A stretch of 64,000 nt of DNA, from positions 21,631,142-21,695,141 of the forward strand of contig NC_089722.1 in assembly GCF_035083965.1 (NCBI RefSeq), in the 5' to 3' direction. This DNA comes from Branchiostoma lanceolatum (taxonomy: Eukaryota; Chordata; Leptocardii; Amphioxiformes; Branchiostomatidae). This document shows positions 1-64,000 of this stretch, in pieces. A model generated the notes under the pieces. The model searched no databases. It saw only the letters and a program-made list of their open reading frames with translations, and was not told the origin of the DNA. The first letter of the stretch is position 1, and the number at the start of each line of letters is the position of its first letter. The translations under genes were made by a program, and so were the position numbers.

Positions 1-34
1 CAGCAAACAGGTACTCAACACAATATGAAAACAT

Positions 35-216
35 CTAGGCTCCTTAGTGGGCTCTACAAGTCAGGCGTTTTTGCTGATGGCATGTCAGTTCTATCACACT
101 TGGTTTTTCCTGTCTATGGAGGCTGGAAACAATGAACCAAGTGCAATAGAAACCAGGTGTGATTGAACTGACATGCCATCACAAAAAACACTTGTAGAGC
201 CTATTAAGGAAGCTAG
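35..216. repeat. Fold-back (MITE-like) element
   Basis: The two ends are inverted copies of each other: the left arm begins CTAGGCTCCTTAGTGGGC and the right arm, read on the other strand, begins CTAGCTTCCTTAATAGGC. The complementarity continues inward through the ATGGCATGTCAGTT / AACTGACATGCCAT segment, leaving a short central loop near 110-150. No coding capacity is seen. It is a non-autonomous fold-back insertion; the superfamily is not assigned because no clear target duplication was found. Confidence 0.75.
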
Positions 217-2240
217 AAGAGGTTTGGTGAAGTGCAGTTACATTAACATTAATCCATTGGGTTACATAAATCCACCACTTTGAGAAATAGTGGGTTTGAG
301 AGATCTCTAGTTCAGCACTCCCCTGGTATGCATGCGCAGTTTAGATATACAGGAGTGCATTATACTGGGGGCGTTGGGTTGGAGATCTGTTTGGACGTCT
401 CTTTTCAGGGTGGCGGGATTATGTACCCTGGTGGAATTACGTTTAGTAGATGTTAATTCTATATATGGCTGGCGTGTTGCTTCAGATAAGGTGTACTGTG
501 CACACTGGCTCAAAGGTTTTCAATGTTGTATCTGTAGGTGACCACAACAGGATACGCTACTGAGACAACTGATAGTGAGGGCAGAGACGCAAGGCACTTG
601 GCTGGAAACGGTTGCAGACGGCAAATGATAGATTCTTTTGTAACTCTTCTAAATGGTGCTATGATAATGTTGATAAGCATGGATTGTGTGCTGTAGATGA
701 TTGTAATCATTGACGGTTTTCGTGAGAATTGTGGAATCAAGGAGGCCTCTTCTTTGCTTGAATACAAGATAGAAAATAATTATTGTGGTAACAGTCATCG
801 GGGTTGTTTCTGACTGTGATTATCATCAAATTTTGGTGCCAAATGAACGTGTTGTAAAAAAGTCTCTGGTTCAAGTTGTTAGCTGCAAATGTTCAAAATT
901 GTTCTATGAAATCAGAATATTCAAAATTGTTCTATGAAATCAGAATATCAAAAGTCTTCTCCAAAACTTTTCGAATTTATAAATTCGCTTATGGATTGAA
1001 GTGTTTGTTTAACATAGATAATAATATGCAGCTTTAATTTTGATCCAAAGATCAGTGTTGTGATCATGGACTGATCCTGATTGTCCATCATTTCAATTAG
1101 CAGTTCAACCAATGATAGCATGGCAATGTGGTTCAACCAATGATAGTGGTTGCATGTCTGCCTAATATTTGCATTCTTATATTAGTATGCAAGTTTGTAG
1201 TTGACTAGTCTATGTAAAGCTGTAAGCCATCTTGGCATACTAAATCATTGGTTATCATTAAGATGTGTTGTTGCCTGTCATACCCATTCCTAGTCATTTC
1301 TGTTATCCTTAAATGGCTAGCATGTTGTTCTTTTATCCTAAACACTTTGTAATTTTACAGAATTACATCCTCTCAGTGTCTAGATCTCATATTGTTCAGG
1401 CTCAAATTGAAGATCTCCAAAAAATACAGCAAGGCCTAGTAATGAAGTATCATTGTCACTCTCCAAAATTGTCAAGCAATGTGTTAAGAGGGAAGAATGT
1501 GTGGAGGCATTAAAACATCACGCATAAGTTGTGAAACAATCAGGGTCTTTTTCTTTGAAGTTGTTCTGTCTTAGTACACAGATTATCAATAAGAGTCCTC
1601 TTAATCACAGTGTAGCCACAATGATATGAGCTGTTCTGAACATGCAGACACATCAAAGCGACTTATAAAATTCCTGTCCTGTCCCAAATATAGGATAACT
1701 GAAAGGCATTTGGGTCCAAAGGTAAAACCGGCTTCATAGGAAATGTGTAATCGGTCCTGCAATCCACATAAAACCACATGCTTTTAAGATATGTATTTGT
1801 TACACTCTCCATCATGAATAACTCTGCATCTACAACAGGTACACCATCCTACTAGTCAACAGTTTATTCCTTGATGATTTTGACAGCATAAACTATAGTT
1901 TCAACACACCATATATATATATAGTACTGTATATTAAGATTTTAGATAGTAAATCCATTTCATTCTACAAAAGTGGTATGAAAGCAGTTGTATTGAGGTA
2001 TTCCACTATCCTTGGCTATGATCTAAAAGACCATCTCGACAAGAGAATACTGCTTATCATTGTCGTATGTACTGTGTAAAAACCCACTTCTGTTGAAGTG
2101 AAACAGCCCTAAAAGTATGTCAGAAACAATATCTAGCTTCAATTGGATTGTACGGTGTTTGCTACAGGAGTTGATGTTGTATGAAAGTTTCAAAGCACAG
2201 CCAAGTCGTTGGAATCATGGCAACTATTCACCGACAGCTT
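217..2240. other. Non-coding stretch downstream of MDH2
   Basis: No family-like coding exon was found on either strand. The part nearest 2240 should be the MDH2 3' UTR. On the minus strand an AATAAA hexamer (plus-strand TTTATT at 1862-1867) lies about 375 nt past the MDH2 stop and is a reasonable poly(A) signal. Apart from the 28-bp tandem duplication and a short repeated GGTTCAACCAATGATAG-like phrase near 1080-1145, nothing is distinctive. Confidence 0.5.
893..948. repeat. Perfect 28-bp tandem duplication
   Basis: Two adjacent identical 28-bp copies (893-920 and 921-948), each starting TCAAAATTGTTCTATG. A recent local slip or duplication in non-coding DNA. Confidence 0.9.
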
Positions 2241-5200
2241 TTATTGTGAGACGAACTTCTCTCCCTTAGCGATGGAACCCTTGAGCTCGTCCATGGCGTC
2301 TTCCACCAACTTCGTCTCAAAGTCACTCAGCTTCCCCAGACCCAGGTTCCTCTCAATGCCATTTTTCTGCGGGAATACATCAGTCATTAGTGACCTCTCA
2401 GTATTTCAGCACAACTTTTTAGGGAACACTGAAGCATACCCTAGGTCCTAGTTAGTTTTCGGCAGCTCCCATACTCTCCCAAAACCTGATGGCACCCAGG
2501 CTAAAAGCATACATGCCAAGAAGAAAACATGTATGATTTAAAACATGAAAACAAAATTGTTATCCTTAATCAGAATTAAATCTTGTCTGAATCAAAAATA
2601 GACGTTTGAATAATCACTCTTACATTGTAGAAGTGTACACATGGCATTTGTTCTAACAGTGACTATACATAGTATAGTATAATGAGAATTCAAGAACCAT
2701 AAATCATGCAGCACAAACACACAATAGCAAGTTTTACCAACTATTTCTCTATTTGTTTTATTTCTTCATTCAAACAAAAGAAGTTTCTTACCCCAAGGAG
2801 AAGAGGAGTGGAGAAGTAGGAACACTCAGTCTCAGAGGACTTGATGAAACCACATTCAATGACTCCTTCCTTCCCATTCAATGCAGACAGGAGCTAGAGA
2901 TAAAAGATGGGGAGGAGAAAGAGTTATCATCTGAAATCTACTAGTACAGAAACAAACTGTAACTGCAAAGTCAACTGGATTAAATTAAGTAAACTATTTC
3001 ATACATCATAGCATACATATCATGGCCTACAAACAGTCCATGTCCTACAAAAAATGGTAATCATACACTATTTAATGCTTAATGATTTGACGATGACATC
3101 CTAAAGGACATCCTCCACATGAGACTGCAATAAGATAAACTTACTGAGTTGGTAAACCTGGCCCCAGCATATGCCATGGACAGTGTAGCTGACCCCTGTG
3201 TAAGAAAAGATGTGCCTGATGAAAAGGTCTATATACACTTGCAATTTGTAAAATACAAACACAAGACATTTCCAGTTTGCATGTTTGTATCATGTTGCCC
3301 CACAAAAACATTCAGAAAGTCAATCATACGACCTGTCAGATATACATAGGAAAAGGAAAGTGATCTCGATCCAGTTTTAGCTTACAGACACTATGTACAG
3401 TATTTACAGGATCATTGTACCAGGGAAATTCCCCCAGCTCTTTTCAACAAGCACAATGAACAGTGGACCACAGCTTATCGTCCTGTCCTAAGGACTGCAG
3501 CCCTTTCCAGTAGCGTGCATGACACAACCGGAATCAAATTCACGGCTTCTAGTTCCAGAGGCAGAACTGCTAACCACTGGACTACGCAAGCTATGCTACA
3601 TAGTACATGCACATAGCGCATGTCAGGTAATACTTACAGCTCCAGCCTTGGCATTGACGACTTCAGTGCCGGCATCCTGGATTCTCTTGGTCAGATTGTC
3701 CAGAGTCTCTGGGTCAAACTCCACAGACGGAGTAGCCTGTTGAAAAGAAGGCAGTCGTCAGAATTTGAATACCAGTAGAAGACTGCACTTAACCATGAAG
3801 TGTGATTTTCTTTTCTTTACAATCTTCAGTGCAAAGTACTTTCACTAAGCCTCTAACTGGCCTTTCTAAGTAGTTGTGGATACTAGAATTCTGCACAAAT
3901 AGGGTGAATATTTGGCCAGCAAAGTGATCCTGTGGTAATATTCCATTTCCCCTTGCATAGGCAAAGTAATATTACCCTATGGTGGCCAAACTCTCCTTTG
4001 CTAGTAAAACATTTTCCCCGTTCGGTAAAGTCTTAGTAGAGAGTAACTTTTTTGTTCACACACTCCCTTTTATTGCAATATAAAGATGGAAAAGAAATCT
4101 TCAAAATTGCTGATTTATACAACAATACTAGCACATATCAGAGCTTAGTTCAGTTTATCCTGTGAGGTGACACTATTGTCTCCACAAGTCCCCTGTTGAA
4201 CATAACAGAGCACAGTTTATCATCCTGTAGACCCATGTCCTATTCAATTACCTTCTTAAGTGTCACAGAAGGGCAACCGCACCTACGATTCTCATTCGGT
4301 TTCCAAAGAAGAACCATGCCAGCCAATTTCTCGTGGCACATAACATAACATAACATAAAGCTAACATGGCAAGAACATCTTTTCTGGGGTGGAAGAGGAC
4401 AAATCATATATACTACACAAGCAGACCTCAAGGTCATAGCCGTACATTTGGCGTGACCTTACCTGTGAAATGAGAGGGATGATGGTCTTGCCAGCGTGAC
4501 CTCCGACCACGGGAACATTAACCTCCGCCGGGTTCAGACCCTGTAGGGACAGAATGTCTGTTATATCAGTTTTTCCTGGCACAACATTTGTCAGCTCATA
4601 TCTGCACCGTTTATATATATCTCCTTACTTTTTTTCAGCTTGCACCCCCTGGGTTATCCTGGTTACCACCATGGCTCCTACTAAGTACACTCGCTGCCCT
4701 GAAAAAATCGATCAGGGCAGCAAGTGTAGGAGCCCCGTTAGTAATCAGATGGCACCCAGGCTACCCATGGGTGCCCTAATCCACAAAAGGGGTTGTTAAT
4801 TATTATGTTAATTCATTAATTTTTTTAAGACCCATCTTGTGATAGTATGTTTGTTGTTAACACAATAAAGACGATTTTAACTCTCTACCGTAATTAATAT
4901 TTGGATCTTCAATTAAAAGTCCTGTCAATAAAGACTGAAATACAACTTTAAAAAAAACTTTGATCCCATCTATGATTCTGTCACAAAGATAGAGTAGACA
5001 GTTTATTTGGGATACAAAACTTGGGAAAGATTGGAATTTAGTCCTTCTACTTCAAAGTAACCGTGGAATCGTTTCCATCAACTAAAATTCAAAACACAAT
5101 TTCTCTCTTCTTCTTAGTGTTTTAACTGGTGCCTACTGCTAATATCAAGAATTCAATACAAGAAAAAGAAAATCCTTATGAAAAGTAATATCATTGTTTG

Positions 5201-8200
5201 TATCAATAGGTGTATTACCTATAAACAAACAAACAAACCTTCAGGTTAGCCACAAATGTGTTGGACCTGACCACATCCAAGGTCGTGACCCCAATGATCC
5301 TGTTGGGGTCGTAGGTGCCGGCAGCCTTGCACACCTCCGAGGCAATGGGCACTGTGGAGTTCACCTGGGTAAGGACAAGGAAATAACTGAATCATCACGA
5401 TAAGCGATGTCTGCTGTATATAGTTACACTGTGCTACCAGAACTATAGAACATGAATAACATGGTAAAGATAATTGCAAGAAGGCTGGTTTGCTAACCAG
5501 CAAGTGTAATCAACCTTCTTCCTACTGCCTAACTTCATATCCAATATAAAATGGCTACCTTAGCTGGTTGAAGGTTAAATCAAAAACAGTTTGAATATAT
5601 GTCATGTACATGGCAGTAACATGTTGCTTTCCAACTTTGAAAGTCAGACCTTCTTACATACAAACAGAACTGCATCCTCACCTCATCATTTTTTGAGAAA
5701 AAACATTTTTTGCTACCTTTAGCACACTGAAGTAGCCGTTTGGCAGTCAATGCACTATTGGTTATGGTGTTAGGCAGCAGGGAGAAGGTTAAAACTGTGC
5801 TTTATTTGAATAATAATATAGACGGTTTTGATTCAAGAGAACCCAATTTTTGGTAATTGTCACCCAATCAGAATTTATAGTCAATTCAGAAGGCCTCTGT
5901 TGGAAGATTTCCAGAGAACTTTCCCATGACGACTATCCAGCAAATGCCACAGCCTGACCTCCAACACTAGAGAGTTTTAGGGCAGCACAAAAATAGCCGT
6001 GGCTATCAGTTTACATCATAAGTTAGCCCCTCTGACAATCACAATATGGGGTTTGCTGGACTGAAACTCCAAAATGGTTGTTTGAATAAGAAAGTTATGT
6101 CGCTCTGCTTCTATATATATATAGCTGAACATTTAAATGGCTCCTGCCATTGACATCAGTAATTGATGCCTTCATTATGAAATCTACGTGGTCAGGAAGG
6201 ATGAACAAAACTAAACATTAAGAGTAAGATGTTTCGAAATATAGCTTCTTCATTTTTGGTCTTTCAAAACTTCTTCTTTGACTTTAGAGTTTATTTTAGC
6301 AGTCTATACAATAGTATCCATTTCACTTAATATTTTTTGCAATTTACAGCATGTATTTTCTCATTTTGCAGCTGCTTGTTAGTTTTTACGCTTTACAGTA
6401 TTGCTGAAAACTTTTGGGGGGGGGGAATGGACGAAAATTGATGCATTTGCGGATGTCATCCATATCATCAATTCAAAATGGTCTAAATACCAAAAAAGGC
6501 ATACTAAATCCAACATCCACTTCAGGATGCAGAATTGTCTGCTGACTTACAGGGTTAGTAATGAGCAGGAGGAAGGCAGTCGGACAGTGCTGGGTACAGG
6601 CCTTCACCAGGTCTCGTACGATGGAGGCGTTGGTGTTGAACAGGTCATCCCTGGTCATACCTGCAACAGATAAATTCAGATGTTTACACGTTTAGAAAAA
6701 GGTAACATGGTCAAAGCACAGACTCAAGGACAAAGCATGACGCTTTTTGTTAGCCAGTAGTGCAATGTGGCTTCGCTACAGCTCAAGTTTTTAGCACACC
6801 GGGTCACACCTACTCTCGTAAGTGTGTTGGATTCTTTTACTGGCAGAAGTTGGCTGCTTGAGGCCTATGCCTGAAGCTCCCTCGTACACGGGGCTGCTGG
6901 CTTTACGTCACCATCCGAAATGACGAATGCAATCCCTTACAACATTATGAACATATCCAAGCTGGAGTCGACCCTAGGATCGAACTCTTGCCCACGGATC
7001 CACTGAATTTTATCCAGACGGCCAAGCAGCAGGGCTGCGTTACCGCTCGCGCTTCGGGGACATGCCAAGATGATGGCTTTCCATCTTACCGGGCTTCCTG
7101 GGAACTCCAGCAGGAATCACCACAACCTCGCACCCTTCCAGACACGCCCCCAGCTCCGCATCGCCGAGGAAACCCTTGACCTCTGACCCAGTCTCGATGT
7201 GGCTGAGATCGCAGGCAACGCCGGGCGTGTGTGCGATATCATACAGAGCCAGCTGGGTGATGGTCGGGTTATGCTTCAGCAAGAGGCTCAGCGGTTGGCC
7301 GATTCCACCTGAGGCACCGAGTACCGCAACTTTGTTGTTACACTGGAAGAGAACAGTTGTGGTATTAATTGTTTGTTTGTTTATTTTTAATAACCTAAAA
7401 GAGGTGCTTTGTTTTTTATCAGTTCTAGTTAGTTTGTTTGGTTGATTGATCTGTAGCCAGAATAACTTGATACATTTCAGATTTCAATGACAATGGGCTG
7501 TTGAAAAATGGAGGGGGTCAAATACTGTAAAAGCAGAAACATTTGCTGGGATTTAACTTCGTGATAGGGAGAAAATGGACTCCGGTTGGAGTGTGCGCTG
7601 TGGATTTAAGTTTGCGGTTGGAACTGCCATGAATGGTCTTACTGTAAAAGGGAAAATGCAGCGGTTTTAAGTTTTTAGGTAAGAGGTCACTGTGCAAAAT
7701 GTGAACATAAATGTAAAACCACTGCAAGAATTTAACATTTTACAGTATACTGGTCTCTCTTTTCCAATTTATCAATGGGAAACAGTATCCAAGCTATGAT
7801 ACCACTTTATCTTTAACAGGAAGTCACAGAACAGAAAACACATTTTTCCGTCAGAAATATCCACATGTATGGTTCAACATATGTATGTTACATGATGATG
7901 TACATCAGAAGTAGCTTCAAGGTTACATCATCTGTTGCTGTTAATGATTAACCTCATCTGACAGCGAGTATGAAGTCAGCAAAAATCAAACGTATCGGTT
8001 TCCACCTTCCCACAAAAGTGTTTTCGTGACGATTATCTTTTGACCTTCATACGAACTTCAGTACTGTATATGTACAGTGCACAGCGCTCCTACATGCCAT
8101 GGCCTCAGGCCGTATCTCTGTACTGTTCATGCGGCTTTCACGTGCACAAAAATCCACTACCGGCGTTTGACTACTCCCACCGAACGGACGACAAACACCC

Positions 8201-8290
8201 TCCCAAACTCACCGCTGTAGTCGACGAGAAGTTCCTCAGTGCCCTTGCTAGGGCGCCGAGGTTTTGGGGACGAGCTAGCCTGGAAAACAT
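2241..8290 (-). CDS. MDH2: Malate dehydrogenase, mitochondrial (9 coding exons)
   Basis: Matrix enzyme of the TCA cycle and malate-aspartate shuttle: NAD-dependent interconversion of malate and oxaloacetate. Minus-strand exons: 8213-8290, 7090-7342, 6551-6660, 5239-5364, 4463-4540, 3638-3736, 3145-3195, 2792-2893, 2241-2366; 1,023 nt, 340 residues, close to the family's usual 338. Residues 1-26 (starting [12 protein letters not shown]) are an Arg-rich, acid-free mitochondrial presequence that is one exon by itself. The Rossmann motif GASGGIG is at 35-41; substrate-binding Arg in PRKPG and MTRDDLF (about 108 and 114); Asp177 in TTLDVV and catalytic His204 in VGGHAGKT make the Asp-His pair. The C-terminus ends KGEKFVSQ. 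All junctions are GT-AG and in phase. It is transcribed divergently from STYXL1. Certain as to family. Confidence 0.97.
3411..3596 (-). repeat. tRNA-derived SINE in an MDH2 intron
   Basis: Read on the minus strand, the head begins near 3596 with TAGTCCAGTGGTTAGCAG, an RNA polymerase III A-box-like stretch, followed about 40 nt on by a degenerate B-box (TTTGATTCCGG). The tail includes GGGCTGCAGTCCTTAGGA and GGGAATTTCCCTGGTACAA. It lies between MDH2 coding exons 5 and 6. The tRNA origin is inferred from the two boxes; the boundaries are approximate. Confidence 0.6.
4648..4760. repeat. Short fold-back element in an MDH2 intron
   Basis: Palindrome with ends CCTGGGTTATCCTGGTTAC and GTAATCAG..CACCCAGG and a nearly perfect core stem (GGCTCCTAC..TCGCTGCCCTGA against TCAGGGCAGC..GTAGGAGCC). 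The end motif TGGCACCCAGGCT recurs alone at about 2490-2504, suggesting another decayed copy there. Confidence 0.75.
5222..5238. repeat. (AAAC)n microsatellite forming an MDH2 splice donor
   Basis: About four AAAC units directly abut MDH2 coding exon 4 (exon starts at 5239 on the plus strand). On the coding strand the donor reads GTTTGTTTGTTTG, so the 5' splice site is built from the microsatellite itself. Confidence 0.8.
5509..5578. repeat. Mini-MITE of the TTAACC..GGTTAA family, copy 1
   Basis: About 70-80 bp with inverted ends (CAACCTTCTTCCTACTGCC to GAAGGTTAA). Related copies are at 5713-5792, 29871-29951, 34962-35042, 38961-39037 and 46437-46526. Confidence 0.65.
5713..5792. repeat. Mini-MITE of the TTAACC..GGTTAA family, copy 2
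   Basis: Opposite orientation to copy 1: CTTTAGCACACTGAAGTAGC, then TTTGGCAGTC, a CTATTGGTTA core, and TTAGGCAGCAGGGAGAAGG ending GGTTAA. Confidence 0.7.
6786..7066 (-). repeat. tRNA-derived SINE in an MDH2 intron
   Basis: On the minus strand the head near 7066 reads CGCGAGCGGTAACGCAGCC (A-box-like) and about 60 nt later AGAGTTCGATCCTAGGG (a good B-box). It fills most of the intron between MDH2 coding exons 2 and 3. It is not a functional tRNA gene: the acceptor stem does not pair and the box spacing is stretched. The 3' limit is approximate. Confidence 0.65.
7524..7746. repeat. ACTGTAAA MITE family, copy A
   Basis: Inverted termini ACTGTAAAAGCAGAAACATT and AACATTTTACAGT flank inner inverted blocks with TTTGCGG and AAAACCACTGC. 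Related copies are at 23872-24083, 44618-44702 and 58187-58382. It lies in the first intron of MDH2. Confidence 0.8.
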
Positions 8291-8718
8291 ACTGAAAGAC
8301 TTCGTCGCGGTGCAGTACAACCTTCTGTCACACCAAAATGGCAGCAAAGGACGTCACAAATGGCGCATGCGTCAGAGTTAGTGTGGTCAAAGGTGAAAGG
8401 TTGTTTCAGGTCGTTGCTAGGACGCTGCTCTGTTACTACTTGTATCATCCCGCTAAACGTTTTGTGATACTATCTATACAAAGTAGATAGAATTAACAGG
8501 ACACAAATCTAGAAGACTATACAGATATTTGTTGGTCTGAGATATGGAGAACGTTTCCTGACTTGAACCATGTTAAGGAGGTTGTTAGGGAACTCTTTTT
8601 GTAAATCATTGCGCACTAACATTGTTGTGACGGGATGTTGTTAGGTCGCTGGCCTGGGGAATGAACTTCAACAGGTGGAGAAGTTGTATTCCTGTATTTC
8701 GGGTTGTTTGGTGACAAC
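8291..8718. promoter_or_regulatory. Bidirectional MDH2/STYXL1 promoter region
   Basis: Only 428 bp separate the two divergent start codons. The region holds a CRE-like GACGTCAC (8350-8357), an NRF-1-like palindrome GGCGCATGCGTC (8362-8373) and a YY1-like CAAAATGGCAGC near 8333-8344. There is no TATA box. An upstream ATG at 8338 on the plus strand opens a short frame of about 48 codons that does not join STYXL1. The sites are seen; factor binding is inferred. Confidence 0.65.
8362..8373. promoter_or_regulatory. NRF-1-like site
   Basis: GGCGCATGCGTC differs from the NRF-1 consensus core GCGCATGCGC at only one position. NRF-1 drives many nuclear genes for mitochondrial proteins, which fits MDH2. 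Confidence 0.6.
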
Positions 8719-11700
8719 ATGCCTTTGTCAGCTGGCTTAGTGCTGTGTGAGCCCACAGAACTGTACAACATCCTCAATCAGTCAACGGTATACCCGTGTC
8801 TAAGCGATCCCAACTATTTGTTATTGCTTGGTGCGTATACATTTACTAGTCAGTATAAAGTGAAAGTGCCATGCATGCAAAGAAGCTACAATACCATGAT
8901 TGTAACGTCGTATAAATGCTGATCTTTTATTTTTGTGAAGCTTTCGATCATTTGCCGACTCTGCTTTGCTTTTGCTTTGATGTATACTTACGTTTTTATG
9001 ACCGATGACATTATGCCTTAAGTACCTTCTAATCCTAGTATTGAAATATTAATGTGCCCAGTGAAATTTAACCGTTACCCAGTGTAAGTAAGAACATTCG
9101 TGTCAAAGAGATGGACTAGGAAGGATTGTGTGAGTAATACTTTTTAACAAGGACATATATAATGTCCTTGTTTTTAAATATAAAGAAAATTCTGCCAGGT
9201 ACCATAGCATAGGAGGCAGGATAAGAAAGTTCTCTGTACCAAAGATTTGATACCTAAGCCATCCTTAATATGCCCTGACGTAGGTGACAGATGGTCGGCT
9301 AAGTATTAAGTCTTAAGTTGTGTACAAAGAACAAGTTTTGTTATACTGTGATTAACTAACCTAATGAAACTATTTGAATGGAGCACAGGGAACACTTAGA
9401 ATTATTATTTTTGAGTGGGCAAAAATTCAATTATTTATATAATTTTGATTGCAAAGTAAAAAGTTGCCCTGATGTTTTCACTCAACCTTACACCCTCACA
9501 GTTCTTCCTGGGCCACCCCTAACCCCCTAGATAACTTTTCACAAATAAGATACTGTAACATCATCAATATTTGCAAACTTTGTATTTTTGGTTTCATTCA
9601 CATCACAGATGCTCGGAGTAGTGAGGACTATGCAGTGAGCCATGTTCTCACGAGCAAGAAGGCATGGGTAGGTACTGGTTATCTTAACTCTTATTTCTTC
9701 TCAATTTCTTAACTGAAAAAATTGATGCTCAGATTTTTGAATATCATTTCATTTTTGTTTTGTTTACAACATCATATTAAATTCGTTTGTTGCTTAACGT
9801 TACATATATGTTCTATATTCCAGCTTAAGAATGGTGAATACCTGGTGCCTTATGACTCTGAGATTGAGTGTAAAACCCACTGTGTTGTTTATGACAGCCA
9901 CACTAGGTCTCTGAAGGACAAGGGTAAGAAGGATTGTCACCAAACTCAGTAACGTTTTGCTTAAAGTTATGAAGTTATAAGTATACAGTCATTCACAAAA
10001 TGTGCCTTTTGGTTTGCCATTTCTTCAATGAACAGGTTTGATTCAAAGTTTGATATGCATAGCTTCAGTTGCCAATGGTTGATATACTCTGGTCTCTAAT
10101 CCTTCACAGGAGATGCCATTGCCTGTGCCACAGTTCTGGCCAACAGTGGAAGCAAAAGTCCAGTCAAAGTTCTAAGGGGTAAGACTGTGTTGTTTTGATG
10201 CTATTCAGCCAAGTCTTATGGTATTAAACAGAATCTTTCCTCTTCTGGCTGATTTCAATCAAAGAAATTGGGAGGGGGGGGGGGCTTCTGAATAACTGTC
10301 AGTCATTCTATTTCTTGAGAATAAAGCTTTGGTGTATTAAAGACAGTAACTATGCAGGACCTTTTCTTTTTCAATGTAGGTAAAATGATTTGACCTCTGG
10401 GTGCATACATACATTTATGAAAATTGAAGGTGCTGAGAACATATTTCTTATTTTTCTCCAGGAGGCTACGAGGACTTTTCAGCATTGTATCCCTTCTTAA
10501 GAACACAGAAAATCATCTACATGCCACAGGTAGGTCAGACATATGACCAGGATGCGATGCCATTGTCTCCCGAGACAGATGGCTGCCAACATGACATTCT
10601 TTCAAGTTTTCATCAAAGGATTTCCTTATACAGTTGTATACTAGTAACTTGGATAATGGTAGGGTCACATTTCCAAAACAGGGCCCTGCTAGGCTGTTTG
10701 CAAAAATGAAAATTAAACAGTAAAAAGAAATAACACAAATTATGCTCACAACAGATCTTTATAGTACCTTTTTGTATATTCTATTGTGTTGTGTTTTGTT
10801 TTATATTATACGTTTTGTTCCCACAAACTGCCCGACCATTGGCCTGTTTGTAAATGTGACAGTGGCATAATCTTTGTTGTTTGGTAACCTATAGGAGCTG
10901 GATGACTTGATGGTGTGGCCATGTGAGGTTCTCCCAGGACTGTTGTATGTGGCCAACTATGAGCAGGCCTGCACGGCTGTCATCCTGAAGGAACTCAAGT
11001 GTAAAGGCTACATCAACGTGTCCACAGAACCTGACCCAAGGTGGGAAATTAAACGTTAATTAATGTTATACATATATGATATAGCATTCATGATTAAATA
11101 TCAAAGTTAGTATTGCTCTGAGGAAGGTCACAGGCGGTCACCGAGACGTCGGCTAGGTATCTCTCTGGTTGCCTACAAAGAACTTAATTATCCAATGATT
11201 TACTAACCTGAGGAAACTATTTACGGTCCTATTCATGATGTTCTTTCACTTCTCCCATATTACAGTCTGTCACAGTTAGAATATTTGTCTTCCTTTCACC
11301 AGCTTTCCAGGCCGTCAGAACCCAGAGGTGCTAAGAATAGTAGCAGAAGACTCACCCGACACAGACTTGCTGTCCCACTTTGAGGAGGCTTGTGCCTTCA
11401 TAGGTCAGTAGCTAACTTATAATAAGATGACAGTCTGTTGGAACAGTACTTATTTTGCAAGGCGCAGAAATGTTCTCTGATCAAAGTGTATGCTCAATAA
11501 AATGTATGAATACCACAAGAGGGGACCGTAACAAATAGACACATTTTGGGTTTCTGATTAACTTTTACTTTTTACTGAGTATTGTGTTGCATTGTTTATA
11601 TAATGCTACAAGGGAAATGATACCAGTTTTGTCAACTGTGTCATTTTGCTTTCTTACACAGACAAGCAGAAGAAGCTTGAACATGCAGTACTGGTGTTTG

Positions 11701-12341
11701 ACACAAGGGGGAACAGCAGAAACATTTGTATTGCATTGGCGTACCTGATGCACCTCTACAAGTGGCCACTCAAGGTACCTGTAAATTCAATTGATTTTGT
11801 GGTGGTTTTATTTTGCGGTGGGAGGAAAAGGAAGGTTTCCCCCGTGTTTTGAATTCACAGTTGAAACAATTATGTAGTACAGTGTTCATGTAAGGGTAGC
11901 CTGAGTGCTAGCCTTTCTAGCTTCCGTCCGCTACCCTAGCTCCACTGCGCTACCCAAGCTCCGAGGAGCGGAGCTTGGGTAGCGTACGGAAGCTAAAAAG
12001 GCTGGCACTCAGGCTAATGTAAGGGAGATATGAATTTGCAAAATAAAACCTCTGTAACAGTTTCACGATTTACAGTATTATATAAAGCACATGTTTTAAG
12101 ACAGATTTCCTTGAATCATTGTCCATACCCTGTATTTGGAAATCAGTTTTTCGTACCCATTCCCAGGTTTCATATTGATTGTCCTCTTTTCCAGGATGCC
12201 TACAAACATATGCTGGGCTGCAAACACAACATCAGTCCCAACATGGGCTTCATCAAACAGCTGGGGCAGTGGGAGGAGAAACTGATCGGAGCAGACGTCA
12301 CCAACATAAGCGAGCGTAACTGTCATACTTGGATGCGTTGA
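8719..12341 (+). CDS. STYXL1: STYXL1-like pseudophosphatase, rhodanese plus dual-specificity phosphatase fold (9 coding exons)
   Basis: Exons 8719-8830, 9609-9667, 9824-9923, 10110-10178, 10462-10529, 10895-11040, 11303-11403, 11662-11774, 12195-12341; 915 nt, 304 residues (human about 313). The N-terminus matches MK-STYX closely ([19 protein letters not shown], then a Ser-His-Val segment); residues 1 to about 135 are the rhodanese/CH2-like domain and about 140-304 the phosphatase-like domain ([12 protein letters not shown] linker, [15 protein letters not shown]). In the P-loop, at residues 231-238, the phosphatase His-Cys-x5-Arg is replaced by FDTRGNSR: the general His is Phe, the nucleophilic Cys is Asp232, and Arg238 is kept. 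It cannot be catalytic; the family acts as a binding or scaffold protein. ATG at 8719 was chosen because it starts the conserved N-terminus. Confidence 0.95.
9255..9385 (+). repeat. Diverged interspersed repeat, copy 1
   Basis: The stretch with GGTCGGCTAAGTATTAAG, TACAAAGAACAAG and AACTAACCTAATGAAACTAT resembles 11105-11235, which has GTCGGCTAGGTAT, TACAAAGAACTTAA and TACTAACCTGAGGAAACTAT. Both lie in introns of STYXL1 in the same orientation. The class is unknown. Confidence 0.5.
11105..11235 (+). repeat. Diverged interspersed repeat, copy 2
   Basis: It begins with GCTCTGAGGAAGGTCACAGG and ACCGAGACGTCGGCTAGGT, a phrase typical of dispersed repeats; see the partner copy at 9255-9385. Confidence 0.5.
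11897..12016. repeat. Compound fold-back element in a STYXL1 intron
   Basis: Outer arms TAGCCTGAGTGCTAGCC and GGCTGGCACTCAGGCTA, a second stem CTAGCTTCCGT / ACGGAAGCTA, and an inner stem GCTACCCAAGCTCCG / CGGAGCTTGGGTAGC. The whole 120 bp can fold into one long hairpin. MITE-like; no protein. Confidence 0.85.
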
Positions 12342-13487
12342 AAACGTAGCTAAATCATTGCCTGATCAGATGTTTGTGTGAATATAGTTGAGACATATTA
12401 TCCGTCCATTTAAAGATTTGTAAACCAGCTGGTTCTACCCTTTGAGCTAGCAGAGATGGTACGGTCCATTGCAGAAACTTCTCATTCGTATGGTATTTTG
12501 TAAAGATTAAAGCATCCTTTTGAAGTGGTCCTTTCAGAGGACATGCCTATCTTGTGTCATATTCAAGGAATGAAGAGTGCCATACAAACAGAACAAGGAA
12601 CTGGCAGAAGATATTTTTTGGTCCTTATGGGCAATCAGTGTGGCTTTTGATAAAAACTGTGACAAATTTGAAGATTTTAAGAAATTAATATGTATATATC
12701 TGAGTGTGTTCTTTCAAACGTTCAACCATCTGTTTCTATAATCTATTTTGACAAGCATGTATATAGACTAAGTTTGAAAAGAAATTGTACTACATGTACT
12801 AGTAATGTTTGTATCAAAGAAAGTGTATGCAGGTAGACAAATGTACCTGTTATTTTACCAGACAATCAACATGAAGGATGTGATATTCTTTAGAAACACG
12901 AATATGCAAAGTATGTACTAGCAAAGTAATGATATATAACACAGAAATTATCTTGTGTGCATGCTTTACACAATGTTCTTATTATACCACAGTTACTTAA
13001 AAGTCTGTACCTAAGCTTTTGTTCCAAAAGTGAATCAGTCTAACATATGCTGATCTGAATGCTTAATATAAATTGAAACTGTGTGGAGTTAGTGATTATA
13101 ACTCAGAATTCCTATGCATGGAGGAAGGGCTATTTTATTACAAGATTTCATGATATGAATAAACTTTTAACAGTTGTAGTGAAGCTTGCCTTTTTGCTAT
13201 GAAGTGACTTCACACATTGCCAATATTCACACATTGCCAACATTTGTCTCTACATCTTAGTCACATGCGATGATTTTTATGGACCGAGATTGCTCTTACC
13301 TACCTTCCTTTAATAAAATCAGTACAACCCTGATGGGTTAATTAAAGGTCCTTAAAAAAACACTAAACGGCTTTTCCATTTCCAAAACATATAACCTCAG
13401 ATCAGAAACAGGTGTTAATTGTAGTTTCCTCACAGACTGAATGGCTAAAACTGTTTTCGCCTGGAACAAATAGTCCATTAAGATCTG
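12342..13487. other. Convergent STYXL1/ALKBH4 3' region
   Basis: Space between two convergent genes, AT-rich and without coding signal. A plus-strand AATAAA at 13158-13163 is a likely STYXL1 poly(A) signal about 815 nt past the stop. Overlapping it, plus TTTATT at 13134-13139 gives an AATAAA on the minus strand for ALKBH4, so the two 3' UTRs may overlap. Confidence 0.5.
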
Positions 13488-16461
13488 TTATGATATAGCA
13501 GATCCACCGAAAGACAGAGCAACTTCAATGAGTTCTTTCCCAGTCTGACTGTGCACCCCGTCAGCACTAAACTCTGACGACAGCTCTCTCAGAGTAACAG
13601 CAATCCTCCGGCCAGTGATATCCTCTCTGTGAATGGCATGCATCCACTTGTGCCTAGCATCTCCGTACACCACGAGCAGAGACCTTCTCGGCATCGGTAT
13701 GGCAACTTCAGCATCACAGTACCTCAGGCTATTGCTCTCCGACATGTCCTGACTGCTTGTCATATCTTGGGAATCTGCAACTGTTAAAGCTTCGTTAGAT
13801 GGTACTAAAATCTCAGAGTCAAGAGTTGATGAGGTCCTTGCAACAGGTTTCTTGCCATGATCACAGTCGCTAGTTTGCTGTATGGTTACCTCAACTTTAC
13901 CTTTTTCTTCACATGACATGGTCAACACAGAGTCAGCTAGAAGATTGACAGTTACCAGCCGCTCCCCCCACAACCAGAAGTCGTCAAAGTGCGGGTCAAT
14001 GGCTGAACCCCTGGAGGGGTCGTAGTCAAGGTGACACTGTTCCACAGGGGTGAAGTCCTTCAGTAGGTCATGTGACTTCATCCTGTCCAATAGGGATGCA
14101 GAGAAGTTGGGCAGACCTGTGAAACACCCGAGCTTCAGTTTTTTCTTCTTGAAGTTGACTTTTGGGCCAAAATCCTTGAAATGAAAAAAAAACAAAAAAA
14201 CAATTCTCATTGAGAGTGAATTTAAACACAGAATCATCCATGACGCCTTTTATCTTTGTTCAACTGTTACAATACAGAACACAAAGTAAGACATACACTT
14301 AGTAGGTAGCCTTGTTTCAACCAAGCCCCGTGTCCGCTTGCCGCCTGTAACGGCTATCCACCCACGGGGAGGGGAGAGAAACCCCCGGACAGCTGGAGTT
14401 TGCGTTATACAGACTACTTAGTAGGATGGCCAAACAAGAGTAAAACAAGGAGGTAAAATGATGTAAAATACTGGTACTTGAAAGTTCATCAGACGTCATT
14501 CTGAATGGAGTTTAAACTGTAAATGCCAACACAATAAATTGGACTTACCCAAATTTTCGACTGATCAGCTCCAGTCTTTGTCAAGGAGTGAGAAATCCAC
14601 TGCTTCTGTGACGTCACGTTATGCAGATGAGACACGTGACTCGGAGAGCAGTGGATCATAGGTTGCAGAAAGTCTATGGCGCCCTCCGTCTCTGTTGAGG
14701 GATGGTTGTAATGCACGGATGTAGATGGACTCCTTAATCCCTCTTGCAAAAAATTCTTGCAAAAATTCTCTAAGGTCAAAACATTAGAGGCCAGTGCAAG
14801 GAAACGTACATTGGAGAGACTGAACGCTCACTGAAAACCCGTTTCAACGAACACAAGCGTCCAAGCACAACCTCTTCTGAAGTTTCTAAACACATACACT
14901 TAGAGTCGCCTGGACATTCGGTTTCATTGGACAAGGTTAAGATCCTGGACACAGAATCAGAATTTTTTGCAAGAGGGATTAAGGAGTCCATCTACATCCG
15001 TGCATTACAACCATCCCTCAACAGAGACGGAGGGCGCCATAGACTTTCTGCAACCTATGATCCACTGCTCTCCGAGTCACGTGTCTCATCTGCATAACGT
15101 GACGTCACAGAAGCAGTGGATTTCTCACTCCTTGACAAAGACTGGAGCTGATCAGTCGAAAATTTGGGTAAGTCCAATTTATTGTGTTGGCATTTACAGT
15201 TTAAACTCCATTCAGAATAAAATACTGGTAGGTTTGTAAAACCAATGTGGTTAGTACTGGTTACTTTAGCTTTAAGTTGTAAGACATGTCCTACCTGTTT
15301 CTTCCTCCCTGACTGAGACATCTTCCACTCAGCACCTTCTATCACAGTGACAATGTCAGCCTCTTCCTCTGGGGTTATAAAGTCTTCCACCACCAGCACC
15401 CCTGGGAAGTCCATCTCCTCTGTCTGGCACTGCGACCCTTCGATGTGACGCCAGGCCTTGTGGCACTGGTTACAGTACAAGTACCTCATTAGTCCTTCCT
15501 GTGGAAATGAGAAGGCAAACATATTGTTCTTGTGTTTCAGTTCTTCTTCTTCTTCTTTCGGTTAAGGCAGCCGCCTTCAACGTAGTGACGATTTTGCTGC
15601 CTTTCTACTACTGGAAGTCTACTGCAAGTTGGGAGTGAGGATATGAGATGTAACAAACCAGGGGTTGGGAATGGGAGGGGTGGGGAGTTAAACCTGTTGT
15701 TTGAAACTGTGAAGAGTTGAACTGAGGGTGACCGAGGCTGGAAGGCTATTCCAGTCCTCAGTCGTCCTGGGGAAGAAGGACTGTCTTCTGTACTCGGTTC
15801 TGGATGCAGAGACTCTGTACGCTGCCGTAAGCGAATGTCTGGACGAGCGGGATGGTGCCGCAGGGGTGGGGGCAACTATCGAGTTTATAACTACTAGACT
15901 ATCATGATACTTATAAAAAGTGATGAGTCTCGCTCTCCTCCACCTGGCTTGCAAGGTGGGCCACTTAAGTTCTTCAAGCATGTCCTGCACACTGGAGGTG
16001 CGTCTGAAACGGTTCTCCACCCACCGGGCTGCTCTACGCTGTACATTTTCCAATTTGTTAATTAGAAAATAGTTCCTACAACAAATCTCAGTTGAGCTTC
16101 TGGTTCTGGGGAAGGTATCTTGGCTGAAGCTACATCGATCTGTCTTTCGGAAGGGACACAAGATGATTGAGATTCGAGAAGGGGACTCATCACTCAGATA
16201 GGTACCTACTGGCTATACTAATGATGAATGATGACTGATCTATATCTGATTATTGATGCAACCAGTTCAGAATTACATGTATCATTCTGTTAATAGAATT
16301 TCTGAAAAATAATAAAATCTCATACACCATGTACAAAATAAGATTACCGCATTTCCCTGAGACGTTTTAACCGTCGTTATCTCTCCCTCACACAGCAAAC
16401 AAGTTCTGATGCCTTTACAGCCACATGTTTTGGCAAAATCATGTCCTGTGCTGTCGTCCAT
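13488..16461 (-). CDS. ALKBH4: ALKBH4, AlkB-family 2-oxoglutarate/Fe(II) dioxygenase (3 coding exons)
   Basis: Exons 16348-16461, 15295-15498, 13488-14174; 1,005 nt, 334 residues. Family members oxidatively demethylate protein lysine (actin) and have been linked to DNA 6mA; substrate here is inferred only. The N-terminus has the ALKBH4-specific Cys cluster C13-x-C15..C21-x2-C24 (CGCKGIRTCLLCE). The fold begins QSGRKKQ|DFGPKVNFK. Iron ligands are His168 and Asp170 in AIDPHFDDFWLWGER and the distal His285 in KWMHAIHRED; 2-oxoglutarate Arg lies in GRRIAVTLREL (about 295-302). Residues about 198-256 are a Ser/Thr/Asp-rich insertion, longer than I recall in the human protein. All junctions are phase 0. 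It is divergent from LRWD1 and carries a retroelement in each intron. Confidence 0.96.
14464..15230 (+). mobile_element. Penelope-like retroelement fragment with perfect inverted arms
   Basis: The arms 14498-14756 and 14960-15218 are inverted copies of 259 bp with no mismatch seen by eye. Between and into the right arm runs an open frame (14786-15097, plus) whose product has ETYIGETERSLKTRFNEH, FFARGIKESIYI and LQPSLNRDGG: the YIG, Arg, Glu and Asn of a GIY-YIG nuclease as in Penelope-like elements. The reverse transcriptase part is absent, so it is 5'-truncated. The 13-bp sequence TAAAATACTGGTA flanks it on both sides (14464-14476, 15218-15230), a clean target-site duplication. It sits in the ALKBH4 intron between exons 2 and 3. 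Confidence 0.88.
15537..16190 (-). mobile_element. 3' end of a non-LTR retrotransposon (LINE), truncated
   Basis: A minus-strand frame at 15688-16161 encodes about 157 residues with NKLENVQRRAARWVENRF, a leucine/tryptophan segment (LEELKWPTLQARW) and SFFPRTTEDWNSLPASV, the usual ending after the reverse transcriptase of CR1/L2/RTE-type LINEs. A short 3' UTR and a (GAA)n tail (plus TTC repeats at 15541-15555) follow. The polymerase core is missing: a 5'-truncated, dead copy inside ALKBH4 intron 1. Confidence 0.85.
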
Positions 16462-17064
16462 GCTGCTTTCTGCAAATTATGTGTAGGAAACCCGGAAGTG
16501 ATCACAAAACCTGGTTATCTCCATTGTCTTGATAGGGGTGCTACATTTATCACCTTCTACTGTTGAAATGTCGAAATATGTATATGTATTACTCATAAAA
16601 TCACAACTTAGTCTATTTCTAATGATAAGAGATGTATGAATATGGAAATTTTAATTGTCATCAATCATTTACTTAAAAAGCAATATTTTTGTTACCCCCT
16701 GTAAGAATGATGAAACAATCCGATGGTGACCTTTAATCAGCTGACCCAAGCGCGGGAAACCCACACAGCTGTTTAGGACACTCCTGATCAAGGTGGGACA
16801 CTTTCTCTACTTTCCATTTCATTTCACAGATACATACTTTTGGTTAAACAAAGCTTGTACTAGTATATAGAGTGCAAGATCTGTTTTGTAATTTAGTGAG
16901 TAACAGCTCTTGATACATTTCTTTATTCTTTGCTGCATATGCTTTACGTTATTAATTCCAGTCGCCATGTGTTGGGTGGGGAGGGGTGGTATTTTGTATT
17001 CGTATGATTATTTGCCATAACATGATGTACATAACATTTGTTTACAGGAAGATATATTCACAAG
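16462..17064. promoter_or_regulatory. Bidirectional ALKBH4/LRWD1 promoter region
   Basis: 603 bp between divergent start codons. It holds an ETS-type CCGGAAGT (16492-16499) next to ALKBH4 and an E2F-type GCGGGAAA (16752-16759) nearer LRWD1. A 5' UTR intron of LRWD1 probably ends at TTTACAG (17042-17048), because the ATG lies 16 nt after that acceptor; its donor may be the AAGGTGGGAC near 16790. Confidence 0.6.
16752..16759 (-). promoter_or_regulatory. E2F-type site upstream of LRWD1
   Basis: GCGGGAAA is the reverse complement of the E2F consensus TTTSSCGC. LRWD1 works with the origin recognition complex, so G1/S control by E2F is plausible but untested. Confidence 0.5.
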
Positions 17065-20000
17065 ATGCCACCTAGTCCGGCAGCCCTGGTGACAAAAGAG
17101 TTGATTTTGCAGAAGACGGGCTGCAAACAACTTTCTGATGTGGAAAAACTGGAGTAAGTGGTTACCAAAAGTATCAGCAGATCTAGTCAGCTATTATTGA
17201 ATTTTAAGACAGCTGGGTGTATCATTCAATTTTGACCGATTGATATTAGAAATATAAAGACTATAAAACAGTAAAATAATAAGTAGTTATTACTTAAGAC
17301 CAGGACGACATAACATGCAGGAGGCGCCTTCTATCCTGCATGCGGTATCAAGGTATGTATGGGTAACAGGTCTTTTCGCCCCCTGACCCGTTCGTCCCCT
17401 GGTCCTTTCGTCCTCATCATGGACATTTCGTCCTCCCATTTAACAACATCTAAACCCTAAATGACTAGTTATTTTATCACGTATTATTCAGATTCATTTA
17501 GATATTACTTTAAAAGTATTTTCCGGCAGCTAAACTCTAAAGTCTAAGCCGGCGAAGTACTTGCCGTTTCCAGACGAGTCATACTTCGATCGCGATACAC
17601 TTCCAGTCGGTCTTGGGCAGCGTTTTTCAAAATACAGTCCCATACAGTCAATTTTCTTGTCAAAATTTCATTTCAGTCAGCTCATTTACTCACACAAACT
17701 CCGTAAAAGGCGCCCACGGGCGATTTGCAACATGCGTAAACATCCAAGATGGCGGGCGCGGCGGCGGTGTTACGCGCCGATTTGAGGCACAAGACATGGT
17801 CACGTAAAAACTCAATAGTCCTCGAACGAAAGGCCAAATCATGCATATAAATGTGTCCTCGTAATGTCAAGACGTTCCTCAAGCCCCTGCAATAAAGCGG
17901 GGTATCTAAACTTCTCCAAGAAGCAAGATTTCTCGAGTTAAAGATGACACATTTTCCAAGGTTTTCCCTATGGTTTAAGTATTACACTCCGGACCAAGAA
18001 CGCACCATATGGGGGTTTCGCGGCATGCGGTTTGAGGGCGACACTCCACTGTTTCCGGGTCACACTCAGCGTGACGGCAGAATACTGGCAAGACAAAGCA
18101 AAAGAAATGTTTCGTGTTGCTTCTGATGACAGTTGACTGTGTTCGGGCGGGAAGCGCGCAAGGAGGCGGCCCACTGTAGTACACGTTTTAAAGTAACGTT
18201 AACGATGGCATTGTATATAATGTTCTGGCACACTTTCTACTTATACTGTTAAAATGTTTGGCTTTTATACCCTCCGAATTATAACTGAAAATCGTTCCAT
18301 GGACAACGTTAAGATTGCATTATCAAACGGGTTATACCCGCCAACTAAATACAGGCTTGATACTGTTCTTTAGCAAAACTTCGTAAGTGTTCTATAACAT
18401 ACTTAAAATACTTTTCCGTTTCACGTCTGTGCCTATATGGGTGTACACACGCCCTTCAGAAGGCAAGGTTAAAATTGGGTATGACCCAATTCTAAAATGA
18501 AAACTTTTCGTTTGACACCTGTGCCTATATGGGTATACACACGCCCTTGAGAAAGCAAGGTTGAAATTGGGTCAATGAAATGACCCAATTCTAAAAGGAA
18601 AACTTTCCGCCCTACGTCCGTGCCTATATGGGTGTACACACGCCCTTGAGAAGGCGAGGTTAATATTGGGTCAATGGAATATTTAATGACCCAATTCTAA
18701 AAGGAAAACTTTCCGTCCTACGTCCGTGCCTACATTGTTGTACACACGACCTTGAGAAAGCAAGGTTGAAATTGGGTCAATGAAATGACCCAATTCTAAA
18801 AGGAAAACTTTTTCGTCCTACGTCCGTGCCTACATGGGTGTAACGTTACACACGCCCTTGAGAAGGCGAGGTTGACATTGGGTCAATGGAATGACCCAAT
18901 TCTAAAATGAAAACTTTTCCGTTTGACGTCCGTGCCTATATGGGTGTACAAATGACCTTGAGAAGCCAAGGTTGAAATTGGGTCAATGGAATGACCCAAT
19001 TCTAAAAGGAAAACTATTCTGTTTGACGTCCGTACCTATATGGGTGTACACACGCCCTTGACAAAGCAAGGTTGAAAATTGGGTCAATGAAATGACCCAA
19101 TTCTAAAAGGAAAACTTTCCGCCCTACGTCCGTGCCTATATGGGTGTATACACGCCCTTGAGAAGGCGAGGTTAATATTGGGTCAATGGAATTATTAACG
19201 TCGACCCAATTCTAAAAGGAAAACTTTCCGTCCTACGTCCGTGCCTACATTGTTGTACACACGACCTTGAGAAAACAAGGTTGAAATTGGGTCGATGGAA
19301 TGACCCAATTCTAAAATGAAAACTTTTACGTTTGACGCTCGTGCCTATATGGGTGAACACACGCCCTTGAGAATGAAGGTTGAAAATTGGGTCAATGAAA
19401 TGACCCAATTCTCAAATGAAAACTATTCTGTTTTACGTCCGTGCCTATATGGGTGTACACACGCCCTTGAGAAGCCAAGGTTGAAATTGGGTCAATGGAA
19501 AGACCCAATTCTAAAATAAAGTACTTTTCCGTTTGACGTCCGTGCCTATATTGGAGTACAGATGCCCTTGAGAAGCCAAGGTTGACATTGGGTCGATGGA
19601 ATGACCCAATTCTATAATCAAAGACTTTTCCGTTTAACGTCCGTGTCTATATGGGAGTACACACGGCCCTGAGAAGCCAAGGTTGAAATTGGGTCAATGG
19701 AATGACCCAATTCTAAAATGAAAACTTTTCCGTTTGACGTCCGTGCATATATGGGAGTACACACGGCCCTGAGAAGCCAAGGTTGAAATTGGGTCAATGG
19801 AATGACCCAATTCTAACATGAAAACTTTTACTTTGACGCCCGTGCCTATATGGGTGTACACACGCCCTTAAGCCGGCGTCAATATTCATGCGAGCGTCGG
19901 CCGAATTCGTAAATCGCCCAAAGCTCGCCGAATTTCAAAATCGCCCGAGCATATTTGGATCAATTTGATTTCTAAAAATTGACCGAAGCCCGCATAATCG

Positions 20001-23000
20001 ACAGAACGTCGGCCGTCCTTCGGCCGAAAATACCCATTTGGAGCTCGCCGACACGTCAGCCGAGCTGAATTCTTGATTTGTGACGGGGGTTTAAGAAGGC
20101 AAGGTTGACATTGCGTCAATAGAACGAGGGCATTGTATATAATGTCCTAACACACTTTCTAGTTTACACTGTTTTCAGTTCTTATACCCTGAAAATCATA
20201 GCTAAGAGCGTTTCTTAAGAACGTTTAGAATTGCATTATTAAGCGGGTTCTATCCGCTAACTAAAGACGGGAAACTCTTGTTTGGAAAAGTTTGTAAGTT
20301 CTATTCCATACGTGTGAGTTTTCATTGTTAGGAACTTACGGTCGTACACTATAAGGACGGAATGTTTTTTGCACTCTTAGTGGCTTTTGTGTAATTTATA
20401 CCCATATAACCTACTTTCCAAGCAGAGGTCGTGGGGGAAGATTGACTTTTTTTATCATATGCCTCGTTGGTTATACACCCACTTCTTAGGACGGACAATT
20501 CTTTTATGTCCGAACTGTGGCGATCCTTTGAAGCGGTTTCAACTTTGCACTCTTAAGGGATTGTTTCTACATATACTGGTCCAATTTCAACCTTGCATTC
20601 TACAGTTGTAAAGGGCGTGTTCATACCCCTTCAGGCACGGACGTAGGACGGAAAAGTTTTCATTTTAGAATTGGGTCATTCCATTGACCCAATTTCAACC
20701 TTGCCTTCTCAAGGGTGTGTCTACACCAATATAAGCACGGACGTCAAACGGAAAGTCTTTTATTTAAGAATTGGGTCATTCCATTGACCCAATGTCAACC
20801 TTGGCTTCTCAAGGGCGTGTGTACACCCATATAGGCACGGACGTCAAACGGAAAGTCTTTTATCAATTTCAACCTTGCCCTCTCAAGGGCGTGTGTACAC
20901 CAACATAGGCACGGACGTAGGACGGAAAAGTTTTTATTATAGAATTGGGTCATTCCATTGACCCAATGTCAACCTTGCCTTCTCAATGGCGTATGTACAC
21001 CAACATATGTACGGACGTCAAACGGAAAAGTTTTCATTTTAGAATTGGGTCATTCCATTGACCCAATGTCAACCTTGGCTTCTCAAGGGCGTGTGTACAC
21101 TCATATAGGCACGGACGTAGGACGGAAAAGTTAAGTTTTAGAGTTGGGTCATTCCATTGACTCAATTTCAACCTTGCATTCTCAAGGGCGTGTGTACACC
21201 AACATAGGCACGGACGTAGGACGGAAAAGTCTTTGATTATAGAATTGGGTCATTCCATTGAACCAATTTCAACCTTGGCTTCTCAAGGGCGTGTGTACAC
21301 CAACATAGGCACGGCGTAGGACAGAAAAGTCTTTGATTATAGAATTGGGTAATTCCATAGACCCAATTTCAACTTTGGCTTCTCAATGTCGTGTGTACAC
21401 CCATATAGGTACGGACGTCAAACGGAATGTTTTCATTTTAGAATTGGGTCATTTCATTGAACCAATTTCAACCTTGCCCTCTCAAGGGCGTGTGTACATC
21501 AACATAGGCACGGACGTAGGACGGAAAAGTTTTCATTATAGAATTTTGGGTCATTCCATTGACCCAATGTCAACCTTGCCTTTTCAAGGGCGTGTGTACA
21601 CTCATATAGGCACAGACGTCGAACGGAAAAAGTTTTCATTATAGAATATTGGGTCATTCCATTGACCCAATGTCAACCTTGCCTTTTCAAGGCCGTGTGT
21701 ACACCCATATAGGCACAGACGTTGAACGGAAAAAGTTTTCATTATAGAATTATGGGTCATTCCATTGACCCAATGTCAACCTTGCCTTTTCAAGGCCGTG
21801 TATACACCAATATAGGCACAGACGTCGAACGGAAAAGTTTTTATTATAGAATTGGGTCATTCCATTGACCCAATTTCAACCTTGGCTTCTCAGGGGCGTG
21901 TGTACACCCATATAGACACGGACGTCAAACGGAAAAGTACTTCATTTTAGAATTGGGTCATTCCATTGACCCAATTTCAACCTTGTCTTCTCAAGGGCGT
22001 GTGTACACCCATATAGGCACGGACGTCAATCGGAAACTGTTTTTATTTTAGCATTGGGTCATTCCATTGACCCAATTTCAACCTTGGCTTGTCAAGGGCG
22101 TGTGTACACCCATATAGACACGGACGTCAAACGGAGAAGTACTTCATTTTAGAATTGGGTCATTCCATTGATCCAATTTCAAACTTGGCTTCTCAAGGGC
22201 GTGTGTACACCAACATAAGCACGGCGTAGGACAGAAAAGTCTTTGATTTTAGAAACGGGTCATTCCATGGACCCAATTTCAACTTTGGCTTCTCAATGTA
22301 GTGTGTACACCCATATAGGTACGGACGTCAAACGGAATGTTTTCATTTTAGAATTGGGTCATTCTATTGACCCAATTTAACCTTGCCCTCTCAAGGGCGT
22401 GTGTACACCAACATAGGCACGGACGAAGGACGGAAAAGTTTTCATTATAGAATTGGGTCATTCCATTGACCCAATGTCAACCTTGCCTTTTCAAGGGCGT
22501 GTGTACACCCATATAGGCACGGACGTCAAACGGAAAAGTTTTCCTTTTCTTGAATTGGGTCATTCCATTGACCCAATGTCAACATTGCCTTCTCAAGGGC
22601 GTGCGTACACTCATATAGGCACGGACGTAAGACGGAAAAGTTTTGATTTTAGAATTGGGTCATTCCATTGACCCAATTTCAACCTTGCATTCTCAAGGGC
22701 GTGTGTACAGCCATATAGGCATGGGCGTCAAATGGAAAAGTTTTCATTTTAGAATTGGGTCATTCCATTGACCCAATGTCAACCTTGGCTTCTCAAGGTC
22801 GTGTCTACACCCATATAGGCACGGGCGTCAAACGTAAAAGTTTTCATTTTAGAATTGGGTCATTCCATAGACCCAATTTCAACCTTGCTTTCTCAAGGGC
22901 GTGTGTACACCCATATATATATAGGCACGGACGTCAAACGGAAAATCCTTTCATTTTAGAATTGGGTCTGCTTTCATGAAGGTTGCCTCCAGAGTGCCGA

Positions 23001-26000
23001 AGCCACCGTCTTCTTTGGGCTTCTCCAACTTTTCCCGGAACTCAGCCCTCTTAGTATGTCTCAACTGCTTCTGAGCAAATTACAAATTAGCTTACCGCAG
23101 CGAGCACAGACACTTTTGGTGACGTATGCCCGGTAGGTGTCGTCTGTTTCGTACTGGGCGCCCAGTAAGGATCAGTAAGGAGCCGGTTAATTTGCACTGC
23201 ATGACAAATCATAAAATAAGAAAAGTATTCTAACATATCTTTGAATAGAACGTGAAGATTGACCACACTTCCGCGTTCGGCCGCAAGCCCTTCTGCTACG
23301 ACCCGGAAGTAAATTACGCCTGATAATGCTGAAACGGTAGCACGGAAACCCCCATGCAGTGCGAAATCTACGACAGAATTTAACACAAGAAGGCTCATTT
23401 GGGGCCAACTTTGAGTGTGCAAGTCTCGTTCGAAAATTATATTTGGATCTCCAAGTGTATCGCAGGACCTTGGACAGCTTCTTGACATTACGGGGACACA
23501 TTTATATGCATGATTTGGCCTTTCGTGCGAGATCTATTGAGTTTTTACGCGACCATGTCTTGTGCCTCAAATCGGCGCGTAACAGCGGCGACATGATGAT
23601 GTCCCTCGCCGCTCGCGCGTCACTTTAGTCATGTTAGTGTCGGTTTTCCAACGTGAAAGACTTGAGAAAGCAACACTGAAGGTTTTTTGAGATGTTATGA
23701 TGAAAATTGAGTACTTTGTAATTGTGAGACAAGCGTCATCCTAGAATGTCCATGACGGGGACGAAAGGACCCGGTGACGAACGGGTCAGGGGGCGAAAAG
23801 TCTTGTAACCGTATGTATGTTGTGTAGCTAATGGCAGGAGTCAGCAGGGTAATTAGGGTTAATGATAGAATACTGTAAATGCAGTAATGTTCGTGAGGAT
23901 TTAATTTAATTCAGCGGTAGGGAGAAAATGGAGTGTTCGTGGTGGTTTTCAGTTTGCGTTTGAAACAAAAGTAAAGCTACAGTCACACAATGGAACGGCT
24001 TTTCGCGGTGTTTTTAAGTTCGCGGTAAAGAGTTCACGAAAACCGTGAACATAAAACCACTGCGAACATTTCTGCATTTACAGAAGTGTATTGCAAGTTA
24101 GACAATAGTTTTTACGTGTCTAGTCGTCAGAGTATGAAAGATTTGTAAATGGGAGGCAGGGAATTAGATAACAATAACATGGAGATGTGCTAGTTGGGGA
24201 GGTATTGTGCGGTAGGTGTTGGAGGTGAGAAAACATCATGACTTAATTGCCTATTTCTTTTGTTCCATTGTGTTCTTTTTAACACCTTTTTACTTTGGTA
24301 ATCAGTGATCCTCACATAAGCAAAGGAGGAACACACCCTGTTTTATTATTGAGTGAATGAATGTAATTATCATTACTACTACTAGCTGGAACTGTGGACA
24401 GAGATGCAACTTTTATTTGCAAATTCATGCCTGTAGGCAAATTGCAAGGGTACAAACACTACAGTAAAAATATCACTACAGTAAAAGTATCTATTCTAAA
24501 CATCTAAGTAATATTTCTACAAACATACATTCAATCCTTATACTTTAATATGACAATTGCCTAATACCATTTTCTTTGCACAGCCTGTCAGATCTAGGTT
24601 TAGAGACAATAGATGGAGACCTCTTCTCTCAGATACCTAACCTCCAGGACCTCAACTTATCGAAAAATAAACTGGCAGCCTTTCCTGAACACCTTGGGCT
24701 CTGCAAGCTACAGGTTCTTGATGTTAGCAACAACCGCATGAGGTCCTTCCTGTCCCTAGCACAGTTCCAGGAGCTGCAACAGGTCAACATACAGGATAAC
24801 CCCTACACTGTAAGTCTCAATTGGACTTATCATATCAAAAACTTGCATTTATAAGGTTGGACAAGTCTACTAGCCCTATTGCCCAGGGCAAGTGACACTA
24901 GGCAAGTGGATGTCCTCCTCTACTTGTCAGGTTGGGTTAGTGCAAATTTTTGGACGCCCTACACGCTAATAAAAATACCCAGATTGAAATATTCTTCAGC
25001 CCCAGGTCAACAAGTTTGCCTTGACCAACCAAACGTATGTCGCAAGGATGTTTCTTAGCACTTTGATGACACAAAAATACAGTAAAAATATGTAAAATGT
25101 TACCATTTCCTCTGTTCAGGATAACACATACACTGTAAGTCTCTGGAGTCATCCTGTATGAAAACATTGGCATTTAGAAGAAGGGAGAAATTTGTTTGAA
25201 AAGTTTGAACAGTTTCAGAATGGAGATAGGGAGCAAGACATCTATCCCTTACTGCTATACATGGCTCATACACGATTTGCTATAATTCTATTTGACAGTT
25301 GGTTGAAGAAGAGTTGGATAAGGAGTGGCCTAAACCGAAGGAATCTCCTACCTGACTGTAAACTCTACTCTACTCATTATCAATTTGTTCACTCTATTCC
25401 CCCTTCTCTAGGCAGCAGACCGAGAACAGCTGACCTTCCTCCTCCCCAGACTGAAGTCAGTAGATGGGGAAACAATCCAGGACAGCCACAGGCAGTATCT
25501 GAAGAGGGTGTTTGGGACTTCATTGGAAGAAAAGGCAGGTTACAACTATCTCTGAAATGTCTGCCAATCTATATTAATTGTGGTCTACTGGCAGCTATGA
25601 CAGCCTGAATTATTTGATATGAATTGTATTACTACAAACCTTTGTTTTATTTTGATAAAAGATGTGATGTCTTTAATCTCTAATACATATATTACAAAGT
25701 ACCAATCTTATTGAATTTCTATCATATGATAACGGAGAAGTTAACAACAAAAACTTTGGATAATTGGCAGACATAGCAGGACTAGATATTGTTTATCTAC
25801 ACCGTGTAGATGCACAATTTCTAGTCCTGTTATGTCTGCCAACTACTACACCCCCTTTCCACTAGAGTACTAGTGCAACCACTGAGCAACCAAAGATTTG
25901 ACAGATCACTCAACAAATTGCATAGAAAAGAGCCAATTTTTGTGTGTGTTTTGTTGTCTTTTAAGTTATATATGTGATATATATCTTGCATCATTTTCCA

Positions 26001-29000
26001 ATTATGAAATCAAGGGTTACACAAATCCAAATTTGGTCGTAGTACGGTTTCTAAGTGATGGCTGTCAAGTAGTAGAAAGGGGGTCTTGCATGAAGGTTCA
26101 AATGCAGATACAAATGTTGGTAGAGGCAATGTCGTGTTGCTCTAAAAAGTACTGATTTGTCATTGACAGGTGGAAGGCTTGTGGGAGGCTCAGTTCAAGA
26201 AGCTGTTCCGCATGAGTCAGTCTGCAGGTGTTCAGCGTCTGCTGCAGGACCAGTTCATTCAGACGGCCAAACAGAAGATACAAGCTGGGCCCGCCTCTAT
26301 GGAACAGCTCAGGGACTGGAGGGTAAGTTGTTCTGATTTTGTAACAGGTAAATGAGGACCATTATGGATCATTGCTAAACGTTGGCTGAGTCTCGCAGGC
26401 CACTTGGTATGTAGTAAAGAGCCAGCCGGAAGTGTCCCGCTTCGAACCCCTGACACAAAGAGAGGGGTTGGTCGTCCAATTTCACAACACTGAAAAAACT
26501 CCTAGAAAGAGGAACTAACTTAGAAGGACATGAACATCTCTCAGCAATGAAGGACAAGCAGTTTTGGAGAATCAATTTTGCTTGCTCATAACAAGGAGGA
26601 CCGTTGATGATGATGATGAGAAGAGAACACTTCAATCAACTTGACCTCAAGCATACTGGTATAACCTGTCAAGCTTCACTCTTACAATTGTCTTTGCCTG
26701 CAGTAAAGATGGGTATATGATAATCAAGTATGTTCTTGGTGATGACAACTGGACATAAAATGCTTTTTAGGTTTTACAGGTATCTTCCGAATTTTATTCT
26801 GTACCTGTTTGGTGATATGCTTTCAACACTGCATGAATCAAGAAGAAAAAAACATGTTTGTTTTTCCATGTTGGTATTGTATTTATGTTGCAGAGTGCAC
26901 ATAATTAGCATAAATTTGTATATGAATAGGTTTGTCTGAACTACATGTATAACTGGAAGACAACTGTGCATAGGTGTCATTAGAGTCATGTACATGGTAA
27001 GTTGTCACTGTTCCAGTACCTGGAGGGGACACTAACTGTGATGTCAGTAACAAAAACTCCTCAGTAGGTTCATGTTCTTTTTCTTAGACTCAGTAGAAAA
27101 AAAATTTTCTCCATTGTGTTTTAGGTAGATTGGTGTTTTCAAGTTTGTAAGGGGTATACAAGTGAAGAAAAGAATTAAAAAATTCACAAATGTAGTCTAG
27201 TTATTAAAGTTTTCTTTACTTCTGCAGCTATACCCTCTGAATTATCTGATCTTGTATTACCTGTACAGAATTGTTATTGATGTATTTGTTTTCAACTAAT
27301 GTGTGTACCAACTGTAGCTAGGCCCTTTGGAGAACAGGTCATTTGTCAAGACTTAAACTGCTATTGAGTAACGGTTAGATGATATTGAGATTTAAATGTG
27401 TTCATAAAACATTGCCTGTTTTGTGGGTATTTTGTACATTTCAACCATTTTTCTCTGTTTTACATTTACAGATTGAAACTATCGCAAGCAAGCTTGTAGC
27501 TGAACAGGACTTGAATACTGTCAAAGGAGAAGCTAGCATGTCATCAAAAAGGTCACATAATGACTCCTCCACCAATGGGGCATCATCTGATGCAGTAGCA
27601 CCCAGCAAGAAACCAAGAAATGTAACATCCAATGACGATGTCACCAGTGCAGCTGACAACGTTTCTAATGATAAGACTGTTAGGACCAGAAACGCGAGGG
27701 TTCAGATTGAGATCCTTCCTAAGACACTGGGAACGACACTTGCAAAGAAAGTAATGAGAAAACCTGCCACAAAAAGAGGGAGTTCTTCTCTTACACTCTA
27801 TAGCAAGGTAAAGAGTCATTGCAAGTTCATTGTAGTATCTCTGTGTTGCTGACATACGCTGGTTTTGAACACTTAAGGTTGGTGGTTAGGATGGTTAAAC
27901 CATCAAGCAATGTATGCATATCGATCTATTTCTTGTTTAGTATTTAGTGAGATGGTAGCTAGAAATATGTATTGCATGGTATGTTGGAAATAAAGTACAA
28001 TTCAAATTGCTTTTCCTAAATCAACTACCTTCTTAGTGCAGCCAAGTGTGCATGTTTCAAAGAACCCGCTTTAGCTAAGAATGGTTTTCTTGTATGTGTT
28101 TAAACATTATCCCTACTAGAACTTATCTCCAATATTGACTGATGATGATCTGTTATTATCTGCTATTATTTCCCAGGACAGCACTGCAGACTATGAGCCC
28201 TCCCACATCCTTCAGTGTCACTCATTTAAGAATAACAGGGATGACATGAAGACAATGGTCTGGAAATGTGTCTTTGAACCAGATCCTGATAACACAGGTA
28301 CACACATCTTGTCTAGTGATGAAAAGACAACTTCTGCCTTTGATTGTAACATATGCAAAGCGAGATATCCATGTTTGTACTTTACATTTGATTCCTCGCT
28401 TGGATTTGTATGAGTTGATTTTTTAAAAAATCATGTAAGATAATGTGAACAAATAAGTGCACTAATTTTTTTCGGGAATTGCCTCATATGCCAGTGATAG
28501 TTTTTGCATTTGTAGTTGTATCTGCTAAAATAGAGTTTGTGATTTGAATACTAACATATCTTGTTATTGTTCTATCCCAGAGAAAAGTACTTCCATTGTG
28601 GCCACTTGTGGTGGGGAGTCAGTCTGTCTGTTGGACTGCAGGACTGGAAAAATTGTGCAGAAGTTCTCCCAACCAAGAGAGGTATGATTTTTGTGATTTG
28701 TAGACATTTCAGTGATATTTTGATACGATAGTAGATTTGAATGACTTTTGTTCCATAGCACCTGGAATGCTAGAGACTAACATCTACTAACATAATTTCA
28801 CCAGGGCACAAAATTCTGCCACTCTGAAAAGATATGTCCAAATAGATCTCCAGCCCAACGTCACCCAGTATAATTGCACTACTGTATATCTAAACTGTGC
28901 ATACCTGGGGTTGCTGCACTAGTTATCTCTCAGACCCACTGTATATGTTAGATTTCCTTTTTTTGTACCCATAGGACTTCTTTTGTGTTGCTTGGATGAC

Positions 29001-32000
29001 AATTCCACTTGATGGCAAATGTGAGAAGATGACTAATATCCTGGTTGTGGGAGGGAAGAGAGGGAAGATTTACCTGATCCACCCACAACAGAACATCTGG
29101 TATGCCGAGCACGAGGCACATCGCAGGGACATATGCTCCATGGTGGTGTACCCTGACCAACCCTCGTGGATGTACAGTAGGTCACGTCTATGTGTCTGCT
29201 CATCTAATAAATCTGAGATTCTGTTTTCATGTTGATTTTCCAATCTAGCATTTTTTTAAAAATTCCGTTAATATATTATTGGTGTGGCCTTAGTTGGTTT
29301 GTGAAAGTAAGGAAAACTTAAATGAATTCATGTATTACTTTCTTTGCAATCTGAAGCACAATAATTATTATTTAGAACGATTCTTAATCATTGCAAGATA
29401 GGGCAAGATATTGTGTTGACAGGCTTATAATCTTATTCTGCTTTCTCTTGTCTGACATTTAATAGTCCTCATGTTTTGTTCCAGCTGGCTCCTATGACAA
29501 AACCATCAGGCTGTGGGATATCAGTCCACCTAAGCTGCCCAACTATGAGTGCAGAATCAGGTAAGAAGGCTCTTGTGGATATGTTCATAAAGTTCCCTTA
29601 ATAGACTGTATACTTTTGAACACTGAATTTGGAGTCTGTGTTCTGTCAGTTTGTTTTTTAGTGGGGATCTTTGAAGATTATTTTTTGTGTGTTTTCTACT
29701 TAATTTACAGAAAACTGGCTGAGTGGTCCCCACCATCCATCCCCCTCCACATGCTGCTTTTCCCAGATCGTAATCTACTACTCGCTGCCTGCAGGTCGGG
29801 CTGTTTTAGCTTCATGTTGAACCACAAGGAGGATGACTGGAAGAAGTTAGTGAATTATTGTTCTCAATTTTTAACCTTCTCCCTGCTGCCTAACTCTGTA
29901 ACCAATAGGGAATAGCGTGCCAAACGACTACTTCAGAGTGCTAAAGGTTAAAATTTACCTCCGTTTAGCAAAATAATGCTATTTGGAATGCAACAATGCA
30001 ACAACCTTACTTAGTATTTGGTTGTATGAATGGCAAGGCAATGGATTTTTCCTTACAATCTAACACAGGAATGATTTCAAATGTCTAATAGAACTAGAAT
30101 TCTATGCCAAATTTGATGTATGCAATTGGTGACCTCCAAATATCAAAAGAACAAAACAATAGAAAATTAAGAAGACATTTATGATTGCATGATTGCATTG
30201 TGATATATTTTATACTTTATTTACACTTTTTGATTTTCACTTTTCTTTTTTGGTTTGCTATAGGACCTACACCACAGAGTTCACCTTCCCAAAGGTGGAG
30301 AAATGCACAGAGGATGGAGAAGAGGTTGAGACTGAGTTCATGGACAATATGACCTTGATTTCTTCAGAGGTCATTGGTAAGCTCTTCACCCATGTACAAC
30401 ATATGTACTAGTACATATCATGATGTACAGTGGACATCATTCTAATTTGTCCTTTTTTGTGCCATTTTTCTATTCAGAGCCTCACCCGCAGTATATTCAA
30501 TATACCTAGGGGAGGCTTGCTAAACAGGGCTGAGAAGACGAAACACATTTTATTTCCAAGTGTCTATTTAACAGTGACGAAAGAACCGAATTATTTAAAC
30601 AAGTTACCACGAAGTGCCCCTACTTTTACACACTCACGGATGAACAAAAAGCTACCTTTCTCTTGAAATCACAGAACCCACAAATTCTAAAAAAAGTGGG
30701 ACTTTTCGTCTTCCACTGCTTCCGAAAAAGAAGTCAAACCCAGCTAGTTTAGATATAGCCAACAATTGTATTTAGTACCAGTAGCCTATTGTTACAACAA
30801 AGTCAGACGCAGTTTACTGACGCATGTATGTTTTTCTCTATGTTTTTACCAATATATTTGCAATTAGCCCACGGGCATGAACTTCTAAGCTTTATTTTTA
30901 CTTTTGTGGGAATGGCCTCTAAGTAGCTGTCAGCCAATCAGAGAATCAGTTTACCTGAAGAAAACATGCAGGCCATTCTCTGATTGCATTATCTACCCAA
31001 TATATACTAGTATTGTATAGTATAGGGCCTTGGTATGGCTCTGTGTAGGAGAATGTTTACGCACAGGAATCATATTGAAAAACTAAATATCTTTGCTCTA
31101 AATTTTTTCAGCTTCCAAGTTGGTGGGACACGGGTGCATCTACCTGTGGAACTTGCCACCAACCCTCAAACGCTGTGCCAAAATCAAGGTCAAGGGTCCT
31201 CGATCCTTGAAGGTTCAGCCAGTGGCACAGCTGGAGTGGAGTAAGACATTTCTAGACTACATCTACTTCAAGATGTGGCCTGGTAAGGACATGCATGGTG
31301 TTGACAGATTATCGCTTTTGTTTTAGATTTGCCAAACAGCATGGATGTGTTTAAAACTGTTATGAAGTGTACATGTATTTTTGATTAGTCTATTCAACTG
31401 TTATCACACTGTGAACCATGTTTGTTGCAATATGACATGCATATGTAATGGTATGTATAGAGGTATTTAGGTCTTTCTTTTAACCTCCTACTATTTATTC
31501 GCTGTTAGCTTTTTGCAGACTAGCAGACCAAAAATGAAACCACTATTGTTTTGGCTCAGAACTGACGGCTTTACCTTGTTTTGTTCAGGCTATGATGTGT
31601 TAGTGTGTGGTGATGACGTGGGAAACACCTGGATGTACGATGTGTCCAAGTTCCTGACCAGGAAGTGGCCAGAGGACACACCTGTCCCTCCTGCACAGGT
31701 AACAACTCCCTTTGATCTAAATTTGCACTTTTTACATATTCTACAGTTGTTCCTGATTTCAATACATGTATGTCATATTTGTACCACTGTATGTTTTGTA
31801 ATGTTTCAATAGCCCAGATTATTCTGGCTTTTATCATTGACTTTGTAGAAAGTGTCTTAAAGTTAGATGACTGACATTTCTTTGTCTTTATCAATCTTCC
31901 AGAAACTGTTATGGCCAGATTGCACTTGGAATGGGACCAGGTTATCAAAGGAGTCAGATGACGATGAGGTAGGGTATGATTTGAAGTCCATGTTGATTTA

Positions 32001-32876
32001 TAAACTTTATCAATATATAGAATCAGTTGTTAGCCATGGCTCTTAAATGCAACATGTGCACAGATTGTATCATAGATGGGAGTTTTGACACAGCCGTCTG
32101 AGACCTCCTGCATTTTCAATTTTCTAGTAGGTTTTTCACAAACTCTTTGTAAACCTCAGCTTGAACTTTTTACACTTGAAAATGAAGGCTGAATGGACCA
32201 TCACCCATCTTTTACTCTTTTCCACCATCATTTGCCACTCATACTCATGCTTAATTTCTTCTGCCTTGACTTTCGCACATTTCCCCTAGGTTTCCACTGT
32301 AGTTTCCTCATCCTCCAGCATGTCTGAATTGAAGGTACGCTTGTTTGGCTTGACTTGTTGACACAAGACTACCATATTGTACTAATTTGCAAACCGATCT
32401 TATATTGCAATGGACGATTCTGATAAAATTTATCTCAAATAGATTTTCTGTAAATTGAGTTCTTTTGCTAACAGCTTCTAGTAGAGCATTCTTCTTCTAC
32501 TGGTCTTGTAACAATTTGCAGTTTTGCAAATTATTCTTGTTGTAAGTAAAATGTAAATGTCCTTGTTAAGACACAACTATAAGATTGTTAGTAATATTTC
32601 TTGATTGTTACTGTTATGAACCCACTAAGAAACCACTCAGACCATAATTCAGTATTGTAAACCCCTGCTACAGGTCAACTGTTGACATGGAGATACCTAG
32701 AACTACCAAAATTTTGCTGTTGATTCTTTCAGTTTATCATTTTCACATCGCTGATGTTTCTCCCCTTCCAGCTGCCAAGTGTGAATGACATTGCCATCAG
32801 CTCCAGGGGAGACTACATCGTAGGTGTGACGGACTGTAACCTGGTCTTTGTCTGGAGAAAAAATAAGCCTGTATAA
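17065..32876 (+). CDS. LRWD1: LRWD1 (ORCA), leucine-rich repeat and WD40 protein (16 coding exons)
   Basis: ORC-associated protein that stabilises origin recognition complex on chromatin and reads repressive marks. Exons: 17065-17153, 24584-24809, 25412-25534, 26170-26322, 27472-27807, 28177-28297, 28581-28681, 28975-29176, 29485-29560, 29711-29845, 30264-30376, 31112-31282, 31589-31698, 31903-31968, 32290-32334, 32772-32876; 2,172 nt, 723 residues (human 647). LRRs at about 30-110 (LSDLGLETIDGDLF, LQDLNLSKNKLAAFP, LQVLDVSNNRM); a charged helical part to 200; a basic, Ser-rich linker at 200-310; WD40 blades from about 320 (HILQCHSFKNN, TGSYDKTIRLWDI, VGHGCIYLWNL, CGDDVGNTWMYDVS, last strand LVFVWRK). 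Exon 3 needs a GC donor. Intron 1 (7.4 kb) holds a giant fold-back element. The short exons 14-15 add an acidic and Ser-rich loop. Confidence 0.95.
18203..18420 (+). repeat. Direct repeat A of the fold-back element (left copy)
   Basis: GATGGCATTGTATATAATGT, CACACTTTCTA and ATTGCATTATCAAACGGG recur in the same order and orientation at about 20127-20330 in the central spacer, with many substitutions. It sits immediately before the left array. Confidence 0.75.
18421..19870 (+). repeat. Left minisatellite array, about 15 units of about 101 bp
   Basis: Anchors of the type CGTCCGTGCCTATATGGG occur near 18427, 18520, 18615, 18720, 18825, 18927, 19027, 19128, 19237, 19336, 19437, 19537, 19640, 19740 and 19838. 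Each unit carries a 24-nt palindrome with 9-bp arms ATTGGGTCA / TGACCCAAT around a 6-nt loop, then AAAACTTTTCCG, the anchor, and ACACGCCCTTGAGAAG. Two unit variants recur five units apart, giving a higher-order period of about 510 bp. Confidence 0.93.
20127..20340 (+). repeat. Direct repeat A of the fold-back element (central copy)
   Basis: It matches 18203-18420 (GGCATTGTATATAATGTCC, CACACTTTCTAGTTT, GAATTGCATTATTAAGCGGG). It lies in the spacer between the two opposed arrays. Confidence 0.75.
20610..22970 (-). repeat. Right minisatellite array, about 24 units of about 100 bp, inverted
   Basis: Reverse complement of the left array: each unit reads GGCGTGTGTACACCCATATA, GGCACGGACGTCAAACGG and the same 9-bp-arm palindrome. 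Unit spacing is about 99-104 bp from 20613 to 22900. Since the left array is on the opposite strand, transcripts across both can pair over more than 1.4 kb. Confidence 0.93.
22976..23078 (-). pseudogene. Exon-like fragment captured in the fold-back element
   Basis: On the minus strand, after an acceptor-like TTTGCTCAG, an open frame of about 33 codons reads KQLRHTKRAEFREKLEK, then PKEDGGFGTLEATFMKAD, and runs into the array. Its amino-acid make-up (charged, helical) looks like a real protein exon rather than random DNA. The parent gene was not recognised. Confidence 0.4.
23872..24083. repeat. ACTGTAAA MITE family, copy B
   Basis: Inverted termini ACTGTAAATGCAGTAATGTTC and GAACATTTCTGCATTTACAG; inner blocks GTTCGTGGTGGTTTTCAG and AACATAAAACCACTGC. 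It lies in LRWD1 intron 1 beside the giant element. Confidence 0.85.
25764..25842. repeat. Short palindromic element in an LRWD1 intron
   Basis: TTGGCAGACATAGCAGGAC at the left and GTCCTGTTATGTCTGCCAA at the right are inverted copies with one mismatch, and the stem continues through CTAGA / TCTAG. A central ACACCGTGT palindrome forms the loop. MITE-like. Confidence 0.85.
29871..29951. repeat. Mini-MITE of the TTAACC..GGTTAA family, copy 3
   Basis: 81 bp, the best-preserved copy: TTAACCTTCTCCCTGCTGCC, CTGTAACCAATAGGGAAT, GCCAAACGACTACTTC, GCTAAAGGTTAA. In LRWD1 intron 10. Confidence 0.8.
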
Positions 32877-34243
32877 TGGAAGAACAAGACTGTGAAAAGC
32901 CACACCATCATCTTCCTTTGTTTCGTTGGGATTTGTTGTCAATTTACAGATTTCACTTCAAATATGTGTTACTATTAGAAGACTACATACTGAAGAATCT
33001 GCTAATGTTGAAATATATTATTACTTTTAAGGAAAGCAAACTTTCTCAGGCCCATGATAAATCATGTTAGATAGCACAGATGGAGGGATTAGCACAAAAA
33101 TTCTGAAATACGTCCCAGATATTACTAACTGTTAGTAGTATGTTGGCAATTCCATGTAATAACAGACATGACAGACACATTGTATGGCTAGAGTTCTTCT
33201 CTGTCTGCATTTTCTAACACCTGGGCATAGATGTAGATGTTGACAGGATTGCAGAATTCCTGTTTGGTAGAGTTGAGATCTGACATTGTTATATGACCCA
33301 CTCTTGATTGGTCATCTCATTTTGAAAACAATATTATACTGTAACAGTTACTGGTTATCTAACTAACAATGTTGGGTATGTTAAATTGGTGTAATAAGTC
33401 AACATCTTTTATTCTACCTATTTATTTATTGGCTTGTGCCCTGCCCAGTATTAAGTTTTACTTGCACCAAGTTTCATTTTATGTTATGAAATCCTGACAG
33501 GAGAGTTAAGTATGCTTACTGTCTTCCTAGTTTCTGTTCATAAGATCTAAATTGTAAGATTTTAAACAACTTTTTTTTACCTTTTATGAATTTTTTTTGT
33601 AAAGCTCATGTCTCAATGTTGTTAACACAAGTTTTCTATTTTATGGCTATTTGGCAATGTTACTTCTATATTACACATATATGTGTGTATATGTCGGTCC
33701 AAAAATACATGTGCAAGCCTAGGCACTTAGTTTAGTCTTAGTAGGATGTTGATGTACATACATTGTATGTACTTTGTAAAGCATTCTAGTCTTTAATTCA
33801 ATTTAATCATATAACAAGTTAGAAGGCTAGAGAAAAATTTGTTAACAGAATATGTTCTGTGTCAATTTTGAACAAATAACACCACAATCCAACAGTTCTG
33901 ACAAAAATATCATTGTTTTATTTCCTATGTATAGTACAGAATAAGGTAAAAATACTAGTTATATAAGGCTTCTAAAAGCTTTAACACAATGTATCAAACC
34001 ACACAATATGTAAAATCAAATGGTAAGGAATGCATAGAAAGAAACAACAGTTCATCAACCAAGCAACTGTATCAATGAACAACTTTTCAGTTCCTGTTGA
34101 ACAATGTACAAAATATTGACAAGACTATTCTAATGTGATCCCATCCTTATTCCTGGTAAGAAAAGGGGAGTAAATGGTCAAACAGCTCCAAGTTGTTTTG
34201 TGAATTCCATAAGTAAGACACTACAGCATTCAGTAGTCTTGGG
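32877..34243. other. Convergent LRWD1/TMEM128 3' region
   Basis: AT-rich, no coding signal. On the minus strand an AATAAA (plus TTTATT at 33917-33922) lies about 325 nt past the TMEM128 stop and is its likely poly(A) signal. No convincing AATAAA was seen for LRWD1. Confidence 0.45.
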
Positions 34244-35346
34244 TCATGGGAATAGTGAGATCACCATGACAACACCCATAAACAAGGTGAAGAGTATGAT
34301 GGGAGTCAGGAATCCCCACACTGGCCACAGACCCACCATGCAGCACAGACCACCTGAAAAAGAAAATGGTACTAATCTTTTCACAATGAAGAAGATACTT
34401 TGACAATGCAAATCATAGTTCATAAGCTTTCTAACTAGTACTAGTACATGTATAGCCTAAAGAGGACAAGATTCTTAATCATTGATTAAGGATATCAATG
34501 TGCTTCTAAATAGTGTGTTTTGACTGTACCTACCAACGATGAAGCTAGCTGTAGCTGTGGGGATGGCGCTGGGGTACAGCTTCTCCCACTCATCAGTACT
34601 CACACCCTTGATCCAGGACAGCCACACGATCAGGAACACACCTGTGGGAAGGGTAAAGTCAGGTTCTATCACAAACCTTATGGATTGTATATTTAAGATA
34701 CAAGTTCTCATGTGCAAATTGTTTGAATGGAATAAAACAGTTGTGCACATAGTGGCAATACAGGACCATCAGTGTTGGCACTCCAGAAAATGGGACAAAA
34801 TAGAACATTTGACAAAAACACCTAAAATGTTGTCAAAAACCAGCCAGAGCCAAACCTCTGCTTGGAGAGTATTCCTATAGTACCAGCTGTAACAACAACA
34901 TATAAATGGCTCCCTGGCATTGCTTATCAACCTGTGCACCTGAACATGTCAAGCTTTATCTTTGACCCTCTCCCTGCTATCTTTGGCTGTAACCAATACT
35001 TGAGCTAGTGCATAGATGTATCCCCAGCAAGGGGAAGGTTAAACTTTATAGTCTCCATCTCCTCACCTATAATAACATTCAGTCCCATCATCACAGCACC
35101 AGGAAACAACCACAGCCAGTTGATCCTGGGGTCCACTCTCAGGGCCACAGCAATGTCTGTGTAGTAAAACATGGCCATGGACGCCACCAGCCAGAAGATG
35201 GTGTGGACGTTGATGCGGGACAACTTCTCTTCCTTTGCTGGAGGTTTGTCCTGAGAGTCGTCCTGCAGCTGCTGCATGATGGACTCTGCCAGGCGGGTCT
35301 GAACCCTGCGACGCAGCACCGCAGACCTGTCGTTGTCGTCGGCCAT
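34244..35346 (-). CDS. TMEM128: TMEM128, four-pass membrane protein (3 coding exons)
   Basis: Exons 35067-35346, 34534-34641, 34244-34353; 498 nt, 165 residues, equal to the human length as I recall it. The N-terminal cytosolic part (about 1-45) is charged (ADDNDRSAVLRRRVQTR, KEEKLSRINVH). Four hydrophobic spans follow: HTIFWLVASMAMFYYTDI, WLWLFPGAVMMGLNVIIG, a span across exon 2 including ATASFIVGGLCCMVGLW, and a last one TPIILFTLFMGVVMVISLF. The function of the family is unknown, probably endomembrane. Both introns are phase 1. A non-coding 5' exon is likely upstream: an acceptor after CTTTCATCAG ends at 35359 and a donor GCTTGAAG|GTAAATC is at 35953, placing a 5' UTR exon at about 35954-36050, next to an ETS-type CCGGAAGC (36044-36051, minus). 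Confidence 0.93.
34962..35042. repeat. Mini-MITE of the TTAACC..GGTTAA family, copy 4
   Basis: TTTGACCCTCTCCCTGCTAT, CTGTAACCAATACTTG, then AAGGGGAAGGTTAA. It ends 25 bp from the TMEM128 exon 1 donor. Confidence 0.65.
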
Positions 35347-36412
35347 TCTTGATTAGTCCTGATGAAAGATCAGTGATTTATTTATTTGGCTGTAAAAAGT
35401 ACAGCCAGCCCAGGGTTACCCAACTAGCAACTAACCAGGCTAGTATTACAAAGGGTTTGCCCTGGTAACTGAACAATGTTCAAAATTCCATGGTTCAATA
35501 CAAACTTTCACAAAGCATAATGAGACGTTTACGACTAAAATACAAAAGACTAAAAAGTTCATCAATTTGAAATTTTCTGAACATAAGAGACTTGTAAACT
35601 TCTTCAGGCCTGAAAAAAGGGATGGCATTGGTAAGATGATGACAATGAGACTAATTTCAGATTCTGAAGTAATATTATATATTGATTTATCATATCTGAA
35701 CATGGTAGTTACCATGTATCACTACTACTTTTATTGCCATTTCAATTCACCGTAGAATATATTACTTATCTGACCATAACGTTACTTTTCACTCAGAGAT
35801 ACTCTTTAATAGGGAAAACAGTCTGTGTGATAAGAAATTATGAAACCACTTGACCCAAGAAGGTTCTTTCCTTGCTTGACCACACCTATAAAAAGACAGT
35901 GATTTGAATTGTTAACGTTACTTTTTTTTCGTTCACCGTAAAGCATGATTTACCTTCAAGCTCTCCTGCATATGAAAACCAGCTCCAAGTTGGTCTAAAG
36001 CTGTCCAAACCTTGCTGTTCTTCGAGTTGTTGTCAGTCAAAATGCTTCCGGGTATAAATGTTCACAAAGCTATTTGGACTATACCACTGTACATCGAAAA
36101 TGGTGTGATGAAATCTTGCCTTTCTCCGTCAGCATTATTTCAACTTTTATTTATTTCAACTTTTATTTTTTCAAAACATGTCTTTTTATAAGTTAGAATT
36201 TCTTTTATAATCTTTTTCTATTGAAATATTTCTTTATCAAAGGCATTATCTTCACATTTTTTAAATATAGCTGTCTTTGGGTTCTGTTGAGTTGAACTCT
36301 TCTATTGACCTCTGACCGCTTCAGCACATGGCGCAGACGATATTCATGGTGCCCGTCACATAAAGATTTCTTTCCTTCAGAGTAGACTTGTACTCCCTTT
36401 GACCGTCTTACC

Positions 36413-39400
36413 ATGGCGACTAGATTGTTCTCCAGGCATCTGTGGTACCCCGTGTTACAGTCAAGAGCCTTTACAACAAACGAGGCCGTCAGAAGCGGAC
36501 TTCTAAAGCTGGAGCAAGGTGGGAGGGGGGCGACCAACGTCAGATCATGTGTAGCCAGGTACATGTCAACAGACGTGGACGTAGAAGACAGAATGCGAAA
36601 ACCGAAGAAGTTTAAGAAGCCTAGGCGTGAGATCTCGGCACTGGAGAGACGTTTGATGAATCTATCTGAGCAGGAGGTGGATTTTACGTCGGAAAGCTCA
36701 GAGAGAGACTGGAGCACTGATGAAGATGACAGCAGACGTTTTTCCAAGGTCAAATTTCATGTATATTTAATACGTTTTGTCGTCTTATAATAAGTTATAT
36801 GTTTTTGTATAGCAATACAGTGTCACTGGTAACGTTGAAAATTAATTTAGCAAGTATTAAAACTTACAGCTGTCAAGGAGTTCATATATGATATAACTTA
36901 TAATGAAAAAATTGATTTTCATATTAGGTGAATTCCAATCATGTTCCTGTCTCCATGGAGCGAATCAGAGCCAAGAATATTGGGAACTTTGAGGAGGACT
37001 TTCTACGTGAGACTAAGTCAGCCCGACCCAGAGCTGGGAGACCTGCTCAGAAACCCTGGAAACAAGGTGGGTACAACAACAAAGTCTTGCGTAACATGAA
37101 GTTGTTTTAACTTATAGGTTTAATACAAGAATTCAACAATGAAGAGCGGTCTAAACTGAAACAGTCCTACCAGACCGGAAATTCTACTCTACTCTACTCT
37201 TTTCCAATCCTAAGCTTCTCATGTGGCCAAGCATTAAGCAACACAATACCTTGATAAGCCAATTCCTTTAATTACTGCCAAATTCGAATGGTCACTAATT
37301 TTTCTGTGGTGTCGAGTGGCTTAAGGCTAAGCTAGCGGACACGAGCGATAGATCACAGGTTCAATTTCTAGCATTCCTGGCTAGACATTGTGTCCTTGGG
37401 AAATGCAGTTATCACAACTATCCTCACTACATCCAGGTGTAAAAATTGGTACCTGACTTTGGTTCGGGAGATAAAAGGCAGTGGCGGGGTAGAGGGTCGG
37501 GCTCTGCCTTCCAGTACCGTGCCTTAGACACAATGGATTAACAACCCACTGCCCCTATGGCCTCAAAAAGGCTATGGAATTATCCTGAGAAAAGTAACTA
37601 ATTTGGAATTTATTTTGCTCCCTAAATTTCCCAAGATTATGGAAGCTGGAGACATGACAGATGGAGGGATGAGGATGATGAGCCGTCGCCATGGCAACAG
37701 AGACGGAGACCACCACAGAGGTGGACAGAGGGTAGAAGAGACTATGGCGACGACGAAGACGTGTTGCCATGGGAACAGCCACAGAGGCAGCAGAGGAATG
37801 AGAACAGGTACAGCCCAAGCTGGGATGGTTCCAGCTCTCATGCAAAATTATTCAAGATACATCAATGAGGAGTGGCCTTTTGAATTCTCTAGAAAAAGTC
37901 TCTTTTTTTAAAATAATGCCTAGGAGAACGATTTAGTCAGACTAATGCCTTGGTAAAAATGGACTATTTGTATGTTATGTGTTTGAAATGCTTTAAATCA
38001 CAGTTTTTTTATTTTTCATATTGACCTCTCCATCGCAAATTCATGACTCACGAATATATGTTTCCAATGGATTACTACTATACTACAGGATTTTTTCAAC
38101 CGTAAACCCAAAACACCATGAAAATCTCCTATCCATTTTTACCACAAAATCATTTCCCTGTTTAAATAAATGAATATACAGGTATCTTTTTATTTACTAT
38201 TTCAACTTTGTAGTCTTGAGAAGATTTCACCTCTAAAATCAAGTTTGTGACTTTTATATAATACCACAAGATCCAAAGATGGTTGATGTTCTTCAGATAG
38301 CCCTTGCCCACAAATTTCCCTATGTTTCTTCACAGGCATTAATTTATTCATTCATTCACAGGCAGTTGAAGCATGCCCCTGCAGTTGGTAATGAGTTCCT
38401 ATATGGCATTGCCCCCTGCCTACTGGCCCTACAGAGGGGGCAGAGGTCATTCAGTCAGCTGTTCCTGAAGGATGGACCCTACCAGACAGGTGCAGACAGG
38501 ATCGAGGAGATAGAAAGCCTGGCAGATGAGCAGGAAGTGAAAGTGGTCAGAATACCCAAACATCGAATGACAAAGATGATCGGTGAAGGAACACACCAGG
38601 TACGTATGTGGTTCCCTTATTTATCCAATAATTTTTCCAAGAAAGAATTTGTTTGTTTTGAATATTTGGTTTGTAAACAATAAGTTGGTAGATTTTTTTC
38701 TGTCATTGATACCTGAGGAGAAATAAAGAAAAATTAGATAGCCTGATTCCAGATAATAACAATTTATGATTATAAAGGTTGTGTTCTATACATTGTAGGG
38801 AGTGTGTTTAGAAGCTTCCAAAAGAAGAGCTGAGCCTCTTAACTTGGAAGATATCAGCCCAGCAGTAGAGTCGGAAACAGAGAGACCTCCTATCTGGCTG
38901 GTTTTGAATGAAGTACAGGTTTGTGACTTTCTTCACAATGGCAAACAGGCATATAGATGTTTAACCTCTAGCACTCTAAAGTAGCCGTTTGGTACCCGAT
39001 TCCCTGTTAATTACAGAGTTGGGCAACAGAAAATTAACTTGTTGATACCAAGTCTATATAACCTCCTTGTTGATACTAAAGATTTTTGGTCTGCACTCTG
39101 CAAGATTGCAAAGGAATGTATGCCACATACCTGTTTCCCATGAATCCTGCTGTTAGTTCATAACTTTAACATCTTTAGTGTACCCCTCCACCAAACTACA
39201 AATGCATTTTTAATTTTCCTTTTTTTAGGATCCCATGAACTTTGGTGCCATCCTGAGGTCATCCTACTATCTTGGAGTGGACAGAATTATAGCCAGCAGC
39301 AGTAATTGGTAGGAATCTTGCAAACACAAATTCTCACATAACCTTCATACTTTTTTTAACAGAGCTCTATTTGTTACAACACTTTGTATGTTACTGTCAG

Positions 39401-40852
39401 TTGAGTAATTTTGAGGTTGAATATGAAGTTCAATAGAGATGTTTTCAGTTAATGTCAAATATGTTTATTGTAATGAGAAAAGCCTTAAGAACTGGACGTT
39501 ATATACATGTATCCAAATGCTGGTTCTACTTTTGTAACTTTTTGCAGTTTATGCATACATCTTTGTTTATCTTGTGTCCATCTGTAGTAGCCCATTGACC
39601 CCTGTGGTGAGCAAAGCTAGTTCAGGAGCCATGGAAACCCAGACAGTATACTCTATGGAGGACATTCCAGCACTCTTACAGGTATGTCAGTACTGCAATT
39701 TGGAAAACAATTCAGCACTCTTGCAGGGTATATCTGTTTCATATTGCCAGCTGCATATAGAATAGATGGCTTCTAATGAAGTCTTTTCATCTTGCAGCTC
39801 TTTTTCTCTAAGTATATCCAGATAGTTCCATTTTATTCTTATGTATTATCTATAATATGTGCCCCAATACTTTTAAAGAAGATCATTACAGTGAAAAGAT
39901 TGTCTTGGACTGCTAAGTTTATTTTGTACCATTTTCTCAGAACTTGAGCAGTTCTGGATGGACAGTTGTCGGAACAGTGGCAGCTACTGAAGACATGGAG
40001 GACACAGTTGTTTGTGGTGACTTTGCTCTGAGTGGACCTACAGTCCTCGTTCTTGGTAAGAGGACCTCTTCTCTTAGGTAGTCTCTACCATACTAACTAC
40101 GCCAGCTTTAGGGATGATATTTGCCACCAAAGGGTTCCATTTTCAAGCGTGCTAATTATTGACCTTGCTGTGGACTGACTCTCCTGGCCAATTATTCCTT
40201 TTTTTGCCAAATTCTATGATCCATAAGCCCAAAGGAAGGCCTGGTGGAGGCTATCTCTTATGCTGCTTTGTTCCTATTATGAGACTGAAATGTTCAGAGA
40301 CAACTTCCATTCTTTATAGAGGTTTATGTGTTTAGAGATGAATTCCATTGTTTTTACAATCAATGAAATGTACAACATTCACACTTCACAGGCAATGAGG
40401 GCCATGGGCTGAGCACAGAGCTGGAAAATTTGTGTACGACTAAGGTGACCATCCAGCCTGGGAGAGAACTGCATCCTGGGATTGATTCCCTCAACGTCTC
40501 AGTAGCAACAGGTGGGAAACAAGTCACCAATTGTATCATTAAAACATCACTGTAGTTTTCAGTTTGAGAACTGTATATTGATTGTGTTAGGGAGATACTA
40601 AGCAACATTTTCACCCATTTAACTTTGCAACTTTGCAAACAAATAACTCAAACATGAATCTTTGAATATGCTGAAAGGAGCCTTGTACAGTATCATGCAT
40701 TGGTATTGGGTTTTGAACCCAGAAAATAAACAGTTTAAAGTACATGCACCCAGTGTTAAGAAACCTCACACATTGTAGCATCCAATATGATTCAAATCAT
40801 GTTCTTTTTTTCAGGAATTCTGCTTCACAGCATCCTGTCCAGCAGAAAGTAG
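36413..40852 (+). CDS. MRM1: MRM1, mitochondrial rRNA 2'-O-ribose (SpoU-type) methyltransferase (10 coding exons)
   Basis: In known relatives it methylates a G (Gm1145 in human) of mitochondrial 16S rRNA. Exons: 36413-36748, 36928-37066, 37636-37807, 38362-38599, 38799-38918, 39229-39308, 39588-39681, 39941-40055, 40392-40511, 40815-40852; 1,452 nt, 483 residues against about 353 in human. The ATG lies in ACCATGG. The N-terminus (MATRLFSRHLWYPVLQSR) looks like a mitochondrial presequence. Residues about 113-215 are an added linker rich in Trp, Arg and acids. The substrate-binding part starts LKHAPAVGNEFLYGI (about 218). SpoU motifs: DPMNFGAILRS (motif 1), GNEGHGLS (motif 2), LNVSVATGILLHS (motif 3, the knot). 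The last coding exon has 12 codons. AATAAA at 41209-41214 is a likely poly(A) signal. Confidence 0.95.
37305..37580 (+). repeat. tRNA-derived SINE in an MRM1 intron
   Basis: The head GTGTCGAGTGGCTTAAGGC looks like a Leu/Ser-type tRNA A-box, and CACAGGTTCAATTTCTAGC about 45 nt on is the B-box. The body includes TGTCCTTGGGAAATGCAG, CCAGGTGTAAAAATTGG and ACCCACTGCCCCTATGGCC. It ends a few tens of bases before MRM1 exon 3. Confidence 0.75.
38961..39037. repeat. Mini-MITE of the TTAACC..GGTTAA family, copy 5
   Basis: TTAACCTCTAGCACTCTAAAG, AGCCGTTTGGTACCCG, TTACAGAGTTGGGCAAC, ending near AATTAAC. In an MRM1 intron. Confidence 0.65.
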
Positions 40853-43283
40853 TTCAGCATTGCAGTGTTCAGGGAATTCATCTCCAATTTACTGTACTAT
40901 GGAAGAACCTCACATTGACGTATGCTATGTAGCAGAAAGCCTGCTTCAGTATATTGTTGATAATAAGGCAAGATACTAGTAAGCAGTTGATGCCTATCAA
41001 TCGCAAGCATTCAGGGTCTGATGCATGGCAGCTACAGACAAGCATAAGTCTCGCCTGGCTGATCTACTGTGGGTGCAGAACCTCTTATTAAGCCTTGTCT
41101 GCATTGTGCTTTGCATTGAAACATGTGGTAAGCACATGTAATGAACTGAACCTGTATGCAAATAATTAAGACAAACTATTGTAATGTAATATTGCAAGCA
41201 AGATGAGAAATAAAAAGAACAATGTCAATATCATTGATGTATTCATTGCTTTCTGCCTGAGATAAAATATATGTACATGTAGCTACGGCGACTCTGGTGG
41301 GAAGACATATTTTGTTTGTATATTATATAGTGTCTTCCTATATAATGCAAGCAAAATACATTTTACCTCGAGAGTCGCTGCGGTTAATGTACATGTAATG
41401 CTCCTGGGAAAGTTAGTTGTCAGGTCAGCCATGTTATTGGCTTCTGGGTTACTTGCTAAGTTTGCATTTGTCCAGGGTAGGTCTTCACTTGAACCATCAC
41501 AATAGACCAGAAGCTCCTTTTTTGACATGGCAGGTGATCATAATACACATTGTGCAGTCATATACAATAGTAACCCAAGGAGTGTAGATCAGAAAATATT
41601 ACAAATATCAAAAAAACCTCTTGGAATGGAGTCTATGTTGTTCAGTGCAGACATCCAAAGAGTAACCAACATGTCCCTGCATACACTTAATGGATTCAAC
41701 CTTTCTCACGCAGCGGACATGATAGAATGAAAACGAGGCCAATGAGGCAAAGAAACAAATAATTCACAGCATCCACTCCAATTTAGTTTTCCTCTCAAAT
41801 GAAACGAAGTTTTAAAATATAATATCCTATCATCAATATTTTAACTAGTGTAGATCTAGTGCACAGAAAAGATGCAACAACTTAGAGCCATTTGACTGAT
41901 CTCATAGTCCTGCCTCGAGATGTAGAAATGCAAAATAAAAACAGAAATGCAGACATTTGACGGATATGCAGCCACTATCGATTATCTAATTACCATGTAG
42001 TCATTGATTAAACTGCTAATTGTGATGGACAGTTAGGATCGGTCTTATGTTTGCCACAATGGCATCATTTTCATTCTATCATGTCTGCTGCCTGTATTGG
42101 AGGCAAGGTCTGAATCTGGAAAGAAAGAGTTAATGACCCAACACTGGGGTCAACTTGCTTATGTACAAATCTATGCTGCTAAGATACAAGACAGACAAGG
42201 GAAGATTATGGTGCAAAGTGAACTTTATTGGAAAAATAGACAAAGCAAATCACCAGTACACAAAGTACTTATATCACACAATCACATCTATAGTCTGCTT
42301 CATTCACATCTTTTTAAGGTTTTGCTTCATTATTTGTTCTCTCATGCAGTAGAAAGCAACAATAGTAATTTCTCTATAAATATCCATGATTCCCACATAA
42401 ACCAGCTGATCACTCAAGCTATGCTGACAACATAAATTTTCCCAACGATGTATGAATGTACAAACTATTTCAGTAGGCGGCTTTGATTTTAGTCATAGAA
42501 ATCTAATGCTTGTCTCCATATAATCTGATTCTGGTACGTGTAAAAACAGCTGTAAGTTTGGAAACCTGATAGGAACTTGTCTTTATAAACTGTACAGTCT
42601 TGGACAATGTGTAATGTACATTAACATGTAAATCCGGCAAGTGAGACGGCCTCATTGCACAAGATGAAGTGGATGGTTCTCCAGAAAACAGGCTTTTTTA
42701 ACAAAACCATTACTGTAAAAATATTTCTGTACAAAGTAATGAAAACTTTTGCTATCGTTGATATCACTTCAGTGGTCAATGCCAGAGATGTTGTGATTTC
42801 CAGTTAACATAAGAGATGTCAAATATCTTTATTTGGTATTCAATAATTAAAAGCTCTCCTTAACTATCCAACACAAGTAAGTAATAAACATAATTTAGCT
42901 AACAAAAACTACTTGTAGCAATAATATGTACACAGCACCTCATATAACATAGCATATTGCAGAGCTTGTATGTCAGAAATGCCATCAAGTTTGTCATCAC
43001 ATCTAACAGTAAGGTCTTTCCCCTGAAGGACTCTTTATTAGCAATATTTGTACAGCTTTTAAGTAAAGTCAACTACAGAGCTTTGCTACACAAGACAAGA
43101 AGCTGAAAAGAAATCTAGTTTATAAGTCAATGTTCTGGTGGGACTTAAGTAAGACAGTAACACAAGCTACAGCCTGTTTCCTGAATTTCTGTCATGTTTC
43201 TTTGTATGATGGCATCTCTGAAAGTAGGTTGCAGTGATTGCACTTGTGGCAGTAAAGTTTGCAGCTGATTTGAAACTACAGAT
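40853..43283. other. Convergent MRM1/AKAP1 3' region
   Basis: No exon of a known family on either strand. It should contain both 3' UTRs: AATAAA at 41209-41214 for MRM1, and a minus-strand AATAAA (plus TTTATT, 43034-43039) about 245 nt past the AKAP1 stop. The rest is AT-rich with nothing recognisable. Confidence 0.45.
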
Positions 43284-46200
43284 TCATCCCTCTAACCACT
43301 GTGCAAGGCCCTGCTCCACCATCACCCGATTCACCATGATGCTCTGAAAGAGACGGTGTTCATTAGTGGGCATCAATATACTAGGCCTCTACCAGGCTCC
43401 ACAGATCACTGGAAAAATCGTAGAAACTGGCCAAATAGACGGATAACATGCCAGAGAAGTTAGTCTGCTATAGAAGTTAAAGTCTGCTACCTCTAAATGT
43501 GGATGGTATATTGGACCCTCTCTCCATAGCCGACTCCCTTAGCATACTATTCACTCTATTTGGCCAATTTCTACAATTTTTCCAGCCATCCGCGGGGCTA
43601 TCAATATACTAAGTATTACCAGTAAACTAGAACATAGATACAAAATAATCGTGTTTTTTCAATTTCTTCTCCATGACACTGAAAAATAGCGGCGTATCTG
43701 TGACTTTAGACACCTATCGGACAAAAATTGACCCACCGTTCGGTCAGTTGTGATGAAGTTATTAGTGATGTTCTCGGAGCACTATTGAAGGTCGCCTTAA
43801 GTGATTTCAAATCCCCCAAACTGGAACAGCTAGGCCAATGAGCAGACCTCTTATATTGTGTAGAATCCCCCAGGGTTTAAGATGGGTTAGCCCAATGCAT
43901 GGCCATATCCCATGTCTTAAAAGTCCATTTGGTAGTAAAAAGTACCAACAATAAAACAATTCTAGCACAGAAAAAAATTACATATATTTTACATATCTGT
44001 CTTCACTAATTATAAGTCAGTATCTGTGTCAGAGCAAGATGGGATAACATGTCAAACTTTCAAGAAGGTATCTTGTTCTACAGGTTGGGTCCCGAAACTA
44101 AGGGATCTGTAAACACTCTCCTTGTTTTTTTATGGTAAGAATATTTTAAATACTTGTACTTACTGTGTCGCCCTGTGTGGAGTACAGATGTACAAGAGGA
44201 CAGCCTTCAGTAGAGTACCCCACCACGTTCACCTGAGTCACGATACCCTGGGTCAACTCCTCCACTAGACCTGTCGCCTCAAGGGAGAAGCTCTCCTCAC
44301 CTGGTCAAGACAGAGGACTTCTTAATTTGGAACACTAAAAAAAGGTTTTATACAACTGGTAGTCCTTTTCAACGGACACTACATTAGAAGCCTTACATTT
44401 TAACATTGAGGTTGGCCCAGTAATAGAAGTGCTTGGTAAGAAACTTCATTCTTGGGTAAGAAAAAGACGGACAGCATACTGCATACATACCTTCTAGGGG
44501 TGCAATGTTTGCCATATAACATTCCACAGCCTGGAATGGTAGGGTCATAAAGTCACTCCTGTAAAGAAATACCAATTGTAAGACTTTTTGGGGATTGAAA
44601 GATTTTCAGGATAATATACTGTAAATACAGAAATGTTCGCAGTGGTTTTATGTTTGCGGTGAACTCTTCAGCACCAACTTAAAACCACCGTGAAAATTTT
44701 TGCCCACCTACCCACTTGTTTAAGCACTACCTAATGTACATTGTACAGTATTATGGAGAAACCTATTATGGTAAATATACAGCTATCTTGATTTCTGACT
44801 GGCTGTCCGTAAAACCACCAGTGTTTCCATCATGTGACTGTGTTGACAGCCACTTTAGAGAGTATGGCAAGTCTACATGGTTTCATCAGCTCTGTTGTAG
44901 CCGAGCTTTCCTGGCCCTCCTCTTGGCCTCAGCGGCAGCTGTTCTTTCAGATCGGCTTACCTGATCTGTCGGAGCACATCTCGCGGTACGTGGTAGTACC
45001 CTCCATAGTCACAGAACTTCACGACCACAGAGTCACTGTCCTCCATCACCTCTTGGACCTCGGCACGGCAGTACGCGCCCACCATGGGTGACGGCGCCAC
45101 ACAGATGACACCAACTGCCGAGATATCGCAGATGTCAACATTTGTGCTTCTCCAAGCATACATGTGTACTGTGTAAAGACCTTACATTTGTCTTTTTTTT
45201 CAGTTCAAAGTTTAGTGCAATATGACACAAATTTGTAGCTCATTTGACAAGTAACTACGTGTCCTCAAATCTCTGGGCCTTGACAAGATACTCCTTTCAT
45301 TGTCCTACAATTCATGGTTCAAGCATTTTAGCATCCCAAAACCAGCATCATGTCAACTTGCAAGAAATGAATAATGGTAGCAATCAAAGATGTAATTTTT
45401 GAAGAGGCCATCAGGAATATAGTTCAAACGAAACAAGTTGGTGGAACCATTGAAGAAATGGCAATAAAGTCAAACAAATTGCAGACCATCATTTTCTGAG
45501 TTGTTTAAGGAAACCCATCAGGATTCACTCAGGCACAGAATAAATCCTGATTCAATTCGCCAAATCCACCTATGGAGCCAGATTTGAACCGTTGATACCA
45601 GGATTGGCAAAATCAGGATGGATTCCATCCCTGGGTGAATTCCAATTTGTTCCTGGTATGAACGAGGTCTAAGAATGGCCCTTACTGTCTACGGGTTTGG
45701 GCACCCCCGGCACCAGGTTTTGGTCTGCGTAACAGATGGCCATACAATGGTCCAGCGTGGCGAGCGCGGGGAAGGTTGGGTGGATGTGCTGCTGCACGAA
45801 GATGTGCGAGGCGTCCATGATGTTACAGACGATGACGTCGTTCAGTCCCTCGGTCAGCTGCAGCTGGAGTTGAGGAGGGAGGACAGGGATGATGTCCACA
45901 CACCTCTGAAACACCACGGGACACATCATGCTGTCAGACACACATGCACACCGCAAGCACAACACCATTAGGGGAATCACAACAACAACAGGCATGCATC
46001 AACAACAACTACATACGTTTTCTCCTCAAAGCTGAGAGTTGCTCTGCATTTTGATTTCATATTCAGTTTGAGCCTTCAATTCAATTTCTGCCTTTGATCA
46101 AAGCCAAGGTTTACTGGTCTTGTAGAATACTACAGTAACCCGTGTCAGAGCCCATAAAAGTGGTCCGCAAGATTCTCAAATCAGCCTCTGACATAAGGTA

Positions 46201-49200
46201 ACTACAAGATAACTTCCTTTTTTTTTTTTCAAGAGACCCTTATTGCTCCAGAGTATTTCAATATCAACTTATAGGTTTTAGGCTTAGTGCTATGCTTTTC
46301 AAGGTGAAAATAATAAATACAGAACAACTCAAACAGAACCAACAAGGTTCCTCCTAACAGACACAACTTTCACGTAGCACACAAGAGATTGGTTTGATTC
46401 CGATTGCAGCTACTGATTTCCACATCATTGGCTAACTTAACCTTCTCCCTGCTACAAACATCTACACACCAAGTCTCATGAATTAGGAACAGCACAACTT
46501 TTACTAGTCAGGAGGGAGAGGGTTAATGAACTACAATCACCCATGGTAACAATTTGGTTACACATGATGCACAGCCTGCCAGATTGACATTGATGCGAAA
46601 GCTTTGCAGTGGGACATGCATTACAACTGGTCCACTCCTGGACTTCCTCAACTAGCATCAGCCGTGAAGACATGACGCGGCCATTACTTGAGAGATGTCG
46701 GAGGAATCGCTGTTGGGAGAGTCTTCAACTGCACTCAGGTCCACTGTTGGGAACTTCCGGGCAATTATGTCCAGAGCATGGTCCACTTCACTCTGAGTAC
46801 CTGTAGTAAGAGGGAAACGGCAAGACTGGATCTACAGTTTTCATAGTGCTTGACTACTTCTTCTACCCACCACTTGTGTCTTTTTTTCATTCTGTTCAAA
46901 ACGCTTGTTTGTTTTTAAATCATTGTTTATTCATGAGAAGCTTAAATCAGCCTGCAGGCCTCTTTACATTGAGGTCATAAGGACTTAAACAGTATTTGCA
47001 GTTCAATAAGTGCTACTTTCTAAAACTTCTGTTTCAAATATCTGCTATTTACAGATATTATAATTTATCCATCTACCACAGTCAAAACTGCCCAAGAAGA
47101 CCACTCAGGGTACCAATAAAATCTGGTCTATGTGGACAGGTGGTCACTATAAACAGGATTCTCAATACTTGTGTCAATAAGGAAAATTATCTGAGGGACC
47201 ACCAAAAAGTGGTCACATTTGGCAGGGTCTAGAGATGGTCACCTGTACAGGTTTGGTTCCACCTTGTTAGTGCTAGATATGTGGTATGACACCCACCTTC
47301 CAGACAGCACCACTGCATGAAGTCGGGACTCTTCCTGATGAAGATGTTACAGCCTGTCCTGTCCATCATCCACTTGATGTTCCTACCCTGTTTCCCGATC
47401 AGACGGCCACACAGGTCCTAGCAAACAGCACAGGAAATTGTGAGAGGTACAGGTACTGCAATTCTACCAAAAATAATTTCATCAGGTTGGTAGAACATTG
47501 GATATTTGGAGTTTCTTTTAACACACCCAGGTAATCAAAAGAAACTCCAAATATCCTACTGCGATTCTAGGTGCAACATCAAAGTAATAAACCATATTTC
47601 ACAATATTTCACTTTGGACAAAGCTACAGAACTCTCTCATTTCATGAGAAGCTCAAATTGGCCTGCAGGCCGCTTCTTCATATGACATGACTTTAATCCT
47701 CTTTCCTACAAGATAATGCAGAATACACTACTGTAAGTCTTCTTATGTTCGCGAGTACTTAATTTCGCGAAACTTAGCAAGACAGGAGTTCGCGAGGTCT
47801 TTGAGTTCGCGAACAAGTGTTATTAATTTTTTCGGTAGCGCAAGGTAAAATTTTGATATCTTGAACCGTCTTAAACGCTATTTCCCGCATTCTGAGGGAC
47901 AAAATTGTTGAGTAAAGGTACGTAATAATGCGTCCACATTTACGCCGAGGAGCGCTAGCGGAAGTTTCCCGCCACGCATATACGATCTAAATACATATAT
48001 TACATGTATCTAATTTTGTTTCCTTGCCGGGAAAATTAAGTGACTGTTGCCTTCGGAAGAGGCTTGGCTACATTTTATCGATATCGTAACAAAGGCCGCC
48101 AAAAATTGTTCCAACACGCGTTTTTTTGGGAAGCATATTACAAACTGTTCTGAGAAGCCCGCGCCATCTTGATCACGTGAAACACTGACGCTTTCTTTCA
48201 ATCAACCAATCAGAGCACAGGTTATCTGAGGTGAGCCAATCAATCAACATGGCGCCCTTGGCCGCTTGGGGTCGGCTTGTTTACTGAAATTACAGCGGTG
48301 GAAATACGTTTCATCTTACAAGTTTATCTTTTAATGTCCCGATAGAAATGGAATTGATCGATGGCTGGTCCTTCGATACAAATTATTTTGAGGTTTTCGG
48401 CTTTTAGTCGTGCTCGGTCCACGTTCGTAGGAAATCGCTTGCCGAAAAACTGACATAAATGACGCTTGTATGAACTTCGAAAGACCGACTTGAACCTTGA
48501 AAAACAAGTTTTTAATGAGAACAACATATGCGAAAGGTGCCGACATCGATTGTATTCAAGAATAACAATACCTAACAAAACAAAGGAGTTGGATTTTCTG
48601 ACGGGGGACGGCGTCCTTACGCCCGCAGCGTCATGATAATGTGGATAAACACAAAATGCCGGTGCGAATTTTTCGATTTTCCCCGATACCGTCGTAACTT
48701 AGGTGTACTAGTACTTTCTTTTACCGTTCGTTGTAAGAAGTACTTAGTAACTAAATAAATTATGACTTGATAAAAATTGAAAGAGTGAATGGTCTGTTAT
48801 CAGTTGAGTCTTGTCATCGGTAGAATTTGCTATCATTGTGTTAGTGTTTGGGCAAGGAGGTTTGGGACGGAAGGTGTGGGGAGGGGGGCAGCCCAGTAAA
48901 ACTACAAGTTCGCGAGGAGATGAGTTTGCGAAGAGAAGGTCTCCGCGAATCTCGCGAACTTAAATTTCTCGCGAATATTAATAGACTTACAGTACTTGGA
49001 TGCAACTTTTGCAAGTTCCCAATAACAACTTAAACAAGCCTAATACTTAAATCCTCTAAACATGATCAATAATACATCATTACCAAACGAACTCAACTTT
49101 TATATTTCCCACAAGATTATGCAGAATACACTTGGATGCATTATTTCCCAATAAGAAGTCTAATTTAAACCCTCTAAAAATGACTAATGCATCATCACCA

Positions 49201-50645
49201 AACTAACTCAACTTTTATATTACCTGACTATTAAACCAACTCAGATCTCATGGACAATAGTGACTGGGCTAACAATAAGAGATGTCATGTACCGATGGGA
49301 AGTTAATTTTCCACGTTACGATCTGGTCCTCCTCTAGAACGCCAGCTTGGTCCTGATGTGTGCTGCTGCTGGCCGTGCTGGCTGCACCGTTGTCCATGGT
49401 GCTCCGTCCGCTGTCGTTGGACACCTCGCTACTGACCTCTGACCCCGGGGAAACCAACGCGGTGTCTACTGGGGTAGGAGATGGGGATTTCTGGCTATCC
49501 GCCTCACTTGGAGAGTTGCGAGTCTTTGGTGACTGCATCTTCTGCTTGCTTTTGCGTTCCAGCTCCTCAACTGCAGTGCCCCAGTCGGAGGTCGGGACTG
49601 ACTGGACTTCGGCACTAGATGAATGTGTGTTCTCAGCAGTGACGTTGCTGTTTGTACAGTCTTCTATCCCTTCATCACTGCAGCCATCACAGCTAACATC
49701 TTTTCCCACGGATGTTTCCTCTACTGCCGACCCACCGATGCTAGATTCTGACAGGGAAGAGCTGGTAGACTCTTGGCTGCTGGTTTGCACTCTGTCGGCT
49801 TCCTGAGAGTAAGGGGAATCCAGTTGGCTACTGCTTGACTCCTGAGATGGTTGTGAAGAAGAAGAACTGACCTTTTCAGCTTCTATTGATGTCACATGAG
49901 ACAGAAGTGAAGCATCTGACTCACAGTTCAAGTTGTCACTATCATTACTGAGTACTTTGCTAGGGACTGCTGAGGAAAGTGGAGGAGAAGGCTCTTGTTT
50001 ATCACTACATTCATCCTTTACATTCTTCTCATAATCTGTGCAAAGCGTAGGAGCATTGGAAACATGATGATCTTCATCTTTACATTTGGATTCTTTAGAA
50101 ACATGATTTGTGTTGTCGGCGCTTATGTTTTCTTCTTTGCTGAGGGCTTGTACTTCTTTTGTGCTTGCTTCTTCTGATGATGATTTGGCTGGCTTTCCAA
50201 CATCAGGGCTCTTGGAAACACCGATTGCTGCCATCTCGTTTTGCTCATTCTGCAGGGGAGCATCTTCGTTCTCCTCTTGCTCGAACTTCTCTCCTCCAGC
50301 TGGATTCAAGAGCTCAGGGCGCTTGCAAGGCTCCAAGTGAGGAAGTGGAGCTTCTTTCTTCAGAGATGAACTTTCTGATAAAGCTGTAGTTGTACTGAAA
50401 TCCTTAGCACTAAAGGTGTTAGCTGATAACTCCTCTACTGCTAGATCTGTGTGTTTAAAGCTGAACTGCTCTTCAATACTAGCGGCTTGAGGTGACTCCT
50501 CCTCTATGCTACTGATGCTGCGCTTGTTTGAGCTACTGGTGGATGTGCTGGGCTTCTTTTTCTTTTTGCTGGAGAACCACAGAAGGGTGAACACAGCCAC
50601 TGCAACTGAGATGCCAGCTGTCACAACAATACGACCGGCAGTCAT
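43284..50645 (-). CDS. AKAP1: AKAP1 (AKAP121/149), mitochondrial outer-membrane KH-Tudor RNA-binding scaffold (8 coding exons)
   Basis: The family anchors RNA, translation factors and, in vertebrates, PKA on the mitochondrial surface. Exons: 49293-50645, 47297-47417, 46688-46800, 45686-45905, 44961-45114, 44491-44558, 44164-44300, 43284-43343; 2,226 nt, 741 residues. Residues 7-24 are a membrane anchor (VVTAGISVAVAVFTLLWF) followed by SSKKKKK, as expected for outer-membrane insertion. Residues 30-440 are low-complexity, Ser/Glu-rich, all in one large exon. KH domain about 442-515 (VTWKINFPSDLCGRLIGKQG, GxxG loop GKQG). Tudor-type domain about 548-725 (HIFVQQHIHPTFPAL, GAYCRAEVQEV, CDYGGYYHVPRDVLRQIR, SDFMTLPFQAVEC). 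C-terminus MVEQGLAQWLEG. No obvious PKA RII-binding amphipathic helix is seen. An acceptor in the 5' UTR (CTGCAG|GTTTGG, exon end 50681) implies an upstream non-coding exon. Confidence 0.95.
43372..43611. repeat. Inverted-repeat element with 12-bp flanking direct repeats
   Basis: The 12-bp ATCAATATACTA lies at 43372-43383 and 43600-43611. The interior has inverted arms: CTGGAAAAATCGTAGAAACT, GGCCAAATAGACGG on the left pair with ATTTGGCCAATTTCTAC, AATTTTTCCAGCC on the right. It lies in the last AKAP1 intron. Non-autonomous; superfamily unknown. Confidence 0.75.
44618..44702. repeat. ACTGTAAA MITE family, copy C (half element)
   Basis: ACTGTAAATACAGAAATG, TTCGCAGTGGTTTTATG, TTTGCGGTGAACTCTTC, then CTTAAAACCACCGTGAAAAT: one terminus and parts of both inner blocks; the second terminus is missing. 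In an AKAP1 intron. Confidence 0.65.
46437..46526. repeat. Mini-MITE of the TTAACC..GGTTAA family, copy 6
   Basis: TTAACCTTCTCCCTGCTAC at one end and GTCAGGAGGGAGAGGGTTAA at the other; the two ends pair. In an AKAP1 intron. Confidence 0.7.
47078..47256. repeat. ACAGTCAAAAC MITE, copy in AKAP1
   Basis: It begins ACAGTCAAAACTGCCC and has AGACCACTCAGGGTACC, TGGTCACTATAAACAGG and GAGGGACCACCAAAAAGTGG. The same blocks occur in order at 60485-60679 in the ULK gene. The right end is degraded. Confidence 0.75.
47727..48996. mobile_element. 1.26-kb non-autonomous DNA transposon in an AKAP1 intron
   Basis: Element 47730-48993 with inverted termini ACTGTAAGTCTTCTTATGTTC and, on the other strand, ACTGTAAGTCTATTAATATTC, followed on both sides by repeated TTCGCGAG/TTCGCGAA phrases. 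A 3-bp ACT flanks both ends. A related unoccupied sequence GCAGAATACACTTGGATGC is present at about 49120-49138, so the pre-insertion state can be read directly. The interior (about 48000-48700) is GC-richer than its surroundings, has CCAAT motifs and no transposase frame. The ends resemble those of the shorter ACTGTAAA MITE family. Confidence 0.82.
48997..49235 (+). repeat. Two-copy tandem repeat of about 125 bp
   Basis: CTTGGATGCA, TTCCCAATAA, CTCTAAA-ATGA, CATCATTACCAAACGAACTC, AACTTTTATATTTCCCACAAG recur in order about 125 bp later (CTTGGATGCATTATTTCCC, CATCATCACCAAACTAACTC). The upstream unit is interrupted by the 1.26-kb transposon at 47730-48993. Confidence 0.75.
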
Positions 50646-51897
50646 GATGATTCGCTTCTACAGAGTAATGATTCTCCAAACCTGCAGATAACACAACATA
50701 ATGGGAAAATAATTATTTCAGAAGAAGCATAATACAAGTAAAAAAATATTTTAGTGACAAGGTGGTCTTGTGGCCATAAGGTGGTCTACCAGTTATGTAA
50801 AACAAATAAACAAACTAATGGGCTGAACTAGGTCATACCATTATCCTGATGGTGTCAAGGTCAGGACTTGGTTGGAAATATAGGAATATGGCTAGCAGAA
50901 TGGTGCCATGAAAGGTCACATCATGAATCTCTTCTTCTGTAAAGAATTTCCCTCATGACAAAAGGACTTTTAATGATGGTGACCAAAATAAAGGCACAGC
51001 TGTCTCTAAATGGGGATCACAACAAGATGGCCTATTTGCACTCAAAGGTCAATTAGGGGGCAGGGAAATTCAAACAACCGGTTTGTTTCAGTGCCTTTAG
51101 GGTAGGTTTGGATTAGTGTAAATTCCTGGTACTGTTGATCACTGAAACTTGTTTAAACTACCGGTAAAAATTGTAACTTTTGTAACTTTGTTACCTGTAT
51201 TTTTCCCCTGTCACACAGTACCTGATATATGATACAGCTTTGTTTACGCCACCCTGTCTAAATACTACTTTGAAAGTAACGGCAAAGTTAATTAATCACT
51301 GATTTTGTCAGGTGGGAAACAGGACACATGGTAGGCGTTACTCTGAGCCCTTGAACAAACCGCGACACATACAATTTTCGTTGAAAAAAAAATTGTGTGG
51401 GCAGGGCAAAATTAAAGAAGGGACACCACGGGAAATCTGACAAGTTTTTTGACTCCCATGGCATGTGGCTGGCTGGAATTCCTGCACACATAAAACTATA
51501 CGGGGACAAAAAATACAATTCTTACCTTGAAAGGACAATACCTAGATACATCAAAGCTACGGCTTAAAACATATCTGCACGTTTCTAGGAAATGTAATAT
51601 CCCCAGATAGGGTACCGGAATGACTCATGCTTCAGTTTTATGGGCTGAACGGCACTTACGGCCCAAGGACTTTCCATATTTCCCCCCATTTTACCCGACT
51701 TACGTCTAAAACTGTAGCCTCAAAACGGACAAAGCAATGTCCACACCACCGTCACTGGAACAGCGCATGAAGAGAGACCAAGGGAAAGAATTTTGTGGCG
51801 AACTTTCGGCTTTTCTGAACTATTGCACAAGTCTGCACGTGGCTCGCGAAATCTGCTTCCACTGTTTTTTCGGTCGTGTCTCGCCACGCACCCAAAC

Positions 51898-51907
51898 TCT
51901 CGCGAGA
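51898..51907. promoter_or_regulatory. TCTCGCGAGA promoter palindrome
   Basis: A perfect 10-bp palindrome known as a core element of TATA-less, often bidirectional animal promoters. It lies between the AKAP1 and ULK starts. Confidence 0.6.
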
Positions 51908-52146
51908 ACTTATTCTGGGATCGTGATTTGACAGCAGGAACATGTATATATTCACAGGCCAGATCCTTAAAGACCACAAAAATTCCCCTTAAATCAGACA
52001 GAAATAGCACATTCATTACTTAGTTATAAATAGTACAGCTGTTGTGATACTATATACTGGGTTTTATTCCCCATATTTACTTTTCTTCTGTATTAATCGA
52101 AAAAATGCAATTTCTTTTTTTTTTGCGTATTGCGGCGCTGATGCCA

Positions 52147-52154
52147 TGACGTCA
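52147..52154. promoter_or_regulatory. CRE palindrome
   Basis: Full TGACGTCA about 560 bp before the ULK start codon; expected to bind CREB/ATF-type factors. Confidence 0.55.
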
Positions 52155-52710
52155 CGTTGTAAACAACGGAAATACTCCTCCGCGTGACTGGGGCCAACCC
52201 TTGGCATAAAAACAAAAATATTTACAACGGAAGGACGTGTGCGTCATTGAAGACGACAACAGTTTTTCAGACTTGACTTCGATCCTGATAGGAAAGGAGC
52301 GTTCCTCACAACGTGCGTCAACTGTAAAGTGGACGGGGACTGAGAAGAAAAATAGTGCTGCGTAGGAAGCTATGTGAAGCTGTGTTCAGGCCGTACCATA
52401 ACAAACCGTTCGGTATTGCGAAAGGGCTCAGCTGTGGAAAATTTTCTGTCTTGTCGTCCCGAGAAATCGCAGAAACATGTCCTAGCCGGGTGATGCTCCG
52501 GATATTCTGTCTCTCTGATGAACTCCAAACATGTGTTGGATGTCGTCCTGTGGGGAAACTCTCCAAGTAAGCGGGAATCGCGAGCTGGGATTTTGTCAGA
52601 ACGCAGCAGTAGCAGGCCGGGACTCGCCCGAAGAGAGGCCATTGTCGTTTGGTTTGGGTAGGTTTGGATCGGAACACTAGAAGCAGGCCCAAATTCTGTC
52701 TGATACAGCC

Positions 52711-64000
<11,290 letters not shown>

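Follow-up and report, generated by a model that had tools for sequence, protein, structure and literature searches.

The Foldback (FB) elements of Drosophila and the TU elements of sea urchins carry long inverted ends made of tandem units, which are shorter than in the present case, and are flanked by target-site duplications of 9 bp and 8 bp, respectively. Galileo and the other fold-back elements of the P superfamily are characterized by 7–8-bp duplications, and those of Merlin and hAT can be 8–9 bp long. Tandem arrays within inverted termini have been described for Tetris (PMC4079207) and for Rehavkus-1_TC of beetles (PMC10218199), and 9-bp duplications are made by Rehavkus (PMC6446971) and Tm1 (PMC3169594). 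According to the description of Tetris, the majority of fold-back elements seem to be members of Mutator (PMC4079207). For Mutator elements a review gives a duplication range of 8–11 bp and reports limited evidence in chordates (PMC6446971). Were the host a chordate, the design, known in insects and nematodes, would reach a further group.

The window, i.e. the whole 64-kb stretch of DNA analysed, harbors a 6449-bp segment of this design, which is organized as follows:

17353–17361, + strand: left target-site duplication GTATGTATG, exact 9-bp match to 23811–23819
17362–23810: fold-back element, 6449 bp, bounded by perfect 9-bp direct repeats
17362–17427, + strand: left outer terminal inverted repeat, 89.4% identical to 23810–23745
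17375–17413: 16-bp subterminal tandem repeats inside the left outer terminal inverted repeat (TRF)
17761–18024, + strand: core in the left arm, common to the right arm and a second element
17762–17894, + strand: left second terminal-repeat block, 133 bp, 88.7% identical to 23590–23458
18201–18402, + strand: segment A, flanking the left array on its outer side, 73.5% direct repeat of 20123–20311 (gaps counted)
18410–19867, + strand: left minisatellite array with 14 complete units of 100 bp and the beginning of a 15th (TRF, unit parse)
19868–20090, no strand assigned: nested small element splitting unit 15, boundaries uncertain by a few bases
20091–20130, + strand: remainder of the split 15th unit of the left array (unit parse, BLAST matches to units)
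20123–20311, + strand: segment A′ between the two arrays, direct repeat of 18201–18402
20320–22968, − strand: right minisatellite array, opposite in orientation to the left (TRF, unit parse)
20320–20657, − strand: degenerate inner three rows of the right array (unit parse)
22969–23457, no strand assigned: right-arm segment without clear left-arm counterpart; its outer part from 23340 belongs to the end of the core, where the match is weak
about 22969–23190, − strand: exon-like inner part of that segment, no family match
23458–23590, − strand: right second terminal-repeat block, 88.7% identical to 17894–17762
23745–23810, − strand: right outer terminal inverted repeat, counterpart of 17362–17427
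23811–23819, + strand: right target-site duplication GTATGTATG, exact 9-bp match to the left copy

The earlier note had described this segment as a fold-back transposon with a 9-bp direct repeat at both borders and inverted ends. The repeat and the inverted ends are confirmed, and the fold-back reading is supported; the repeat is exact, adjoins the inverted tips and encloses opposed arrays. The match is exactly 9 bp long and stops on both sides, and the chance that nine flanking bases agree at fixed ends is about 5e-6; the 9-mer itself is repetitive, with four occurrences in the window versus 0.52 expected. The left tip reads GGTAACAGG and the right one, as reverse complement, GGTTACAAG. Outer inverted homology extends over 66 bp at 89% identity (17362–17427/23745–23810, E 2e-19) and is followed by the 133-bp second block at 89%; the sequence between the two blocks is poorly alignable and unequal in length between the arms. 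Ten simulated first-order sequences yielded one chance pair combining an 8–10-bp direct repeat with three mismatches in 16 terminal bases, and the real element likewise has three mismatches in these 16 bases. Since the homology runs to 66 bp and a second block exists, the ends are nevertheless non-random. A second copy of the tips was not found within the 64-kb window, and an exact 25-base tip pattern had no match in viral contigs and prokaryote genomes, collections not expected to contain the element.

Between the inverted ends lie the two arrays, whose unit length of 100 bp (TRF) is close to the approximately 101 bp reported earlier. Of the earlier estimate of about 15 units one way and 24 the other, the opposed orientation stands and the counts are refined to 14 full units and one split unit on the left and, on the right, 27 parsed rows (22 full, one truncated, one partial and three inner degenerate). 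The nested element splitting unit 15 is flanked by TTAA, and its ends are imperfect inverted repeats some 10 bp long. Alignment of the left with the right array (18412–19867/22945–21486) gives 1268 identities, 153 mismatches and 74 gap columns. Unit distances, calculated for 37 of the 43 parsed rows, are 0.140 within the left arm, 0.146 within the right arm and 0.147 between the arms, and the observed between/within-arm difference was reached in 686 of 2000 label shuffles. The units of both arms thus form a single pool, with a between-arm distance no larger than that within arms; duplications inside one arm differ by 4–7%. An inherited unit order was rejected: with 14 units taken from the left and 22 from the right, the best co-linear runs of 3, 4, 5, 6 and 8 units did not surpass permuted orders, since 403, 264, 465, 466 and 418 of 500 permutations, respectively, did as well. 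A unit pool common to both arms without common order argues against strictly arm-by-arm homogenization; with no shared order, however, exchange between the arms is not distinguished from separate expansion of a common pool. The element can serve as a test case for the evolution of inverted arrays.

The 100-bp unit holds a palindrome with a 10-bp stem and the core GGGTCA-N6-TGACCC. Such a stem is rarer than expected by chance (3 of 1000 mononucleotide shuffles) and is more conserved than the rest of the unit (0.957 vs 0.902), with 329 of 358 cells paired. A selected hairpin was considered and rejected, because each of the ten pairs occurs as one Watson-Crick type only and hence shows no compensatory change.

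At both borders of the element the CpG content changes in a step, the observed/expected ratio being 0.99 inside, 0.48 in the left flank (15300–17352) and 0.34 in the right flank (23820–25800), so that the insertion differs in composition from its locus. The highest value among 179 windows of the same length clear of the element is 0.76; elevated values also occur in the 2-kb bins 48001–50000 (0.84) and 52001–54000 (0.81).

A second, much smaller element was found near 56 kb in the window:

56017–56025, + strand: left target-site duplication GCAGATTTT, exact match to 56604–56612
56026–56603, + strand: second related element, 578 bp, with its own 9-bp duplication
56223–56465, inside 56026–56603: core of the second element
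56604–56612, + strand: right target-site duplication GCAGATTTT, exact match to 56017–56025

Its inverted ends are identical at 137 of 149 bp and are accompanied by 10-bp subterminal tandem repeats, and its CpG ratio is 0.86, with 0.31 and 0.25 beside it. The core common to both elements comprises about 240–260 bp; left arm and second element align with a score of 93 (shuffle maximum 31), and a nhmmer profile of the three core copies finds its next match in the window at E 0.59. The two tips of the second element, compared with the left tip region of the big element only, scored no better than shuffled sequence (45 and 142 of 200 shuffles were as high). The 578-bp element is a putative small relative in which the same core is framed by other tips.

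The earlier statement that no transposase is encoded was borne out for the ORFs scanned: none was recognized in 8 of the 37 element ORFs of at least 55 aa, where Pfam gave no match of any kind above cut-off and hence no PHD-finger transposase, in 18 of 33 window ORFs of at least 110 aa, or in 3 of 18 second-element ORFs of at least 30 aa. One second-element ORF matched families only below threshold (Phage_Hfq, E 0.094; CBM_3, E 0.23). Antisense ORFs through the three core copies look alike, the other two being 59% and 36% identical to the first, and none of the three matches a Pfam family. Differences by codon position amount to 32/35/33 (left–right), 25/24/25 (left–second element) and 26/29/30 (right–second element), excluding 1, 89 and 76 out-of-register columns, respectively. 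A protein-coding core was rejected on this even spread and the missing Pfam family; the core looks conserved as DNA and not as protein. A gene captured by the right arm was considered as well, because two minus-strand pieces there (about 22969–23190) appear exon-like by eye. In Pfam one gave a sub-threshold Kri1 match (E 0.036, 15 bits vs a cut-off of 25.2) and the other none, and a search of the PDB returned nothing for one and a best E of 0.96 for the other. Rfam at gathering thresholds and ARAGORN detected no RNA or tRNA in the window.

Taken together, we consider it probable that the locus is a non-autonomous fold-back DNA transposon moved by a transposase of the Mutator/Rehavkus type. Such an enzyme, made elsewhere, would have recognized the conserved outer ends, excised the element and reinserted it at a cut staggered by 9 bp. 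Both arrays would be passengers, enlarged by tandem duplication within each arm, and units may have been swapped between the arms via fold-back pairing or arm inversion; alternatively, both could stem from a single inverted duplication of an array that already held variants and whose order was scrambled later. The exact duplication next to the inverted tips, the second element with its 9-bp duplication and common core, the CpG contrast and the published fold-back elements of like layout support the transposon reading. Counted against it were the patchy inverted ends, a second element sharing the core and not the tips, and a high CpG content that is not unique. A local palindromic minisatellite with chance edge repeats, or an assembly artefact, is highly improbable: inverted arrays are prone to misassembly and the 9-mer is repetitive, but the duplication adjoins exactly tips that match over 66 bp at 89%, CpG steps occur at both borders, and the second element repeats the pattern.

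As to the enzyme, movement by a Mutator or Rehavkus transposase is deduced from duplication length and layout, because neither a transposase nor another copy with the tips was seen. The 9-bp duplications of both elements, combined with long inverted ends, agree with Mutator-like elements, and the exact length departs from the 7–8 bp of Galileo and the P superfamily. Convergence of another superfamily with 8–9-bp duplications, e.g. Merlin or hAT, on the fold-back shape appears quite unlikely; transposases do differ among fold-back elements, Galileo having a P-type one (PMC3169594), but the duplication is exactly 9 bp in both elements and most fold-back elements seem to be Mutator (PMC4079207). 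It is possible, though doubtful, that the element is a true Rehavkus, a minisatellite-bearing Mutator relative, that lost its PHD-finger transposase, and not an ordinary Mutator-like fold-back derivative. Rehavkus combines 9-bp duplications, inverted ends of 26–400 bp and a minisatellite (PMC6446971), and the inverted termini of Rehavkus-1_TC contain arrays of a 164-bp unit (PMC10218199). Against this, the scanned element ORFs contain neither PHD finger nor transposase, and only arthropods and annelids appear as Rehavkus hosts in the review (PMC6446971). A PHD-finger transposase would be missing anyway from a non-autonomous Rehavkus copy. That the element represents a new Mutator/Rehavkus-type fold-back lineage, possibly a chordate one, whose arms share a variant pool by exchange and of which one insertion brings about 36 candidate protein-binding palindromes in a CpG-rich island, seems unlikely.

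The earlier note had matched the fold-back family to no named one, which stands for the sequence family and not for the design: this is known from Tetris, Rehavkus-1_TC and Tm1, and unmatched is this particular sequence family, the named candidates being compared by description. Among the open-licence papers listed for amphioxus/lancelet, no title mentions an element of this kind, and none came up for LanceleTn or sea urchin TU; Repbase lies outside this scope, so this does not prove the family unpublished.

Like the Rehavkus group, the element combines a duplication of 9 bp with a minisatellite within or next to its inverted ends; in the group, tandem units lie in the inverted termini, or a minisatellite precedes the 3′ end (PMC10218199, PMC6446971). 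The 164-bp unit of Rehavkus-1_TC, present mostly as 5 and 8 monomers (PMC10218199), contrasts with 100 bp here, and the likeness is one of description only; Rehavkus encodes a PHD-finger transposase (PMC6446971). Tm1 of Meloidogyne is likewise a Mutator/fold-back family: its composite inverted ends consist of tandem units, its duplications mostly measure 9 bp, and it includes non-coding and MITE-like members. It differs by units of about 14 bp (1–9 per end), asymmetric 7-bp end motifs and a known Phantom-like transposase (PMC3169594). The long inverted ends of oppositely oriented tandem units and the duplication adjoining the inverted tips are those of the fold-back group, and Tetris of Drosophila virilis shares with our element the non-coding fold-back structure, the long inverted ends and an outer flanking domain with internal arrays (PMC4079207), a likeness of layout taken from the published description and not of sequence. 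Its duplications are 8–10 bp long, a range that includes the 9 bp found here, and its repeats, variable in number, measure about 220 bp, compared with 100 bp; one copy has 3–4 units in its left end, and longer arrays, of up to 66 units, presumably expanded within Tetris (PMC4079207). In Tetris, 37 bp are common to the unit and the outer domain (PMC4079207), whereas an origin of the present unit from the inverted ends was rejected, since the unit, in eight comparisons with the outer segments and the A segments, never scored clearly above shuffles (12 to 175 of 200 scored as high). Finally, Tetris likewise has a small relative, DAIBAM, with the same ends (PMC4079207). The small relative found here shares the core only.

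The earlier note described the region 17353-23819 as a 6.4-kb fold-back transposon, and its 9-bp direct repeats, inverted ends and opposed arrays are all present. A second, related element is located further downstream.

17353-17361 and 23811-23819: 9-bp direct repeat GTATGTATG, with no extension on either side
17362-23810: large element, 6449 bp between the direct repeats
18410-19867, plus strand: left array of 100-bp units
20320-22968, minus strand: right array
56026-56603: second element, 578 bp, with the 9-bp direct repeat GCAGATTTT at both edges

The large element starts with GGTAACAGG and ends, read on the other strand, with GGTTACAAG. Nine identical bases at fixed ends are expected by chance at about 5e-6. 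When the whole window was searched for inverted ends of 16 bp (up to 4 mismatches) flanked by direct repeats of 8-10 bp, in elements of 100-9000 bp, 118 pairs were returned, mainly self-matches of the arrays. The 10 simulated sequences gave 8 pairs in total, of which one had 3 mismatches and the other seven had more. Since the 16-bp inverted ends of the large element also differ at 3 positions, the tip alone is not decisive. The decisive evidence for the inverted ends is a 66-bp and a 133-bp block, each 89% identical, outside of which the arms are of unequal length and align poorly.

The same search found the second element, the inverted ends of which are identical at 137 of 149 bp, with 10-bp tandem repeats directly inside the tips. 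According to BLAST and profile comparisons, the second element and both arms of the large one have an interior core in common, located at 56223-56465 in the former and at 17761-18024 (left arm) and 23591-23340 (right arm) in the latter. Elsewhere in the window, the best match to the core profile has an E-value of 0.59. Alignment scores against the second element are 93 for the left arm (shuffle maximum 31) and 62 for the right arm (shuffle maximum 34). At its tips, the second element shows no match to the left tip region of the large one. The two elements thus have duplication length and interior in common but not their tips. In the core, differences are spread equally over the codon positions, which gives no hint of coding.

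CpG observed/expected ratios are 0.99 in the large element (0.48 upstream, 0.34 downstream) and 0.86 in the second element (flanks 0.31 and 0.25). The maximum among 179 same-length windows clear of the large element is 0.76, with 2-kb bins elsewhere reaching 0.84 and 0.81. Both appear to be insertions that are younger than, or shielded from, the surrounding CpG decay. Together with the exact 9-bp duplication, this contrast suggests, without proving it, that the inverted ends already differed by 11% at the time of insertion.

Arrays make up 3882 of the 6449 bp (18410-19867 and 20545-22968, leaving out the two most degenerate inner rows). The left array comprises 14 full units and a 15th interrupted by a small nested insertion (19868-20090, TTAA flanks, CpG-rich with observed/expected 1.78), and the right array 22 full units together with a truncated one, a partial one and three degenerate ones on its inner side. 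The alignment covered 37 of the 43 parsed rows, dropping four that were short and two that were highly degenerate. Mean unit distances are 0.140 within the left array, 0.146 within the right and 0.147 between arms; 686 of 2000 label shuffles reached the observed difference, and arm-specific groups are therefore absent. Nor was a common unit order detected between the arms, co-linear runs being no closer than permuted orders. Closer pairs occur within arms, namely two-unit blocks 5 units apart in the left array (3.8-4.0% difference), units 9 apart in the right (5-7%) and a few neighbouring units (about 4%). Consequently, both arms draw on a single variant pool with subsequent local tandem duplication. 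Such a pool could have arisen by fold-back pairing with exchange between arms; another explanation is that an array which already varied was duplicated once in inverted orientation and then scrambled. Segment A (18201-18402, on the outer side of the left array) and segment A' (20123-20311, between the arrays) are 73.5% identical counting gaps, and a separate alignment has 150 of 187 aligned bases the same, a greater divergence than that of the inverted-end blocks.

The unit consensus (18410-22968) contains the palindrome AATTGGGTCA-N6-TGACCCAATT with a 10-bp stem, which is improbable by chance, 3 of 1000 shuffles having one. Pairing is kept in 329 of 358 base-pair cells across 36 units, with no compensatory change in the stem among them. 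Its GGGTCA half-sites may resemble nuclear-receptor half-sites.

Further features were observed in the window. A 260-bp inverted repeat at 100% identity with a 201-bp spacer (14498-14757 and 14959-15218) is near or inside a gene that has a sub-threshold Pfam match and resembles ALKBH4; it is either a recent inverted duplication or an assembly artefact. A 120-bp palindromic element at 11888-12025 (9-bp duplication ATGTAAGGG, ends TAGCCTGAGTGC) is a candidate third 9-bp-duplication insertion. The candidate 107-bp inverted-end element at 41271-41395 (flanking palindrome ATGTACATG, 4 mismatches in 16) may be due to chance. Exon-like sequence on the minus strand at 22969-23190, with a CxxC motif, a GT...AG stretch of just 25 bases and no family match, is possibly a captured gene fragment. 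Dispersed repeat pairs, 80-88% identical, lie at 289-455/28778-28940, 47078-47255/60486-60673 and 5715-5794/29869-29948. ORFs of the window with family matches above the cut-off are Ldh_1_N (malate/lactate dehydrogenase), TMEM128 and a SpoU-type RNA methyltransferase domain, which fit an animal host.

With direct repeat, inverted ends and opposed arrays in place, the transposon reading is well supported. No recognised transposase was found in the 8 of 37 large-element ORFs scanned. The element would be moved in trans by a transposase binding its outer end, presumably of Mutator or Rehavkus type because of duplication length and layout; this superfamily is likely but unproven. The Tetris paper, with reference to Galileo work (PMC4079207), suggests extra transposase-binding sites as a role of such arrays. 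The chordate evidence for MULEs described in PMC6446971 is limited, and its authors were unable to find transposases in the MULEs reported for Branchiostoma floridae. The sequence family of the large element is without a named match, known systems being compared by description, and its design is already known: Tetris (PMC4079207), Rehavkus-1_TC (PMC10218199), the Rehavkus group (PMC6446971) and Tm1 (PMC3169594) jointly show its main features, namely an outer domain, inverted ends that contain tandem arrays, unit numbers that are unequal, duplications of 8-10 bp and small relatives.
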